From: Alteromonadaceae bacterium XY-R5
GTDB lineage: Bacteria; Pseudomonadota; Gammaproteobacteria; Enterobacterales; Alteromonadaceae
NCBI GenBank assembly: GCA_001660395.1
Contig: LXWE01000001.1
Span: 1,054,001 to 1,118,000, forward strand
Direction of reading: 5' to 3'
DNA length: 64,000 nucleotides
Shown: piece by piece, positions 1 to 64,000 of the stretch
Numbering within the stretch: the first letter of the stretch is position 1
Layout: each line of letters begins with the position of its first letter
Made by a program: the position numbers and the translations under genes
The notes under the pieces: generated by a model
Told to the model about the DNA's origin: nothing
The model's input: the letters and a program-made list of their open reading frames with translations, nothing else
Databases searched by the model: none

Positions 1-1
1 T

Positions 2-2185
2 CCGTCTGTGCCCGGCGCCATGGATTTAGCCGTTGGCTATGTACCCGGAATTGATGCCATTGGCCTGCCGGAAAACAACATGGTAGATGCCTCCAGCGGC
101 GTTACTGCCGAAGGCTTACAAGCCACATCACTGCCGGCGACTGTGGCACTTGCCTCGACCTGGTCGCCTGATATTGCTTATGCCTACGGCAGCCGTATCG
201 GATTAGAAGCGCGTACGCTGGGCTTTACCACAGCCTTGGGTGGTGGCGTCAACCTGATCCGCGATCCACGTAACGGCCGTGGCTTTGAATACCTGGGTGA
301 AGACCCGATTCTGGCTGGCGAGCTCGCCGCAAAGCGCACCATAGGTGTACAGGAAAACAAAATCCTCTCGACCATCAAGCACTTTGCTTTTAACGACATC
401 GAGACCAACCGCATGATAGGTAACTCGGTCGTCGACGAACAAACCATGCGCGAGACCGAATTGCTGGCCTTTGAAATCGCCATCACCAAGGGCAAACCTG
501 CCTATGTGATGTGCGCCTTTAACCAGGTCAACGGTCAATACGCCTGTGAAAACGACTACTTGTTAAATCAAGTACTTAAAGGCGAATGGGGTTATCAGGG
601 TATGGTAATGTCTGACTGGGGTGCCCAGTCCAGCACAATCGATGCCGCCCTGAATGGTCTGGATGAAGAACAGCCGGGGCAGGATAAGCAGGACACTGAA
701 ATTCCTTATTTCATGAGCCTGTACATGGGTGGCCCCTGGTTTATCGACGATTTAGCCGATGCCGTCACTAATGGTGATGTGCCGCTGAGCCGCTTAAACG
801 ACATGGTATTTCGTAAAATCCGCTCCATGATTGCCATGGGTGTGGTTGATGAGCCACCACAAGCACCAGGTGACATTAACGAAAGTGCCGGTAACGTCGA
901 TGCTAAAGCCTTTGCAGATGCCAGCATCATCCTGCTGCAAAACAAAGTGCCAGCTAACGCTGAACAAACCAGCAAAGTTCTGCCTGCAAAAGCCGCCGAG
1001 ATCAACAGCATAGTGGTAGTCGGTAACCATGCAGATAAGGGCGTGCTATCCGGTGGTGGTTCAGGTGGCGCGGCGCCGCTGATTGAAAACCAGGTAGATG
1101 AATGTGGTCAGTTGCCCATTTCACCTTACCCTTCATGTCCAACCTACATAGGCGTGTCTCCGTTAACCGCCATTGAGGAAGAATACCCCAACGCGACCGT
1201 AACCTACTTCGAGGGTGATGATGCCGACGCTGCCGCCGACGCGGCCGCAAATGCAGACTTAACGCTGATTTTTGCAGGTGCCTGGTTCAGTGAAGGTACG
1301 GATAACGCCGACATGAAACTGTCATCGCCTGCCAACAATGACACAGGTGTATACACCTATGATCAGGACGCCCTGATCGCCACGGTAGCAGCCAAGGCGA
1401 AACGTTCTGTGGTGGTGCTGGAAACGGGTCAGCCGGTATTAATGCCCTGGGTAGATAAAGTCGATGGCATCATCAATGCCTGGTATCCGGGTGTGCGCGG
1501 CGCTTACGCCATTGCCGACATTATCTCTGGCGATGTTAACCCATCAGCCAAACTGCCGGTAACTTTCCCCAAAGCAGAGTCGGATTTGGTGGCGACCTCT
1601 TTACCCACTAACTTAGGTACCTTCTTGGGCGCGACCGTCAGCATCAAAAGTCTCGCCAGCTACATCAAATACTATGTGGATCTGTATCTGGGCGATGGTG
1701 CTTACGACTATCTGCGTCAGGTCTTCTACACCGAAAAACTGGCCTGGAATGGTTACAAATGGATGGACAAAAACAACATCGAGCCGCTGTTTGCCTTCGG
1801 CCATGGCTTGTCTTACTCCACCTTTACCTATAGCGATGTGAGCGCCTCAGAAACCAGCGATGGCGACGTAGACGTTAGCTTCACTATCGCCAACACCAGC
1901 GACATTGACGGTACCGAAATTGCCGAAGTCTATGTCAGTCTGCCTGACAATGTGCCGGGTAATGAACAGCCACCTAAACGCTTAGCAGGATTCTCCCGTG
2001 TCAGCATCAATGCGCACGATTCCAGCAAGGTTACTGTAAGCATTCCGCGCAAATACATCAGTACCTGGGATGTGGACAGCCAAGCCTGGATCACCACCTC
2101 CGGAAGCTACACCTTTACCGTTGCCGATACTTCTGCCCTGGCTGATACGACCAATGTGTTAACGACGTCGATCACCATTAACTAA
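2..2185 (+). CDS. Glycoside hydrolase family 3 (beta-glucosidase type), 5'-truncated
   Basis: This is the 3' part of a GH3 enzyme, probably a beta-glucosidase or exo-beta-glucanase acting on oligosaccharides. The frame is open to the left edge, so the N-terminus and any export signal are missing and the GTG at 8 is an internal codon. The visible 727 residues hold most of the catalytic barrel (KHFAFND near nt 377-397; MSDWGA with the presumed Asp nucleophile codon at 614-616), the alpha/beta sandwich domain, the family motif FGHGLSYS near nt 1800, and a C-terminal fibronectin-III-like domain. A porin gene starts 34 bp downstream on the same strand, which suggests co-transcription and joint use of a glucan-type sugar. 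Family assignment is firm; exact substrate is inference. Confidence 0.93.
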   Translation, partial: PSVPGAMDLAVGYVPGIDAIGLPENNMVDASSGVTAEGLQATSLPATVALASTWSPDIAYAYGSRIGLEARTLGFTTALGGGVNLIRDPRNGRGFEYLGEDPILAGELAAKRTIGVQENKILSTIKHFAFNDIETNRMIGNSVVDEQTMRETELLAFEIAITKGKPAYVMCAFNQVNGQYACENDYLLNQVLKGEWGYQGMVMSDWGAQSSTIDAALNGLDEEQPGQDKQDTEIPYFMSLYMGGPWFIDDLADAVTNGDVPLSRLNDMVFRKIRSMIAMGVVDEPPQAPGDINESAGNVDAKAFADASIILLQNKVPANAEQTSKVLPAKAAEINSIVVVGNHADKGVLSGGGSGGAAPLIENQVDECGQLPISPYPSCPTYIGVSPLTAIEEEYPNATVTYFEGDDADAAADAAANADLTLIFAGAWFSEGTDNADMKLSSPANNDTGVYTYDQDALIATVAAKAKRSVVVLETGQPVLMPWVDKVDGIINAWYPGVRGAYAIADIISGDVNPSAKLPVTFPKAESDLVATSLPTNLGTFLGATVSIKSLASYIKYYVDLYLGDGAYDYLRQVFYTEKLAWNGYKWMDKNNIEPLFAFGHGLSYSTFTYSDVSASETSDGDVDVSFTIANTSDIDGTEIAEVYVSLPDNVPGNEQPPKRLAGFSRVSINAHDSSKVTVSIPRKYISTWDVDSQAWITTSGSYTFTVADTSALADTTNVLTTSITIN

Positions 2186-2219
2186 GCACAACAGATACCG
2201 AATTACATAGGATAACAAT

Positions 2220-3374
2220 ATGAAAACCTTACATACTTTACTCGCTGCATCAGTAACTCTGGCGATCTCAGCAAGCGCAGTGGCGACCGAACTAACGGTT
2301 AACGATGTAACCTTCTCGCCTTATGCCCGCGTTGTCGGTGGTATCAGCTACATCAATCATGGCTATGATGCTGGTGAAACCGGCAGCCTTACCGAGGTGG
2401 CGTCAAACCAATGGGGTACGTCTTATTTCGGTGCCAAACTGAGTGTGAAACTGGACGACCATTTCACTGGTATCGCTAACGTTGAAAGCGGTTTTGGCAC
2501 CCTGAACGGCGAAACCAACGTCGAAGACACCCTGTTTAACCGTCAGGCCAACGTGGGGATTGCCCACGACCAGTATGGCCAGCTAACCTTTGGTACCCAC
2601 CTGATGTTAAGCCAGGACATCATTGATATGGATCCCATGCGCTTCCAGTCAATCGGTATCAATACTCTGGTAAACGGCATCAATGATACCTTTGCCGAAA
2701 ACTCTGTGGTCTACCGCTCCGCCAATTACGCCGGTTTCGAATTTGCCGCGATGCAAAAATTCGGTGGCGAAGTATCAGATTCAGAACGCGCTAAGGCTCA
2801 GGCAGTATCGCTGCATTATCAAAACGGCGGTTTAGCCGTACGCGCCATCTGGCAAGCCAGCACAGATGAATTCGGTCGTTATACTGGTGGTGAATACTAT
2901 GGCCTGGGAACCCAAACCCAGTGGTTATACGCCAAAACAGCCATTGTCGCAGCGTCTTATCAGCTCGCCGATACCAAGATCAGCGCAGGTTTCGAACAGA
3001 TAAAAGCCGACGATGCCGGCTACCTGCTCAGCTATACCTTTGACGATGCCGCCGATATGGGCTGGGTTGGCGTGAACTACCAAATCAACGATAAACTGGT
3101 TGCCAACGCTGCGTTTTACCGTATAACCATGTCTTACAGTGGCAAACAATCCAATCTGTATGCTCTGGGCCTGAACTATGAGTTCAATCAGCACTTCACC
3201 TTCTACAGCACCCTGGGCTACATAGGCAACAATGCCATTAGCAGCACCTTTACCAGTGATGTGGGCGTGAATAATCACTCGCTGGATTACAACGAAGTCG
3301 CCTGTGAAGACACAGCTGACTGTAACGGTGCATCTCAGTTAGGTGGCTATTTTGGTGTAGTATTAAGCCTGTAA
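2220..3374 (+). CDS. Gram-negative outer-membrane porin
   Basis: Predicted outer-membrane beta-barrel of 384 residues. The first 22 or so residues form a typical signal peptide ending ASAVA, and the rest is a run of alternating aromatic/polar strands that closes with a hydrophobic strand ending FGVVLSL, as in trimeric porins. The strand-turn pattern (SYFGAKLSVKLDDHF, ANVGIAHDQYGQLTFG) matches the general diffusion porin superfamily. An AGGA ribosome site lies before the ATG. It follows the GH3 gene by 34 bp and is followed by a strong terminator, so the two genes look like one operon; the porin may admit the sugar products or substrates. Two Cys residues near the C-terminus could form a disulfide. 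Substrate unknown. Confidence 0.85.
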   Translation: MKTLHTLLAASVTLAISASAVATELTVNDVTFSPYARVVGGISYINHGYDAGETGSLTEVASNQWGTSYFGAKLSVKLDDHFTGIANVESGFGTLNGETNVEDTLFNRQANVGIAHDQYGQLTFGTHLMLSQDIIDMDPMRFQSIGINTLVNGINDTFAENSVVYRSANYAGFEFAAMQKFGGEVSDSERAKAQAVSLHYQNGGLAVRAIWQASTDEFGRYTGGEYYGLGTQTQWLYAKTAIVAASYQLADTKISAGFEQIKADDAGYLLSYTFDDAADMGWVGVNYQINDKLVANAAFYRITMSYSGKQSNLYALGLNYEFNQHFTFYSTLGYIGNNAISSTFTSDVGVNNHSLDYNEVACEDTADCNGASQLGGYFGVVLSL

Positions 3375-3705
3375 GCACAAGCTTTACAGCCTCTTACGAT
3401 AATTCATAGACACAAGAATCAAAAACCAGCCTTAACGGCTGGTTTTTTGCATTTAAAACAGATGCCCAAATATACAAATTAGTTTTCAACATCATTTGTT
3501 AACCCAGCTAAACGTGATAAATTATCCGCTGATTTACTATTGCCTAAAATACCAACGAAAAATGCATAATTGAGGTTACTTCCTCAAATAACGGAGCAAC
3601 TTACCACACTTAGTTAAGTTTTTTTCGCTCCCATTGGTTGCGTGATAACTTCCGTTTCAGAGTCGGACAACGACGACCAAGGCATTACTACTATCGGACG
3701 CGTCG
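3375..3705. other. Intergenic region between porin and diguanylate cyclase
   Basis: About 330 bp without a gene. It holds the porin terminator near its left end, then AT-rich sequence with a short inverted repeat (TTGAGG/CCTCAA, 3570-3587) that could be an operator or part of the promoter of the downstream cyclase. No small ORF with a ribosome site was seen. Confidence 0.6.
3421..3448 (+). terminator. Rho-independent terminator after the porin
   Basis: An 11-bp stem built on AACCAGCC/GGCTGGTT with loop TTAAC is followed by six T. It lies 47 bp after the porin stop codon and closes the GH3-porin unit. Confidence 0.9.
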
Positions 3706-5421
3706 ATGAATTTACCTAGAGTGATATTCGCGTTGCTAGCACTGTTTTGTGTGCAGCAACTTGTGTTGATCATTCATCAATATGATGAACCGAACGACGC
3801 AACTAGTATGCTCAAGCAAATTCATTATTTTCAGGAAGTCGATGCACAGTCGCTTTCTGTTGAGCAAGCTCAGCAAACCTTTACATCAGAGCAAAGCAGT
3901 CTCGCATCCAGTCCATTTCTTGCTTTTGGCATTGGCAGTCGACCAACCTGGTTGAAACTGCTGATTGAAAACCCCACCAACGAACACCTACACCAACGCT
4001 TGACCGCAGCCCTAACCTGGGTCGATAAGTTAGATATTTATCAGTTTGCAGGCCCACAACTGCTAAGCCAATGGCATGATGGCGATGAACAACCCAAATC
4101 CACTAATTTTGTGCCTGGCGTGGGATTTATATACGACATTCCCCTGCATCCTGGAGAAAACATAATGTATATTCGCGCCCAATCCCATGATCCTATGGTA
4201 CTTCCCATACAATTAACCAGTTTTTCCCAGGCGACCGAACAAAGCATTTTACTCACACTGGCCAATGGGGTGTTGTATGGCATTTTACTCGCACTGATTA
4301 GCTATAACCTGATGCTATTCAGAACCTTTTCTCAGCCACGCTTTTTATATTATTCCATCTATATCGGCAGCTTTATGCTGCTGAACTTAAGCTACAACGG
4401 CTATGCTTTTGCGCTTATTTATCCCAATTATCCCTTGACTCAAAACTATTTCACTTTGTGTTTAATGGTACTACATGGCTGTTGCGGCATAGTATTTATC
4501 CAAAGCTTTTTAGGCTTAAAACACAGCATGCCAATTACTTACAAATCCCTCTTGGCTTACTCAGGCGTAGCACTGGCAGCCTCGATTTTACTCACCCTTA
4601 CCCAACAGCATGTGTACGCAGCCCTGTTTGCCTTTGTGTTCCTGTCTTTTACCTGTGTAGTCATGCTGGTACTTAGTGCATTACACTATAAACGCGTAGC
4701 CGACTCAGAATTACTGGTCGTTGCCGTCACCTCCAGCACACTAGGCATGTTAATTACCGCATTATCCGTATGGGGCAAAATCCCCTTTACCCTGCGCGGA
4801 TTTCATGGGGCGGAGTTTGGGTTATTAATTGAAGCCTTGTTACTGGCCATATTGCTGGCGAAACAGTTAAGAGTAAAAGAAGGTCAACGCACCCGTGCTG
4901 AGTATCTGTCGGCCTTTGATCCCCTAACCGACCTGCGCAATCGTCGCTCATTTTTAGAGGCAGCTAATCGTCACTTAAGCATTGCCAATCGCAAGCAGCG
5001 GCCCATCAGCCTGATCCTGCTGGATATCGACCTGTTTAAACGTTTAAACGACAGTTACGGCCATCATATTGGCGATCAGGCCCTGGTGCATTTTGCCCAG
5101 TTACTCAAAGCTAATGCCCGCGAAGGTGACGTGCTTTCCCGTTGGGGCGGAGAAGAAATGATCCTGTTACTGCCCGAAACCACGGGTCTGCAGGCAATTG
5201 CGTTTGCTGAACGTTTACGTAATACTATCGAACATTCTCCCTTTGCCATGGAACAGGCGCTGCTACAAATAACCGCCAGTTTTGGCGTAGCAGAATACGA
5301 ACACAACACCAGTTTTGAGCACTTATTCGAGGAAGCAGATCATCACCTCTATGCCGCTAAACAAGGCGGTCGCAACCGGGTTGAACCCCAACCAATGCAT
5401 CCCCGGGAACTCAGGGCCTGA
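3706..5421 (+). CDS. Membrane diguanylate cyclase (7TMR-DISM sensor + GGDEF)
   Basis: Predicted to make the second messenger cyclic di-GMP from two GTP at the inner membrane. The 571-residue protein has an N-terminal export/anchor segment (residues 1-20), a periplasmic 7TMR-DISMED2-like beta domain (about 35-170), a 7TM block (about 180-385; many hydrophobic runs such as LYGILLALISYNLML) and a C-terminal GGDEF domain (about 410-565). The active-site loop reads GGEEM at residues 481-485, a functional variant, preceded by DPLTDLRNRR. No EAL domain is present, so synthesis rather than hydrolysis is expected. It stands alone between two gaps. The ligand of the periplasmic domain is unknown; in this family it is often a carbohydrate, which would suit the neighbouring glycosidase. 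Confidence 0.9.
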   Translation: MNLPRVIFALLALFCVQQLVLIIHQYDEPNDATSMLKQIHYFQEVDAQSLSVEQAQQTFTSEQSSLASSPFLAFGIGSRPTWLKLLIENPTNEHLHQRLTAALTWVDKLDIYQFAGPQLLSQWHDGDEQPKSTNFVPGVGFIYDIPLHPGENIMYIRAQSHDPMVLPIQLTSFSQATEQSILLTLANGVLYGILLALISYNLMLFRTFSQPRFLYYSIYIGSFMLLNLSYNGYAFALIYPNYPLTQNYFTLCLMVLHGCCGIVFIQSFLGLKHSMPITYKSLLAYSGVALAASILLTLTQQHVYAALFAFVFLSFTCVVMLVLSALHYKRVADSELLVVAVTSSTLGMLITALSVWGKIPFTLRGFHGAEFGLLIEALLLAILLAKQLRVKEGQRTRAEYLSAFDPLTDLRNRRSFLEAANRHLSIANRKQRPISLILLDIDLFKRLNDSYGHHIGDQALVHFAQLLKANAREGDVLSRWGGEEMILLLPETTGLQAIAFAERLRNTIEHSPFAMEQALLQITASFGVAEYEHNTSFEHLFEEADHHLYAAKQGGRNRVEPQPMHPRELRA

Positions 5422-5528
5422 GTATATTTTATACCAGTGGTAACCACACACTGCTGCACGAAGAGTAAGGCTAGCTTGCGCTACCGGGTTAAAGGCGTAC
5501 CATTAACCATGGTAAAGCCAACAACCTA

Positions 5529-6356
5529 ATGAAGACTCCAGTGAATCCGGCCGCTTTTGACATAATCCCCGCAGCCAGCTTTCCGTCGGTAAACCTGACG
5601 ATGCTTGCGCCTGCCTCGGGTTTGGAACCCTGGGTGCAATGCCTGTGGATGACTACGGGAAATACCCTAAGTGCGCCCTATTTAGAAGAAAAACTGTATC
5701 CCGATGCAGGTGCCAGCCTGACGTTTGCTATCGGCACTACCGGGGTTTCCGCAGCCTATTTTCATAATACCCGTACCTGTCGTCACCGCTGGGACATGGC
5801 CCTGGATTTAATCAGTATTCGCTTACGTCCGGGTGCAGCCTGGAGCCTGCTAAAACTGGCGGTGAGTGAATTGCAGGATACCGATACTAATATTTTAGAA
5901 CTCAAACCGTTCTGGCTTAGTGGCTATCAGCGCTTACTGGATGCTTTGCCCAATAAGCCAACGTTTCAACAGGTTGCTCTGATTCAGCAATGGTTGCTGT
6001 CGCTGCGTCCATCCGCGCAAACACCGGATCAGCGCTTGTTTATGCTGATGGCGGAAGTGAATGCCAATTTGGCTTCACCACTGGATTTGGCTGCCGATAA
6101 GGGCCTGTCCCGTCGTACCCTGGAACGTCATTTGCGTCAGAAATTTGCAGTCTCGCCAAACCAGATACTTGCCTATGCGCAAATTAAACAGGCCCGCCAT
6201 CAGTTGATCCACAGTTCAGCGTCACTGGCCGACATTGCTTTGAATTGCGGTTATTATGATCAGGCCCATTTTACCAATGCCTTTCACGAGCGTACCTTTG
6301 AAACCCCGGCTCAGTACCGCTCGCGCAAGTTGTCGCAATTTTCCAATCGTAAATAA
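5529..6356 (+). CDS. AraC-family transcriptional regulator
   Basis: DNA-binding regulator of 275 residues. The C-terminal about 100 residues contain the two helix-turn-helix units of AraC/XylS proteins (LDLAADKGLSRRTLERHLR and LADIALNCGYYDQAHFTNAF). The N-terminal half resembles the DUF6597-type domain found in many short AraC regulators (LYPDAGASLTF, ISIRLRPGAAWSLL). No ligand can be read from the sequence. The ribosome site is weak; the ATG at 5529 is the first in-frame start after a stop. The next gene on the same strand, an AhpD-like protein, starts 48 bp downstream, so this may be its regulator; AraC-carboxymuconolactone-decarboxylase pairs are common, but the target here is inference. 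Confidence 0.88.
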   Translation: MKTPVNPAAFDIIPAASFPSVNLTMLAPASGLEPWVQCLWMTTGNTLSAPYLEEKLYPDAGASLTFAIGTTGVSAAYFHNTRTCRHRWDMALDLISIRLRPGAAWSLLKLAVSELQDTDTNILELKPFWLSGYQRLLDALPNKPTFQQVALIQQWLLSLRPSAQTPDQRLFMLMAEVNANLASPLDLAADKGLSRRTLERHLRQKFAVSPNQILAYAQIKQARHQLIHSSASLADIALNCGYYDQAHFTNAFHERTFETPAQYRSRKLSQFSNRK

Positions 6357-6404
6357 ACCCTCAGGCGTAAAGTCAGTCCCGTCAACTAACCCGAGGACTT
6401 ACTT

Positions 6405-6857
6405 ATGCAAGAACGTATTACCCAATCTGCCCTATATCAGGCATCTCCCCGTTTAGTTAATCACTTAATGGGCCTGGGCGAACCGGATGCCAGTGCTGAT
6501 TTATCTGCAACGTTACTCCATCTGATTAAGCTGCGAGCCTCTCAGATCAATCACTGTGGTTTTTGCCAGCATATGCACGCAGGTGAAGCCAGAGTAGATG
6601 GCGAATTACAGGCCAGATTAGACGTTCTGCCGGCATGGCGCGAAGTAAGTTGCTTTACCCCGCGTGAACGTATTGCCTTAGCCTGGACAGAGGCCCTGAC
6701 GCTCATCAGCAGTGATCAGGTAAGCGATGAATTGTTCGAAAGTGCGGTGAAAGAATTTGGACAAACTGGCCTGATTGAACTGACGACCGTTATTCTGGCC
6801 ATCAACAGCTGGAACCGTATTTCAGTTAGCCTTCGGTTCCAACCTGACATTGGGTAA
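6405..6857 (+). CDS. Carboxymuconolactone decarboxylase / AhpD-like peroxidase-family protein
   Basis: Small helical protein of 150 residues from the CMD/AhpD superfamily. It carries the redox signature CGFCQHMH with Cys51, Cys54 and His58, the arrangement used by AhpD-type alkylhydroperoxidases for thiol-dependent peroxide reduction. Around it are family helices (LIKLRASQIN, ALAWTEALTLI, ELTTVILAINSWNR). It therefore looks like a cytosolic peroxide-detoxifying enzyme rather than a true lactone decarboxylase. A GAGGA ribosome site lies before the ATG. It follows the AraC regulator and precedes a 59-residue membrane protein by only 6 bp, suggesting a three-gene unit. Confidence 0.87.
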   Translation: MQERITQSALYQASPRLVNHLMGLGEPDASADLSATLLHLIKLRASQINHCGFCQHMHAGEARVDGELQARLDVLPAWREVSCFTPRERIALAWTEALTLISSDQVSDELFESAVKEFGQTGLIELTTVILAINSWNRISVSLRFQPDIG

Positions 6858-6863
6858 CGCGAC

Positions 6864-7043
6864 ATGGAAACACACAGGAGTACCAAAGCAAAACGTAACT
6901 GGCTGGGTATAACCTCAAGCATCGCCTTCTTCTTTGGCAGCATGCTGTTTTTACCTGTCTTCGTCACTTATTCAAGCGCTGGCGTCTGGCTATTTATGAC
7001 AGGCTCTGCGTTAATGTTTGTGGATGTAATCAAGGCATCCTGA
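6864..7043 (+). CDS. Small YrhK-like membrane protein (59 aa)
   Basis: A short frame that is easy to miss: ATG at 6864, TGA at 7041-7043, 59 residues. A basic N-terminus (THRSTKAKRN) is followed by two hydrophobic segments, one around GITSSIAFFFGSMLFLPVF and one around AGVWLFMTGSALMFVDV. The spacing of the two helices and the GS-LF / WLF--GS pattern recall the YrhK domain. It begins 6 bp after the AhpD-like gene and is probably translated with it. Function unknown; the family assignment is tentative. Confidence 0.6.
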   Translation: METHRSTKAKRNWLGITSSIAFFFGSMLFLPVFVTYSSAGVWLFMTGSALMFVDVIKAS

Positions 7044-7253
7044 TGCTTTCTATGTCTTTCCCCCTAGCGCGTTTGTCGATAAGGGGAAACTCCCTTGCCT
7101 AAGTATTCTTCTGCCACTCTTGCGCGTTGCTTTCGATATATCTGCCGATCGCAAATCGTTCGGGTTCTTGTCATTCAATGGTAATATTTACGTAACACTG
7201 ACACACAACATGCAACACACAATTGGCCTCCTGCCAATTCTTTAGGAATGACT

Positions 7254-7823
7254 ATGCAACAAGGACTCCCGCGAAAGCGCCTGCTCTCTTCTTTATTTAC
7301 CCGATTTATTACGACTCCCACTCGCCCATTGGCCCTGATGTTTGCGCTGTTTGCAGGCAACGTTACTGCCGATGAAGTAGTGCTATTTGGAGGCTCCAGC
7401 GTTTATGCCAACAATAACGAGCGTATTTTGTCCGCCTCCTGGCACGTGGACACACCAAGTGTTGAATGGATTGACGGCATTGCTGTTACGTATGGCGAAT
7501 TCAACGGCTTAGACCGCTATTACAGCCGCAGAAATCTGCCGGATGTACATTACTACTCGGTGGGAGCTTACTGGCGATTTCTGCAAACCGAAAACACGCG
7601 TTTACAGTTCGAGTTTGCGCCAACCTATCTGGACGGTACCTTCTATTTCGGTCACTACGTTGGGACTTACTGGCACTTTACATCAAGCCTGAATTATCAG
7701 TACATGTTCAGCAATTCCCCCTTGTATGTCGGGGTGGGTTATCAGCACACCTCAAACGGCGGCGTCAAAGCGCCTAATCCGGGCATTGATGGCCTGGGTT
7801 TACAGCTGGGCCTCCGCTGGTAA
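7254..7823 (+). CDS. pagL: PagL-like lipid A 3-O-deacylase (acyloxyacyl hydrolase family)
   Basis: Predicted outer-membrane beta-barrel enzyme that removes an ester-linked acyl chain from lipid A. The C-terminal family motif YQHTSNGG carries the presumed catalytic His and Ser (His165 and Ser167 counted from 7254), and the chain ends with the barrel-closing LGLQLGLRW. The catalytic Glu of PagL, 12 residues after the Ser, is Asp here (NPGID). The N-terminus is long and basic before a hydrophobic stretch ending GNVTADE, consistent with export. I chose ATG 7254 over ATG 7248 because AGGA sits 6 bases before 7254 but directly against 7248. It appears to be a single-gene unit with its own terminator. 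Confidence 0.82.
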   Translation: MQQGLPRKRLLSSLFTRFITTPTRPLALMFALFAGNVTADEVVLFGGSSVYANNNERILSASWHVDTPSVEWIDGIAVTYGEFNGLDRYYSRRNLPDVHYYSVGAYWRFLQTENTRLQFEFAPTYLDGTFYFGHYVGTYWHFTSSLNYQYMFSNSPLYVGVGYQHTSNGGVKAPNPGIDGLGLQLGLRW

Positions 7824-7834
7824 TTAAATCCTTG

Positions 7835-7870
7835 CTGCCCGGCAAGGAAACAACCTTGCCGGCAGGTTTA
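7835..7870 (+). terminator. Terminator-like hairpin after pagL
   Basis: A 12-bp GC-rich stem with one bulge (CTGCCCGGCAAGG against CCTTGCCGGCAGG) and loop AAACAA is followed by a short T run. It begins 12 bp past the pagL stop. The T tract is weak. Confidence 0.6.
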
Positions 7871-7901
7871 CACTCAGTAACATGTTTCAAAATTAACCCG
7901 C

Positions 7902-7930
7902 TTGATTGCCATTATCACTGAGGGTATAAA
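7902..7930 (+). promoter_or_regulatory. Putative sigma-70 promoter of the lipoprotein operon
   Basis: TTGATT (7902-7907) and TATAAA (7925-7930) are separated by 17 bp, close to the sigma-70 consensus. It would leave a 5' leader of about 110 bases before the GTG at 8050. The short repeat CTGAG/CTCAG brackets the -10 and could be an operator. Prediction by eye. Confidence 0.5.
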
Positions 7931-8049
7931 AACACTCAGAAATGGAATTCTATCCTGCCAGTTATACTTTCTCTGATTGAAGTCCATCTCATCACTTCAT
8001 AACTTCGTTATGTTTAGTTTGTCATTGATGTCTCCAATAAGGAAAAACT

Positions 8050-8730
8050 GTGTTTAATCATACTTCTTCATTCGTTAAGTCAGCGCTATTTACGCTGATT
8101 GCCACTAGCATCATAAGTGGCTGCGCCACCACTTCATCAAAAGTCGTCGAAACCCCTACCGTCGCCAGCTACAACACAAGCTACACAGGCGAGAAAAGTA
8201 AGCTAGTGGTGGGGCAGTTCGTCAATCGTTCCAGTTTCCAGAACGGTATTTTCTCCAATGGTCAGGACAGACTGGGTAGCCAGGCCAAAACCACCTTAAT
8301 GAGCCACTTGCAGCAAACTAACCGCTTTGTGGTACTCGACCGCGATAACATGCAAATGCTGGCCACAGAAGCAGAACGCACGGGCACGCAGCAATCGATC
8401 ACAGGGGCGAAATTTGTACTTACAGGTGACGTGACCGAGTTTGGCCGCAAAACCGAAGGCGACCGACAGCTATTCGGGATTTTAGGCAAAGGTAAATCCC
8501 AAATCGCCTACGCCAAAGTTACCCTCAATGTGGTGGATGTAACCACTTCTGAAGTGGTTTACTCTGTACAAGGTGCTGGCGAATACAGCTTATCAGAACG
8601 CGAAGTGATTGGCTTTGGCAGCACCGCAAGTTACGACGCCACCTTAAATGGCAAAGTACTGGATTTGGCCATTCGCGAAGTCGTGAATAAGCTGGTTACT
8701 GGCTTAGAATCGGGTGCCTGGAAAATCTAA
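8050..8730 (+). CDS. CsgG/HfaB-family lipoprotein
   Basis: Outer-membrane-directed lipoprotein of 226 residues. A GTG start follows AAGGA; the signal peptide ends in a lipobox SGC with Cys at about residue 25. The body has the CsgG-like fold pattern: a strand-rich start (KSKLVVGQFVNRSSF), TTLMSHLQQTNRFVVLDRDN, then ITGAKFVLTGDVTEFG and AKVTLNVVDVTTSEVVYSVQG. CsgG family members form secretion pores or anchor outer-membrane assemblies. It is the first of three tightly spaced lipoprotein genes (2-bp gap to the next), and this trio, CsgG-like/DUF4810/DUF799, recurs in many proteobacteria. No curli genes are nearby, so a role in curli export is not supported. Confidence 0.88.
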   Translation: MFNHTSSFVKSALFTLIATSIISGCATTSSKVVETPTVASYNTSYTGEKSKLVVGQFVNRSSFQNGIFSNGQDRLGSQAKTTLMSHLQQTNRFVVLDRDNMQMLATEAERTGTQQSITGAKFVLTGDVTEFGRKTEGDRQLFGILGKGKSQIAYAKVTLNVVDVTTSEVVYSVQGAGEYSLSEREVIGFGSTASYDATLNGKVLDLAIREVVNKLVTGLESGAWKI

Positions 8731-8732
8731 GC

Positions 8733-9089
8733 ATGACAAGCCGTATCCCATTTCTTGCGGTAGCCTTATTGGCTACTGCCTTTCTAAACGGCTGTAGCAC
8801 GCCAAAATCCTTGTACTACTACGGCCAGTATAACAGCGCCGTATACAGCTATTTTAAAGCAGATGAAGTCAGTATTGATGAGCAAATTTCATTGCTGGAA
8901 AGCATCATCCAAACGGCTGCCGCGAAGAATAAGGCGGTTGCGCCAGGCATTCACGCCCATTTAGGCATGCTGTATTTCGAAGCTGGTAACCCCGGGCTTG
9001 GCACCCAGCACTTTGAGCAGGAACAACGCCTGTTTCCCGAATCAAAACAATATATCGATTTTCTGCTGAAATCGGTCAAGGACGCCTGA
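8733..9089 (+). CDS. DUF4810-type small lipoprotein
   Basis: Lipoprotein of 118 residues with a lipobox ending LNGC, then SLYYYGQYNSAVYSYFK, typical of DUF4810 proteins. The remaining helical part (ISLLESIIQTAAAKNKAVAP, HAHLGMLYFEAGNPGLGTQHF) resembles a single TPR-like pair and could serve as an adaptor between its two lipoprotein neighbours. It starts 2 bp after the CsgG-like gene and ends 1 bp before the DUF799 gene, so translation is almost certainly coupled. Molecular function is not known. Confidence 0.85.
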   Translation: MTSRIPFLAVALLATAFLNGCSTPKSLYYYGQYNSAVYSYFKADEVSIDEQISLLESIIQTAAAKNKAVAPGIHAHLGMLYFEAGNPGLGTQHFEQEQRLFPESKQYIDFLLKSVKDA

Positions 9090-9090
9090 T

Positions 9091-9768
9091 ATGCATAAGA
9101 TTACCTGCGGACTTTTGCTCACCTTCATTGGCATGCTCAGTGGCTGTGTGTCCGCACCTGACGGCTACGATTACAGCTCATTCAGGCAAGCAGATCCTCA
9201 TTCGATCATCGTATTACCGCCAATCAATCACACGCCAGAAGTCGTTGCGCCTTATAGCGTAATGGCCCAAATAAGCGCTCCAATTGCCGAGTCCGGTTAC
9301 TACGTCTTCCCTGTTGCCGTGGTGGACCAAACCTTTAAAAGCAATGGTATGACGGTGGCGGAGGATGTGCAGTCAGTCCCCATCGCAAAACTGCATGAGA
9401 TCTTTGGTGCAGACGCCGCGCTTTACACCACCATTGAAGAATACGGCACTACCTATGTCGTGATCTCAAGCGATACCGTTGTCACTGTCTCTGCGGCTTT
9501 GGTTGATTTAAGAAGCGGCGCAGTTTTGTGGCAAGGGAAAGCCCGTGCTTCCTCAGCAGAAACCCGCAATAGTAATAGTGGTGGTTTGATTGGAATGTTA
9601 GTAGAAGCCGCAGTAAACCAGATTTTCGAAACCATCAATGATAAAGGCTTTGAGATAGCGGCCATTACCTCAAATCGCCTGCTCTCATCCGAAGGCTATA
9701 ACGGCCTGCTCTATGGCCCCTATTCACCTAAATATGGCCAGCCCGCACCAAGTGAAAAGAAACACTAA
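9091..9768 (+). CDS. DUF799 (GNA1162-like) lipoprotein
   Basis: Third lipoprotein of the operon, 225 residues, with lipobox LSGC near residue 19. The sequence SIIVLPPINHTPEV, followed by SAPIAESGYYVFPVAVVDQTF and FGADAALYTTIEEYG, is characteristic of the DUF799/GNA1162 family, whose Neisseria member is a surface-associated antigen with a fold like the TolB N-terminal domain. With the CsgG-like and DUF4810 proteins it probably makes an envelope complex. The chain ends in a Pro-rich tail. A perfect palindromic terminator lies just after it. Confidence 0.87.
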   Translation: MHKITCGLLLTFIGMLSGCVSAPDGYDYSSFRQADPHSIIVLPPINHTPEVVAPYSVMAQISAPIAESGYYVFPVAVVDQTFKSNGMTVAEDVQSVPIAKLHEIFGADAALYTTIEEYGTTYVVISSDTVVTVSAALVDLRSGAVLWQGKARASSAETRNSNSGGLIGMLVEAAVNQIFETINDKGFEIAAITSNRLLSSEGYNGLLYGPYSPKYGQPAPSEKKH

Positions 9769-9782
9769 CAGTGTAACGTTAG

Positions 9783-9820
9783 GATAAACAAAGCGAACCC
9801 ATGGGTTCGCTTTGTTTATC
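9783..9820. terminator. Perfect 38-bp palindromic bidirectional terminator
   Basis: Bases 9783-9800 are the exact reverse complement of 9803-9820, and the central CCCATGGG is itself symmetric, so all 38 bp form one palindrome. GC-rich inner arms (AGCGAACCC) and T-rich outer arms suit termination in both directions between the converging lipoprotein operon and mddA-like gene. Confidence 0.85.
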
Positions 9821-9857
9821 TGCATACAGCACATCGCAGACAGGGTCATAGAAATCC

Positions 9858-10640
9858 TTAGTAAATGCCGGGTAAAAAAGTGGCGATTTTCTGTTTGTAG
9901 TGACGGTAAGTCTCTCCAAACTGTTTAACTAAATCCCGCTCTTCCAGATACAGGCCGATGGCGATATACAGGGTGAACAACGCCGCTAACACTAAGCGGG
10001 TAACCGACATAGTTGGCACCGACCACAGCAGTATCAGCATGCCTAACATCATAGGGTGGCGGCTGTAGCGGTACATAAATTTATTAGTAAACGCCAGTTG
10101 CGTGTATGGGCGCTGAATAAAGTACAGATAGACCTGACGCAATCCCATCAACTCGAAATGGTTAGTGACAAAAGTCGCCAGCAGCAGGTAGCAAATACCA
10201 AGTAAATACAGGCTGTAAATGCTACACATGGCGACCTGATTTTGTACCTGCCAGATCACTCCGGGCAGAGTTTGCCAAAAGTACATGGCGATGGCAGTCA
10301 CCACACCCGACATCAGCATATAAGTAGCACGTTCTGCCGCTTGTGGGATGAACTGAATTAACCAGTTTTTAAACCAGGCTCTGGCCATAATTGAATGTTG
10401 CAGGCCAAACAGCCCGATCAGACCAATATCCACCAGCAGTGCTAACCATACTGAATCTGACTGCCACTGGCTGAGGCCAACAGGCGCAAATGCGCCTGCC
10501 CCCAGAATCAGCCAGAACAGTCCAAAACACCCCGCCGCGTACCCCATCAGGCCGTATGCAAGTACCGCTATACGCTTGCTCAGGTCGATAGCCTCATCGG
10601 CTACGCTGGCATTCGGGCTAAGTTCATTGATGCTTTTCAT
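9858..10640 (-). CDS. mddA: MddA-like methanethiol S-methyltransferase (membrane)
   Basis: Membrane methyltransferase of the NnrU/isoprenylcysteine-methyltransferase superfamily, 260 residues, with about six hydrophobic segments. Family motifs are clear: GLFGLQHSIMAR, an NHFELMGLRQ loop, YRYSRHPMMLG (the SAM-binding RHP region) and GLYLEERDL near the C-terminus. MddA enzymes methylate methanethiol to dimethyl sulfide with SAM. Start ATG has GAGGAT 7 bases upstream. It lies 29 bp downstream of a class I methyltransferase gene on the same strand, so they probably share a transcript. The family is well matched; the exact thiol substrate is inferred from family knowledge. Confidence 0.8.
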   Translation of the reverse strand: MKSINELSPNASVADEAIDLSKRIAVLAYGLMGYAAGCFGLFWLILGAGAFAPVGLSQWQSDSVWLALLVDIGLIGLFGLQHSIMARAWFKNWLIQFIPQAAERATYMLMSGVVTAIAMYFWQTLPGVIWQVQNQVAMCSIYSLYLLGICYLLLATFVTNHFELMGLRQVYLYFIQRPYTQLAFTNKFMYRYSRHPMMLGMLILLWSVPTMSVTRLVLAALFTLYIAIGLYLEERDLVKQFGETYRHYKQKIATFLPGIY

Positions 10641-10669
10641 GGGCTTATCCTCTTTCGCAGGTGCAGCGG

Positions 10670-11506
10670 CTAGCGCTTTTGCACCACAATTTCCAGATAC
10701 TCAGATGGCACCACAATGCCATTACCCACTGAGCGGTTAAACCGGGCAATCAGTTGATGAATGTCCTGTTCCAGTTCAGCACCTTTACTTTCATCAAGGG
10801 CGGCAAAGGCCTTATGCACCGGGCCATAAAACGTCCGGAACAAATCAATCCAGTGCTGGGCCGAGCGATAGCGGAAATTGAACTCGCGGGTGCGATAGGT
10901 AATTTCAGCAGCATGAGGAGCAAACTGCTCGTTAATAAATTCGCGGGTTCCCCACAGGGCGGGAGACTTCACCCCGGCAGGGGGTGTGATATAACCGCCG
11001 ATCAGTTTGAACAGCTGGCCAATAAAGCCCTCCGGCGTCCAGTTCACCAGACCAATTTTGCCGTTCGGTTTACACACACGGATCAGCTCAGCGGCGCTTT
11101 GACGCTGGTTTGGCGTAAACATCACGCCAAAGGTTGAGACTACATTGTCGTAGCTGTTATCACTAAAGGGCAAGGCTTCGGCATCGGCAAACTGGTAGGC
11201 AATCTGCAGCCCTTCAGCCTCGGCACGTTTTTTTGACTGTTCCAGCCAGGCTTCGACATAGTCGGTAGACGTCACATCGCAAAAGCGACGGGCCGCGGCC
11301 AGGGTGACATTGCCGTTACCGCTGGCGATATCCAGCACGCTTTCACCGGATGCCAGATCCATCGATTCGCAAAGCTGTTCGCCGGTAATTTGCAGGGTAA
11401 CACCAATGCGACCATAGTCGCCTGAGCCCCAGGTAGTGCGTTGTTTCTCTTTTACTGCTGAGTAGTTAATTTCATTGGTCGATTGTGGTTGTGCAACGGA
11501 TAACAT
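10670..11506 (-). CDS. Class I SAM-dependent methyltransferase
   Basis: Soluble methyltransferase of 278 residues with a Rossmann SAM-binding core. Motif I reads VLDIASGNGNVTLAAA (residues about 55-70), followed by an acidic loop (TSTDYVEAWLEQS), motif II FADAEALPFSDNSYD and a motif III region GKIGLVNWTPEGF. It is closest in style to UbiE/Methyltransf_11 enzymes, but its substrate cannot be read. AGGAG precedes the ATG by 7 bases. It is the first gene of a two-gene unit with the MddA-like enzyme, which raises the possibility that it acts in the same sulfur-methylation or thiol-tolerance context; that link is inference. Confidence 0.85.
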   Translation of the reverse strand: MLSVAQPQSTNEINYSAVKEKQRTTWGSGDYGRIGVTLQITGEQLCESMDLASGESVLDIASGNGNVTLAAARRFCDVTSTDYVEAWLEQSKKRAEAEGLQIAYQFADAEALPFSDNSYDNVVSTFGVMFTPNQRQSAAELIRVCKPNGKIGLVNWTPEGFIGQLFKLIGGYITPPAGVKSPALWGTREFINEQFAPHAAEITYRTREFNFRYRSAQHWIDLFRTFYGPVHKAFAALDESKGAELEQDIHQLIARFNRSVGNGIVVPSEYLEIVVQKR

Positions 11507-11707
11507 GGTTCTTCTCCTGAAGTTTGAATGGGTGTGAAACTGGATTGTTTCGACAGGAGCAATGATAGGACCCGACCAAATTCGTCGCTTGAAGATACCT
11601 TGCAGGTTTTGTGGGGATTTTGTGGAGATAGGGATTTAACCCAAACAGGCGCCCGCGACGCCCTGCTTTTTCCATTAAATTTATAAGGTTACGCGTTGTT
11701 TAACTAA

Positions 11708-13327
11708 CTACGCTAACAAGGCATATTGCTGCATTTTGAGCATTTCATCCGGGCGCACAAAGCGTTTTATATCATCGATGCTCAGTTTAGGCCGTATCCG
11801 CCTGGCATCTTCAATGGCGGTAGCCGCCGCTTTCGGCTGATCTGCCTGGGCCAAAGCTACCCCCAGCACCACCCGCGGCAAAAAGATTTTATCGTCAAAG
11901 GCACAGGCATTTTGCGCCACCTCAATGGCCTCATCCACCCGGCCATAACTCAGCAATCCTCTGGCCAGCAAGGCTCCCCAGGCACCAATACGGTTATCCC
12001 GCGGACTGATGCGAATGCCATGATACATATTGGCAAAGCCCTGCTCCTGTCCCACCTGTAACTGTGCCGCGCCAAGTGCAGCCCAGCCCTGAGCATTGCT
12101 GGGATCAAGTTCGATACATCGCTCCAGTAGCTTGATACCGCGAAAATAGTCGCCCATATCGCTAAAGGCACAGCCCACATAGCCAAGCACGTCCGGGTCC
12201 TGACTATCCAGTGCAATCGCTCTTTCGCCTGCGGCAAGGGCTTCTTCATGCCAGCCATCATGGTTGACCAGCCCGACTAAATGGCCAATGGCCAGCGTAA
12301 GTGCCAGATAAGCATGGGCAAAGGCCAGTTCAGGATCTTTACTGATGGCCTGACGCAACAGCTCGGCACATTCCTGAAAACTCTCTTCGCTCCAGCCTTT
12401 TAACCCAAGTACCGCATGGCCCTGACGATATAACTCCCAGGCGGCCAAATCCACCTGGCGGCGCTTACGCAGCGAGGCAAATTCTACCCGATTAATTTCC
12501 GGTTCAATGGCGCTGGTAATGTTTAAGGTGATCTCTTCCAGTTGTTCCGTCAGGCTTTGCACCGGCATGTTTTTGCGAATTCCCCACAGCACCCGCTCGT
12601 TCTGGGTTTCCACCAGTTGTACCGACAAAATCGCCTGATTTCCCAGGCTACGTACCGAACCATCGACCACATACTGTGCCCCCAACTCCTGGGCAATGGT
12701 TGTCAGGCTGGCCTGTTGAGTGCGGTAGTAAGCACCAGTATTGCGTGAGGTGACCAAAAAGCCCGGCGTGCGGGCCAGGTGCATGTTGATCTCTTCGTAC
12801 AGGGTTTCGCCGAAAAACGCCATCAGATCAGCCCCCGAGGTTTGAAACGGCAGTACGGCAATCACAATACGTTTGTCCGGGGCAAGATTGCGGATAGGAA
12901 ACAGACAGGCATTACCGCTTTCTTCGCTGCCCGCCAGCACACTCTGGCGCAGCATTTCATCTACCTGCACAGCCTCACCCTTGGCATCTGTGCCAACCGT
13001 TACATCAGTAACCGGAGCAAGCTCACTGGCCGACGACACAAAGCGCACACCGCGCCGGTTAATGGTGGCGATGTACTTTTGAGTTTTGCCGCCGTCTCCC
13101 AGAGCCTTACGTGCGGCTTTAATACAGCTGCTGAGAGTCGAGTCGCTGATCACTTTTCCCGCCCACAGGGTATCCATTAACTCGGTTTTGCTGATAATGC
13201 GATCGCGGTGCTGAAGCAGATAAGCGAGTAAGTTAAACACCTGCGGCTCAATGGCCTGAGGTTCACCATGGCTGAGTAACTGAAAATTCGCCGTATCCAG
13301 TTCAAAGTGATCAAAACAGAAATTCAT
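11708..13327 (-). CDS. Winged-helix (OmpR/CadC-type) regulator with TPR domain
   Basis: Transcriptional regulator of 539 residues. The N-terminal 100 residues are an OmpR/PhoB-type winged helix (EPQVFNLLAYLLQHRDRIIS, LSSCIKAARKALGDG, TINRRGVRFV). A TolB-like alpha/beta segment follows (VLPFQTSG, QYVVDGSVRSLGNQAILSVQL), and the C-terminal half is tetratricopeptide-like repeats (AFAHAYLALTLAIG, DVLGYVGCAFSDMGDYFRG, QGWAALGAAQLQVGQ). No membrane segment is evident, unlike CadC or ToxR. ATG 13327 is preferred to an earlier in-frame start because the winged-helix domain begins right there (NFCFDHFELD). It lies upstream of the methyltransferase pair on the same strand but about 200 bp away; targets unknown. 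Confidence 0.85.
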   Translation of the reverse strand: MNFCFDHFELDTANFQLLSHGEPQAIEPQVFNLLAYLLQHRDRIISKTELMDTLWAGKVISDSTLSSCIKAARKALGDGGKTQKYIATINRRGVRFVSSASELAPVTDVTVGTDAKGEAVQVDEMLRQSVLAGSEESGNACLFPIRNLAPDKRIVIAVLPFQTSGADLMAFFGETLYEEINMHLARTPGFLVTSRNTGAYYRTQQASLTTIAQELGAQYVVDGSVRSLGNQAILSVQLVETQNERVLWGIRKNMPVQSLTEQLEEITLNITSAIEPEINRVEFASLRKRRQVDLAAWELYRQGHAVLGLKGWSEESFQECAELLRQAISKDPELAFAHAYLALTLAIGHLVGLVNHDGWHEEALAAGERAIALDSQDPDVLGYVGCAFSDMGDYFRGIKLLERCIELDPSNAQGWAALGAAQLQVGQEQGFANMYHGIRISPRDNRIGAWGALLARGLLSYGRVDEAIEVAQNACAFDDKIFLPRVVLGVALAQADQPKAAATAIEDARRIRPKLSIDDIKRFVRPDEMLKMQQYALLA

Positions 13328-13466
13328 AACAATCCATCGTTGCAACGTAGTTACATAGAGCAAAGCCTAAAGATGGCGGATTGTCGACTCGAAATAGGAG
13401 AGCTAGGTACTCCTAAGAGGTGTGAGAGTTTAATCTGATTGCATTAAACCAAGCCCAAGGGCAGGC

Positions 13467-13483
13467 CGCTGCAACTTGCAGCG
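13467..13483 (-). terminator. Short hairpin after the phosphatase gene
   Basis: CGCTGCAA and TTGCAGCG form a perfect 8-bp inverted repeat around one central base, 17 bp after the phosphatase stop on the minus strand. There is no T tract, so its role as a terminator is uncertain. Confidence 0.35.
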
Positions 13484-13500
13484 ACCACTTTCGGCTCGAC

Positions 13501-14400
13501 TTAACCTTGCTGTAAATACAACGATTTAAGTTTGGTGATGGCTTCCGGTGTCAGACCCACTTCCTGTTGCAGAAAGTGCTGTACCGAACCGTAGTCTTTT
13601 TCTATGCGCTGAAACACCAACGCCAGCAAAGGATAACCACTTTCCGTGAACAATGGCTTCACCACATCAGACTGCTGGCCTTTAGTAAAATGCAGCATGA
13701 TTTTGGCGAAATCATTGTTAGCGGATTCAGCCTGTAAATCTACATTTCCCAGTTCATTTTTCGGGTTACGATATTCGGTTGTCAGCACATAATCCTGATA
13801 AATCTGGGCCCGGGGCACACCTAACACGTCCAGCATCAACGCCGATGTTATGCCGGTGCGATCCGACCCTGCCGAGCAGTGCACCACCATGGGTGCTTTG
13901 CCCTGCAGTGCAAACTCAAAGTAGGCTTTAAGCTGAGGTTTTATCGAATACGCCAGGCCCGCGTAGGACTCCTCTAAGTTGTAACTGGCTAACTTAGACA
14001 TGTCACCCATCATGCTTTTAAACGAATAATCGTAGGCGTAATACTGAATATCGGTGCCCTGTACCCAGGAGTCAGGAAACAAGTCCCGCTCTTCGTTGGT
14101 ACGCAAATCGACCACAGTGGCAAAATCGAACCCGGCTAAATAGGCCTGATCTTTTGGGGTCAGGCTCGACATTGCAGCCGAGCGGAATAACAGTCCTTTT
14201 TTCACCTGCTGACCATCCGCGGTAAAATAACCGCCTAAATCACGAAAGTTAGAGCCGCCTTCCAGAGGCAATACTCGCGCATAACTTGCGCCAACATCAT
14301 GGCTTGCCTGTACCGCCAGGGCCTCGTCGATTGTTGCAAACGCATGACTGGAAAATGCCAACGCCAGGGTCAACGCCAGTCTGGATTTCTGCTTGAACAT
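13501..14400 (-). CDS. Exported tyrosine-protein phosphatase
   Basis: Phosphatase of the Y_phosphatase3 (PTP-like, TbpA/LipA) family, 299 residues. It has a signal peptide (basic FKQKSR, then LALTLALAFSSHAFA). The P-loop is HCSAGSDRTG with catalytic Cys175 and the CX5R Arg; the family motif NFRDLGGY occurs early. It should dephosphorylate phosphotyrosine or phosphoinositide-like substrates in the periplasm or outside. I chose ATG 14400 because GGAG lies 9 bases upstream and the signal peptide begins there; an upstream in-frame start would add a non-signal-like leader. Single-gene unit facing away from the GH43 gene. Confidence 0.88.
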   Translation of the reverse strand: MFKQKSRLALTLALAFSSHAFATIDEALAVQASHDVGASYARVLPLEGGSNFRDLGGYFTADGQQVKKGLLFRSAAMSSLTPKDQAYLAGFDFATVVDLRTNEERDLFPDSWVQGTDIQYYAYDYSFKSMMGDMSKLASYNLEESYAGLAYSIKPQLKAYFEFALQGKAPMVVHCSAGSDRTGITSALMLDVLGVPRAQIYQDYVLTTEYRNPKNELGNVDLQAESANNDFAKIMLHFTKGQQSDVVKPLFTESGYPLLALVFQRIEKDYGSVQHFLQQEVGLTPEAITKLKSLYLQQG

Positions 14401-14891
14401 AATTGAGATACTCCACTCTCTGAATGAATACATCGCATTACCCCCAAAATGAATGAGATCGCTTGGGGTAACGCTGCAATGAGGGGAAATCTAATCTCGA
14501 ACCATGACGGAAATGTTGCAGTCTGGCACACACCTGTGCACAGGGATATTTATTAAATTAACCTTAATAAAACCAATAAATTAGATACTAACCAAGAGGT
14601 TTTAGAGATATCTATTTTTCAAGATAAAGTGAAAACTTCGCTCATACACAAAGCCATATTTCGCTGCGCCCTACTTCAATGACAGATCCATCAGCAGAAA
14701 TCTTGCTATTACGCATTTGCGAATAAATGGTAAAAAAAATGTAAAAACATATTAGTATTTTTGTATTATGAAACTACAATAGCCAGGCATTAACAAAGCG
14801 AGTCAATGTCAGCTGCTTGAGTGAACTGCTCTGTGGGAACAGCTTTATTGGCTCTCACAACATTAACACTCAAACCAAAAGGACATACTCC
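14401..14891. other. AT-rich divergent promoter region
   Basis: About 490 bp between the phosphatase and the GH43 gene, which diverge. It must carry both promoters. The stretch 14560-14780 is very AT-rich with several TATAAT-like possibilities, none of which I could single out. An inverted repeat near the phosphatase start is listed separately. Confidence 0.6.
14438..14471. promoter_or_regulatory. Inverted repeat upstream of the phosphatase (possible operator)
   Basis: TTACCCCCAA (14438-14447) and TTGGGGTAA (14463-14471) are inverted copies apart from one extra C, spaced by 15 bp. It lies 38-71 bp before the phosphatase ATG, a plausible place for a repressor site. Confidence 0.35.
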
Positions 14892-16349
14892 ATGCTGCAC
14901 AAACTCAAGCATCTGCTCTGTATACTCAGCATCCTCACTGCCGGTGCGGCCAACGCTGCCGTTACCCTCTCTGGCACCACAGATATTCACGACCCCTCAA
15001 CCATCATGCGTGAAGATGGCGTGTACTGGACCTTCGGCACAGGTGGCGGCAACGCTACCTTGCCCATTAACGCCCTTTACTCTACCGATATGGTGAACTG
15101 GACCCGTGGCACCTCACCTATCGCTGCCGGTACGTACCCCAGCTGGATAGACGAAAAAGTACCGGGCTTTGACGGTAATTTCTGGGCACCCGATGTAATT
15201 GAAATGGAGGGTAAATATTATCTGTATTACTCGGCGTTCTCAGACAGTGACGGCATGCATTCTGCCATTGGTGTAATGGTGACAGATTCCCTCAACAACC
15301 CCGACTGGGAAGATTTGGGTATGGTGGTATCCACTGTGGATGAGGATTATTCCTCTGCCGGTTTTGCCGTAAACACCATTGATGCAGGTTTGTATCGCGA
15401 TACTGCTGGCAATGTGTGGATGGTATATGGCTCACACTACGCAGGAATCTACATTCGCCAGATTAACCCGGATACTGGCTTACTGTTAAATAGCACCCGT
15501 TACGAAGCAGTCGGTAATGGCGGCGACTGGCACGAATTTGAAGCCGCGCAGGTGCAATACTTAGATGGCTACTATTACATGTACGCCAATTTGGCCGATT
15601 GTTGTCTGGGCAGCGACAGCACCTACTACATTGTCATGGGTCGCTCGACCTCTCCCACCGGGCCATTTTTAGATAAAAACGGCGTTGATATGTGGAACTA
15701 CGGCGGCACAACAGTGCTGGCCACCGATGGTGATTATATTGGCCCGGGCCACTTCGGCTATTTGCGCTATGGCGATCAGGATCTGGCCACCATTCACTAC
15801 TACGATGGCACTACCTCCACTGGCTGGCCTGCGCGACTGGATGTATTAGACATTGAATTTGGCTCCGACGGCTGGCCCTACTTTACACGCGATTTCAGCT
15901 TAGGCACAGATACCCGCCTGAGCGACGGCCGCGTAGTGATCACTTCAGTGTTAAGCGGCAAAGCGCTCGAAGTTGCCGATGCTGGCACCGCAGATGGTGA
16001 CAATATTATTCAGTGGACTTACTGGGGCGGCACCAATCAGCAGTGGGATATTGTGCATATCGGCGGTGGCTATTACGCCATGACCAACGCCAACAGCGGT
16101 AAATCTATCGATGTGTATAACTGGAGCACGAGCGATGGTGGCGAAATCAGACAATGGGCATTCTGGGGCGGTGCAGGCCAGCGCTGGTTACTCCAATATG
16201 CAGGTAGCGGCAGCTATGCCATCAAAAGTTACTGGAGTGGCCTGGCCCTCGACGTTTACAACATGAGTACCGACGATGGAGCCGATATCGTGCAATGGAC
16301 CTACTGGGGCGGCAGCGGCCAGCTCTGGACCATTAGCTACGTAGATTAA
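14892..16349 (+). CDS. GH43 arabinan endo-1,5-alpha-L-arabinosidase with C-terminal ricin-type beta-trefoil
   Basis: Secreted polysaccharide hydrolase of 485 residues. The signal peptide ends GAANA near residue 22. The five-bladed propeller of GH43 follows, with the catalytic base in DIHDPS (Asp34), a WAPDV blade motif, and a likely acid Glu217 in HEFEAAQV. From about residue 350 there is a beta-trefoil carbohydrate-binding module (CBM13/RICIN) with three QW-type repeats (IIQWTYWGGTNQQW, IRQWAFWGGAGQRW, IVQWTYWGGSGQLW). It should cut arabinan or a related pentosan outside the cell. ATG 14892 has AAGGA 8 bases upstream and starts the signal peptide; an earlier TTG is not supported. A DUF285 lipoprotein gene follows 84 bp downstream. 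Confidence 0.9.
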   Translation: MLHKLKHLLCILSILTAGAANAAVTLSGTTDIHDPSTIMREDGVYWTFGTGGGNATLPINALYSTDMVNWTRGTSPIAAGTYPSWIDEKVPGFDGNFWAPDVIEMEGKYYLYYSAFSDSDGMHSAIGVMVTDSLNNPDWEDLGMVVSTVDEDYSSAGFAVNTIDAGLYRDTAGNVWMVYGSHYAGIYIRQINPDTGLLLNSTRYEAVGNGGDWHEFEAAQVQYLDGYYYMYANLADCCLGSDSTYYIVMGRSTSPTGPFLDKNGVDMWNYGGTTVLATDGDYIGPGHFGYLRYGDQDLATIHYYDGTTSTGWPARLDVLDIEFGSDGWPYFTRDFSLGTDTRLSDGRVVITSVLSGKALEVADAGTADGDNIIQWTYWGGTNQQWDIVHIGGGYYAMTNANSGKSIDVYNWSTSDGGEIRQWAFWGGAGQRWLLQYAGSGSYAIKSYWSGLALDVYNMSTDDGADIVQWTYWGGSGQLWTISYVD

Positions 16350-16369
16350 ACGTTAAAAAACACACTAAA

Positions 16370-16408
16370 GGGGCCAGGCTCTCGGCGAAACGCTAACGCT
16401 TCGGCCCC
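16370..16408 (+). terminator. Hairpin between the GH43 and DUF285 genes
   Basis: Outer arms GGGGCC/GGCCCC enclose an inner near-palindrome around CGAAACGCTAACGCTTCG. No T tract follows. It could be a partial terminator or an RNA-stabilising hairpin that sets the ratio of the two products. Confidence 0.4.
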
Positions 16409-16433
16409 GCTGACTAAAAAAAGGAATTTGTTG

Positions 16434-18017
16434 ATGTTTCATCCTTCCCGCGCGTTTATATTCACCGTCACATTACTTGGTTTAACCGCATGTGGGTCAG
16501 GCTCTGATAGTCCTGCGGATTTTACCGCCCCGGTGATCAGTTTAAATGGCGATAGCCATATTCGCGTTGCTCAGGGAAATCGATACATTGAACCCGGTGC
16601 AACTGCGGTGGATGACACCGATGGCAATATCAGCGTCATTATCAGCGGCCAGATAGACACTTCAATCCGCGGTGAATACACACTCACCTATCAAGCTACC
16701 GATGCAGCAGGTAACAGCGCCAGTGTCAGCCGCACCATCTTGGTAGACGCCTTTAAGCCGTTTATTACTACCTGGAAGACCAATGGTTATGGTGCCAGCG
16801 ATACCAATCAAGTTCGCATTGGTACCGCAGAGGGCGACTATGATTACAGCATTGAATGGGGCGATGGCAGCAGCGATACCCATGTAAATGGCGACATTAC
16901 CCATACCTATGCCAGTACTGGCGTTTATAGCGTTTCCATATCCGGTACCTTTGCGCAGCTTTACTTTGTGACTGGACTGGTACCAAACGCCGAAGGAGTT
17001 TATGTACCTGGCTCAGACTATGGCAAGCTACAAACCGTGGAACAATGGGGTGATGTGCAATGGCAGTCAATGGAATACGCCTTTGCCGGCGTGTACAACC
17101 TGACAATCAATGCCACCGATGTGCCCGACTTAACCTCGGTAAAAAGTATTAGTCATGTCTTTGATAACGCTCAATTCTTTACCGGCGATCTCAGCCACTG
17201 GGACGTATCCAATGTTACCGATATGAGCTGGGCCTTTTGCAAAACCTACGATTTCACCAGTGATTTGAGCCTGTGGGATGTCAGTAATGTTACCGATATG
17301 TCAGCCATGTTTACGGAGGCTTTTTCATTTAATAGTGATCTGAGCAACTGGGATGTGTCTAACGTCACGCTGATGTCTGGCCTGTTTTCATCCGCAATTG
17401 AGTTTACCAGCGATCTCAGCCAGTGGGATGTCTCTAACGTGACCGAAATGAACGCGATGTTTTCATCGACAAGTCAATTTGAAAGCGATTTGAGCGAATG
17501 GGATGTTTCAAACGTCACGATGATGGAAATGATGTTTGGTGGCGCATCATCATTTAACGCCGATCTTAGTCGCTGGAATGTCGCAAATGTCACCAGCATG
17601 AGACTCATGTTTGCCAATGCACGTATTTTCAACTCAGATATCAGCCAGTGGGACGTATCCAATGTGACCAATACGCAAGACATGTTCAGTAATGCAAAGG
17701 AATTTAGTGGCGATCTCAGCAGTTGGGATGTATCACAGGTAACCAACATGAGAGACATGTTTAGTCAGGCCACACACTTTAACGGCAATATCAGCAATTG
17801 GGATGTCTCTAACGTGACCGATATGGAGAATATGTTTAATGGCGTTACTATCCCCACTGATACCTATGATGCCATCCTCAATACCTGGAGCGGATTGGTC
17901 CTGCAGCCAGATGTGATTTTCGATGCAGGCGATAGCCACTACTCTTCCAATGGCAGAGCCGCCCGACAATCCATCATCACCCACTTTAGCTGGACGATTG
18001 AAGACGAAGGCATATAG
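16434..18017 (+). CDS. Lipoprotein with DUF5011-like domain and nine BspA/DUF285 repeats
   Basis: Predicted surface lipoprotein of 527 residues. A signal peptide ends in the lipobox LTAC. It is followed by an Ig-like DUF5011 domain (about 30-105; EPGATAVDDTDGNIS, YQATDAAGNSAS), a PKD-like stretch (IEWGDGSSDTH) and then nine 25-residue repeats of the type DLSxWDVSNVTxMxxMF (about residues 251-475). These repeats belong to the BspA-type leucine-rich family (DUF285), linked to adhesion in other bacteria. AAGGA lies 8 bases before ATG 16434, which I prefer to an upstream TTG. Position behind the GH43 enzyme suggests substrate or surface attachment; that is inference. Confidence 0.85.
   Translation: MFHPSRAFIFTVTLLGLTACGSGSDSPADFTAPVISLNGDSHIRVAQGNRYIEPGATAVDDTDGNISVIISGQIDTSIRGEYTLTYQATDAAGNSASVSRTILVDAFKPFITTWKTNGYGASDTNQVRIGTAEGDYDYSIEWGDGSSDTHVNGDITHTYASTGVYSVSISGTFAQLYFVTGLVPNAEGVYVPGSDYGKLQTVEQWGDVQWQSMEYAFAGVYNLTINATDVPDLTSVKSISHVFDNAQFFTGDLSHWDVSNVTDMSWAFCKTYDFTSDLSLWDVSNVTDMSAMFTEAFSFNSDLSNWDVSNVTLMSGLFSSAIEFTSDLSQWDVSNVTEMNAMFSSTSQFESDLSEWDVSNVTMMEMMFGGASSFNADLSRWNVANVTSMRLMFANARIFNSDISQWDVSNVTNTQDMFSNAKEFSGDLSSWDVSQVTNMRDMFSQATHFNGNISNWDVSNVTDMENMFNGVTIPTDTYDAILNTWSGLVLQPDVIFDAGDSHYSSNGRAARQSIITHFSWTIEDEGI
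17184..17858 (+). repeat. Nine 75-bp in-frame tandem repeats (DUF285)
   Basis: The coding repeat of 25 codons occurs nine times without insertions. The core WDVSNVT is kept in seven units and varies to WNVANVT and WDVSQVT in the other two. DNA copies have diverged at third positions, so the array is old rather than a fresh expansion. Confidence 0.9.
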
Positions 18018-18356
18018 GCCAAACTTCTCGGTAGCGCTTGAATGTATTCCTGCGCTACTGATTACTCCTCCCTTTATTTCTCATTTCTCACGAAATTTAC
18101 GCTGTAGCGCCCCTTACAAAACACCCAATATGCACAAACATCAAAAGATCGAACACCATGTGCCCCCCAAAACAAACCAGGGAGTGTCCATTTCACTCAG
18201 GAATTACACCTACACCGCGCAAAATCTCAGCTTATCAGCCAGATAAGACAACAGAATAGGCTAAATAATAGTAAGTTTTGAGATAGGATTTCTATCGCAT
18301 AATAACGTCTAGTATATTCGTGGCGATTCCGCATTCGAACATTTGTGCTGCTAGTC
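18018..18356. other. Intergenic region before the beta-propeller-like gene
   Basis: About 340 bp. Its right end is AT-rich with a small hairpin (GATAG/CTATC near 18280-18295) and TAGTATATT at about 18310, which may be the promoter of the next gene. No credible small ORF or terminator was found. Confidence 0.5.
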
Positions 18357-19298
18357 ATGATCAAGAAAATTATATATGCATGTTTAGGCCTGGCCATCCT
18401 GGTCGCAGGCACGATTACCACTAAAGCTGTTTACCACCTCTACAGTAAAAAAAGGGTGAGCTTCGATCCTCAGTTAAGTGAAATATCGGGTATCGAATTC
18501 GACAAGAAAAGGCGCCTGTGGGCCATTAATGACAGTGGCGATGGCCCCTTTTTGTATCAGCTGGAAAAAGATGGCTCGGTTGCCCGAAAGGTCGAAATCA
18601 CCAATGCGAAAAATGTGGATTGGGAAGACATCACCCAGGACGCCTTCGGTCACTTTTTTCTCGGTGATTTTGGCAACAACGATCAAAAACGCAGGTGGCT
18701 GACGATCTACAAAATTGAAAACCCAATCGACATTAAAACCGATGCAGTCGAAGCGGAAATTATCAAATTTACCTACCCCGAACTGGATGGCTCGCCCGTT
18801 TTACCGTCGCAGCGAAATTTTGATTTAGAAGCCTTTGTCGAGTTTGATCACAACCTGTATCTGTTCACCAAAAACCGCACCTCGCCGTTTGATGGCATCA
18901 CCAATCTTTACCGCATTGGTGACTACGCGGCCAACTTTGATGCCGAACATATCGGCTCGTTTCAAACCTGCACCACACTGGAAAAGCTGTGTTGGGTAAC
19001 ATCTGCGGCTCTCAGTCCGGATCGTAAAATGCTGGTGTTGCTCGACTCCACCAGCTTATGGCTGTTCAATCACTTTGAAGGCGACAATTTCTTTTCTGGC
19101 GACGTTTCCAGAATAGATTTAGGCATAGTTACCCAAAAAGAGGCCGTAACCTTTTACGACAGCAATACCATCGTCTTTACCGATGAAGAGTTTAATGGCA
19201 TTGGTGGCAACGCCTATGTGATTAAACTGGATGAATCAGAGATCATCCCAGTAGTGAAGAAAGACCAAAACATCGAGCAGCCGTTACCGCTCAACTAA
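18357..19298 (+). CDS. Uncharacterised exported protein, probable beta-propeller
   Basis: Protein of 313 residues whose N-terminus is a signal anchor (MIKKIIYACLGLAILVAG). Motifs such as ISGIEFDKKRRLWAINDSGDG, NVDWEDI, FLGDFGNND, TIYKIENP and GITNLYRI recur in uncharacterised bacterial proteins predicted to be beta-propellers. No catalytic signature was recognised. No strong ribosome site is visible before ATG 18357; GTG 18345 is an alternative start. It appears to be a single gene; a role in the envelope or periplasm is likely from the anchor only. Confidence 0.7.
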   Translation: MIKKIIYACLGLAILVAGTITTKAVYHLYSKKRVSFDPQLSEISGIEFDKKRRLWAINDSGDGPFLYQLEKDGSVARKVEITNAKNVDWEDITQDAFGHFFLGDFGNNDQKRRWLTIYKIENPIDIKTDAVEAEIIKFTYPELDGSPVLPSQRNFDLEAFVEFDHNLYLFTKNRTSPFDGITNLYRIGDYAANFDAEHIGSFQTCTTLEKLCWVTSAALSPDRKMLVLLDSTSLWLFNHFEGDNFFSGDVSRIDLGIVTQKEAVTFYDSNTIVFTDEEFNGIGGNAYVIKLDESEIIPVVKKDQNIEQPLPLN

Positions 19299-19671
19299 GG
19301 GGTAACCTTTGCCTAGTTCGGTTTTTCCTGGTCTCGCAGGCAATCCATCATAATCCAGGCAAACCGGACGTTAGAAGACCTAAAACACACGTGATACGGG
19401 TAACTGAGGCTTGTCCTCACGACGGGAATTTTCATGCTCAAGAGGCTGTTTTTGGCCGCGCTCTTGCGCATTAAAACGATACTTAGCAGTGCAAACTATG
19501 TAAAATTGGCTGCGCCAAATGAGATGTTATGCCGCATGTGTCTGCCGTTGCAGTTTGTCGGGTTTTAGCACGATGAAAAATCACCCAGTGATTGATGGCC
19601 CCCATGCTGATAGCCGGCTACACCGCGTTTCTGTAAAACATGATTTAGCACAACAATAAGAGAACAGACAC
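19299..19671. other. Intergenic region of unknown content
   Basis: About 370 bp between two hypothetical genes. I see no ORF with a ribosome site, no clear terminator and no recognised mobile-element end. Some short stretches look like coding remains, but none could be tied to a protein family. Confidence 0.5.
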
Positions 19672-20445
19672 ATGATCGACTGGCATGTTGCATTCATTTT
19701 TATGCCCCTGATTGGTTTCATTCTGCTGTTTGCACTGGTACTGAATGATGCCCAAAAGAAAGGCCGTAATGTCGCCGCCTGGGGCCTGGGCAGTTTGGTT
19801 TTCCCGCCGGTGGTCTTCATTTACTTCATCAAAAATTTCATAGACCTGGCCGAAGGTACAGGCCGTAAGGCCGTGTTTGGCATGATACTGATGGCCGTGG
19901 GCGGCATTGGCTCGGTAGTCGTCAAGCCAGCCAACGATCCACAAGCGCCACAAGCAGCGAAGACGGTTGCCACACCTGCGCCAACGCCTCAACCGAAAGC
20001 AGTCACTCCAGCCTCCGTGGCCAAGCCTAAACCAACAGCGGATAGACCTGCGCCCGAACCAGTGCAGATAGCCAAAGCAACACCACAAAGTCAGCCCCAA
20101 CATCGCGGCATTATTGTAGAGAACGAAGAAGGTGGTGACGCATGCGAAGAAGGCTACGACCGCATCGTCGAGAAGAAAGACACATTGCTCAAAACCCTGT
20201 CGGGTTTAAGACGCCGGGACGACGAACTCTCAGACGAACGCTTGTTTGTGATCATCAACGATGAAAGTAGTGTCAGACACTACAACAAAGGCGTAGAGGA
20301 GCTGCAAGCCGACTTTCGCGAATATAAGCGACAAAAACAAGGCCAGATCGATTTCATTGATGAGTGGCTGGATGTTTGCAGCGGCTGGCAGGACGACAGA
20401 TACGCCAATATTGAGCTGCTACAACAAAAGTACACAGGCCAGTAA
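19672..20445 (+). CDS. Unrecognised membrane protein with Pro/Ala-rich linker
   Basis: A 257-residue protein that I do not recognise. Two or three hydrophobic segments (about residues 5-25, 38-58 and 66-84) are followed by a long Pro/Ala/Lys-rich linker (about 88-145, with KPKPTADRPAPEP) and a charged, helical C-terminal domain with two Cys (ACEEGYD and LDVCSGW). The linker resembles those that span the periplasm, so the C-terminal domain may lie outside the inner membrane. The start is ATG 19672, preceded by a purine-rich AAGAGA. It stands alone before a hairpin; function unknown. Confidence 0.7.
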   Translation: MIDWHVAFIFMPLIGFILLFALVLNDAQKKGRNVAAWGLGSLVFPPVVFIYFIKNFIDLAEGTGRKAVFGMILMAVGGIGSVVVKPANDPQAPQAAKTVATPAPTPQPKAVTPASVAKPKPTADRPAPEPVQIAKATPQSQPQHRGIIVENEEGGDACEEGYDRIVEKKDTLLKTLSGLRRRDDELSDERLFVIINDESSVRHYNKGVEELQADFREYKRQKQGQIDFIDEWLDVCSGWQDDRYANIELLQQKYTGQ

Positions 20446-20486
20446 AAGGGCACATGTGTAATCAGGCAAGCAGGGTTGCGTCAACC

Positions 20487-20513
20487 TTTGGCTCAGCTTA
20501 GGGCTGAGCCAAA
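20487..20513 (+). terminator. Terminator-like hairpin
   Basis: An 11-bp perfect stem, TTTGGCTCAGC/GCTGAGCCAAA, with loop TTAGG, 41 bp after the previous stop codon. It is followed only by TAGGTTTAT, so the T tract is weak. Confidence 0.6.
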
Positions 20514-20644
20514 TAGGTTTATACCTAATCCCTAGGATTGTTTGCCAACAGCGCGATACAGGCGCGATAACACCGTTAAAATGCTGGAACAACGCAGCAA
20601 ATCTGATTAAGTTAACCGGGTTACATAACCTAAGGTGCGATCCT

Positions 20645-21562
20645 GTGCGGCCATTGTTTTTGCATTATAAACAACGACTTCAAACTAAAGCTCTATGTGC
20701 ACTGGTATTGCTGCAAAGCGTTGTTGCATTCACGCTTTACGCTGAGCAAGCCCCAAGCCATCCACTGGCGAATATCACTCAGCGCCAGCAGTTAACCGAA
20801 TTACTCAGCGACAGCTGTGAGCAACACCTGCCCCAGCATGCGGGCTTATTCATTATGTTTACCCCGCCGCCCATGCTTTGGGAAGATCAGGTCTATCGCT
20901 GTGATGATGAAAAGCTGTTTGATTTTAACCAGCGCAGACCGCCCATCAGCTTGCCAAAGGGCCTGTTCTCCGCCGACGATCAGGCCTGGCTGCTCGAAGC
21001 CTATCGCTTGATCCAGCAAGGCACCTATTCGTTTATGGGCGAATGGATCCACCCGCAAAAGCCGCAGGACATCAGCTTTTTGCACCGTGCCTTTGCTAAA
21101 CATCCCTACATTACTGCACGGCTGATGGCCGCTGCTCCCGCGCCCCATGTGGGCGAAGAATGGTCAAAACTGTATCAGCATCTGGATCGCATTTTACTGG
21201 CCTCGCCCGATCGTGAAGATCAACGCCTGTTGGCATTTGCGATGGCGCGGGATGGCCGCGAACAACAGGCCCTTAACGTGATCCAAACCTTACTCGAACA
21301 GGGTGATAGCAAAAGCTTACACCTGCTGCCGCTGATTACGCTGGATACCCCGCAGCCAAGCGAGGATGAAATGGCCGATACCACCGAGCCAGAGATGGGT
21401 TATCAGGTGCTGGCGATGCTGGAAAACTACCTCTATCAGCAACACTACCCGCGTGAATTTTGCGACTGGGCCAATACCTTAGCCCCCAGCCCGTTAGCCG
21501 ATTATGTGGCAACCTTGCTGGTGAATATGCAGGAACACCTCACCTGTCCTGCGAGGCAATAA
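20645..21562 (+). CDS. Unrecognised exported protein
   Basis: A 305-residue protein of unknown function. The GTG start has AAGGTG upstream. A long basic N-terminus precedes a hydrophobic stretch (ALCALVLLQSVVAFTLYA) that can act as a signal peptide. The rest is helical and rich in Gln, Leu and Pro, with segments such as LAFAMARDGREQQALNVIQT that look like repeat-type helices. Its stop codon overlaps the start of the next small lipoprotein gene (TAATG), so the two are translated together. Confidence 0.7.
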   Translation: MRPLFLHYKQRLQTKALCALVLLQSVVAFTLYAEQAPSHPLANITQRQQLTELLSDSCEQHLPQHAGLFIMFTPPPMLWEDQVYRCDDEKLFDFNQRRPPISLPKGLFSADDQAWLLEAYRLIQQGTYSFMGEWIHPQKPQDISFLHRAFAKHPYITARLMAAAPAPHVGEEWSKLYQHLDRILLASPDREDQRLLAFAMARDGREQQALNVIQTLLEQGDSKSLHLLPLITLDTPQPSEDEMADTTEPEMGYQVLAMLENYLYQQHYPREFCDWANTLAPSPLADYVATLLVNMQEHLTCPARQ

Positions 21563-21855
21563 TGCCAAACCATGTCGCGATTACGGCAATGCTTACCCTG
21601 TTAGCTGGTTTGCAAGGCTGCGCCAAAGAAGGCGGCCCCTGTCACTATCAAACCTTTAGCGAACAGCATCAGATAACAGACATAAACGGCAATAACGTAA
21701 GCTTTGAGGCAGGTGCGTTTCCGACCATACATCTGCAGCACTTCAACCAGCCACCGCACATTGGTGATAACGTGCTGATCAGCGGCAAACGCATTGTGCA
21801 AGGCAGTTGCACGCCGCTGATGATCACCTCGATTACCGCAATACAAGCAGAGTAA
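21562..21855 (+). CDS. Small lipoprotein, unrecognised
   Basis: A 97-residue lipoprotein with a signal peptide ending LLAGLQGC (lipobox Cys near residue 20). The remaining 77 residues hold two further Cys (GGPCHYQTF and QGSCTPLMI) and look like a small beta domain (GDNVLISGKRIVQG). The ATG at 21562 overlaps the preceding stop by one base, so translational coupling is likely. No homologous family is recognised. Confidence 0.75.
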   Translation: MPNHVAITAMLTLLAGLQGCAKEGGPCHYQTFSEQHQITDINGNNVSFEAGAFPTIHLQHFNQPPHIGDNVLISGKRIVQGSCTPLMITSITAIQAE

Positions 21856-21890
21856 CGCCGTAACGCTCCGACTTTGGTTGGCTCAGAGAA

Positions 21891-22289
21891 TTACGCACCC
21901 TTTCCTGTCACTAACGGTTGCTTGCTTTGCACCAGTCGCTCGAACTGGATCACAGTCGCCACCCCATAACCGGCTTCATCAAACGCCGATTCGCGCCACC
22001 TTTGTTTCAGTGCATCCAACGCCGCTAATACCCGCGCAAAGTATTGCGCTGGGTTTTCCGTTTCAGGCCACGCCACAATGCTTTGCAACTGGTTAATCGC
22101 GCGCTCGACCACATCGCCGTTATCGCCCCAGTGCCACGCATTTTCCTGCATCTTTTTGGCTTGCTGTTGCTGACGTGTAAGCTCTTGTTCCAGCTGTTTG
22201 CAGTAAGTTCGCTGGCGAACCGACGACTGCGAACTGGCGTATGCCTTTTCGTTGCCAAACCAGGACAACAGCCAATAGATTAACAACAT
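21891..22289 (-). CDS. Small unrecognised membrane-anchored protein
   Basis: A 132-residue protein with a short hydrophobic N-terminus (LLIYWLLSWFG) followed by a helical, Gln-rich region (LEQELTRQQQQAKKMQEN) and AALDALKQRWRESAFDE. Probably an inner-membrane-anchored helical protein. AAGG lies about 11 bases upstream of the ATG. It follows the neighbouring exported protein gene by 55 bp on the same strand. Function unknown, and the gene itself is less certain than its neighbours. Confidence 0.6.
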   Translation of the reverse strand: MLLIYWLLSWFGNEKAYASSQSSVRQRTYCKQLEQELTRQQQQAKKMQENAWHWGDNGDVVERAINQLQSIVAWPETENPAQYFARVLAALDALKQRWRESAFDEAGYGVATVIQFERLVQSKQPLVTGKGA

Positions 22290-22344
22290 AATGTTTTACC
22301 TTGCAGCGAACACGCCACCAGCCCGTGATGTAACTTGATAGCCA

Positions 22345-22935
22345 TTATGGCTCCAGCCAGTCGGGATACGACAGTTGAGATTCTTCAATCACCTCAACCT
22401 GTAACCTTGCCATATCTAACCGCACCCAGGCGTTACGCCCCCACCAGTTACAGTCAGATGTACAAAGCACCGCCTCTACCTGATTATCTTCAATCACCGC
22501 AACATCAAACATGGGCGTAAAACTTTTGCTCGAAACACCCGCCCGATAAAACCAGTACCACTGGCCTTGCTGCTGCAACAAACCCACACCCAGCCGCTGC
22601 CAAAGGGACCCATCGTAAATAACATTCACCAGCTTACCCGCAGGCAAATCGAACTCGTCAATCACAAAGCCTTTATCTTGTTTTGCCTTAGCCAGCAAAC
22701 GGGAAACCAAGGCCGAATCTTTTACCGGTATCAGACTAAAGTGATTCGCCGCCTTTGCTGACGCAAGGCCCGCAGGAATATTGTCGCCATTTTCAACAAT
22801 GCTGTTTTCCAGCTCCAGCCACAGGCTTTCATCTGCATTCAGTAATACAGCATCTTCTGGCGTTTCTTGGGTTTGCGCCTGCACGACTGAACAAACCAAT
22901 AGCATCAAAACAAAGAGTAAAACCAACCGAATCAC
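22345..22935 (-). CDS. Unrecognised secreted protein
   Basis: A 196-residue protein with a clear signal peptide (LVLLFVLMLLVCSVVQAQ). The mature part is acidic, with NADESLWLELENSI, GSLWQRLGVGLLQQQGQWYWFYRAG and paired Cys in CTSDCNWWGRN that may form a disulfide. No family is recognised. It precedes the small membrane protein gene on the same strand, so the two may be a unit facing the converging lipoprotein gene. Confidence 0.7.
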   Translation of the reverse strand: MIRLVLLFVLMLLVCSVVQAQTQETPEDAVLLNADESLWLELENSIVENGDNIPAGLASAKAANHFSLIPVKDSALVSRLLAKAKQDKGFVIDEFDLPAGKLVNVIYDGSLWQRLGVGLLQQQGQWYWFYRAGVSSKSFTPMFDVAVIEDNQVEAVLCTSDCNWWGRNAWVRLDMARLQVEVIEESQLSYPDWLEP

Positions 22936-23171
22936 ATTTCCCTCTCACAGCGTACTGCGCCGCTCTATTTATCACCGCATTGCTTGCCGGCACTTTCTTC
23001 TTTTACCAGCTTAATCCGTAACGCCTTAAACACCAGAATCTGCTTATAACAGAGTGAGTTATCTTGCGATGAAAGCATCTGACAGTCACTGGCTTACCTG
23101 CATGTTTGGTGGTAAGTTTATAACCCTAAAATTTATCGTAATAGCACCATTACAGCCAAGGATAGCCAGAA

Positions 23172-24059
23172 ATGGGCATGCAAGTTGTCATTTTACTCGT
23201 ATCAACGCTCCCTATCGGGCTGTTAGTTGCTGTTACCTATCTCACATTAGTTTGGCGTAAACGCCGCTCGCGACTGCCTTTTAGTTTTTCAGCCACAAGT
23301 CGAATTCCCGGCTATCAACTACTCAAACAATACAATGACTTAGGATTTGATGCGGTAGGTGGTTTTGTCATGGTGCAGTTTCTTATCGCTTATCCTTTTA
23401 TTGCACACTATGTTGCAGAACAATTTGGAAGTAGAACGTCTTTTCTAATGCTCTCACTGATCATTAGCCCTGCTATTATCTACCAACTGGTGAAAACCTG
23501 TAGAACTCTATTACGGCGCGGAAACATCCGCTTGGGATTAGAAGCAGAATGGTATGTAGGGCATCAACTGAATGAAATCAGTGAGTTGGGTTATCGCAGT
23601 TTTCACGATGTGCAGGGTGATGGCTTTAATATCGATCATTTGGTCGTTGGGCCAAACGGTGTATTTGCCATCGAGACCAAAGGCAGGCGTAAACCCGGCT
23701 CTGAGAAAAAGGCAAACCCACTTAAAGACAACAGCCATCAACTTAGCTTAAACGGCGAAACCTTGGTGTTTCCGCATATGACCGACAACAGCACCATTCC
23801 GCAGGCGATCCGCCAAGCCAAATGGTGTAGCCAATGGTTAACCCAAGCCACCGGCCAACCAGTAAAAGTGATGCCCGTTGTCGCCCTGCCCGGCTGGTTT
23901 ATCAAACGCGAAAGCAAACCGATAATCCCAATTTTAAGCGCCAAAGAACTCCCTAACACTATACCAAAACTGCGCAGTGAACTACTCAGCGACAGTGCCA
24001 AATCCCAAATTATCCACCAGATAAAACAACGGATTAGCCGGGATAGCGATGAGTTATAA
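23172..24059 (+). CDS. NERD domain protein, membrane-anchored
   Basis: A 295-residue protein with two or three hydrophobic segments (about residues 2-26, 62-82 and 90-112) and an NERD (nuclease-related) domain from about 118 to 250. Conserved features are LGLEAEWYVGHQLNEI, NIDHLVVGPNGVFAIETKG with Asp155 and the E-x-K pair Glu168/Lys170, as in the PD-(D/E)XK nuclease core. NERD proteins are thought to cleave nucleic acids; whether this one does is unproven. AAGGA precedes the ATG. It faces an AT-rich helicase gene across a short gap, an arrangement seen in accessory regions. Confidence 0.85.
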   Translation: MGMQVVILLVSTLPIGLLVAVTYLTLVWRKRRSRLPFSFSATSRIPGYQLLKQYNDLGFDAVGGFVMVQFLIAYPFIAHYVAEQFGSRTSFLMLSLIISPAIIYQLVKTCRTLLRRGNIRLGLEAEWYVGHQLNEISELGYRSFHDVQGDGFNIDHLVVGPNGVFAIETKGRRKPGSEKKANPLKDNSHQLSLNGETLVFPHMTDNSTIPQAIRQAKWCSQWLTQATGQPVKVMPVVALPGWFIKRESKPIIPILSAKELPNTIPKLRSELLSDSAKSQIIHQIKQRISRDSDEL

Positions 24060-24201
24060 GTATTAGATGTGTTAAGAGGATTAATGACTAATCACTAACC
24101 CCATTTCCTAGAGATGTGAATAAAGTGTTCAGAATACCTACTCTATACTGCTAACTTAAGAGTAATTTACCTAACATCACTGATGATTTTTTTGCCGCCA
24201 A

Positions 24202-24230
24202 AAGGGGCAAACTCGCATGTTCGCCCCCTT
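24202..24230. terminator. Hairpin between converging NERD and helicase genes
   Basis: Arms around AAGGGGCAAAC and GTTCGCCCCCTT form a stem with one bulge and one mismatch. It lies 18 bp past the helicase stop on the minus strand, and on the plus strand it is followed by GAATTATTTTTTA. It may serve both genes. Confidence 0.5.
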
Positions 24231-24248
24231 GAATTATTTTTTATTGGC

Positions 24249-26957
24249 CTAAGCCCAATTTACTGCAAAGGACGAGCGCAATCCATCTATCAGTGGTGGC
24301 GCTTTTGCTTCACAAGAAATTCCTAAGTATGTCGCTGCTCGTGTTGCTCCCACGTAGAGGTATTTATCAATTAGGCTGGGTTTGCTGCTCGCGAGAACAT
24401 CAACACCAACAAAAAATACAGCTTCAAACTCAAGCCCCTTGATGTGCTGAATATCAAAAACTCTCACGTCGTTCCCTTCACCGAGAGATTGACCATCTCT
24501 ACATGCTACCGCTCTGATATTTAAATCTTCAAGTTCCTCATTTAAAGCATCAGCTAATGGTTTCACTTCGTCTTCACTGTTTACCAAGACTGCGATACTT
24601 GGAAGCTCTTCAACTTGGTTTTCTACTTCACCAATCCTATCTTTTAACCAACTCACTATTTGCGAGGTTTCATTAGTATGTTCGAGCAAAACAGGCATTA
24701 CGCCCTTGTGATTGTAGCTATCGGGCAACTTACCTGAATACTTAATATCTCCTCCAACTTCTTTAAGTAGGCTGGTAGCAAAAGTATTTAATAACTCGCT
24801 CTGACGGTAAACAGTGGTGATTGTTTCAGTCACAATTTTAGATGAAATCCAATTCAGGTCAGTCGCTGACTTTGAACCATGCTCTGTAAGCCGCTGGTTA
24901 AAATCACCACAAGCAAAAAAGGAACCAATAGAAGGTTCAGCTAGTGCTTCCATACACGCTAACTGAATCGGCGTAAAATCCGTAGCCTCATCCACAAAGA
25001 TTTGGTTTTTGAAGTTCTCATTTACTATGGATAGTTTAGAAAATGCCGCTCCATCCATCTTTTGTTGAACAAACCGTTGTGCCAACAACTCCTTCGAAAC
25101 TCTTAGGTTGGCTAAAACCAATACATCAAGTTCTGCTTGTTCAATCTGATTCGGCTTCAGTGGCGAACTCTCAAACCATCTCTTGAAGTGTTCCTCTGTC
25201 TTTCTAAAAGCACGATAATTTTTAGAAATAGCTTTTAAGTATCGTAATTCGGCGTTTTTAAATTTACGCAGTTCACGTATTCTAATCGCTAAACTACCCA
25301 GCTTTATTAGCTTTTCAGATTCAGGCAGCCTTTCGTCTAACCACTGGATTATTGCTGCTGACAGAGTGTTACTTGATGGCGTTCGTTTTTGGTATTTCGC
25401 TCTCGCCAAGCCATTGATTGCCTTTTTATATTCACTAAATGCCCTTTGTTGCGGCGTAGTCAGATTTTCTTCATCCTCCTCATCTTCATCGTCATCTTCA
25501 ACTGCGTCTATTGACTTCCGTTTCTTCCAATTGTCAATTACTGCGACTAATTCAGCGATGAACTCTCTATTGGTGTTCACTTGATAAGCTAAGGCTTCTC
25601 TAAGCCCTTTTTCGGACTCTTCTTTTGCGAGAGCAATAAGTGCATTTATTTCGTCTTGGTACTTTTCAAGATTACGATAAAACTCTATCAGATTGCTTTG
25701 TTCCAAACTTTGTCTGATGGATTTTATGTTTTCGACTAAACCTTTGAGCTGAGGACTATTGATATCCTCTAACTGAGCAATACTCGATAGTAGCTCTTTT
25801 ATCATCGCTTCTTTGTGATAGCACAAAAATGAATCGAAGAAGATAGGTAATTCGGAGTAAGCATCGTCATTTAAATGCTGTACATTCTTTTTGACGAAGC
25901 CACTACTCCCAGTAGACTGTAAGATTGATAGAACATTCCTTCCTAGGTCATTACTGTAATTGTCCCACGTTTTAATCTGTTCTGATGATGCGGGAACCTG
26001 CTCCTTGGCGAAGGCTTCTTTCAAATAGTGTTTCAACAAGTCGGTAGGTGTAAACATTACCCAGCTAACTTTATGCCCAGCTTCCCCAGCTTGGGAGTTC
26101 TTAATTTTTAGTTGCTCAAGTGATTCTAAGCTTTCAATGTTAAGCTTTTGACCCAAGCGTTTTATCAGTGTCGTAGTCTTGCCTGTACCGGGTGGTCCCA
26201 AAATAACTAGCTTGCTATCGAGTGGCAATCTGAATATCTCTGACTGAAACTTATCCAAAATAGGTTGATCACGAAGGCTCATTGCCGACCTAACTTGATG
26301 TTTTAGCCCTTTTTCAACATCAGCGGTGCTATCGCTGCCACTTAGTAGCTGGTCCAAAAATGATGTATCAGATAGATCTGTGTCCTGTTGAAACAACCGT
26401 CGTAACGATGGAGAAATAGTACTTACTTCTTCATCTTCAGACGTATAAACGGAAAACGAGGAATCCCAACCGTTTTCAGATTTACTTGGCTTGATTGTTA
26501 GTGTTTCAATAACCTCTAATACATGAGGTGTTTCGCCCCGTCTAATGGTGACTTCATCTCCAACATTAAGGGACGCTAAACGTCCCATTGGAGAGTCATA
26601 ACTTGCTAACTCATAGTTTCCATCAACTCGTAATGTACTTTTGCGTGAAATATAGAGTGTTTTTTCTTCCTCACAGTCGAGGTAAACGACACGGGCGATT
26701 GCAGGTTCGTGCTGCAATGCACTGTAGCCAGTTTGAATTGAACTGGCTATGTTATTCATACGACTTACGGCATTTGTATCAGTAAAGGTGTTGATGTTTG
26801 CTAACTGATCGTGCGTCGCGGATTGACTCGACTGGATTACTTTCTCTTTGGCCTTATTAGAAACTTGGTCTAAAACCTCAACCGTTTCCCTAGCGATTTC
26901 TTTTAATTGCTCTGATTCTTGCACTATTAACTCCATTTTGCATAAACCACTGTTCAA
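24249..26957 (-). CDS. Superfamily I (UvrD/HelD-like) DNA helicase
   Basis: A large ATPase of up to 902 residues. All SF1 motifs are visible: Walker A GPPGTGKT (Lys260), motif II FVDEATDF, motif III FFACGDFNQRL, motif IV TVYRQSELLNTF, motif V HIKGLEFEAVFFVG and motif VI YVGATRAA. The first 230 residues contain a coiled-coil-like start and a small beta domain (NVGDEVTIRRGETPHVLEV); the insert between motifs I and II includes an acidic run (DDDEDEEDEEN). This layout is closer to HelD-type than to UvrD. Start is unclear: TTG 26957 has a close AAGGA, ATG 26936 has none. Two hand-counted 60-base lines gave 35-40 % GC, lower than the neighbours, which suggests transfer. Confidence 0.85.
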   Translation of the reverse strand: MNSGLCKMELIVQESEQLKEIARETVEVLDQVSNKAKEKVIQSSQSATHDQLANINTFTDTNAVSRMNNIASSIQTGYSALQHEPAIARVVYLDCEEEKTLYISRKSTLRVDGNYELASYDSPMGRLASLNVGDEVTIRRGETPHVLEVIETLTIKPSKSENGWDSSFSVYTSEDEEVSTISPSLRRLFQQDTDLSDTSFLDQLLSGSDSTADVEKGLKHQVRSAMSLRDQPILDKFQSEIFRLPLDSKLVILGPPGTGKTTTLIKRLGQKLNIESLESLEQLKIKNSQAGEAGHKVSWVMFTPTDLLKHYLKEAFAKEQVPASSEQIKTWDNYSNDLGRNVLSILQSTGSSGFVKKNVQHLNDDAYSELPIFFDSFLCYHKEAMIKELLSSIAQLEDINSPQLKGLVENIKSIRQSLEQSNLIEFYRNLEKYQDEINALIALAKEESEKGLREALAYQVNTNREFIAELVAVIDNWKKRKSIDAVEDDDEDEEDEENLTTPQQRAFSEYKKAINGLARAKYQKRTPSSNTLSAAIIQWLDERLPESEKLIKLGSLAIRIRELRKFKNAELRYLKAISKNYRAFRKTEEHFKRWFESSPLKPNQIEQAELDVLVLANLRVSKELLAQRFVQQKMDGAAFSKLSIVNENFKNQIFVDEATDFTPIQLACMEALAEPSIGSFFACGDFNQRLTEHGSKSATDLNWISSKIVTETITTVYRQSELLNTFATSLLKEVGGDIKYSGKLPDSYNHKGVMPVLLEHTNETSQIVSWLKDRIGEVENQVEELPSIAVLVNSEDEVKPLADALNEELEDLNIRAVACRDGQSLGEGNDVRVFDIQHIKGLEFEAVFFVGVDVLASSKPSLIDKYLYVGATRAATYLGISCEAKAPPLIDGLRSSFAVNWA

Positions 26958-27128
26958 AGTTCCTTATATTTATGGTCGCATTTTTACCCAAACAGTCAAT
27001 AAAAGTGTCTAACCAACTAAATGCTCTCTCCAAAAAACGATCTACTATCAACCTCTGCAAATGGCTCGTTTGACCATTCAGTATCTAAATTTGTTGATTT
27101 CCAACTAGAGTTGTAGCGTTCAATTCAG

Positions 27129-27224
27129 CTTACACTTCTCTATAACGACACAGCGTTGGGCAACTACGAATCAGGTTACAGTCGCCATATAGGCCGTCGA
27201 GACGGTTAAGTGTTACTCCAAACT
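27129..27224 (-). pseudogene. Decayed duplicate of the 3' end of gcvP
   Basis: Aligned without gaps to the true gcvP end (27620-27715), these 96 bases match at 75 positions by my count. The minus-strand reading gives NRLDGLYGDCNLIRSCPTL, against [19 protein letters not shown] in the intact gene, followed by a stop at the same place. Nothing gcvP-like continues upstream of it. It is a remnant, either a leftover att-like end or part of a foreign gcvP. Confidence 0.8.
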
Positions 27225-27334
27225 CACATGGTCTGAAGGTACTAAAGCAACACACCAAATCATGTTCGAAGAAAACCAACTTTGTGCCCTTTTCCAGCGA
27301 GATAAGCTGGGCTATCAGCGATAAACACACCTGA

Positions 27335-27388
27335 GAAGCAGCATGGATGCGGCTTCAGTCAATGCCAGTACAGGATGTGCTGTCATTG
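27335..27388. repeat. Two tandem near-palindromes with GGATG loops
   Basis: 27335-27356 pairs GAAGCAGCAT with ATGCGGCTTC (one mismatch) around GG; 27360-27388 pairs CAATGCCAGTAC with GTGCTGTCATTG (two mismatches) around AGGAT. Both have GGATG at the tip and lie 3 bp apart, as in REP-type units. Only one occurrence was noticed in the window. Confidence 0.5.
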
Positions 27389-27469
27389 ACGTGCAGGTTT
27401 GTGCTGGTAGTTCGGCTTATGTTGTTCGCTGATAAAAGGCTGCGGGCTTAGCTCTTTATAAGTATTGGG

Positions 27470-27508
27470 AGGGAGGCGCACTCCTCCCTCTGGTCGCTGT
27501 CGGCGACC
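27470..27508. other. Pair of adjacent GC-rich hairpins
   Basis: AGGGAGG/CCTCCCT (27470-27489, loop of 6) is followed two bases later by GGTCGC/GCGACC (27492-27508, loop TGTCG). No T tract follows. Could be part of a small structured RNA or a remnant of a mobile element; no known family was recognised. Confidence 0.4.
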
Positions 27509-27568
27509 CGACAAAGCTAAAACCCAACTCCGATTTCAGAATCAGCCGCTTCTAAAACACAAAAAGAA

Positions 27569-27590
27569 AAAAGGGCCTTTCGGCCCTTTT
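27569..27590 (-). terminator. Rho-independent terminator of gcvTHP
   Basis: AAAAGGGCC and GGCCCTTTT form a perfect 9-bp stem with loop TTTC. On the minus strand it is followed by TTCTTTTT. It lies 30 bp beyond the gcvP stop. Confidence 0.9.
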
Positions 27591-27620
27591 CACAATCTTC
27601 TTTCAACTGAAATTTCAGTC

Positions 27621-30521
27621 TTACTCGTCTCTATAACTATCCAGCGTTGGGCAGCTACAAATTAGGTTACGGTCGCCGTACACGTCGTCGATACGGTTAA
27701 CCGTTGGCCAGAACTTGTTGCGAGCCACTGCGGCGCTTGGGTAAGCGGCCAGCTGACGGTCGTAGCTGCGGTTCCAGTTAGCATCGCAGATATCGGCCAG
27801 TGTATGCGGGGCGTTGTGCAGTGGGTTGTCGGTGCCATCCCACTCGCCGCTTTCTACTTTGGCGATTTCTTCACGAATGCTGATCATGGCATCACAGAAG
27901 CGATCCAGTTCAACTTTGGCTTCAGATTCCGTTGGCTCAATCATCAGCGTGCCGGCTACCGGGAAGCTCATGGTTGGCGCGTGGAAACCGTAGTCGTTCA
28001 AGCGCTTGGCGACGTCCATTTCAGTCACACCGCTGGCCTCTTTAAGTGGGCGCAGATCGATAATACATTCGTGGGCTACGCGACCGTTACGGCCTTTGTA
28101 CAACACTGGGAAGTGACCTTCTAAACGCTTAGCCACGTAGTTGGCGTTTAACAGCGCCACTTCGGTGGCTTTTTTCAGGCCTTCGCCGCCCATCATTTTG
28201 ATGTACATGTAGCTGATAGGCAGAATAGACGCGCTACCCCAAGGTGCGGCAGAAACTGCACCAATACCTTTACCTGAGGTTTCGATATTCACTACCGCGT
28301 GGTTCGACAAGAATGGCGCAAGGTGCGATTTAACCCCGATTGGGCCCATGCCCGGGCCGCCGCCACCGTGTGGAATACAGAAGGTTTTGTGCAGGTTTAA
28401 GTGCGATACGTCGCCGCCAATCAGGCCAGGCGAAGTAATACCTACCTGGGCGTTCATGTTGGCACCGTCCATATACACCTGACCACCGTAGCTGTGAACA
28501 ATGTCACAGATTTCTTTGGCGGTTTCTTCGTATACACCGTGGGTAGATGGGTAAGTCATCATGATGCACGACAGGTTGTCGCCCACTTCTGCGGCCTTGG
28601 CGCGCAGGTCGTCCATATCCACGTTACCGTTTTTGTCGCAATCTACTACCACCACTTTCAGGCTAACCATTTGCGCAGAGGCAGGGTTAGTACCGTGGGC
28701 AGAGCTTGGGATCAAACAGATGTTACGGTGCGAATCGCCACGGCTTTCGTGGTATTTCTGAATGGCTACCAGGCCTGCGTATTCGCCTTGTGCGCCTGAG
28801 TTAGGCTGCATTGAAAGGGCATCGTAACCTGTGATGTTGATCAACCAGTCGCTTAGCTCGGCGATCATTTCCTGATAACCCGCCGCTTGATCGATAGGTG
28901 CGAATGGGTGCAGTTTACCGAACTCTGGCCATGTTACCGGGATCATCTCGGCCGTGGCGTTCAGCTTCATGGTGCACGAACCTAAGGAGATCATGGAGTG
29001 GTTTAATGCCAAATCCTTGTCTTCCAGGCTCTTGATGTAGCGCAGCATTTCGGTTTCAGAGTGGTATTTGTTGAATACTTCGTTAGTCAGAATCTCTGAC
29101 GTACGTAGCAATTCTGATGGGATAGAATCGCTGCCGTTTGCCACAATTTGTGCATCCAACGCAGCAACGTCTAAACCATGGCCTGCACCTAAGATCACAT
29201 CAAACAAGGTAGCGATATCGTCGCGGGTGGTGGTTTCATCCAGCGCGATACCTACCGCGCCTTCTAAGTCTGAACGCAGGTTCAGGCCAGCAGCTAAAGC
29301 AGCGGCTACGATTTTGTCTTTGTCGGCACCGACATTCAGAGTAACGGTATCGAAGTAGTGGCTGTGGGCAAGACTTACCCCTTTGCTGGCAACACCTGCC
29401 GCCAGAATGTCGGCAAAACGGTGAATGCGGTTAGCAATGGTTTTCAGGCCTTGTGGACCATGATACACAGCGTAGAAAGACGCCATATTGGCCAGCAGCA
29501 CCTGTGCAGTACAGATGTTGGAGTTGGCTTTTTCGCGGCGGATATGCTGTTCACGGGTTTGCAGCGCCATACGCAGGGCTGGCTTGCCACGGGTATCTAC
29601 CGAAACACCGATAATACGGCCCGGCAGTGAACGTTTGTAGTCGTCACGGCAGGCAAAAAATGCCGCGTGCGGGCCACCGTAGCCCATAGGCACACCAAAG
29701 CGCTGAGCAGAACCCAGTACTACGTCGGCACCCATTTCGCCCGGCGATTTCAGCATGACTAAGCTCATGATATCGGCGGCAACAGCAACAATACCTTTGT
29801 TGGCTTGTACTGCGGCGATGATGTCGGTTAAGTCTTTTACTTCACCTGTGGTGCCAGGATATTGCAGCAGCGCACCAAAAATCTCGTGGCTAGCCGCATC
29901 TTCGGCTTTACCTGTGATGATCTCAAAACCGAACATTTCTGCACGGGTGGCCACTACATCTAAGGTTTGTGGGTGTACGTCATCGGCCACGAAAAACGCA
30001 TTGGCTTTTTTAGCCTTAGAAACACGCTTGGCCAGCGCCATGGCTTCAGCGGCAGCAGTGGCTTCGTCTAACAAAGACGCAGAGGCTAAGTCTAACCCGG
30101 TTAAATCCAGGGTAACCTGCTGGAAGTTCAGCAGCGCTTCTAAACGGCCCTGGGCAATTTCTGGCTGATAAGGCGTGTAGGCTGTGTACCAACCCGGATT
30201 TTCCAGCACGTTACGCAAGATCACATTTGGCGTCAGGGTGTCGTGGTAACCCATACCAATGTAGCTGCGGTTAACGGTATTTTTGGCGGCAATGGCTTTA
30301 AGCTCGGCCAGTGCTTCGGCTTCCGTCTGGCTGTCACCCACGTTCAGTGGTGCCGGTAAACGAATGCTGGCAGGTACGGTTTGCTCAATCAAATCGTCCA
30401 GTGAACTGGCCCCTACCAGTTCCAGCATTTGTGCCATTTCGGCTTCACCCGGGCCAATGTGACGGCGGATAAAGTCCTGGCGTTGTTCTAATTGCTCTAG
30501 GGTAAAATTGGTATGTGACAT
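27621..30521 (-). CDS. gcvP: Glycine dehydrogenase (decarboxylating), P protein
   Basis: P protein of the glycine cleavage system, 966 residues, the usual length for the single-chain form. It decarboxylates glycine with pyridoxal phosphate and passes the aminomethyl group to lipoyl-GcvH. The PLP lysine is Lys712 in HLNLHKTF, next to the Gly-rich loop [10 protein letters not shown]-terminal family sequence [15 protein letters not shown] is present, as are SIRLPAPL and [10 protein letters not shown]. It is the last gene of gcvT-gcvH-gcvP, 117 bp after gcvH with an attenuator-like hairpin between them, and a terminator follows. A degraded copy of its last 30 or so codons lies 400 bp downstream. 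Confidence 0.98.
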
Positions 30522-30599
30522 AACAGACTTCAGGTTTCCTGGGGCAGCGGGACGAAATTCAAACCGCTTGCCGACAAATTAAGAGGGTATAAAAACACA

Positions 30600-30625
30600 A
30601 AACCCCGGAGCAGGCCCCGAGGTTT
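30600..30625 (-). terminator. Attenuator-like hairpin between gcvH and gcvP
   Basis: On the minus strand AAACCTCGG pairs with CCGGGGTTT (one G-U pair), and TTGTGTTTTTAT follows. It has the shape of an intrinsic terminator 14 bp after the gcvH stop and so could lower gcvP expression relative to gcvT and gcvH. Confidence 0.7.
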
Positions 30626-30638
30626 GGCGTAAAACAGA

Positions 30639-31028
30639 TTAATCTTCGTCGATGCTGTTTGAGTAACCTTCAGCATCCAGCAGGTCTTCTACTTCACCGG
30701 CGTCAGAGGCTTTGATTTTGAATAACCAGCCGTCACCGTATGGGTCAGAGTTAACCAGCTCAGGCGAACCTTCCAGGTCTTCGTTCACTTCAACGATTTC
30801 GCCGCTGATTGGCGCGTAAACGTCAGAGGCCGCTTTTACAGACTCTGCTACCGCAACGTCATCACCTGCGCCGACTTCGCTGCCCACTTCTGGCAGTTCC
30901 ACAAATACCATGTCACCCAGCAGGTCTTGTGCGTGTTCAGTAATACCGACTGTATACACGCCGTCACCTTCAGGACGCACCCATTCGTGGGTAGTGGCAT
31001 AACGCAATTCAGATGGGATATTGCTCAT
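30639..31028 (-). CDS. gcvH: Glycine cleavage system H protein
   Basis: Lipoyl carrier of the glycine cleavage system, 129 residues, full length. It shuttles the aminomethyl intermediate between the P, T and L proteins in the cytosol. The lipoylated residue is Lys65 in [29 protein letters not shown] and FVELPEVG are family hallmarks. It starts 31 bp after gcvT, with a purine-rich AAAGGAAAAA before the ATG. The strongly acidic composition is normal for GcvH. Confidence 0.98.
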
Positions 31029-31059
31029 TGTTTTTCCTTTAGTTTTTTAAGCTGAAAAT

Positions 31060-32142
31060 TTAAAGAACACTTTTGCCATTGCGGACAAAACTGGGTTTAA
31101 CCACTTTTACTGTAACCCACTTTTTGCGCATTTCCACTTCGGCTGTAGCGCCTATGGTAGAAGGCACGCGCGCCATTGCGATGCTGTATCCCAGGGTGGG
31201 AGAAAAAGTACCAGAGGTGATCACACCTTCGCCGCCTTCTACCTGAACTTTCAGGCCTGCGCGCAGTACGCCCTTCTCTTCCATCACCAGGCCGACCAGC
31301 TTTTCTTTGTCGGCTTTACGGTTATATTCTTCCACAGCAGTGCGGCCCAGGAAGTCACGCTCTTCTGGCAACCAGCTGATGGTCCAGCCCATGTTTGCTG
31401 CCAGTGGCGAAATGGTTTCATCCATGTCCTGACCGTAGAGGTTCATACCGGCTTCTAAACGCAGGGTATCGCGGGCACCTAAACCACAAGGTTTTACCCC
31501 GGCTTCCAGCAGTTGTTGCCAGAAATCCGCGGCCTGGGCTTCAGGTACCATGATTTCGTAACCAGCTTCACCTGTGTAACCCGTCGTAGCGATAAACAGA
31601 TCTTCTGCCTGCACACCGAAAAATGGCTTCATACCGGCAACGGCTTCTTTTTGCGCTGCGCTAAACAAGGTGGCGGCCTTTTCTTTAGCGTTCGGGCCTT
31701 GTACGGCGATCATGGCAAATTCAGGGCGCTCAGTGATCGTCACGTCGTAGCCCTGGGCCACAGACATCAGCCAGCTCATGTCTTTTTCGCGGGTGGCAGA
31801 GTTAACCACTAAGCGGTAATCGGTTTCGTCAAAGAAGTACACGATCAGATCGTCAACCACACCGCCGGTCTCATTCAACATGCCGCTATACAGGGCTTTG
31901 CCTTTATCCTGCAGTTTGGCAACGTCATTGGCCAACAAGTAGCGCAGGTATTCTTTGGCCTGGCTGCCTTTTACATCCACGATGGTCATGTGCGATACAT
32001 CGAACATGCCCGCGTCCTGACGCACTGCGTGGTGCTCTTCAATTTGCGAACCGTAGTTAATTGGCATTTCCCAACCGTGGAAATCTACCATCTTGGCGCC
32101 AGCTTCCAGATGCTTGGCATGTAAACAGGTTTTGTTGGTCAT
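31060..32142 (-). CDS. gcvT: Aminomethyltransferase, T protein
   Basis: Tetrahydrofolate-dependent T protein of the glycine cleavage system, 360 residues. It moves the methylene group from aminomethyl-GcvH to tetrahydrofolate and frees ammonia. Family features are [39 protein letters not shown], a [11 protein letters not shown] loop and [18 protein letters not shown]. It is the first gene of the gcvTHP operon. A LysR-type gene diverges 149 bp away and is a candidate regulator. No glycine riboswitch structure is apparent in the leader. Confidence 0.97.
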
Positions 32143-32211
32143 GATGTTGTACTCATGTTTATCAAGTGGCCTCAGTATAGGAAGCCTGCCTGTTCACAAC
32201 AAATTGATAAT

Positions 32212-32239
32212 TTTAATGCTTACATTTGAAACTTTAATG
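32212..32239. promoter_or_regulatory. Direct repeat in the gcvT/LysR divergent promoter
   Basis: TTTAATG occurs at 32212-32218 and 32233-32239, exactly 21 bp apart (two helical turns), in an AT-rich stretch between the divergent genes. This suits a LysR or other dimeric regulator binding site, but it is a short match in AT-rich DNA. Confidence 0.4.
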
Positions 32240-32291
32240 TATATCATCCTGAACATCAGATTATTAAATGTATTAATCATCCGCGTTTAAC

Positions 32292-33140
32292 ATGAAACAA
32301 TTGTCTCTCGATAATTTGCGCACCTTTGTCACTGTGGTCGAGTTGGGTGGCTATGCCAAAGCCGGTGAATTACTGGGCCGTTCACAACCTGCCATCAGCC
32401 TGCAAATCAAAAAGCTGGAAGAACAATTGGGCAAGCGTTTGTTTCAAAAAGTGGGGCAACGTCATCACACCAATGGTGACGGGCAGGCGTTATATCAGCA
32501 GGCCAAAAACATGTTGCGGATTAACGATGACATTTTCCGCCAGTTTGAACAATCGTCGTTAACCGGGCGTTTGCGTTTAGGCATTCCGAGTGAATTTGCC
32601 ACTACCCTGTTACCCAATATCATCGGCGATTTCAGCAAGTTGTACCCCGATGTAGCGTTAGAAGTGACCTCAGCATTAAGTAAGTCTTTACTATCAGATA
32701 ATTACCGCAACGAATTTGACCTGATCATGGCATTGCGTAATCCGGAAGAAGCCGACGAAGGCGAACTGATTTTGGATGATGATTTGGTTTGGGTCGGTGA
32801 TCGCCAGTTGCACCGCGAATTCGAACCTCTGGCGCTGGTGTTAGCCCCCAATGGCTGTGTCTATCGCAGCCGCGTAATCAACTGCCTGAAACAGCAAACC
32901 GGTAGCTGGCGTATCAGTTACACCAATGCAGATTTATCCGGCTTAACCGCAGCGATCAAACAAGGTCTGGGGATTACCGCGCTGGCCCGTTCAAGTGTAC
33001 CAGCCGAATTGGATATTCTTCAGCATCCGCAATTGCCCCATTTGGGGACGATTAAGATTTGCCTGTTCCGCCCCGGCAGCCGTCACCCTCAGGCGAGTGA
33101 TAAGTTAGCGGAATTTATTAAGGGCAGGTTAGCTCGTTAG
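32292..33140 (+). CDS. LysR-family regulator divergent from gcvTHP
   Basis: LysR-type regulator of 282 residues. The N-terminal winged helix-turn-helix (LDNLRTFVTVVELGGYAKAG, RSQPAISLQIKKLEEQLGKR) is followed by a periplasmic-binding-like effector domain (LRLGIPSEFATTLLPNIIGDFSK). It diverges from gcvT across 149 bp, the classic setting for a LysR regulator of the neighbouring operon. It is not obviously GcvA, which in enterics works with GcvR; gcvR is present in the window near 47.1 kb. Effector unknown; control of glycine cleavage is inferred from position. Confidence 0.85.
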   Translation: MKQLSLDNLRTFVTVVELGGYAKAGELLGRSQPAISLQIKKLEEQLGKRLFQKVGQRHHTNGDGQALYQQAKNMLRINDDIFRQFEQSSLTGRLRLGIPSEFATTLLPNIIGDFSKLYPDVALEVTSALSKSLLSDNYRNEFDLIMALRNPEEADEGELILDDDLVWVGDRQLHREFEPLALVLAPNGCVYRSRVINCLKQQTGSWRISYTNADLSGLTAAIKQGLGITALARSSVPAELDILQHPQLPHLGTIKICLFRPGSRHPQASDKLAEFIKGRLAR

Positions 33141-33247
33141 GCCTGAACTATTGATGGTGAACTACAGCGCTTACCATTGCACGTACTGGGTTCATAACGT
33201 TCGTGTTAATTGGCGACTTAGGTTTGCATTGAAAAGGCGGGTTTCTT

Positions 33248-33282
33248 TGTGCTTCCCATGCCGATATGGCAAAGGAAGCACA
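33248..33282. terminator. Hairpin between converging LysR and porin genes
   Basis: TGTGCTTCC and GGAAGCACA form a 9-bp perfect stem with a 17-base loop. It lies between two converging genes. No strong T tract on either side. Confidence 0.45.
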
Positions 33283-33291
33283 GGGCAAAGA

Positions 33292-34287
33292 TCAGAAATT
33301 GTATTCCATGCCCAATCCCAGCCACGACTGACTGACGCCATCTTCTGAACTTTCATACAGGCTGGTTTCGCTGTTCCAGACAACACTGGTGCGCTCCAGC
33401 TCGCGGTTGGTATACCAGAAATAGAATTTAGTCACCGAGTTGTAATACACATCAGCACCAAAACTTACTACGTAGGTGTTGTCCATGCTTTGCAGCTGCG
33501 ACTTAAGGGTAATATTGTTCTGCTCATAGGCGACGCTGATTAACGCGCCCCCCATGCCATTTTCATGGGTATCGGTTTCCTGCTGATACTGAGCACCAAA
33601 TCCCCATAAGGCATTGCCGATTTTAGTCTGGGTGATCACCCGGGCAACATCATAGCCACGTACGGCATAGTCCAGAGCCAATGCACTGTACCACTGACCT
33701 TGTTCGGGGTTTTCTTTACCGCCCCAAAAAGACACGGATTTAAAACCATTCCAGCTGCCTTCGCCAATGGCATAGGTCAGGCTCATGCCACCATTCAGAT
33801 CTTCCGGGGTGGTATATGTCAGGGATTTATTGATCCAGTTTTCACCGGCCCAAATATTGCGGATATCGGCTTCATAGTGGTTGAACTGATCGGCAGTCGC
33901 CTGAGAACGTTTCAGGGCAGAATCATAGCGTCCTACCAGCAATGAGCCCCAGCTGGTACTTTCAAAGCCAAAATACTGGTTGCGTGCAGAAAGGTTGTCA
34001 CTGTCGATGATGTCTGAAAAATCAGTATTCCATTCCATCAGAAACACAAATTTGGTTTCTTCGGTAAGCTGCAAATCCAGCGTGGCACCGCCGTAAGAAT
34101 CATTACTGCGCGACTCAGTAAAGGCCCCCTTTCCTTCATCGGACGATTGCACCGACAAATCGAGACGCATATAAAGTTCAAGAGCATCGTCTGTGTGTTG
34201 ATGACGATGATGAGAGTGATAATCTCCCGCAGCCAGACCGACTAACGGGTATCCTGCCAACGCAAGCAATGCTAATTTTTTAATCAA
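33292..34287 (-). CDS. Porin with His-rich N-terminus
   Basis: Outer-membrane porin of 331 residues in the same style as the phosphate-linked porin at 38.4-39.3 kb, with shared motifs (NQYFGFEST, LVGRYDSALKRSQ, DQFNHYEADI, ALDYAVRGYDVARVITQTKIGNALWG) and a terminal strand LGMEYNF. The signal peptide is about 20 residues. Directly after it comes HSHHRHQHTDD, six His in eleven residues, a likely metal-binding stretch at the mature N-terminus. Start is TTG 34287: AAAGGG lies 8 bases upstream and the signal peptide begins there. No Pho-box-like site was found upstream. Single-gene unit; substrate unknown. Confidence 0.85.
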   Translation of the reverse strand: MIKKLALLALAGYPLVGLAAGDYHSHHRHQHTDDALELYMRLDLSVQSSDEGKGAFTESRSNDSYGGATLDLQLTEETKFVFLMEWNTDFSDIIDSDNLSARNQYFGFESTSWGSLLVGRYDSALKRSQATADQFNHYEADIRNIWAGENWINKSLTYTTPEDLNGGMSLTYAIGEGSWNGFKSVSFWGGKENPEQGQWYSALALDYAVRGYDVARVITQTKIGNALWGFGAQYQQETDTHENGMGGALISVAYEQNNITLKSQLQSMDNTYVVSFGADVYYNSVTKFYFWYTNRELERTSVVWNSETSLYESSEDGVSQSWLGLGMEYNF

Positions 34288-34450
34288 TGTGACGACCCTT
34301 TAATCGGATGGAAGCGTCTGAGTTTTAAAGATAAATTTTTGCAGCAGTTTAACACAAGGGTAAATTAAGCCTGAAACGACTTTACGTTTAAATTACACAG
34401 ATTGTGTTGCTAAATACGTCAAAATTTGCCAATCGAACACAGCACGTTCA

Positions 34451-34789
34451 TCAGCCGAGTTTGGCCCCATTGGGCACAGGCAGATCCGGCACAGCCAGCA
34501 CCACCGCACCATCCTGTCGATAAAAGCCGGTCACCAAACATTCCGACATAAACGGGCCAATCTGCTTTTTAGGAAAATTGACCACCGCCATTACCTGTTT
34601 ACCAAGCAAGGCTTCGGCCTGATACAAATCGGTAATTTGCGCACTGGATTTACGCAGCCCAATCTCTTCGCCAAAATCGACCACTAATTTCCACGCCGGT
34701 TTGCGCGCTTCCGGAAAGGCTTCTACTTCGATAATGGTGCCCGCACGTAATTCAACCTTACTAAAGTCCTGCCAACTGATGTATTCCAC
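34451..34789 (-). CDS. csaA: CsaA-type tRNA-binding domain protein
   Basis: Protein of 112 residues with an EMAP-II-like OB fold that binds tRNA; CsaA was described as an export-linked chaperone in Bacillus. Family sequence is clear: [63 protein letters not shown] 34789 has AGGAG six bases upstream and gives the normal family length; upstream in-frame ATG and TTG codons would add residues that do not match the family. It is flanked by terminators and appears to be a single gene. Confidence 0.88.
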
Positions 34790-34856
34790 GCCACGCTCCT
34801 GATTGTGTTTTATCATCCACACTAACAAGTTGTTTGCGACGCGGCAATGCGCACAA

Positions 34857-34880
34857 AAAAGGCCGCTATCGCGACCTTTT
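34857..34880 (-). terminator. Terminator of the ECF sigma operon
   Basis: On the minus strand AAAAGGTCGC pairs with GCGGCCTTTT (one G-U pair) around a GATA loop and runs into TTTTTTG. It begins 26 bp after the stop of the coiled-coil gene. Confidence 0.88.
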
Positions 34881-34905
34881 ATTCGGTTAAGAAGAAAACC
34901 GCAGC

Positions 34906-35886
34906 TTAGAACAGATAGCTACCGTACTGACCCAGTAACTCATCTGCGGTAATTCTGCCTGCAACACATTTTTGAATATGGGACTGATTAAACACGTACA
35001 TACGATCCTTTTTATGGCCTTGTTCATCTTCGCCCATATTAGGTAAACGAAAGCTCACGTGCTCCGCCATTGGCAAGGCTTTTAAGCCCGCTCCGTATTT
35101 ACACAGCACATCGGCAAGGTTGCTTTCAAAGTCGGCCAGAAATCGCTTGTAGCTTTGCTCTCGCTGTATAGAACGTTCGCGGCTGCGCTGGCGTAACTTA
35201 TCACTGGTTTCTTTGATGAATTTTTCAATTTCAACACGTTTGTCGGCAATACCCTTCAATTCTGAGGTGAGTTCTTTTAACTGCGCTTCAAGGTCTCTTT
35301 TCTGCTCGCCGTCGGCAGCCTGCTTCTCAAATTCCATGTCGCGCTGACGGCGTTCATACTCGCGTTCTTCCCATTTCAAATCACGGTTACGTTCTCGCAG
35401 TTCGCGCAGGCGATCCTGATAGTTTTCCGCTTCTTCGACCTGACGTTCCATTTCCTCTTCCTGCTCCATTTGCATCTCATGGGTCATTTCGGCCTTTCGC
35501 ACCAGCACATTCGGACCATTCTTCTGTCCGTTGTCGTCAAAGGTAACGCCTTCTGAGGTGATCACAATATTGCTGTCTTCGGTATGCACCTGCACTCCGT
35601 CAGAACCAAAGAATTCCACCGGCATGAAATCGCCAAAGCTAAAATTAAAACCGCTGGATGAGGAAGTATTGATCGTAAACAACACCCCCTGATCACGCAG
35701 GTAGGTACTGTCGATAGAGCGCACTTTTACACTGGATTCGCGGCTCTGATTGCGCCCAAGAGCGGTTTGCAGAATGCTGGTCATGATGTCCATTTCCTGC
35801 TCCAGTTCATTCAGATTGGTCTGGGCCTGTCCGGTAACACTGAATAACATCCCGGCAAAGGTGGTGGCGTATACAATGGCTTTCAT
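34906..35886 (-). CDS. Exported coiled-coil protein of unknown function in an ECF sigma operon
   Basis: A 326-residue protein that I do not recognise. A signal peptide (residues 1-21, ending TGQAQ) is followed by a beta-rich domain (about 45-135; [32 protein letters not shown]) and a long, highly charged coiled coil (about 140-245; [20 protein letters not shown]). The C-terminal part ([20 protein letters not shown]) holds a predicted folded domain with one Cys in each half. It starts 3 bp after the anti-sigma stop with AGGAG inside that gene, so it is translated with the sigma pair. Context suggests an envelope-stress effector or sensor; that is inference. Confidence 0.8.
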
Positions 35887-35889
35887 GAC

Positions 35890-36564
35890 TTACTCCTGCG
35901 TTTGCGGCAGCACGCTTTCGTCTGGCTGCGCATACATCTGTTGCTGTAACTGGTTAATCTGGCGCGCAAAGAAGAACTGGTCATCCTGGCGCTGCTGGTT
36001 AATAAACTGAATTAACTCAGCAAAATCTTCTTTTCGTTCCTGACGACTGGAATTAAGCAAGTAACGGGTTAATTCCAGATTACGCTCACTTTGCTGTTCA
36101 TTCAGGGCATTGGAATATTGCTGCAATGCCAGCTGCATAGACTGCTGTTGTGCACTGGTGGCAGCACTGATCTTTTTATCAACCAGGGCATCGATTTGCT
36201 GCTCACTTATCGCAGGCTGATTTGATACCACTAGCCCCTGGTCTGTGTAGCGAAACTGTACGCCGCTGACCACTAGCATCACCGCGAAGGCTGACGCTGC
36301 CATAGATGTCCACGACCAGACCGGCGACTGCCACCAACGGCTCGTGTTATGTTCAATAAACGTATTCTCTCGCTGCCAGTTAGGTACCGGGGCTGCAACA
36401 AAATCTTCCGCCTGCTGGCGTGCCCAATTTGCCGTTTCAACCTGCGCAGCAAAGGCGCTATCACTGGCACAACGCTGCTCAAATTCGGCCCGTTGCTCTG
36501 GGGTTAATTTGCCATCCAGCCATAACGCCAGTAAGTCGGAAGATGACATGAAATGCTCAGACAT
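35890..36564 (-). CDS. Membrane anti-sigma factor-like protein
   Basis: A 224-residue single-pass membrane protein encoded right behind an ECF sigma gene, which makes it the likely anti-sigma factor. The cytoplasmic part (about 1-85; LLALWLDGKLTPEQRAEFEQ) resembles the helical sigma-binding domain of anti-sigma factors but lacks the HxxxCxxC zinc motif. A membrane segment (WTSMAASAFAVMLVVSGV) is followed by a Gln-rich periplasmic helix. ATG 36564 has a perfect GGAGG six bases upstream; the gene overlaps the sigma stop by 8 bp. Role inferred mainly from position and topology. Confidence 0.8.
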   Translation of the reverse strand: MSEHFMSSSDLLALWLDGKLTPEQRAEFEQRCASDSAFAAQVETANWARQQAEDFVAAPVPNWQRENTFIEHNTSRWWQSPVWSWTSMAASAFAVMLVVSGVQFRYTDQGLVVSNQPAISEQQIDALVDKKISAATSAQQQSMQLALQQYSNALNEQQSERNLELTRYLLNSSRQERKEDFAELIQFINQQRQDDQFFFARQINQLQQQMYAQPDESVLPQTQE

Positions 36565-37099
36565 ACTCAACCTCCATCAGGGTACGTAGTTTTTCAAGCG
36601 CGGCATACAGCCGCGATTTTGCCGTATTGGTGGAAATATCCAGTTGCTCGGCAATTTCTTCAAAGGTGAACTGGCCAAAAAATTTCAGCTCTACCACTGC
36701 TTTTTGCGCAAAGGGCAATTGCTGCATGGCTTGGGCCAGTTGCTTGTTTTGCTGCTGTTCACCGTGTCGTTGTTCCGGGCATGGCTGGGCACAGACGGGC
36801 TCATCGGCCTCATCCAGATCCAGGTGCTGACGCTTGCGCCGGTAAAACTCCATACAGCGATAATGAGCAATGCGATACAGCCAGCTTTTAAAGCTGGCAT
36901 CGCCACGGAAGGTTGGCAGATTACGAAATACCGCCATAAACACTTCCTGCAGCAGGTCTAGCGCGTCATCCTGGTTACCTGTCATGCGCTGGGCATAGTT
37001 GAACAGGCCCTGCTCATAACGCTTCACCAGATTAAGCCAGGCCTTCTTGTGCCCTTTTAATGCAGCAGCAATGAGTTGTTCGTCGGACTTTTTAAACAC
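36557..37099 (-). CDS. ECF-type RNA polymerase sigma factor
   Basis: Sigma-70 family protein of about 180 residues with only regions 2 and 4, the mark of ECF sigmas. Region 2 spans about 25-95 (DDALDLLQEVFMAVFRNLPTF, SFKSWLYRIAHYRCMEFYRR) and region 4 about 120-175 (LPFAQKAVVELKFFGQFTFE, EIAEQLDISTNTAKSRLYAA). GTG 37099 is chosen over TTG 37102; neither has a strong ribosome site. The operon sigma/anti-sigma/coiled-coil protein is closed by a terminator. A 13-bp inverted repeat lies 77-121 bp upstream of the start. Confidence 0.92.
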   Translation of the reverse strand: MFKKSDEQLIAAALKGHKKAWLNLVKRYEQGLFNYAQRMTGNQDDALDLLQEVFMAVFRNLPTFRGDASFKSWLYRIAHYRCMEFYRRKRQHLDLDEADEPVCAQPCPEQRHGEQQQNKQLAQAMQQLPFAQKAVVELKFFGQFTFEEIAEQLDISTNTAKSRLYAALEKLRTLMEVEYV

Positions 37100-37175
37100 C
37101 AAAGTTAAGCAGCCTCTAGTTATTCGTTATTGTCGAATACCGTGCGAACCGCCTGCGCAGCTTCAAAATCCTTGG

Positions 37176-37220
37176 CTTTACAGACAGATGCGGATATTCC
37201 GGCATTCTCTGTCTGTAAAG
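37176..37220. promoter_or_regulatory. 13-bp inverted repeat upstream of the ECF sigma gene
   Basis: CTTTACAGACAGA (37176-37188) and TCTGTCTGTAAAG (37208-37220) are exact inverted copies 19 bp apart, with a further partly symmetric GGATATTCC inside. No T tract follows on the minus strand, so it is more likely an operator or leader hairpin than the oxyR terminator. Confidence 0.55.
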
Positions 37221-37261
37221 TCGTAGGGGGACAATAAAAAGTTTGAAGAAATTTAAATTTT

Positions 37262-38173
37262 TTATCGATCGAGTGTAGGAATGGGCATCAGAGGGGCAAT
37301 CAGTTCAGCTAAATAACGGAATAAACGCATGCGCGTAGTGCCGTTTCGCCACACCAGACCAATCTCACGATAAGCCTGATCTTCTGACGGCATTGAGACC
37401 AAATGCGTGTGACTTAGGATCTTATTCTGGATCGCCAGTTCCGGCAGGAAGGTGAAGCCCATTTTGCTTTCTGCTAACTGCACCAGTGTGAACAAGCTGC
37501 TGGCCGCCAGTGAACTGACTTGTTCTTTATGTTGCAAACCGCAGGCACTGACTGCGTGGCCAGTCATACAGTGTTCCTGCTGCAGCAAAAACACGCTGTT
37601 TTTAGGCAGTGCAGATACATCCATCGGATGTGGCAGAGAATCCACTAATTCGCTGTGCGAAACCAAGTGAAATGGGTCATGGCCCAGCACCAGTTTCTTG
37701 CAGTTTGGCGTGTCCATGGGCAAGGCCAGGATAAGCAAATCCAGGACACCTTCATTGAGTTGATCCTGCAGGTTTTTAGTCGTGTCTTCCTGCAGTTGTA
37801 ATGTCAGTTCCGGTAGCGCCGCATTGACCTTTTGGATCAGCTTTTCAAACACAAATGGGGCAATGGTTGGGATTACCCCCAACTTAAGTGTACCCGCCTG
37901 CCAGTTACCTGCACTTTGGGCAAAGTCCACCAGTTCATTGGCGTCGTTCAACAGCTTGCGGCTGCGCTCAACCAGTTCCAATCCAAATGGTGTGAACACA
38001 AAGGTTTTGTGATCCCGTTCCAGTAGCTGGCAGTTAAACTGGTCTTCCAGATTCTGGATGGCGGTACTAAGGGTAGACTGGCTGACGTGGCAGCGTTGGG
38101 CAGCGCGATTAAAATGCTGCTCTTGGTGAAGCGTGACCAGGTAATGCAGATGTTTCAGGTTAGGCCATTTCAT
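37262..38173 (-). CDS. oxyR: Hydrogen peroxide-sensing regulator OxyR
   Basis: LysR-type regulator of 303 residues. Its N-terminal helix-turn-helix (FNRAAQRCHVSQSTLSTAIQ) is typical of OxyR. The redox pair is Cys202 and Cys211 in HCMTGHAVSAC, with eight residues between them as between Cys199 and Cys208 of E. coli OxyR, and the following stretch (LVQLAESKMGFTFLPELAI) aligns with that protein. It should form a disulfide with peroxide and switch on defence genes. No catalase or ahp genes lie beside it; the sigma operon is next on the same strand but 160 bp away. Confidence 0.9.
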   Translation of the reverse strand: MKWPNLKHLHYLVTLHQEQHFNRAAQRCHVSQSTLSTAIQNLEDQFNCQLLERDHKTFVFTPFGLELVERSRKLLNDANELVDFAQSAGNWQAGTLKLGVIPTIAPFVFEKLIQKVNAALPELTLQLQEDTTKNLQDQLNEGVLDLLILALPMDTPNCKKLVLGHDPFHLVSHSELVDSLPHPMDVSALPKNSVFLLQQEHCMTGHAVSACGLQHKEQVSSLAASSLFTLVQLAESKMGFTFLPELAIQNKILSHTHLVSMPSEDQAYREIGLVWRNGTTRMRLFRYLAELIAPLMPIPTLDR

Positions 38174-38314
38174 CGAAACTTCCTATTCACTTAAAGCGAT
38201 TGTGCTAATAGATTTAGATTACTTTATTTAATATTACGTCCATTGTCTATGCACGCCCTCAGAATCTGAAGGTTAAATTCATGCAATTCGGCAACTTATC
38301 GGTATTCAGATAGC

Positions 38315-38342
38315 AAAACGCCCGGCATTACCGGGCGCTTTT
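38315..38342 (-). terminator. Terminator after the phosphate-linked porin
   Basis: CGCCCGG and CCGGGCG form a perfect GC stem with loop CATTA, flanked by AAAA and TTTT, so it can act in either direction. It lies just after the porin stop on the minus strand. Confidence 0.88.
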
Positions 38343-38356
38343 GTATATTTGTGTGG

Positions 38357-39274
38357 TTACAGGCGAATTTCCAGACCTGTTCCCAGCCAGTTACGATTAT
38401 TACTGGCATCCACATCCTGATAGGTATACCAGGCGTATACTTTGGTGCCTTCCCCTAGCTGATAATCAGCACCGACACTGTAGCTACGATCATCTTCCAT
38501 GGTTTGCGCCTGGCCTTTAAAGGTCCAGTCAGAATCCAGCTTATAGGCTGCGCTGATCAGCGCGCCCGTTTGGCTTTCGCCGCCCTCGGAAACTTCCTGA
38601 CGCTGCGCCATCACACCCAGTTTCAGATTACCCATTTTGGTTTGTGCACCGGCACGAATAATATCGTAACCAGATACATCAAAATCTGCCGCTACCGCTG
38701 CATACCAGGCACCTTTTTTCAGATCTCTGTCTCCATAGGTAACCGCCACTGACTGGCCGCTTTCACCCTCTTCGTCACCTTTGGAGATGAAAGTAAGCTG
38801 CGCGTTAAAGCCATTGTATGTAGGCGATTTGTAGGCAACAGACTGACCCAGACGGTTATCCCCTTTCCACAGTTTTTTCAGATCGCCTTCGTAATCATTA
38901 AACTGGTCGATACGTCCCTGAGACAATTTCAGTGACGTATCTACACGGCCGGCCAATACCTTACCGAAATCACCGGCCAGGCCAATAAACTGGTTGCGTG
39001 AAGTGATATTCTCATCACTGGATAAATTGGCTAAATCTACGCCCCATTCCAGATTGTAAAACGCCGTTAGATTATGTTTCCCCAAGGCTTGCTCGCCTTT
39101 CACTCCAATCCTGGAACTATTGCTTTTCAATTCCGTAAAGCTGCCATTGCCCTCATCTGCTAACTGAAATGACACATTGCCTCTGGCAAAGAAGTCCAAT
39201 GGTAATTCAGCTTCCTGAGAAGAAAGAGGAGAAAGAATCAGAAGCCCGCAGGCTAATAAGGATTTAGATTGCAT
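38357..39274 (-). CDS. Porin, probably phosphate-starvation induced
   Basis: Outer-membrane porin of 305 residues with an N-terminal signal peptide (LLACGLLILSPLSS) and barrel strands ending LGTGLEIRL. It is a paralogue of the porin at 33.3-34.3 kb (shared NQFIGLAGDFGKVLAGRVDTS, DQFNDYEGDLKKLWKGD). It lies directly downstream of pit on the same strand, but pit has its own terminator, and a Pho-box array with a correctly spaced -10 precedes this gene. It is therefore likely a PhoB-controlled porin that admits phosphate or phosphorylated compounds, similar in role to PhoE or OprP. Role inferred from promoter and location. Confidence 0.85.
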   Translation of the reverse strand: MQSKSLLACGLLILSPLSSQEAELPLDFFARGNVSFQLADEGNGSFTELKSNSSRIGVKGEQALGKHNLTAFYNLEWGVDLANLSSDENITSRNQFIGLAGDFGKVLAGRVDTSLKLSQGRIDQFNDYEGDLKKLWKGDNRLGQSVAYKSPTYNGFNAQLTFISKGDEEGESGQSVAVTYGDRDLKKGAWYAAVAADFDVSGYDIIRAGAQTKMGNLKLGVMAQRQEVSEGGESQTGALISAAYKLDSDWTFKGQAQTMEDDRSYSVGADYQLGEGTKVYAWYTYQDVDASNNRNWLGTGLEIRL

Positions 39275-39344
39275 AACACACCATCAGTGACTACGTCACA
39301 CTACGACAAATTGAAGTGCGGCAAGTAAGGCCATTGCCAAACCA

Positions 39345-39390
39345 ATTACAGCTGAGAGTTTATTATAGTTTTATTACAGTTATATTACTG
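39345..39390 (-). promoter_or_regulatory. PhoB-type promoter of the porin
   Basis: Read on the minus strand, three half-sites lie at 11-bp steps: CAGTAAT, CTGTAAT and CTATAAT. The last two make an 18-mer (39362-39379) that matches the E. coli Pho box at 15 of 18 positions. TGTAAT (39345-39350) follows after 11 bp, where a PhoB-dependent -10 should be. The porin ATG is 70 bp further on. Confidence 0.7.
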
Positions 39391-39430
39391 CATGACATTT
39401 TTATGAAGGTAATATTACAGGCCGGAGTAA

Positions 39431-39457
39431 AAAAAAAGCCAGCACTCAGGCTGGCTT
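39431..39457 (-). terminator. Terminator after pit
   Basis: On the minus strand AGCCAGC and GCTGGCT form a stem with a short loop, followed by a long T run. It separates pit from the porin and shows that the porin needs its own promoter. Confidence 0.9.
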
Positions 39458-39475
39458 CTTTTGAAATTCAACTAC

Positions 39476-40744
39476 TTATGCAGCGAAGATGCCTTTGATC
39501 ATAAAGAAGAAAATGATCGACAGACCAGCACCTGCAGGTAGAGTAACTACCCAGGAAACCACGATATTGCGCACCACACCCAAGTTAAGGGCAGCGATAC
39601 CACGGGCCATACCTACACCTAATACTGCGCCAACCAGTGTTTGCGTAGTAGAAATCGGCAGACCAGTACCTGATGCAATCACAACCGTACAGGCAGCGGC
39701 TAACTCGGCAGCAAAACCACGGCTAGGTGTTAAGTGAGTAATACCGTTACCGATGGTGCGGATTACACGGTGACCGAACAGGGCCAGACCCATTACGATA
39801 CCCAAACCACCAAGAGGCAGAATCCACCATACCAGTGGTGATTTCGCCGCAATTTCACCGTTGTTGCTAACAATGCTAACAACCGCAGCCAATGGCCCAA
39901 TCGCGTTAGCTACATCGTTAGAACCGTGCGCAAATGCCATACAACAGGCCGTTACAACCATCAGTACCGCAAACACTTTTTCAACGTTGGCATAGTGCAT
40001 CTTACGGTCACTTTTCGGATCGTACTTGATACGTGAAATTGCATAACGGCCCGCAATACCAACGACAACAGCAATCGCTACTGCAATCAGGTAGCCGTCA
40101 AAGGTAGGAATGTTCAAACCAACGTGTGACAAACCTTTTTGGATGGTCACCAAAGACATCACAAAACCGGCCACGCCCATATAAAATGGTACATAGCGCT
40201 TGGCATTTTCAAACGGCTTATCCGTATCGAAAATCAGTTTTTGCGCACTTTGGAAAATCAGGTAAGCGATAAATCCAGAGATAGCAGGCGTAATAATCCA
40301 GCTACCGACAATCCCTGTTACCTTGTTCCAGGAAACCGCATCGCCACTGACACCAACCGCTGCGAAACCAATGATGGCACCAACGATTGAGTGTGTGGTC
40401 GACACTGGCCAACCCAGGTATGACGCGATCGCAAGCCAGATACCCGCAGATAGTAACGAGGCGATCATACCGTATACCAGCAGTTCAGGTGCATCGACAA
40501 AATATGCACTGTCGATAATGCCCTTACGAATCGTTGACGTTACCTCGCCACCCGCTAAATAGGCACCCGCAAACTCAAAAATCATAGCAATCAGGATTGC
40601 CTGTTTAATGGTTAAGGCTTTGGAACCCACAGAGGTGCCCATTGCATTGGCAACGTCATTCGCACCAATACCCCAAGCCATTAAAAAACCAACCGCAGCA
40701 GCGGTTACGATTAAAATAAAACCGTATGTGGAAAATATATCCAT
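39476..40744 (-). CDS. pit: Low-affinity inorganic phosphate transporter, Pit family
   Basis: Integral membrane symporter of 422 residues that brings in phosphate with a cation. The two Pit signature copies are present, GANDVANAMGTSVGSKALT near the N-terminus and GSNDVANAIGPLAAV in the second half, with about ten membrane segments. The DUF47 gene lies 12 bp upstream, and such pairs form Pit-regulator units in many bacteria. The operon is preceded by a Pho-box-like promoter, which is unusual because Pit is usually expressed without PhoB. A loop near the middle (ISRIKYDPKSDRKMHY) is cytosolic by charge. H+ or Na+ coupling cannot be told from sequence. Confidence 0.95.
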   Translation of the reverse strand: MDIFSTYGFILIVTAAAVGFLMAWGIGANDVANAMGTSVGSKALTIKQAILIAMIFEFAGAYLAGGEVTSTIRKGIIDSAYFVDAPELLVYGMIASLLSAGIWLAIASYLGWPVSTTHSIVGAIIGFAAVGVSGDAVSWNKVTGIVGSWIITPAISGFIAYLIFQSAQKLIFDTDKPFENAKRYVPFYMGVAGFVMSLVTIQKGLSHVGLNIPTFDGYLIAVAIAVVVGIAGRYAISRIKYDPKSDRKMHYANVEKVFAVLMVVTACCMAFAHGSNDVANAIGPLAAVVSIVSNNGEIAAKSPLVWWILPLGGLGIVMGLALFGHRVIRTIGNGITHLTPSRGFAAELAAACTVVIASGTGLPISTTQTLVGAVLGVGMARGIAALNLGVVRNIVVSWVVTLPAGAGLSIIFFFMIKGIFAA

Positions 40745-40756
40745 GCAATACTTCTC

Positions 40757-41434
40757 TTAGTTTGCGAGCATTAGCTCGAGTCGAGAGCCGACTCTTTCAG
40801 AAATGTCAGCGAGTTCGCCAACCCATTCAATGATGTTATACAGGAACATGACATCTACCGGATTTAAGGTAGATTCAATTCTTAGCAGGTGCTGACGCAG
40901 ACTAATTTGCAATTTGTCTGTGTCATCTTCGATGCGATCTAACTCCTCAATCATATTCTCAACTAAACGCACTTCACGGCCTTTAAAGCCCGTTTCCAGC
41001 AGTTCGTCCAGCTCATTGATCACCTTACGAGCCTGACCTGTCGCTTGCAAGCAACGCTTCAGGTACTCCATAAACTCATCACGTAACTCGGATGGGATAA
41101 CCAGACGACGACCCACCACTCGGCCAGAGATATCTTTGGCTTTATTGGCAATCTTGTCCTGGTGAGTCAGCAGGTCCAACACGTCCTGACGTTGAATCGG
41201 CATGAAAATACCACTTGGCAAGCTGATACGCAGCTCACGTTTAATGGTATCGGCCTGACGTTCCAGAGTAGAAATCTCTTTCTGGATTGTCTCTGCCGCG
41301 GTCCACTCCTCAGCAAATACCGCTTCGAAAAACGGCAATAAAGATCGACTACATTTGTAGACAATGTTGATGTGATCTTCTAATGGTTTGAGGGGAGATT
41401 TGGCAAATACCCCAAGAAATGAATTGTTAGGCAT
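40757..41434 (-). CDS. DUF47 (PhoU-like) Pit accessory protein
   Basis: A 225-residue, all-helical protein of the DUF47/TIGR00153 family, related in fold to PhoU. Features include LEDHINIVYKCSRSLLPFFEA, ISTLERQADTIKRELR, LLTHQDKIANKAKDISGRVVG and EWVGELADISERVGSRLE, which can bind a metal cluster through Glu/Asp-rich faces. Its gene lies 12 bp before pit, the usual arrangement, where it is thought to regulate Pit activity. A Pho-box-like promoter is 86 bp upstream. Function is inferred from family and context. Confidence 0.9.
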   Translation of the reverse strand: MPNNSFLGVFAKSPLKPLEDHINIVYKCSRSLLPFFEAVFAEEWTAAETIQKEISTLERQADTIKRELRISLPSGIFMPIQRQDVLDLLTHQDKIANKAKDISGRVVGRRLVIPSELRDEFMEYLKRCLQATGQARKVINELDELLETGFKGREVRLVENMIEELDRIEDDTDKLQISLRQHLLRIESTLNPVDVMFLYNIIEWVGELADISERVGSRLELMLAN

Positions 41435-41502
41435 GGTTTGAACAGCCCTTATGTTGTTTCAGGTTAGCGTATTCGAGAATCACGCTTCTTACGAAAACGC
41501 GG

Positions 41503-41537
41503 ATCTTACACGATGAAATATGACAAAAATATTACAA
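41503..41537 (-). promoter_or_regulatory. PhoB-type promoter of the DUF47-pit operon
   Basis: On the minus strand the half-sites TTGTAAT and TTGTCAT are separated by four T/A bases (41520-41537); TAAGAT (41503-41508) lies exactly 11 bp further on as a possible -10. The half-sites match the consensus CTGTCAT at 5 and 6 of 7 positions. About 70 bp remain to the DUF47 ATG. Confidence 0.6.
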
Positions 41538-41568
41538 TGTTGGTTAACCCAATAATTATAACCTTAAG

Positions 41569-42285
41569 CTACCGTAAATCCTCTAGTTTTTCTTGCAAGG
41601 ATTCCATCGGCGAATGGCGCATATCTTTACCCTGGGTTAAATAAAATACATATTCACAGATATTCTTGCAGCGATCGCCGACTCTTTCCAATGCACGCAC
41701 TGCCCATAAAACCTCCAACCAGTCTTCCAGCTTTTCACTATTACGTTGCATTTCTGCAACGGTGTCTGAGAGTAAGTTCTTGTATTCAGCGTCTATTTTT
41801 TCATCTTCACGGTACATGAGCAGTGCCGCCTGGCTGTCTAAACGGGCAAATGCATTGAGGGTACCGCGCAGCATTTCCATGACATGATTACCAATGCTGA
41901 GCATGTTTTTAATGATGTCCGCCGAGTCTGGCAGCTTACCTTTGGCGATCATTCGCGCAATCCGCTCGATTTCATCTCCGATGCGTTCAATATCTGTGGT
42001 GGTTTTGGCAACGGTTAATACCATGCGCAAATCGCTAGCCGCAGGATGACGCTTGGCAATAATGCGCAGGCATTCTTCATCAATCTGCATTTCCATCGAG
42101 TTGACGTTTAAGTCGTTAAACACCACCTTTTCCGCCAGACCACGATTGTTATCGCGCATGGCAATAAGCGTATCACTGAGCTGCTGTTCGATGGCACCGC
42201 CCATGGTCAACACTGAGTTACGCAGGTTTTCTAACTCAATGTTGAAGCGTGCCGAAATATGCGTATTTAGTTTAAATTTTGGCAT
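41569..42285 (-). CDS. phoU: Phosphate-specific transport accessory protein PhoU
   Basis: Cytosolic helical-bundle regulator of 238 residues that links Pst activity to PhoR signalling and represses the Pho response when phosphate is plentiful. Both three-helix repeats are visible, with the metal-site motifs EMQIDEECLRIIAKRHPAASD, RIGDEIERIAR and RVGDRCKNICEYVFYLTQG. It is the last gene of pstC-pstA-pstB-phoU, 11 bp after pstB. The DUF47 gene begins about 130 bp downstream under its own promoter. Confidence 0.97.
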   Translation of the reverse strand: MPKFKLNTHISARFNIELENLRNSVLTMGGAIEQQLSDTLIAMRDNNRGLAEKVVFNDLNVNSMEMQIDEECLRIIAKRHPAASDLRMVLTVAKTTTDIERIGDEIERIARMIAKGKLPDSADIIKNMLSIGNHVMEMLRGTLNAFARLDSQAALLMYREDEKIDAEYKNLLSDTVAEMQRNSEKLEDWLEVLWAVRALERVGDRCKNICEYVFYLTQGKDMRHSPMESLQEKLEDLR

Positions 42286-42296
42286 AGCAAACTCAC

Positions 42297-43103
42297 TTAA
42301 CCATAACGGCCGGTAATGTAATCTTCCGTGCTCTTCTTCTGTGGCAGGGTAAATAAGGTATCGGTATCCGCAAACTCAATTAATTTACCCTGATGCATAA
42401 ACGCAGTGTAATCAGATACCCTGGCAGCCTGCTGCATATTGTGGGTCACAATAATCACGGTGCACTGATGTTTAATCTTGTTGATAAGCTCTTCAATGTA
42501 AAGCGTAGTTAAGGGATCGAGGGCCGAGGTAGGTTCATCTAATAGCAAAATTTCGGGTTTAAGGGCTAACGCCCGGGCGATCACCATACGCTGCTGCTGA
42601 CCGCCAGATAACGTTAAGGCAGAATCAAACAAGCGATCTTTGACTTCATCCCACAGCGCTGCATCTTTCAACGCCTGTTCAACGGTATTATCCAATACGC
42701 GGCGGGATTTCTCCTGCTGCAGCCGCAAACCATAGCTGACGTTGTCATACACTGACATAGGAAATGGATTAGGTCGCTGGAATACCATGCCGACACGGGT
42801 ACGCAACAGGGCGACATTTTCGCGTTGATCATAGATATTGCGACCATCTATCAGCACTTCGCCCTGATACTGACAATCGGCAACCAGATCATTCATGCGA
42901 TTAAAGCAACTGATTAACGTCGACTTACCGCAGCCTGACTGGCCAATGAGTGCCGTGACCTGATGCTTAGGAATGGCCATGGAAATGTCTTTCAGCACTG
43001 GCTTATTGCCAAACTGCAGAGAAAAATCCCGCACTTCAATGGCGGTTTTCTCGGCTGGCAAATTATGCAAATCCAGCACATTACGCTCAAACAGTTTTAC
43101 CAT
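42297..43103 (-). CDS. pstB: Phosphate ABC transporter ATP-binding protein PstB
   Basis: ATPase of the high-affinity phosphate importer, 268 residues. Walker A is GQSGCGKST, the ABC signature LSGGQQQR, Walker [13 protein letters not shown], and the switch His is in IIVTHN. The Pst-specific RMNDL stretch follows the Walker A helix. It lies 32 bp after pstA and 11 bp before phoU in one operon. The first 15-20 residues before [11 protein letters not shown] are not part of the conserved core, so a slightly later start is possible. Confidence 0.97.
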
Positions 43104-43135
43104 GCTTTATCCATTCTACCTGATTCAGAGACAGC

Positions 43136-44698
43136 CTAATTCTGGCCGTATAAGCGTCTTAATTTAACCCGAATACCCACTGCGCACATGTTTAATGCAA
43201 ACACAATCAGCAGTAATAACAAGCAGGCCGCAAACATAAATGGCGAGCCCTGACCAAAGTTTTGGCTATGAAACGCACCATCATAAATAAGCGCGCCCAA
43301 ATGCATAAACTGACGTTCGAGGTGCAAAAAGGGAAATTCAGTATCAATTGGCAATGATGGCGCATATTTGACGGCGCCCACTAAGATCAAAGGCGCTACC
43401 TCGCCTGCCCCACGGGCAATTGCCAGGATCACACCAGTCATGATCCCGGGGCTGGCCATCGGCACTACGGTACGCCAGATGGTTTCGGCACGAGTAGCAC
43501 CAAGTGCATAGCTGCCTAAACGCAACCCGTCAGGCACCCGTCGCAAACCTTCCTCCGTGGCCACAATTACCACAGGTAAAGTCAGCATCGCCATGGTTAA
43601 GGATGCCCAGAACAAGCCCGGTGAACCTAATGTGGGCGTTGGCAGATATTCACTAAACAAGAGTTCATCAATACCGCTCCCCAGGGTATATACGAAGAAT
43701 CCCAAGCCAAAAACGCCGTACACCACAGAAGGCACACCAGCGAGGTTGTTTACGCTGACTCGCAACAACGCAGTCACCCAGTTATTCGGTGCATACTCAT
43801 GCAGATAAATTGCTGCCAGCACCCCGATGGGGGTCACTATGATGGTCATTAACAATACCATCAGCACGGTGCCGAATAAGGCTGGATAAACGCCCCCTGC
43901 CTGACCAAACTGGCGGGGAGAATCAAACAGAAAATGCAGCAGATTTTCACCCGCCATCAACAGTTTTCCAAATACCGAATGCTGATTTGGCTGCTCTAAA
44001 TTACGCACTTCGAAAACCGGAACCGTCATCTTGCTGCCATCCGCCAAAGCCAGTTGTAATTGATACTGGGCCTGCTCCTGCTGCAACTTAGTCACTTGTG
44101 CATCAAGCAAGTAAAAACGGTCCGTCAGCTTTTTCACCGCCGGAGCATCACTTTCTACCCCACGCAGGTTCAATTCCGCCAGTTGCTGATGAATATCCGC
44201 CAGTTCGCCTTCACGGATATGGTTAATGTCTTCGGATAACGTCAGTGCTGACTGGCGTACATCGTCAAAATCTCCCACCGCCATCTGCGTATTGTCAGGG
44301 CCGTGAATGTATAAAAGATTCGCCAGGATTTTGGTGCCGTCATCCAGAAAAATACGATACGCATCTGGTGCCAGCTCGCGTTTAGTAATCTGATCTTGAG
44401 TAATAAATAATGCGTGACTGGTGATTTGCTCAGCCGATGAAATACTGAAGCGCCACTCTATGCCCGATTCGGTATGTGATACTCGCCTTAATTCAGCAAA
44501 CACTTGCTGCTCAGGCTCCTGTTGATGACTCTGATAATGCAGGCGATATAAAGGTTCAGGCCAGAAATAATCGCCACCACGGATCAGTACAAACACCACT
44601 AAAAATACCAACAAAATCAGCAAACTAGCAGCGAATAAACTGCTGGTACGTAAAATCGCACCATCAAAAATCCTGGAGGACATGCGAGTGTTACCCAT
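43136..44698 (-). CDS. pstA: Phosphate ABC transporter permease PstA, long form
   Basis: Inner-membrane subunit of the phosphate importer, 520 residues, about 220 longer than E. coli PstA. The extra part follows the first membrane helix (LLILLVFLVVFVLIRGG) and forms a periplasmic domain with a coiled-coil-like middle (REGELADIHQQLAELNLRGV). The permease core has the usual helices and the coupling loop (LRLGSYALGATRAETIWRTV). The gene overlaps pstC by 8 bp and precedes pstB by 32 bp. Long PstA proteins are usual in Vibrio and Alteromonadales relatives; the role of the insert is unknown. Confidence 0.93.
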   Translation of the reverse strand: MGNTRMSSRIFDGAILRTSSLFAASLLILLVFLVVFVLIRGGDYFWPEPLYRLHYQSHQQEPEQQVFAELRRVSHTESGIEWRFSISSAEQITSHALFITQDQITKRELAPDAYRIFLDDGTKILANLLYIHGPDNTQMAVGDFDDVRQSALTLSEDINHIREGELADIHQQLAELNLRGVESDAPAVKKLTDRFYLLDAQVTKLQQEQAQYQLQLALADGSKMTVPVFEVRNLEQPNQHSVFGKLLMAGENLLHFLFDSPRQFGQAGGVYPALFGTVLMVLLMTIIVTPIGVLAAIYLHEYAPNNWVTALLRVSVNNLAGVPSVVYGVFGLGFFVYTLGSGIDELLFSEYLPTPTLGSPGLFWASLTMAMLTLPVVIVATEEGLRRVPDGLRLGSYALGATRAETIWRTVVPMASPGIMTGVILAIARGAGEVAPLILVGAVKYAPSLPIDTEFPFLHLERQFMHLGALIYDGAFHSQNFGQGSPFMFAACLLLLLIVFALNMCAVGIRVKLRRLYGQN

Positions 44699-46820
44699 GT
44701 TTGGCTCGCTTACGCAAATGGCCTCGTAAGGCTTCTGCCAATGTATTTACCACAAAAGTAAACAAAAACAGCAATAAGGCCGTTAAGAACAGGATCTGAT
44801 AATGGCTGCTACCGACTTCCGATTCGGGTAGCTCGATTGCCAGGTTTGCCGTCAGTGCGCGCAACCCGGATAAAGGATTCCAGTCCGCGACGGCAGTATT
44901 CCCTGTCACCATCAGCACTATCATGGTTTCCCCAAATGCACGACCAAACCCCAGTGTGACGGCAGATAAAATCCCTGGATACGCCACCACCAGCACCACA
45001 TTTTTAAGGGTTTGCATCGCCGTTGCGCCCAGTGCGAACGACGCCTGTTTCAAATGCTGGGGAACTTCATAGATGGCATCCTCGGCCAACGAATAGATAC
45101 TGGGGGTAATGGCAATGCCAAGAGCAAAAACGACCACCAGGGTTGACTGTGCGCTGGGAAAGCGCTGCCAGACGTTGGACAGATAGGGCATGGCCCATTC
45201 ATGAGCGGACTGAAAACTCAAGGTTGCCGCCAGACCCGCGGCAATTAGCACACCTAGGGCTAAGCCAAACCCTGGCCCGGTCACAAACGCTTTGGGTAAT
45301 ACCCCTAAACGCTTTACCACCGCGGCTAAAACAAAAAACAGGGGGATGTACCAAATCAATAATGCAATGGCCACCAGACCTTCTTCAGCCAGTGGGGTTA
45401 ACCATATGGCCGCAATAAACCCGATAATAACCGATGGTATCGCTTCTAACATCTCAATGGCCGGCTTCAGCCAGCGACGCAAACTGGCATCGGCAAAATA
45501 GGCGGTAAAAATAGCAGCCCCTAATGCCATTGGGATGGCGACCGTCAACGCCATCAGTGCTACTTTGATACTGCCCATCAGCAATGGGGCAACGCTAAAT
45601 TTAGCTTGCTGGTAATCTGCCGCACTGGTGGTTTGCCAGACATAGCCAGGCTTGGCATAGCCTTCAAACCAGGCCTTATCCCACAGGCTTGCCCAGGTAT
45701 TAATGCCGGATATATGCTTCACTTGTGCCAGTTCGAGTTTATGCGCGCCTGCAAGTATCAGTTGGTGCCCATCTAAACGCGCCAATTCAATGCCCCCATC
45801 CACTTCGGGCAACACGTCAGACACTGCCTGAGTTGAGACCACTTCACCTGTGACCGTATTAAAAAATAACGCCTGTTCATCGGTGAGCATTAATCCCGCA
45901 TTGGTACTGGCATGAAACAACAACGCCTGGACACGAAAGGCCGCGTGTTTGTGAGTGCCTAATGACCAAACCTGCTGGAAATGAAACTCACCATTTGCGT
46001 TGAAAATGGACCACTTTTGCAGCGCATTGCTGCTCGCCAGATAGAGAGCTTCCTGACCTGGCGCAACACTGGCAAAAGAGATTGCCTCAGCCAGTGGCCA
46101 TTGCTGCACTAATTTGGCCTTTGTTCCAATAACGCTGACGTTTTCAGACTGGAGCGCTACCACTTGCTGTACACGCGGGAACAACAGGAGTTTGTCTGCG
46201 GCCCCCAAAAACTGATGGCGAATATCCGCCCGGTTGGCGGTATTCACCCAATACACATGCCAACCATCCCCCAGTTCGGCCGCTACGCCCACCCACTGAC
46301 GGGCCATCGCCACCTGCCATTGCTTTAGTCCCTGCCATTTATCCACATCGCTGACCGCCAGCGCAAAGCTGTCCTGATGTTCAATTCTGGCCTGCATTTG
46401 CGACAACACTTCGCTACGCAATATTCCCCCGGCACCAAGACTAAACAGGTAATCCTGACCTTCAAAATTGACGATTTTCAGCTGTTGATCACAGGTAAAT
46501 GGCCGGCGACGCTGGGCCGTTAATTTGTTCTGGGAACTATCCAGTTGCAGGTAGTGCAGCGCACAGTCTTTGCCTCTGGCAATCACCATCCGTGCTTCGG
46601 CAGGGTTATCTAAGGCCTGCACCTTCATATCCGCAGGAAGTTGCCACTGACTCTGAGGCTGGATCGCAGGGGAATACAACAGCGGCAACGTTTGACTGAC
46701 CAAATGCCAGATCAGTACCAGCAGACTCATTAATACCAGCGCACCACCGCTATGCACCAGCACAGACGTTAATCTGTCCTGACGGTGGCGTTTACTGGAA
46801 ATTCGGTCCTTGGCTGGCAT
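44691..46820 (-). CDS. pstC: Phosphate ABC transporter permease PstC, long form
   Basis: Inner-membrane permease of 709 residues, more than twice the size of E. coli PstC. One N-terminal membrane helix (LVLMSLLVLIWHLVSQTL) is followed by about 350 periplasmic residues rich in beta-type repeats (LHYLQLDSSQNKL, EALYLASSNALQKW), possibly a propeller. The C-terminal permease domain (about 410-700) has the coupling loop QASFALGATAMQTLKNVVL and GFGRAFGETMIVLMVTG. It is the first gene of pstCAB-phoU here; no pstS is in the window. No strong ribosome site was seen before ATG 46820. Confidence 0.93.
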   Translation of the reverse strand: MPAKDRISSKRHRQDRLTSVLVHSGGALVLMSLLVLIWHLVSQTLPLLYSPAIQPQSQWQLPADMKVQALDNPAEARMVIARGKDCALHYLQLDSSQNKLTAQRRRPFTCDQQLKIVNFEGQDYLFSLGAGGILRSEVLSQMQARIEHQDSFALAVSDVDKWQGLKQWQVAMARQWVGVAAELGDGWHVYWVNTANRADIRHQFLGAADKLLLFPRVQQVVALQSENVSVIGTKAKLVQQWPLAEAISFASVAPGQEALYLASSNALQKWSIFNANGEFHFQQVWSLGTHKHAAFRVQALLFHASTNAGLMLTDEQALFFNTVTGEVVSTQAVSDVLPEVDGGIELARLDGHQLILAGAHKLELAQVKHISGINTWASLWDKAWFEGYAKPGYVWQTTSAADYQQAKFSVAPLLMGSIKVALMALTVAIPMALGAAIFTAYFADASLRRWLKPAIEMLEAIPSVIIGFIAAIWLTPLAEEGLVAIALLIWYIPLFFVLAAVVKRLGVLPKAFVTGPGFGLALGVLIAAGLAATLSFQSAHEWAMPYLSNVWQRFPSAQSTLVVVFALGIAITPSIYSLAEDAIYEVPQHLKQASFALGATAMQTLKNVVLVVAYPGILSAVTLGFGRAFGETMIVLMVTGNTAVADWNPLSGLRALTANLAIELPESEVGSSHYQILFLTALLLFLFTFVVNTLAEALRGHLRKRAKHG

Positions 46821-47083
46821 CTAAATTCGGGTCTCTCTGTCTACAGCACGGCCCTGAATCTCAGGGCGGAAAAGTGCACCATTGTAATGAGCAAACAACA
46901 CAATTAATAGTTGAAATGAAACAAGAAGTTCAAACATTGGCATTCATAAATTTGTCATTATTTTATGCTAGGCCACGGATTTTTCAGGCGAGTTAAGATC
47001 TGAATTTCTGTTTGCCTTTAGGATTGCAACTCACTTGCTATCCTCTAAGATGAAGTGACAACAAAAAAGAAGGAAGAAGTAAG

Positions 47084-47590
47084 ATGAAACCCATGGTGTT
47101 TACCCTGGTTGGCAAAGACAAACCGGGACTGATTGAATCCTTATCGAAACAAATACTCGCCCTCGGCGGCAACTGGCTTGGCAGTAGCTTTTCCCATATG
47201 GCCGGCCACTTTGCCGGATTTGTGGAAGTGGAATTACCGGAAGACCAGCATCAGGCTCTGACAGACGCCTTCGCCAAACATCCGGACCTGAATATTCAAC
47301 TGGTGAAGGCCGATAAGCGTAGCAACGTCCTGCCCCACACTGCGATCATTGATATTACTGCTAACGACAGAGCGGGCATCGTCAGAGAACTTACCAGCAC
47401 TCTGGCTGGCTTTAATTTAAATATCCTGAAATTTGATACCAGTTGTGAAAGTGCGCCTAACTGGGGTGGCAATTTGTTTAAGGCCAGCGCCCGCATCGCC
47501 ATTCCGGATGATTTTAGCCTAAGTGAATTAAGAGGCGCCCTTGAAGGTATCGCCGACGATTTAATGGTAGATATTCAGCGTAATGCCTAA
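47084..47590 (+). CDS. gcvR: Glycine cleavage system transcriptional repressor GcvR-like (two ACT domains)
   Basis: A 168-residue protein made of two ACT domains (FTLVGKDKPGLIESLSKQIL and IIDITANDRAGIVRELTST), as in GcvR, which binds glycine and blocks GcvA activation of gcvTHP. The N-terminal SFSHMAGHFAGFVEVELPE fits GcvR. AAGGAAGAAG lies before the ATG. The gene sits between pstC and ppk, far from gcvTHP at 27-32 kb, but in the same window, so all parts of glycine-cleavage control may be local. It could also be a general ACT regulator. Confidence 0.85.
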   Translation: MKPMVFTLVGKDKPGLIESLSKQILALGGNWLGSSFSHMAGHFAGFVEVELPEDQHQALTDAFAKHPDLNIQLVKADKRSNVLPHTAIIDITANDRAGIVRELTSTLAGFNLNILKFDTSCESAPNWGGNLFKASARIAIPDDFSLSELRGALEGIADDLMVDIQRNA

Positions 47591-47602
47591 TCGTTAGACA
47601 GT

Positions 47603-47620
47603 CCGTCATAAAAGCGTCAC
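47603..47620 (+). promoter_or_regulatory. Pho-box-like site before ppk
   Basis: CCGTCAT-AAAA-GCGTCAC matches the E. coli Pho-box consensus at 14 of 18 positions, 59 bp before the ppk ATG and just after gcvR. The -10 is less clear (TAAGGATAC at 47630-47638). Confidence 0.6.
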
Positions 47621-47679
47621 AATGGGTTGTAAGGATACGCAGGATTTTCTCACCTCAAACAACATCTTAGCGAAAATTC

Positions 47680-49752
47680 ATGAAGCAATACCCAGAGTTG
47701 TATTACCCCAAGGAATTAAGTTGGCTGGCCTTCAACGAGCGAGTGCTTCAGGAGGCCGCCGATAAGAAAAACCCCATCATCGAGCGGATCCGCTTTCTCG
47801 GCATTTATTCCAACAACATGGATGAATTTTACCGGGTACGCGTGTCTGACGTAAAACGTCAGATTTATATCCACATGAACGAAGGCGATGAGGTTTCCAC
47901 CGGTATCACCAAGCATTTGATGGAACAGATCCAGCAAAAAGTGGTGGTAATGACCGAGCAATTCGACCGCATTTACGAGGATGTAGTTAACCGGCTGGCC
48001 AAATACAATATTTTGCTGATTCATCAGCCGGATCTGAATGATTACCAAACTCGCTGGCTAAAAGATTACTTTGAAAACAAAGTACTACGTCATATTGCGC
48101 CAGTGTTATTGCATGGCAAAGTCGATCTGGTAAAACGCCTTAACGACTCAGATACCTACTTAATGGTCTCTATTAGCAAAGCTGACAAGCCAACCCAGTA
48201 CGCCATCATTGAGATCCCGACACGCTCCATGTCGCGCTTTATTCTGATCCCGCCAGAAAAAAGCCGTAAGAAAAAGCACATTATTCTGCTCGATGACCTG
48301 ATCCAACTCTGTTTAGAGCGTATTTTTAAAGGTTTTGTCGACTTTGATAAGCTCGAAGCTTACTCCTTTAAAATGACCCGCGACGCCGAGTATTCCATCA
48401 ACGATGAAATTGATGAAAGTTACGTGGATAAAATGTCAGAGAGTATGAAGCAGCGTTTGATCGCCGAACCGGTGCGCTGTATTTACGACAATGACATGCC
48501 AGAAGAAATGCTCAAGGTACTGAAAAAGCGCCTGAAGATTTCATCTTTCGACAGCCTGATTGCTGGCGGTGCATACCGTAACTTTAAGGACTTCATTGGA
48601 TTTCCCAATGTCGGCCGGGAATATCTGGAGCATCCGAGTTTACCTGCTCTAAGTGCCAAAGACTTCACCCAGTTTGATACCGTGTTTGATGCCATCAGCG
48701 AAAAAGATATTTTACTTTATTATCCGTACCATCGCTTTTTGCATTTCACCGAGTTTTTACGTCAGGCGGCTTTTGACCCCAGTGTAAAACATATCCGCCT
48801 CAATATTTACCGGGTAGCCAGCAAATCCCGGGTAATCAGCTCGCTCATTGATGCGGTCGATAATGGTAAATCGGTGACTGTGGTAGTGGAGCTACGCGCC
48901 CGGTTTGACGAAGAAGCCAATATCGAATGGTCGAAGAAAATGACCGATGCGGGTATCAAAGTACTGTTTGGTGTGCCCGCACTGAAAATTCACAGCAAAC
49001 TCTGTATTGTCAGCCGTGAAGAAAGCGGCCAGTTGCAGCACTATGCACATCTGGGCACCGGAAATTTTAACGAGCGAACAGCCAAGATTTACACCGACTT
49101 CAGCTTATTCACTAAAAATCAGGAAATCGCCCAGGAAGTACTGAGTGTTTTTGATTTTATTCAATACCCCTTCCGCCAGCATAAATTCCAGCATTTGCAG
49201 GTTTCTCCTCTGAATGCCAGAACCAAGATCCAATCCCTGATCAGACAAGAGATCCAGCATGCCAACGAAGGTCACGATGCCGAGATCACACTGAAGATCA
49301 ACAACCTGGTGGATAAGCAATTGATCGATACCCTCTATCAGGCCGGTCAGGCGGGGGTGAAAATCCGGGCCATAGTCCGTGGTATGTGCGGTTTACTCCC
49401 CGGAGTGAAAGGCCTGAGTGACAATATTTCGGTGATCAGTATTGTCGATCGCTACCTGGAACACCCTCGGGTGATGATATTTGCCAATAAAGGCGAACCG
49501 AAGGTGTTTATTTCGTCTGCCGACTGGATGACCCGCAATCTGGACAATCGGGTTGAGGTAGGCTGTCCTGTGTATGATAAGCGTTTGATTGAACGGATTC
49601 TGGACATTATGGAAATTCAGTTTCAGGATACGCTTAAAGCCAGGGTCATAGATCAGCATCAGACCAACAAATATGTTCGACGTGGAAACCGCAAGAAATT
49701 ACGTTCTCAGGTAGAAATTTACGACTACTTAAAAGCACTGGAAAGCCAATAA
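47680..49752 (+). CDS. ppk: Polyphosphate kinase 1
   Basis: Makes polyphosphate chains from ATP, reversibly; 690 residues, matching E. coli PPK1 (688). The autophosphorylated His438 lies in KIHSKLC and the second active-site His457 in YAHLGTGNFNE, spaced 19 residues as in E. coli (435/454). The N-terminal domain begins ELSWLAFNERVLQEA, and further motifs are LGIYSNNMDEFYRVRVSD and IVRGMCGLLPGVKGLS. It precedes ppx by 1 bp, the standard ppk-ppx operon. A Pho-box-like site upstream suggests induction under phosphate limitation. No clear ribosome site before the ATG. Confidence 0.97.
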   Translation: MKQYPELYYPKELSWLAFNERVLQEAADKKNPIIERIRFLGIYSNNMDEFYRVRVSDVKRQIYIHMNEGDEVSTGITKHLMEQIQQKVVVMTEQFDRIYEDVVNRLAKYNILLIHQPDLNDYQTRWLKDYFENKVLRHIAPVLLHGKVDLVKRLNDSDTYLMVSISKADKPTQYAIIEIPTRSMSRFILIPPEKSRKKKHIILLDDLIQLCLERIFKGFVDFDKLEAYSFKMTRDAEYSINDEIDESYVDKMSESMKQRLIAEPVRCIYDNDMPEEMLKVLKKRLKISSFDSLIAGGAYRNFKDFIGFPNVGREYLEHPSLPALSAKDFTQFDTVFDAISEKDILLYYPYHRFLHFTEFLRQAAFDPSVKHIRLNIYRVASKSRVISSLIDAVDNGKSVTVVVELRARFDEEANIEWSKKMTDAGIKVLFGVPALKIHSKLCIVSREESGQLQHYAHLGTGNFNERTAKIYTDFSLFTKNQEIAQEVLSVFDFIQYPFRQHKFQHLQVSPLNARTKIQSLIRQEIQHANEGHDAEITLKINNLVDKQLIDTLYQAGQAGVKIRAIVRGMCGLLPGVKGLSDNISVISIVDRYLEHPRVMIFANKGEPKVFISSADWMTRNLDNRVEVGCPVYDKRLIERILDIMEIQFQDTLKARVIDQHQTNKYVRRGNRKKLRSQVEIYDYLKALESQ

Positions 49753-49753
49753 T

Positions 49754-51298
49754 ATGCCCCAACTCGAGACTGTTTTCAGCGATCTCAACCAGCCAGAGGA
49801 GCGTAAAGTTGCAGCTCTGGACATAGGTTCCAACAGCTTTCATCTGGTGGTCGCCAGAATTGTGTCTGGCTCCGTCCAGATACTGCATCGAGTGAAACAG
49901 AAAGTACGACTGGCCGATGGCCTGGATGCCAATAATCTGCTTGATGATGCCGCCATTGAACGCGGGCTGGAAACCCTGGGAATCGTTGCTGACAGTCTGA
50001 AAGGATTTTCTCCCGATTCGGTGCGTATTGTGGCGACACATACCTTGCGACGCGCAACCAATGCCCGTCAGTTTATTCGCGCTGCCCGCACTGTCTTGCC
50101 CTATCCTATTGAAGTTATCTCTGGAGCCGAAGAAGCCCGTCTGATTTATTTAGGTGTTGCACACACTAATCATGATGAAGGGCAGCGACTGGTCGTCGAT
50201 ATAGGTGGGGGTTCTACCGAATGTATTATCGGCGAAGGGTTTCAGCCGATGCTGCTACGCAGTATGCAAATGGGCTGCGTCAGTTACACCAATTGCTATT
50301 TCCCGGATGGCGAACTGAAAGCTAAGGCGTTCAACCGTGCGATTACTGCCGCCCGTCAGCAACTGGAAATGGTAGAAAAGAAATACCTGCAACTGGGCTG
50401 GCAAACCGCCATTGGCACCTCGGGTACAATTAAAACCATTGCCATGCTATGTAAAGAGATTGGCGACGTCACTAAGGACAACTGGATCACTTCGAAAGGT
50501 TTGAAAAAACTGATCAAAGAATGCTGTGACAAGGGCCATGTAGATAAGCTCAGTTTCACTGAACTGGCGGAAGAACGCCGTCCGGTGTTTGCTGCAGGCC
50601 TGGCGATTCTCAGTGCCATCTTTGACGCACTCGATATCAAAGAAATGGAGTATTCACCCGCTGCGCTTCGTGAAGGTGTACTTTACGAAATGGAAGACCG
50701 TCTTGCCCATCAGGATATTCGCGAGCGCACCGCCGATAGCCTGGCTGCCCGCTATCAGGTAGACATAGAACAAGCCAAGCGAGTGTTAGCGACGACCTTG
50801 CATATCTATCAACAAATCGCCCACGACTGGCAAATTGAAACCGAAGAACTACGTAGTATGCTGGCCTGGGCTGCGCTGCTACACGAGGTGGGTTTACAAA
50901 TACATACCCGCGGCGTACAGCGTCACTCTGCCTACATTTTACAAAATGTAGAGCTGCCCGGATTTAACCAGGAACAGCAAAATTTACTCGCCACCCTGGT
51001 GCGTTTTCATCGTAAGAAAATTCGTATTGAAGAATTACCCGAGTTTACCGAATACAGCCAGACTCAGGTTATTCAGCTATTGTTCTGTCTGCGTTTAGGC
51101 GTCTTGCTGAATATCAAACGCCAGGACGATTTTGTGCCAGAATTAGAGCTTAAATTAATCAAGAAAGCGCCGGTGATCGCCTTTCCTGAACAATGGCTGG
51201 AAAGTAAACCGTTAATCAATGCGGATTTATTAAGGGAAGCGGAATACCAATCTGCGGTAGGTATTAAGTTAACTGTGGAAGAACAAAATACTCATTGA
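49754..51298 (+). CDS. ppx: Exopolyphosphatase (Ppx/GppA family)
   Basis: Releases phosphate from polyphosphate ends; 514 residues, the normal length for Ppx. The ASKHA-type phosphate-binding loops are ALDIGSNSFHLVVAR and VVDIGGGSTECIIG; the C-terminal HD-like half contains AWAALLHEVGLQIHTRGVQRHS. The start is 1 bp after the ppk stop, so the two enzymes of polyphosphate turnover are co-translated. Ppx and GppA are hard to separate by sequence; the ppk neighbour favours Ppx. Confidence 0.95.
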   Translation: MPQLETVFSDLNQPEERKVAALDIGSNSFHLVVARIVSGSVQILHRVKQKVRLADGLDANNLLDDAAIERGLETLGIVADSLKGFSPDSVRIVATHTLRRATNARQFIRAARTVLPYPIEVISGAEEARLIYLGVAHTNHDEGQRLVVDIGGGSTECIIGEGFQPMLLRSMQMGCVSYTNCYFPDGELKAKAFNRAITAARQQLEMVEKKYLQLGWQTAIGTSGTIKTIAMLCKEIGDVTKDNWITSKGLKKLIKECCDKGHVDKLSFTELAEERRPVFAAGLAILSAIFDALDIKEMEYSPAALREGVLYEMEDRLAHQDIRERTADSLAARYQVDIEQAKRVLATTLHIYQQIAHDWQIETEELRSMLAWAALLHEVGLQIHTRGVQRHSAYILQNVELPGFNQEQQNLLATLVRFHRKKIRIEELPEFTEYSQTQVIQLLFCLRLGVLLNIKRQDDFVPELELKLIKKAPVIAFPEQWLESKPLINADLLREAEYQSAVGIKLTVEEQNTH

Positions 51299-51435
51299 TT
51301 ATCAAGGTTTTCTTATAAAGCGTTTACAAAATTTGGCGTTATGATTAACAACCTCAGCATGTGAACATCGCCGACAAATCTAATTAAAATCGATAGATCT
51401 CGGTTCGTCACATTTGCTGCATTTAGAGGTAGTTT

Positions 51436-53106
51436 GTGATGAAGTCAAATTTGGTCTGGTTAGCAATCGGAAGTTTGGTCAGCAGTTCGCTAATCGCGCT
51501 GTTAGCTTACAACTTTCATTATGTTCCCAATCTTTGGCCAGTAATGATAACCGCGTGGCTAAGTGCCCTGACGTGTATTGTTATTGCCGTATTCTGTTGG
51601 CAACTTCCGTTTAGCAAAGCCTTTCAGCAGCTTGACAGCTGGTTCACCCAGTTGCGCGAAAATCACCAGCAAGGCATCACGCATCCGCCTGCCAGCAGCG
51701 GCGTATTATCTCCATTTATTCGTAACATCTCCGGCTTACTGACAAGCCTGCTTGGCAATGCCAGTGAGTTTGTCGATTCAGGTTATAAGGTGGCGTTTGG
51801 TTCCACCAAACTCGACACCTTTTTACGTAATCTGCGCAATAAAGTTGAACAAAATAGCGAAAATGTGACTAAGGTTGCCGCGTCGGTTGAACAGGTATCC
51901 CATACATCAAAAAGTATCCTCGATTTCTCCAACCAGATTTCTGATAACGTCAAAAAGACACGGGAATTAAGCCATCAGGGAGAAGTCTCTATCGAGCACA
52001 TCAATGCCAGCATCAATGAAGTGCGTTTAAGCGTGCAGGATTCTAGTGAAGAAGTGCGCAATTTACAGGTGAGTTCGGAAAACATTCAAAAATTTACCGG
52101 CGTGATCAACAGTGTGGCCGATCAAACGAACCTGCTAGCCTTAAACGCCGCTATCGAAGCCGCCCGTGCCGGTGAACATGGTCGGGGCTTTGCAGTCGTC
52201 GCCGATGAAGTACGATTACTGGCCACCAAAACCAGCCAGGAAACTACCGAAATTGAAAAGATCCTTAAAGATATTCAGCATGCCGTCAGTTCTGCAGCAA
52301 CTCGTATGCAGGCGCTGACAGATAAGGTTGAGCAAATTGTCATTGCTGCTGAGCAAACCGGCAGTAACTTTCATTCTATTTACACCAGCACAGAACTGCT
52401 GAATGAACAAATGGCGCAAATCTCAAACTCGATTAGCGAATATGCCAGTGCCACAGATGAGATCAGTCAGGCGATCCATACCATTCAGGACAACCTTGAA
52501 GAAGAAAATCAGCAGGCTAATGATTTACTCAAGGACACCAGAGATTTGTCGTTAGTTGGCGAAGATCTGATCCTGTATTTAAGCCAATATGACAAGGGGT
52601 CAGGACATAAACGCGTGCGTGATGGAGCATTTGATCTGGTTGCCCAAATTCGCCAAATCTGCGAGCAGGCAATACAGCAGCATCAATTGAGTCAGACGGC
52701 CTTGTTTGACGACAAGTATCAGGCGCTCCCGAATACCCACCCTCAGAAATTCTCGACCCAGTATGTGGATTTTGCTGACCAGAAAATTCAGCCATTACTG
52801 GAAACCTTTGCCAGCCAGTTCAGGGAAGTGGTGGTGGCCAGTATCTGGGACCGTAACGCATTTTATGCCACCGGGTTGCGCAAGTCGTGTCAGCCAATGA
52901 CGGGCAATTACGAGCAGGATTTGAAAAATAGCCGTAACCGCCGAAAATACGATGAAGATGCCAACCTCTATTGCTGCCGCAGCCAAAAACAGTTCATTCT
53001 CAAAACCGTACAGCGGGATCTGGGCGATGTGTTTTTCGATCTGAATATCCCGTTGCAGTTTAATGGTAAACACTGGGGTGCTTTGCGGGTTGGCTATCAA
53101 CTCTAA
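51436..53106 (+). CDS. Methyl-accepting chemotaxis protein with C-terminal sensor-like domain
   Basis: Chemoreceptor of 556 residues. Two N-terminal membrane helices (about 5-25 and 35-55) lie close together with almost no periplasmic loop, so the usual external sensor is absent. The signalling domain spans about 110-380; its hairpin tip is near residues 230-262 (DQTNLLALNAAIEAARAG, GFAVVADEVR). After it comes a domain of about 120 residues (VVVASIWDRNAFYATGL, SQPMTGNYEQDL-like, FDLNIPLQFNGKHWGALRVG), as in receptors that sense through their C-terminus. No chew or cheA is near. GAGG precedes the GTG/ATG pair at 51436/51439. Signal unknown. Confidence 0.9.
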   Translation: MMKSNLVWLAIGSLVSSSLIALLAYNFHYVPNLWPVMITAWLSALTCIVIAVFCWQLPFSKAFQQLDSWFTQLRENHQQGITHPPASSGVLSPFIRNISGLLTSLLGNASEFVDSGYKVAFGSTKLDTFLRNLRNKVEQNSENVTKVAASVEQVSHTSKSILDFSNQISDNVKKTRELSHQGEVSIEHINASINEVRLSVQDSSEEVRNLQVSSENIQKFTGVINSVADQTNLLALNAAIEAARAGEHGRGFAVVADEVRLLATKTSQETTEIEKILKDIQHAVSSAATRMQALTDKVEQIVIAAEQTGSNFHSIYTSTELLNEQMAQISNSISEYASATDEISQAIHTIQDNLEEENQQANDLLKDTRDLSLVGEDLILYLSQYDKGSGHKRVRDGAFDLVAQIRQICEQAIQQHQLSQTALFDDKYQALPNTHPQKFSTQYVDFADQKIQPLLETFASQFREVVVASIWDRNAFYATGLRKSCQPMTGNYEQDLKNSRNRRKYDEDANLYCCRSQKQFILKTVQRDLGDVFFDLNIPLQFNGKHWGALRVGYQL

Positions 53107-53195
53107 CAGCCTCAACTGCGCAGTTATCAAATCCTCCCCTTGGCATAGTGAAAAAGATCTGCATAATCAGACGTTCACTATGACAAGGAAGCCCG

Positions 53196-53825
53196 ATGAA
53201 AGCCTATTTATACCTAATCTTATGTTGCCTGCCATTCAGCGCATTTGCGATCCAAAAAGCGATAACTGATCAGGGTGACGTCGTCATTCTGAATGATGAT
53301 GGCACCTGGCAGTATGAAACCAATAGCACAGACAGCATTCCCAAAATTGCGGAAAATCCCCAGCCATTCAGTAAACCAGACAGTAACAGTTTCCTGGTAA
53401 AGAGCAGTCATAATTCTTCGGCTTACTGGATTAATCCAAAGAAATGGGCTTTCAAAAAAGAGGAAAACGGTCACGAATCAGCTGAATATACCTTCCAGCT
53501 AAAAGGCAAAGACCTCTATGCAATGGCCATCACCGAAGAAGTGGAAATCGGTCTGGAAGAATTAACCGATGTGGCTGTGAATAATGCCCGCTCCGCAGCC
53601 TCAAGCTTGCAGGTTACCAAACGTGAGTATCGTCAGGTTAACGGTCACAGAGTGATTTATATGGAGATGGAAGGTCGTATTCAAGGCATGGACTTTACCT
53701 ATCTTGGCTACTATTTTTCCAATGAAAAAGGCTCCACCCAGTTCCTGGCCTATACGGGTACAAAGCTGGTAGATAAATACCGTGATGCAATAGATGACAT
53801 GCTCAACGGCTTTACCCTTCAGTAA
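53196..53825 (+). CDS. Uncharacterised secreted protein (DUF3157-like start)
   Basis: A 209-residue exported protein. The signal peptide (YLYLILCCLPFSAFA) is followed by a short segment, ITDQGDVVILNDDGTWQYE, like the DUF3157 and related small domains that precede other folds. The rest (YWINPKKWAFKKEENGHES, MAITEEVEIGLEELTDVAVN, YLGYYFSNEKGSTQFLAY) is mixed alpha/beta with no recognised active site. AAGGAAG precedes the ATG, and a terminator follows closely. Single-gene unit; function unknown. Confidence 0.75.
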   Translation: MKAYLYLILCCLPFSAFAIQKAITDQGDVVILNDDGTWQYETNSTDSIPKIAENPQPFSKPDSNSFLVKSSHNSSAYWINPKKWAFKKEENGHESAEYTFQLKGKDLYAMAITEEVEIGLEELTDVAVNNARSAASSLQVTKREYRQVNGHRVIYMEMEGRIQGMDFTYLGYYFSNEKGSTQFLAYTGTKLVDKYRDAIDDMLNGFTLQ

Positions 53826-53836
53826 CATTCGCCACG

Positions 53837-53864
53837 AAAAAGCCCGCATGATGCGGGCTTTTTT
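53837..53864. terminator. Bidirectional terminator
   Basis: AAAAAGCCCGCAT and ATGCGGGCTTTTT form a near-perfect stem between two converging genes, 12 bp after the secreted protein stop. Confidence 0.92.
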
Positions 53865-53888
53865 AATTCTTAGCTTGGAAAGCTGATA

Positions 53889-55181
53889 TCAAACTGACAA
53901 TGGCATTAATTGTCCTAACGGCTTATCCAGGCTGGCCGGGGGCTGAGTAAACCAGCGAGGCCCTTTGGCTGTCATATAAATACAATCTTCCAGACGTACG
54001 CCAAATTCCCCCGGCAAATAGATACCTGGTTCATCCGAGAAGCACATCCCTGCCGCCAATGGCTGAGATTCACCATGAACAAAGTTCACCGGTTCGTGTC
54101 CTTGCATACCAATTCCGTGGCCAGTGCGATGGCTCAGGCCCGGTAGTTTGTATTCGGGTCCAAAGCCCTGAGTCTGGTAATAAGTACGCACCGCATCGTC
54201 CACCTTACCTGCGCTAACACCCAGTTGAGCAGTTTCGAATGCAATCTGCTGGCCCTTGCGTACGGTATTCCACACTTGCGTCACTTTGGCTGAGGGCTCG
54301 CCAACTACAAAGGTACGGCTAATATCCGACTGATAACCATGCACGCTGCAACCACAGTCCATCAGTACCACTGAGCCAGGCTTAATCACATGCTGCTGTT
54401 TGGTGCCGTGAGGATAAGCCGCCGCTTGGTCAAACAAGGCCATATTCCAGATATCATGGCCGCCCAAGGCAGCCTGAGCTGAGTACATCAGGCCTTTGAC
54501 ATCCTGCTGAGTCATACCCACTTCCAGACTATTCCAGACGACTTCATAAGCCTTTAACGTAACTTCACTGGCTTTATGCATCAGTGCCAGTTCATTGGCT
54601 GATTTGATCATACGACAGCCTCGGGTCACGGAATCAGCACTGGTATGCTGATAATCGCCCATCAGCTTCATCACACCATCCAGTACGAAGTAACGCACCG
54701 ACTCCTCAAAGGCGATCTTGCCTCTTCCAATTTTGCGGTCTGTCAGGATCTGTTTAATCAGGGCAAAGGGGCTTTCATGTTCCTGCCATACACGCACATC
54801 GTTGCCCACTTTCAGAGACTCACGGATACTGGGTTCTTCAAAAAAGGGACAAACCACGCCAATCTCACCTTCGACCGGGATCACTACGGCAGTAACACGT
54901 TCGCTACGCCACCATTGAATACCAGTGAAATAATCCATTGCCGGGCCGGGTTCCAGCACCATGGCAGCAATGCCCTGCTGCGTCATCAACTGCTGCGCTT
55001 TGGCAATGCGGCTGATGCGTTCAGCTACCTGAATCGGCTGAGCATCAAGGGTAATATCATTAAGTCCTGATAAGGGTGAGGTTTTGGAAACTGCTGCGCC
55101 GGATGAGGCTGAGGAAATAAAAGGAGAAGCCGCCACACCTGCTAACGCAGCTTTAAGGAAATGTCTTTTATTAAGGTTCAT
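53889..55181 (-). CDS. M24-family aminopeptidase (Xaa-Pro type), exported
   Basis: Metallopeptidase of 430 residues with the pita-bread fold. Metal ligands are visible in order: the Asp pair in DCGCSVHGYQSDISRTF, His in HRTGHGIGMQGHEP, Glu in FSDEPGIYLPG and Glu in VRLEDC. The N-terminal domain is of the creatinase type (VLEPGPAMDYFTGIQWWRSE). The start KRHFLKAALAGVAASPF resembles a Tat signal with Lys-Arg in place of Arg-Arg, so export is likely. The substrate may be a proline dipeptide, but M24 proteins with other roles exist. Single gene, converging with the secreted protein. Confidence 0.88.
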   Translation of the reverse strand: MNLNKRHFLKAALAGVAASPFISSASSGAAVSKTSPLSGLNDITLDAQPIQVAERISRIAKAQQLMTQQGIAAMVLEPGPAMDYFTGIQWWRSERVTAVVIPVEGEIGVVCPFFEEPSIRESLKVGNDVRVWQEHESPFALIKQILTDRKIGRGKIAFEESVRYFVLDGVMKLMGDYQHTSADSVTRGCRMIKSANELALMHKASEVTLKAYEVVWNSLEVGMTQQDVKGLMYSAQAALGGHDIWNMALFDQAAAYPHGTKQQHVIKPGSVVLMDCGCSVHGYQSDISRTFVVGEPSAKVTQVWNTVRKGQQIAFETAQLGVSAGKVDDAVRTYYQTQGFGPEYKLPGLSHRTGHGIGMQGHEPVNFVHGESQPLAAGMCFSDEPGIYLPGEFGVRLEDCIYMTAKGPRWFTQPPASLDKPLGQLMPLSV

Positions 55182-55287
55182 CTTGTTATAGTTGTGAGTA
55201 AATGAAGGTTACATCATGGCACAAAAAAGGACCTCACTTAACCCCGATGCGATGAGGTAACGGGTTAACGTTACCTGTTGCCAGGAT

Positions 55288-55821
55288 TTACCATTTCTCA
55301 ATCGTCAAGGTTATGGATTGCGCGCCATCAGTCAGTAACCACTCACCCTCGATTAAGGTGGCGCTGATAGACATATTTCGCTGAGCTAATCCAGCAAGTT
55401 CACTCGCCTGCTCTGACCCCAGATGCCAGACATTCAGACGTTTCAGCGGTTTAAGTTCGGCACTGTTTTGCTGCCACCACTGCTGTGAACTTCTGCCGCC
55501 ATAGGCAAACACCAGCACCTGTTCCGCTTTGGATAAGCCTTGTTTGATTCGCTTCACCGAAGGATCACCCAACTCAATCCACAACAAAATTCTACCATCA
55601 GGGGCTTTGAGCCACAGATCTGGTTCATCATCGGTGCTCAAGCCTTTAGTAAAGGCTAAATCTTCATGGGCATTAGCAATAAACGCCAACAATCTCACCA
55701 TCAGACGTGTTTGAGTTTCAGACGGATGGCAGGCTAACGTAAGCTGATGCTCTGCATAATAATGCCGTTCTAAATCACTGATATTCAGCTGAGCTTTGTA
55801 AATGGTTGCACCGAGAGCCAA
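55288..55821 (-). CDS. yaeQ: YaeQ family protein
   Basis: A 177-residue protein matching YaeQ along its length (ALGATIYKAQLNISDLERHY, LACHPSETQTRLMVRLLAF, GLSTDDEPDLWLKA, LWIELGDPSVKRI). The fold is related to PD-(D/E)XK nucleases, and in E. coli it has been linked to suppression of rfaH loss; the true function is unknown. TTG 55821 is the start: AGGAGG stands 4 bases upstream and the alignment to the family begins there. It seems to be a single gene. Confidence 0.92.
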   Translation of the reverse strand: MALGATIYKAQLNISDLERHYYAEHQLTLACHPSETQTRLMVRLLAFIANAHEDLAFTKGLSTDDEPDLWLKAPDGRILLWIELGDPSVKRIKQGLSKAEQVLVFAYGGRSSQQWWQQNSAELKPLKRLNVWHLGSEQASELAGLAQRNMSISATLIEGEWLLTDGAQSITLTIEKW

Positions 55822-55865
55822 CGTGCCTCCTAAAAATTAGTTGATGTAATGTCTCTAAAAACAAA

Positions 55866-55888
55866 AAAAGCGGCGTAAAGCCGCTTTT
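55866..55888 (-). terminator. Terminator of the tkt-epd-pgk-fda cluster
   Basis: AAAAGCGGC and GCCGCTTTT form a 9-bp stem with loop GTAAA; on the minus strand it is followed by TTTGT TTTT. It lies 16 bp after the fda stop. Confidence 0.9.
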
Positions 55889-55903
55889 CGAGAGTGGCGA
55901 AAA

Positions 55904-56803
55904 TTAGGCTTTAGACGCCTGATAGATGCTTTCAATGGCAGCATCTAACGTCGCATTAAACTCAGCATCACTTTGCTGAGCAGATACGCCTTCAGTCAGT
56001 GCGCGTGAGAAGCTGGCGATCATACCTGTATTTTCAGCTAATTTCGCATTGGCGTCTTCACGGCTGTAACCACCGGACAGAGCCACCACTTTCAGTACTT
56101 TCGGATGCTTAACCAAATCCAGATAGAAGTTGGCCACAGTGGGGATAGTCAGTTTCAGCATTACCACCTGATCGGCTGGTAAGGCATCCAATTCAGCCAG
56201 AATAGCGGCCTTTAACAGCGCTTCGGCTTCTGCTTTCTCTGGGCTGTTGATATCCACTTCAGGCTCGATGATTGGCATCAGGCCAGCGGCCAGAATTTGT
56301 TTACCCACTTCGAACTGCTGGGCAGCCACGGCTTTAATACCGGCTTCGTTCGCCAGTTTAACCACTGAGCGCATTTTGGTACCGAACACGTCTTTAGCAT
56401 TGGCTTTTGCCAACAATGCGTCCAGGCCAGGCATAGGCTTCATCAACTGCACGCCGTCGGCGTCTGCTTCTAAGCCTTTGTCGACTTTCAGAAAAGGAAC
56501 AACCTGCTTTTCTTGCCACAGGTAGTGAGAAGAGGCTTTACCTTCAATCTCGCGATCCAGAGTATCTTCAAACAGGATTGCACCCAGAACACGTTCACCG
56601 GTAAATGCCGGGCTGGTGACGATGCGCACACGCATTTCGTGAACCAGATTGAACATTTGCTCGTCGTTGCTGTAATCAGATTCCTGAATACCGTACAAAC
56701 GCAGCGCTTTAGGAGTACTTCCACCACTTTGATCCAGGGCTGCAATAAAGCCGTCCTGAGATTGAATTTTTGCAAGCATATCTTTCTGTGCTTGAGATGC
56801 CAT
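55904..56803 (-). CDS. fda: Fructose-bisphosphate aldolase class I
   Basis: Cleaves fructose 1,6-bisphosphate to the two triose phosphates by a Schiff-base mechanism; 299 residues. It matches the small class I aldolases of the Staphylococcus FdaA type ([80 protein letters not shown]) and not the zinc-dependent class II enzyme usually found after pgk. The Schiff-base Lys is probably the one in [11 protein letters not shown] 56803 has AGGAG upstream. It follows pgk by 139 bp. Class I in this operon place is a replacement known in some gammaproteobacteria. Confidence 0.93.
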
Positions 56804-56942
56804 TAGCAACACTCCTTTCAGTGCTGAGAGCCGATGGGCAGTCGGCTCGGGTTACAGAGGTTAGTTTCGGGCATGTCAGCATGCCTCTTATTGTTCAAAT
56901 TTATTGTAGGTCAGATGTTCTATCTGGTTATTACGCTTTTTA

Positions 56943-58121
56943 TTATGCTTTGGCTCGCGCTTCAAGCATTGCAACAGCAGGTAGCACTTTTCCTTCTAAA
57001 AATTCCAGAAATGCACCACCACCAGTAGAGATATACGAAATCTTATCGCTGATTTCGTACTTGTCCACTGCGGCTAAGGTGTCGCCACCGCCGGCAATTG
57101 AAAACGCATTGCTGTTTGCAATCGCATGCGCCAATGCTTTCGTGCCTTCGCCAAACTGATCGAATTCAAAAACACCCACCGGGCCATTCCAAACGATCGT
57201 ACCAGCTTTCTCAATTAAGGCTGCCAACGTGGCTGCGGTATCAGGGCCGATATCGAAAATCATATCTTCGTCGGTAACATCCGCAACCGACTTTAATGTA
57301 GCAGCAGCAGATTCAGAGAATTCTGTGCCTGTAACGACATCCGTAGGCACTGGAATATCACCACCAGCTTCTTTGGCGGCTGCCATCAAACGCTGGGCTT
57401 CAGGGATGAGATCCGCTTCATACAAAGATTTACCCACTGAGTTACCAGCAGCAGCGATAAAGGTATTGGCAATACCACCACCCACAATCAGCTGATCAAC
57501 TTTAGTCGACAAAGATTCCAGTACCGTCAGTTTGGTGGAAACTTTCGAACCACCGACAATCGCCAACATTGGGCGTGCAGGGTTATCCAGAGCTTTGCCT
57601 AATGCATCCAGTTCAGCCGCCAGCAACGGGCCAGCGCACGCGATAGGCGCGAACTTACCCGCACCATGAGTAGAGGCCTGGGCGCGGTGAGCTGTACCAA
57701 AGGCATCCATCACATACACGTCACACAAAGCCGCGTATTGCTTAGACAGTGCTTCGTCGTCTTTATTCTCACCTTTGTTAAAGCGCACGTTTTCCAGGAT
57801 CACCAGCTCGCCAACTGCCACTTCAAGACCGTTCAGATAGTCTTTTTCCAGACGTACCGGGCAATCCAGCGCCGCAGCCAGATAATCGACCACTGGCTGC
57901 ATAGAGAATTCGTCAGCATATTCACCTTCCGTTGGGCGGCCCAGGTGGGACATCACCATAACTTTGGCTCCGGCCTCCAGAGCCAGTTGAATAGTAGGTA
58001 AAGATGCCTTAATACGAGCATCGGACGTTACTTTTCCGTCTTTTACCGGCACATTCAGATCTTCACGGATCAGTACGCGCTTTCCAGCCAAATCCAGATC
58101 GGTCATTTTTACAATGGACAT
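56943..58121 (-). CDS. pgk: Phosphoglycerate kinase
   Basis: Glycolytic enzyme that transfers phosphate between 1,3-bisphosphoglycerate and ADP; 392 residues, full length. Motifs: [38 protein letters not shown]-type [24 protein letters not shown]-type [18 protein letters not shown], and the C-terminal [15 protein letters not shown] with [16 protein letters not shown]. It starts 10 bp after epd and precedes fda, so it lies in the epd-pgk-fda transcript. Confidence 0.98.
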
Positions 58122-58131
58122 GGTTCTCTTC

Positions 58132-59160
58132 CTATTTTGCTAACGTCGTTCCAGCCTGGGGAAACATGGCCATGGCCGTATCTAGCATACGGTTAGCAAA
58201 GCCCCATTCGTTATCACACCAGACCAGGGTTTTAATTAATTGTTTGTGACTAACACGGGTTTGCGTGCCATCCACTATGCAGGAGTGGGGATCATGATTG
58301 AAATCCACCGACACCAAAGGCTCTTCTGTGTATCCCAAGATACCGCTCAAACGGCCTTCTCTGGCTTGCTTGAGAGCGTCGTTTACTGCATTGATATTCA
58401 CTTGTGCGCTTACGGTCACGCTCAGATCCATGGCAGTGACATTCACCGTCGGTACCCGCACCGCAATGGCTTCAAACTTACCGGCAAACTTCGGCAAAAT
58501 ACGTTCAATGCCGCGGGCAAGCTTAGTATCAACCGGAATAATCGACTGACTGGCAGCGCGGGTACGGCGTAAATCCGGGTGATAAGCATCGATTACCTGC
58601 TGATCATGCATGGAAGAATGGATAGTAGTGATCGTACCACTTAATACTTCAAAGGCATTATCCAGGGCCTGGATCACAGGCACGATGCAGTTGGTGGTAC
58701 AAGAGCCATTGGAGACAATTTTATCGTCAGCCTTGAGCTGATCATCATTGATGCCATAAATGACGGTGGCATCCATGTCCGGACTGCCAGGCTGGGAAAA
58801 CAGAACCTTTTTCGCTCCCTGAGCCAGATGTAGCTCACCGGCAGCGCGATCGCTGTAAATACCTGTACATTCCAATACCAGATCTATGCCCAGCTCGTGC
58901 CAGGGGAGTTCATTGATCTCGGCTTTTTGCAGTAACTGAATATCATCACCCGCCACATTCAAACGTTGTCCTTCCAATTCAACAGAAAAGGCAAAACGTC
59001 CATGGGAGGTATCGTATTTAAGCAGGTGGGCAATCCCTTCAGGCTCTGCCAGTTCGTTTATGGCGACTACCTGAATATGCTGATTGCGACCCGTCTCATA
59101 TAAAGCCCGCAATACATTACGGCCAATACGGCCAAAGCCGTTAATCGCAATTCGTAACAT
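58132..59160 (-). CDS. epd: D-erythrose-4-phosphate dehydrogenase
   Basis: NAD-dependent dehydrogenase of 342 residues that oxidises erythrose 4-phosphate towards pyridoxal phosphate synthesis. It belongs to the GAPDH superfamily; the active Cys154 lies in SNGSCTTNC, and [10 protein letters not shown] is the NAD-binding start. It matches Epd rather than GapA in [40 protein letters not shown] and [20 protein letters not shown] 59160 has AGGA 5 bases upstream and starts at the Rossmann fold; an earlier start is not supported. The tkt-epd-pgk order is the conserved gammaproteobacterial one. A terminator hairpin lies only 20 bp before its ATG. Confidence 0.96.
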
Positions 59161-59179
59161 CAACGTCCTACAGGAAAAT

Positions 59180-59203
59180 AAAAGGCGCCACACAGGCGCC
59201 TTT
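59180..59203 (-). terminator. Terminator between tkt and epd
   Basis: AAAGGCGCC and GGCGCCTTT form a perfect stem around TGTGT; on the minus strand TTATTTTCC follows. It begins 11 bp past the tkt stop and ends about 20 bp before the epd start, so read-through or a promoter inside tkt must supply epd. Confidence 0.85.
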
Positions 59204-59213
59204 CAAATATTGC

Positions 59214-61211
59214 TTAACCCAGTAACGACTGAGCCGCTTCAATCACTGCATCGCTGGTGATGTTGAAATATTTAAACAACTCACCGGCCGGGGCAGATTC
59301 ACCAAAGGTGTCCATGCCAACGATTTTACCTGACAAGCCAACGTACTTGTACCAGTAATCGCGAATACCGGCTTCAACCGCAACGCGCTTGGTCACTTCG
59401 GCTGGCAATACAGCCTGCTTGTAAGCTGCGTCCTGACGCTCAAACACATCGGTAGATGGCAGAGAAACTACGCGCACCTTGTGGCCTTCAGCAGTCAGTT
59501 TGTCGTACGCAGCAACCGCCAGCTGTACCTCAGAACCTGTACCAATCAGGATAATTTCAGGCGTACCGGCACAATCTTTCAGGATGTAACCGCCTTTGGC
59601 GATATCAGCCACTTGCTGGGTGTCACGCTCTTGCTGTGGCACACCCTGACGGGTAAAGATCAGGCTGGTTGGGCCGTCTTTACGCTCGATGGCAGCTTTC
59701 CAGGCAACCGCTGATTCAACCGGGTCGCATGGGCGCCAGTTATCCAGATTCGGCACTAAACGTAAGGTCGCGATTTGCTCAACCGGCTGGTGCGTTGGGC
59801 CATCTTCACCCAAACCGATAGAATCGTGGGTATACACGAAAATGCTCGGCTGCTTCATCAGCGCGGCCATACGTACCGCATTACGGGCGTATTCCATAAA
59901 CATCAGGAAGGTCGCACCGTAGGCTTTGAAACCGCCGTGCAGGGTAATACCGTTCATGATGGCAGACATACCAAATTCACGTACGCCATAGAAAATGTAG
60001 TTACCGCTGGCGTCGTCTTTGGTCAGGCCTTTGCTGCCTTTCCACAGCGTCAGGTTTGAACCGGCCAGGTCGGCAGAGCCGCCCATAAATTCTGGCAACA
60101 AAGGACCAAAAGCATTCAAGGCATTTTGCGACGCTTTACGGGTGGCAATGCTTTCAGGGTTTGCTTGCAGTTGGGCAATGTAAGCCTGAGAGTCGGCTTC
60201 CCAGTTGGCAGGCAGTTCACCGGCTGTACGACGTTCAAATTCCACTGCTAATTCAGGGAATGCCGCTTTGTAAGCCGCGTATTTGTCGTTCCAGCTGGCT
60301 TCACGGGCAGCGCCGGCGTCTTTAGCATCCCAGCCTGCGTAAACATCGGCAGGGATCTCGAATTTCGGGTAAGTCCAGTTCAGGGCTTCACGGGTCAGTG
60401 CCACTTCAGCTTCACCCAGAGGGGCACCGTGACAGTCTTCTTTACCCTGTTTGTTAGGTGAACCAAAGCCGATAATAGTGCGGCAGCAGATCAGGGTTGG
60501 CTTGTCTTTTTCCGCTTTAGCCGATTCGATGGCTGCTTTGATTTGCTCAGCATCATGACCATCAACCGCCTCAATCACTTGCCAGCCGTAAGCACGGAAA
60601 CGCTCAGGGGTGTTATCCGTAAACCAGCCTTCTACTTCGCCATCGATAGAAATGCCGTTGTCATCCCAAAACGCAATCAGCTTACTCAAACCTAAAGTGC
60701 CAGCCAAAGAACAGGCTTCGTGAGAAATACCTTCCATCAGACAGCCATCGCCCATAAAGGCATAGGTGTAGTGATCAACGATATCGTGACCAGGCTGGTT
60801 AAACTGAGCTGCCAGGGCTTTTTCAGCAATGGCCATACCTACAGCGTTGGTAATGCCTTGTCCCAGAGGGCCAGTCGTAGTTTCAACGCCCGGGGCATAA
60901 CCAAATTCCGGATGACCCGGGGTTTTAGAATGCAATTGACGGAAGTTTTTCAGTTCTTCCATTGGCAGTTCATAGCCAGTCAGGTGCAACAGAGAATAAA
61001 TCAGCATGGAGCCATGGCCGTTAGACAACACGAAGCGGTCGCGGTTAACCCAACCAGGGTTCGCAGGGTTGTGCTGTAAAAAGTCTCCCCATAATACCTG
61101 GGCAATATCCGCCATGCCCATTGGGGCGCCTGGGTGTCCGATATTGGCTTGCTGAACTGCGTCCATACTTAGGGCACGGATAGCATTCGCGAGATGTCGA
61201 CGTGTTGGCAT
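59214..61211 (-). CDS. tkt: Transketolase
   Basis: Thiamine-diphosphate enzyme of the pentose phosphate pathway; 665 residues, the usual length. Motifs: [37 protein letters not shown], ThDP-binding [38 protein letters not shown] and [19 protein letters not shown] lies six bases before the ATG. It diverges from metK across 279 bp and heads the tkt-epd-pgk-fda cluster, although a terminator follows it. Start and length are both normal. Confidence 0.98.
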
Positions 61212-61384
61212 TAAAGTCTCCTACATATACTTGTGGCCGACCTGACTTCGTTGTTATGAAAATTGAGGGCCCGGCAAATTAAGGCCGAACATTCTCCCCC
61301 AGCCGTCAGGTAACTGCAATGCTTAAAAAGCAAGGTTTATGACAAAATTGACAATTTTCTCTCTGGCAAGCAAAGTTAACAAAC

Positions 61385-61416
61385 AGACATTTAGACGTCC
61401 AGATGGAAAGACTGGT
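61385..61416 (+). promoter_or_regulatory. MetJ-box array upstream of metK
   Basis: Four abutting 8-mers, AGACATTT, AGACGTCC, AGATGGAA and AGACTGGT, match the MetJ consensus AGACGTCT at 6, 7, 4 and 5 of 8 positions. Tandem 8-bp units are the known MetJ operator form, and metK is a MetJ target in E. coli. The array lies 75-106 bp before the metK ATG. A TTGACA at 61348-61353 may be the -35. Confidence 0.7.
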
Positions 61417-61490
61417 ATTTTTAACTGTCTACAGTACAATATTGGCATTAGCACGAACGAAAACGTCTATCACGAATTAAAGGGGGCCGT

Positions 61491-62636
61491 ATGGCTAAAC
61501 ACCTGTTTACGTCCGAATCAGTTTCTGAAGGACATCCGGATAAAATCGCGGATCAGATTTCTGATGCCGTATTAGATGCCATTCTGGCTCAGGATCCAAA
61601 GGCCCGTGTTGCCTGCGAAACCTTCGTTAAAACCGGTATGGTACTGGTGGGCGGCGAAGTCACTACGTCTGCCTGGGTAGATATTGAAGAGCTAACCCGC
61701 AAAACCGTGCGTGAAATTGGTTATACCCACTCAGATATGGGCTTTGATGCCGATTCTTGTGCAGTACTTAATGCCATTGGTAAGCAATCACCAGACATCA
61801 ATCAGGGTGTTGACCGTTCGCGTCCGGAAGATCAGGGCGCCGGCGACCAGGGTCTGATGTTTGGTTACGCCAGTAACGAAACCGACGTATTAATGCCTGC
61901 TCCTGTGACTTACTCTCACCGTCTGGTGAAACGTCAGGCCGAAGTGCGCAAAAACGGTACTTTAGAGTGGCTGCGCCCGGATGCAAAAAGCCAGGTGACC
62001 TTCATCTATGAAGATAACAAACCTGTCGGCATCGATGCGGTTGTGCTGTCAACTCAGCACTGTGATTCTATTTCGACCAAAGATCTGCAAGAAGCGGTGA
62101 TGGAAGAAATCATCAAACCAGTGTTACCAGGTGAGTGGATCACACCTTCGACCAAGTTTTTCATTAACCCAACTGGTCGTTTCGTTATCGGTGGCCCTAT
62201 GGGTGACTGTGGTCTGACTGGCCGTAAAATCATCGTAGATACTTACGGTGGTATGGCCCGTCACGGTGGTGGCGCATTCTCCGGTAAAGATCCATCCAAA
62301 GTAGACCGTTCAGCTGCCTATGCTGGCCGTTATGTGGCCAAGAATATCGTTGCTGCTGGCTTAGCCGATCGCTGTGAAATCCAGGTGTCTTACGCTATCG
62401 GTGTTGCAGAACCTACATCAATCAGCGTTGAAACCTTCGGTACCGGAAAAATCTCTGATGAGAAACTGGTGGATCTGGTACGTGCCCACTTTGATCTGCG
62501 TCCATACGGCCTGATCACCATGCTGGATCTGGAGCGCCCAATTTATCAGGCGACTGCCGCTTACGGTCACTTCGGTCGTGAAGAGTTCCCGTGGGAAGCG
62601 ACCAATAAAGCAGAAGAATTAAAGTCAGCACTGTAA
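61491..62636 (+). CDS. metK: S-adenosylmethionine synthase
   Basis: Makes S-adenosylmethionine from methionine and ATP; 381 residues, full length. Hallmarks are [32 protein letters not shown], the P-loop-like [18 protein letters not shown] and [18 protein letters not shown] strong AGGGGG lies before ATG 61491. MetJ-like boxes upstream imply repression when SAM is high. It supplies the methyl donor used by the MddA-like and other methyltransferases in this window. Followed by a strong terminator. Confidence 0.98.
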
Positions 62637-62660
62637 TCAGCGCTTAGACGATTTCCCTAG

Positions 62661-62685
62661 GCCGGCATTATGCCGGCTTTTTTTT
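62661..62685 (+). terminator. Terminator of metK
   Basis: GCCGGCA and TGCCGGC form a 7-bp stem with loop TTA and are followed by eight T, 24 bp after the metK stop. Confidence 0.95.
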
Positions 62686-62772
62686 GCTTGTCAGGTAATC
62701 AAACCGTCAAAACTGGACAATTCTGAGTCAGGGCTAACACTTATTAGTGCCCTAATCATTGAGGAGTTTGGT

Positions 62773-63558
62773 ATGCGATTTTGGTTTGTACTGATTAGTG
62801 TCATCTTATTAATGGCCTGCGCCACATCACCGACGGGTCGTGCCCAGATCAAACTGTTCTCTAAAAGCCAGCTAGATAATATGGGCCAGCAAACCTTTGC
62901 CAGCCTGAAACAAGAACAACCCGTTAGTGCCAGCAAAGTGGAAAATCGCTTTGTCGAATGCGTTGCCAATGCCATTACTGCTCAGGTTCCCGCCAGCGTG
63001 TTTTCCGGTAGCTGGGAAGTGGTGGTATTTGATGATAAGCAGGTAAATGCTTTTGCCTTGCCTGGGGGAAAAATTGGTGTCTATACAGGCTTATTGACCG
63101 TGACGGAAAATGCCGACCAGCTGGCCGCTGTGATAGGTCACGAGGTTGGCCATGTGATCGCTGAACATGGCAACGAGCGGATGTCGAATAGCACTCTGGT
63201 CGGCATTGGCCTCGAAGCCACAAATGCCATGCTTGATGCAAATCAGGTTGGCAATAGTCAGTTAATTATGGCTGCTATCGGTGCAGGTGCGCAGGTAGGT
63301 ATCACTTTGCCTTTTAGTCGTACCCATGAATCAGAAGCTGATTTGATTGGTCTGAATTTAATGGCCCAGGCAGGATTTGATCCACGTCAGTCGGTCAATT
63401 TATGGCAAAACATGGCCAAAGTCGGCGGTGAAGGGCCAATGGAATTTCTCTCGACTCACCCTGCTCCACAAACCCGTATCAATGACCTGCAAAAGAATAT
63501 GCCCCATGCTTTAGAAATTGCCTCTCAGGCAAAACAACATCCGACGTGTCCAAAATAG
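62773..63558 (+). CDS. M48 metallopeptidase lipoprotein (LoiP/YcaL-like)
   Basis: Zinc peptidase of 261 residues, anchored to a membrane by lipidation (lipobox LLMAC, Cys near residue 16). The zinc motif is HEVGH in VIGHEVGHVIAEHGNERMS, and the third ligand Glu lies in THESEADLIGLNLM. MFALPGG-type sequence NAFALPGGKIGVYTGLL is typical of LoiP, YcaL and BepA-like periplasmic proteases that watch over outer-membrane proteins. GAGGAG precedes the ATG. Single gene with a terminator behind it. Confidence 0.92.
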   Translation: MRFWFVLISVILLMACATSPTGRAQIKLFSKSQLDNMGQQTFASLKQEQPVSASKVENRFVECVANAITAQVPASVFSGSWEVVVFDDKQVNAFALPGGKIGVYTGLLTVTENADQLAAVIGHEVGHVIAEHGNERMSNSTLVGIGLEATNAMLDANQVGNSQLIMAAIGAGAQVGITLPFSRTHESEADLIGLNLMAQAGFDPRQSVNLWQNMAKVGGEGPMEFLSTHPAPQTRINDLQKNMPHALEIASQAKQHPTCPK

Positions 63559-63566
63559 CCAGGGAC

Positions 63567-63593
63567 AAAAAAGCCGCGATAATCGCGGCTTTT
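63567..63593. terminator. Bidirectional terminator between M48 and MscS genes
   Basis: AAAAGCCGCGAT and ATCGCGGCTTTT are inverted copies with one central A, flanked by A and T runs, between two converging genes. Confidence 0.92.
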
Positions 63594-63607
63594 GATATAG
63601 CTCAGGT

Positions 63608-64000
63608 CTATTCCTGCTCTTTGTACAAATGTACATCCATTTGTGGAAACGGAATACCAATACCTTCCTGATCAAAACGCAATTTCACCTTTTCAGTAAA
63701 GGCAAATTTCACATCCCAGAAATCGGCCGTTTTCACCCAGGGACGAACGATAAAATTCACACTGCTATCTGCTAACTCTGATACAGCAACTTTAGGTGCC
63801 GGATCCGCAAGGATACGTTCATCTTCCGCAATCAGTTCATTCAGGATTTGCTTGGCTTTGAGTAAATCGCTGTCATAACTGATACCCACGACCATATCCA
63901 CACGGCGTGTATCCTTGGCTGAATAATTGACGATGTTATCACCGTAAATTTTGCCATTCGGCACAATGATTTCTTTATTATCTGGACTGGTAAAAGTTGA
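63608..64000 (-). CDS. Small-conductance mechanosensitive channel (MscS family), 3' part
   Basis: The last 130 codons of an MscS-type channel; the frame continues past the right edge. The visible part is the cytoplasmic domain: a beta-domain motif IIVPNGKIYGDNIVNYS, then RRVDMVVGISYDSDLLKAK, NFIVRPWVKTADFWDVKF and GIGIPFPQMDVHLYKEQ, all typical of MscS C-termini. It should release solutes on osmotic downshock. The GTG at 63964 is internal, not a start. The pore helices lie outside the window, so subfamily is not fixed. Confidence 0.93.
   Translation of the reverse strand, partial: STFTSPDNKEIIVPNGKIYGDNIVNYSAKDTRRVDMVVGISYDSDLLKAKQILNELIAEDERILADPAPKVAVSELADSSVNFIVRPWVKTADFWDVKFAFTEKVKLRFDQEGIGIPFPQMDVHLYKEQE

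Follow-up and report, generated by a model that had tools for sequence, protein, structure and literature searches.

In the genome of Alteromonadaceae bacterium XY-R5, a porin gene lies directly behind a cluster of phosphate transport genes, raising the question of whether it is a phosphate-starvation gene in its own right, expressed from a PhoB-activated promoter. We examined a 64,000-nucleotide stretch around this gene (hereafter the window, with coordinates counted from its first letter). The porin gene (38357..39274, minus strand; 305 amino acids) is preceded on the same strand by the phosphate transporter gene pit (39476..40744; PHO4, E 9.5e-121), a DUF47/PhoU_div gene that accompanies pit (40757..41434; PhoU_div, E 4.4e-62) and phoU, pstB, pstA and pstC (41569..46820). 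The gap between pit and the porin measures 201 bp on the minus strand, from the pit end at 39476 to the porin start at 39274. The first-pass annotation had placed a terminator in this gap, and this was borne out: an intrinsic terminator follows pit at 39431..39462 (minus strand), consisting of a hairpin of -17.4 kcal/mol (z -3.3; as good in 1 of 200 shuffles) and a T run, and therefore the porin should need a promoter of its own, barring transcript read-through. A consensus terminator scan did not include this hairpin in its list. Downstream of the porin lies a LysR-type gene (37262-38173, minus strand; nearest models OxyR), a relative of which is also found downstream of the porin at loci L183 and L189.

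To search for PhoB sites we used an 18-position PhoB-box matrix trained on the 300-bp stretches that precede 30 phoB and 31 pstS genes from relatives and the source genome, with porin upstreams excluded; the matrix was seeded with the E. coli consensus and converged on TTGTCATAAAACTGTCAT. The source genome encodes PhoB itself (TIGR02154, 368.3 bits against a cut-off of 296.2), and its phoB gene has a box of 23.5 bits. In the 201-bp gap, four 18-mers scored at least 13 bits (17.4, 16.4, 16.3 and 13.2), all between 39362 and 39420 on the minus strand. The half-sites within this region form two arrays of three, each with steps of 11 bp. The downstream array consists of CAGTAAT (39384..39390; 4.3 bits), CTGTAAT (39373..39379) and CTATAAT (39362..39368; 3.0 bits alone), which pair into boxes of 16.3 bits (39390-39373) and 16.4 bits (39379-39362); these are the three half-sites reported by the first-pass annotation, and both their sequence and their spacing held up. 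Its range of 39345-39390, drawn around these three, stopped just short of the best box, CCTTCATAAAAATGTCAT (39392-39409; 17.4 bits), and overlooked the second array altogether. That upstream array comprises CTGTAAT (39414..39420; 8.3 bits), CCTTCAT (39403..39409; 5.3 bits) and ATGTCAT (39392..39398), the last two of which form the best box. Since the arrays stand 8 bp out of register, as measured between the first bases of the third upstream and the first downstream half-site, both may not be occupied together.

The half-sites are weak: the top box falls below that of the source genome's phoB (17.4 vs 23.5 bits), and in the second half of both downstream-array boxes A replaces C, a change shared by 6 of the 56 training boxes of at least 15 bits. 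Only one of the six half-sites contains TGTCA. The AT content of the core (71%) and a score below that of many relatives' copies would suit a decayed or chance AT-rich stretch, with the porin expressed from an ordinary promoter or independently of phosphate. Shuffling argues against this reading: two or more boxes of at least 13 bits arose in none of 10,000 dinucleotide shuffles of the 201-bp gap, the top score was matched in three, and when the 85-bp AT-rich core was shuffled alone 10,000 times, four shuffles reached the top score and none held two boxes. Boxes also occur at the same place in related promoters; in an alignment of ten promoters of the pit-linked kind the window box at 39409-39392 coincides with similar boxes at L009, L185 and L189, those of the others lying elsewhere. 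We therefore regard chance or decay as highly improbable, and a PhoB-matrix scan, which the first-pass annotation had proposed, places the boxes of the porin gap far above chance. A sigma-70 scan of the minus strand of the gap found no promoter-like site.

Simpler pattern searches added little. A strict TGTCA triplet pattern matched the source genome at two places, neither at the porin, and is too strict. A pattern derived from the sites themselves matched only the porin in 5.1 Mb with zero mismatches, and eight places vs three for a reversed control with up to three mismatches; as proof it was dropped for its circularity. A loose two-half consensus (126 genome matches with up to two mismatches vs 90 for its reversed control) occurs too often to tell anything, and a plasmid similarity search with the gap sequence gave zero matches.

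Across both strands of the window, ten places scored at least 11 bits; the sites of the porin gap rank 2, 3, 4 and 7 among them. Ranked by the best box upstream of each of 48 window genes (median -0.15 bits), the porin comes second, and three of the five best upstreams belong to phosphate genes or to the porin itself: ppk (20.3), the porin (17.4), an ACT-domain protein gene at 47084 (14.4), DUF47-pit (12.7) and the ORF at 62773-63558 (12.6). The ppk-ppx box, CCGTCATAAAAGCGTCAC, lies 59 bp upstream at 47603..47620 (plus strand), and because of this strong box polyphosphate synthesis is probably part of the Pho regulon here. The weaker box before DUF47-pit (41520-41537, minus strand; 85 bp upstream) suggests that pit may likewise respond to PhoB. 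The two other sites are located at 46941-46958 (plus strand), before the ACT-domain gene (47084-47590), which is divergent from pstC, and at 62693-62710 (plus strand), a box-like site. No PhoB box was found in the stretches tested before the window's pstC (best score 3.4 bits) or the source genome's pstS. Downstream of that pstS, near position 369619 of contig C223 (L207:1922-3550, minus strand), a 23.8-bit box, CTGTAACAAAAGTGTCAT, precedes a gene for a 542-residue lipoprotein-like protein followed by an apparent TonB-dependent receptor, as named by eye.

The porin and its box are widely shared. At the order level, 30 of 59 genomes, the source genome among them, gave a match to the porin; at the family level 215 of 295 genomes did so, of which the best 30 supplied loci. 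The 56 loci scored comprise the best matches at the order level, further best family matches and L005 and L006; they include the window and exclude the source genome's paralog and two duplicate records, and two of them (L006 and L192) have an identical promoter and may represent one species. A box of at least 11 bits precedes the porin at 51 of these 56 loci, and one of at least 15 bits at 43; the five lacking a box at the lower threshold are L005, L032, L034, L203 and L206. Shuffling gave p values of at most 0.01 for 33 of 34 tabled porin upstreams, in which two records appear twice, the remaining one being L034 (p 0.5). By comparison, none of nine control porins away from phoB and pst genes, eight from the same genomes and one the window's other porin, reached 11 bits (range -5.0 to 10.7). 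The highest of these, L168 (10.7 bits, p 0.017), may hold a weak true site. The window's other porin (33292-34287, minus strand), which is of the same family and 36% identical, scored 5.3 bits, and the source genome's paralog (C223:28227-29075; 49% identical) scored -4.5 bits, so neither has a box. Four further porins beside phoB were divided, two with strong boxes (23.8 and 22.6 bits) and two without (L175 and L176).

Gene neighbourhood points in the same direction. In 23 of 30 genomes the best porin match is no more than 6 kb away from phoB, pstS or pstC/A, and in 15 no more than 2 kb. Among 57 loci searched, pit is immediately upstream of the porin in nine (L006, L007, L008, L009, L010, L012, L185, L189 and L192), all of which have a box of at least 12 bits, and within 1.5-kb flanks six loci have phoU upstream and fourteen have phoB downstream.

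These comparisons also bear on the main rival to PhoB, namely that another regulator of the OmpR family, such as OmpR or CpxR, uses the GTAAT repeats. Porin genes belong to the classic targets of OmpR, and A-rich half-sites resemble sites of the OmpR/CpxR type, so the identity of the gene and the shortage of TGTCA among its half-sites would both fit such a regulator. Nevertheless, the relatives mostly have boxes of the TGTCA type at this position, and the matrix, which learned from phoB and pstS promoters, recognises them; the linkage of the porin is to phosphate genes; and steps of 11 bp match the spacing of PhoB sites as given in the accessible part of one report (PMC4415409). Control by OmpR or CpxR thus seems quite unlikely, if somewhat less so than chance or decay.

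Although the boxes and their distribution favour PhoB, the placement of the -10 element does not follow the original proposal. PhoB promoter spacing is described as strict in the portion available of PMC10294691. A box of at least 15 bits is present in 56 of the 61 training upstreams, and 55 of these leave room for a hexamer; in this set the match to TATAAT averaged 4.67 of 6 positions at a gap of 10 nt after the box vs 1.44 at a gap of 11. Both A at position 2 and T at position 6 are present in 48 of the 55 at gap 10. The porin loci behave alike: of 28 loci, 20 have their best hexamer at gap 10, four at 8, three at 12, one at 9 and none at 11, and over 42 loci the hexamer match averages 3.45 for gap 10 against 1.83 for gap 11. 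The first-pass annotation had taken TGTAAT (39350-39345), 11 bases beyond the last half-site, as the -10 of a complete PhoB geometry. The hexamer does stand at that position, and as a lone hexamer it scores 3.0 bits, but it lacks the A at position 2 and is one base off the native gap; since the training promoters and the porin loci alike place the -10 at gap 10, its role as a -10 is doubtful and the geometry cannot be called complete. We rejected gap 11 as native geometry, the A and T being found together there in only 1 of the 55 training promoters. The surrounding CTGTAAT (39345..39351, minus strand) scores 8.3 bits, equal to any half-site in the region, and could be either a stray half-site or a -10 element set at an unusual gap. 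The candidate TAAACT (39357..39362, minus strand; 2.3 bits), 10 nt after the box at 39390-39373, would suit the native spacing better, and neither candidate is strong. Reading the raw sequence can therefore catch a real, weak Pho promoter and yet miss its -10 and its best box.

The lack of a well-placed -10 leaves room for a third reading, in which PhoB binds at the gap and mainly represses the porin or has no effect. The third downstream half-site, CTATAAT, includes a perfect -10 hexamer that bound PhoB would cover, and a large number of E. coli PhoB sites, for the most part within genes, have no transcriptional activity according to the accessible text of PMC10294691. However, the sites in the window are intergenic, and in 20 of the 28 loci described above the -10-like hexamer is best at the activating gap of 10, in none at 11. 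We give repression or inert binding the smallest chance of the three rival readings.

The protein itself is of the 16-stranded general-porin type, and both a Porin_4 profile match (Pfam, E 2.4e-24) and the barrel fold expected of a general porin were found, the latter in an AlphaFold2 model with a pLDDT of 90.6. The solved folds nearest to this model are Omp32, BpsOmp38 and PorB, with Omp32 of Comamonas/Delftia acidovorans at the top (TM 0.79 by query length; 18% identity). The Omp32 structure 1e54 bears the title "anion-selective porin". Profile matches likewise place PorB and Omp32 nearest among solved relatives, and a Phosphoporin PhoE chain ranks last of 18 (E 3e-5). Residues R55 and K116 are shared by all 52 porins whose box scores at least 11 bits, but also by 9 of the 15 without such a box; as a marker of Pho-regulated porins the pair was perfect over 37 sequences and was set aside when it weakened over 67. 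Their conservation is a hint, no proof, of a basic channel. Passage of phosphate through the pore and a preference for anions are predicted.

Porins driven by PhoB are already known, and the window porin would add one more. The E. coli phoE gene has an A-type box, TGTAATAAAAGCGTAAAC, that shares the C-to-A change of the window's boxes, and the part of PMC10294691 available gives its expression as 68,155 in the wild type vs 69 in a phoB deletion; unlike PhoE, to which it is not close in sequence, the window porin adjoins pit and pst. By its description in the accessible part of PMC13157583, VCA1008 of Vibrio cholerae is an anionic outer-membrane porin produced under phosphate limitation, which makes it similar to the phosphate-limitation porin proposed here, although VCA1008 has been measured and the window porin is known from sequence. 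Klebsiella KpnO, an OmpC homolog, is described in the available text of PMC3405095 as regulated by PhoBR with a predicted PhoB site upstream, and by that description it too resembles the window porin. On the simplest account, the window porin probably works like PhoE or VCA1008.

We conclude that the gap very probably contains the PhoB-activated promoter of a Pho-regulon porin gene that stands on its own. The central claim of the first-pass annotation, a phosphate-starvation porin under PhoB control, is thus supported by the matrix, the relatives, the controls and the linkage to phosphate genes, and its detailed promoter model is not. Because PhoB sites stand in front of the gene and are common to many relatives, the porin is probably made when phosphate is depleted. 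When phosphate is scarce, phosphorylated PhoB would occupy the half-sites that run in tandem, at 11-bp steps, from 39420 to 39362 and bring in RNA polymerase at a weak -10, for which TAAACT (39362-39357), 10 nt after the box at 39390-39373, is the likeliest candidate. The porin would thereby be switched on apart from pit, whose transcript would stop at the terminator, and would broaden the entry of phosphate and other anions through the outer membrane.

A broader proposal, which we advance tentatively and consider somewhat doubtful as a whole, is that Alteromonadaceae and related families possess a porin of the Porin_4/Omp32 type dedicated to phosphate starvation that is tied to phoB, pst or pit, remains under PhoB control even when unlinked, and is a counterpart of PhoE of separate origin; the window's operator, with its two arrays out of register, might then be a switch of the graded or competing kind. 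Judged by titles and the starts of abstracts, the open literature searched yielded nothing on control of an Alteromonadales porin by PhoB. The present analysis suggests a regulatory role for a porin that annotation otherwise labels just "gram-negative porin". It also points towards a porin for phosphate uptake that is widespread among common bacteria of the sea, where phosphate is frequently limiting.
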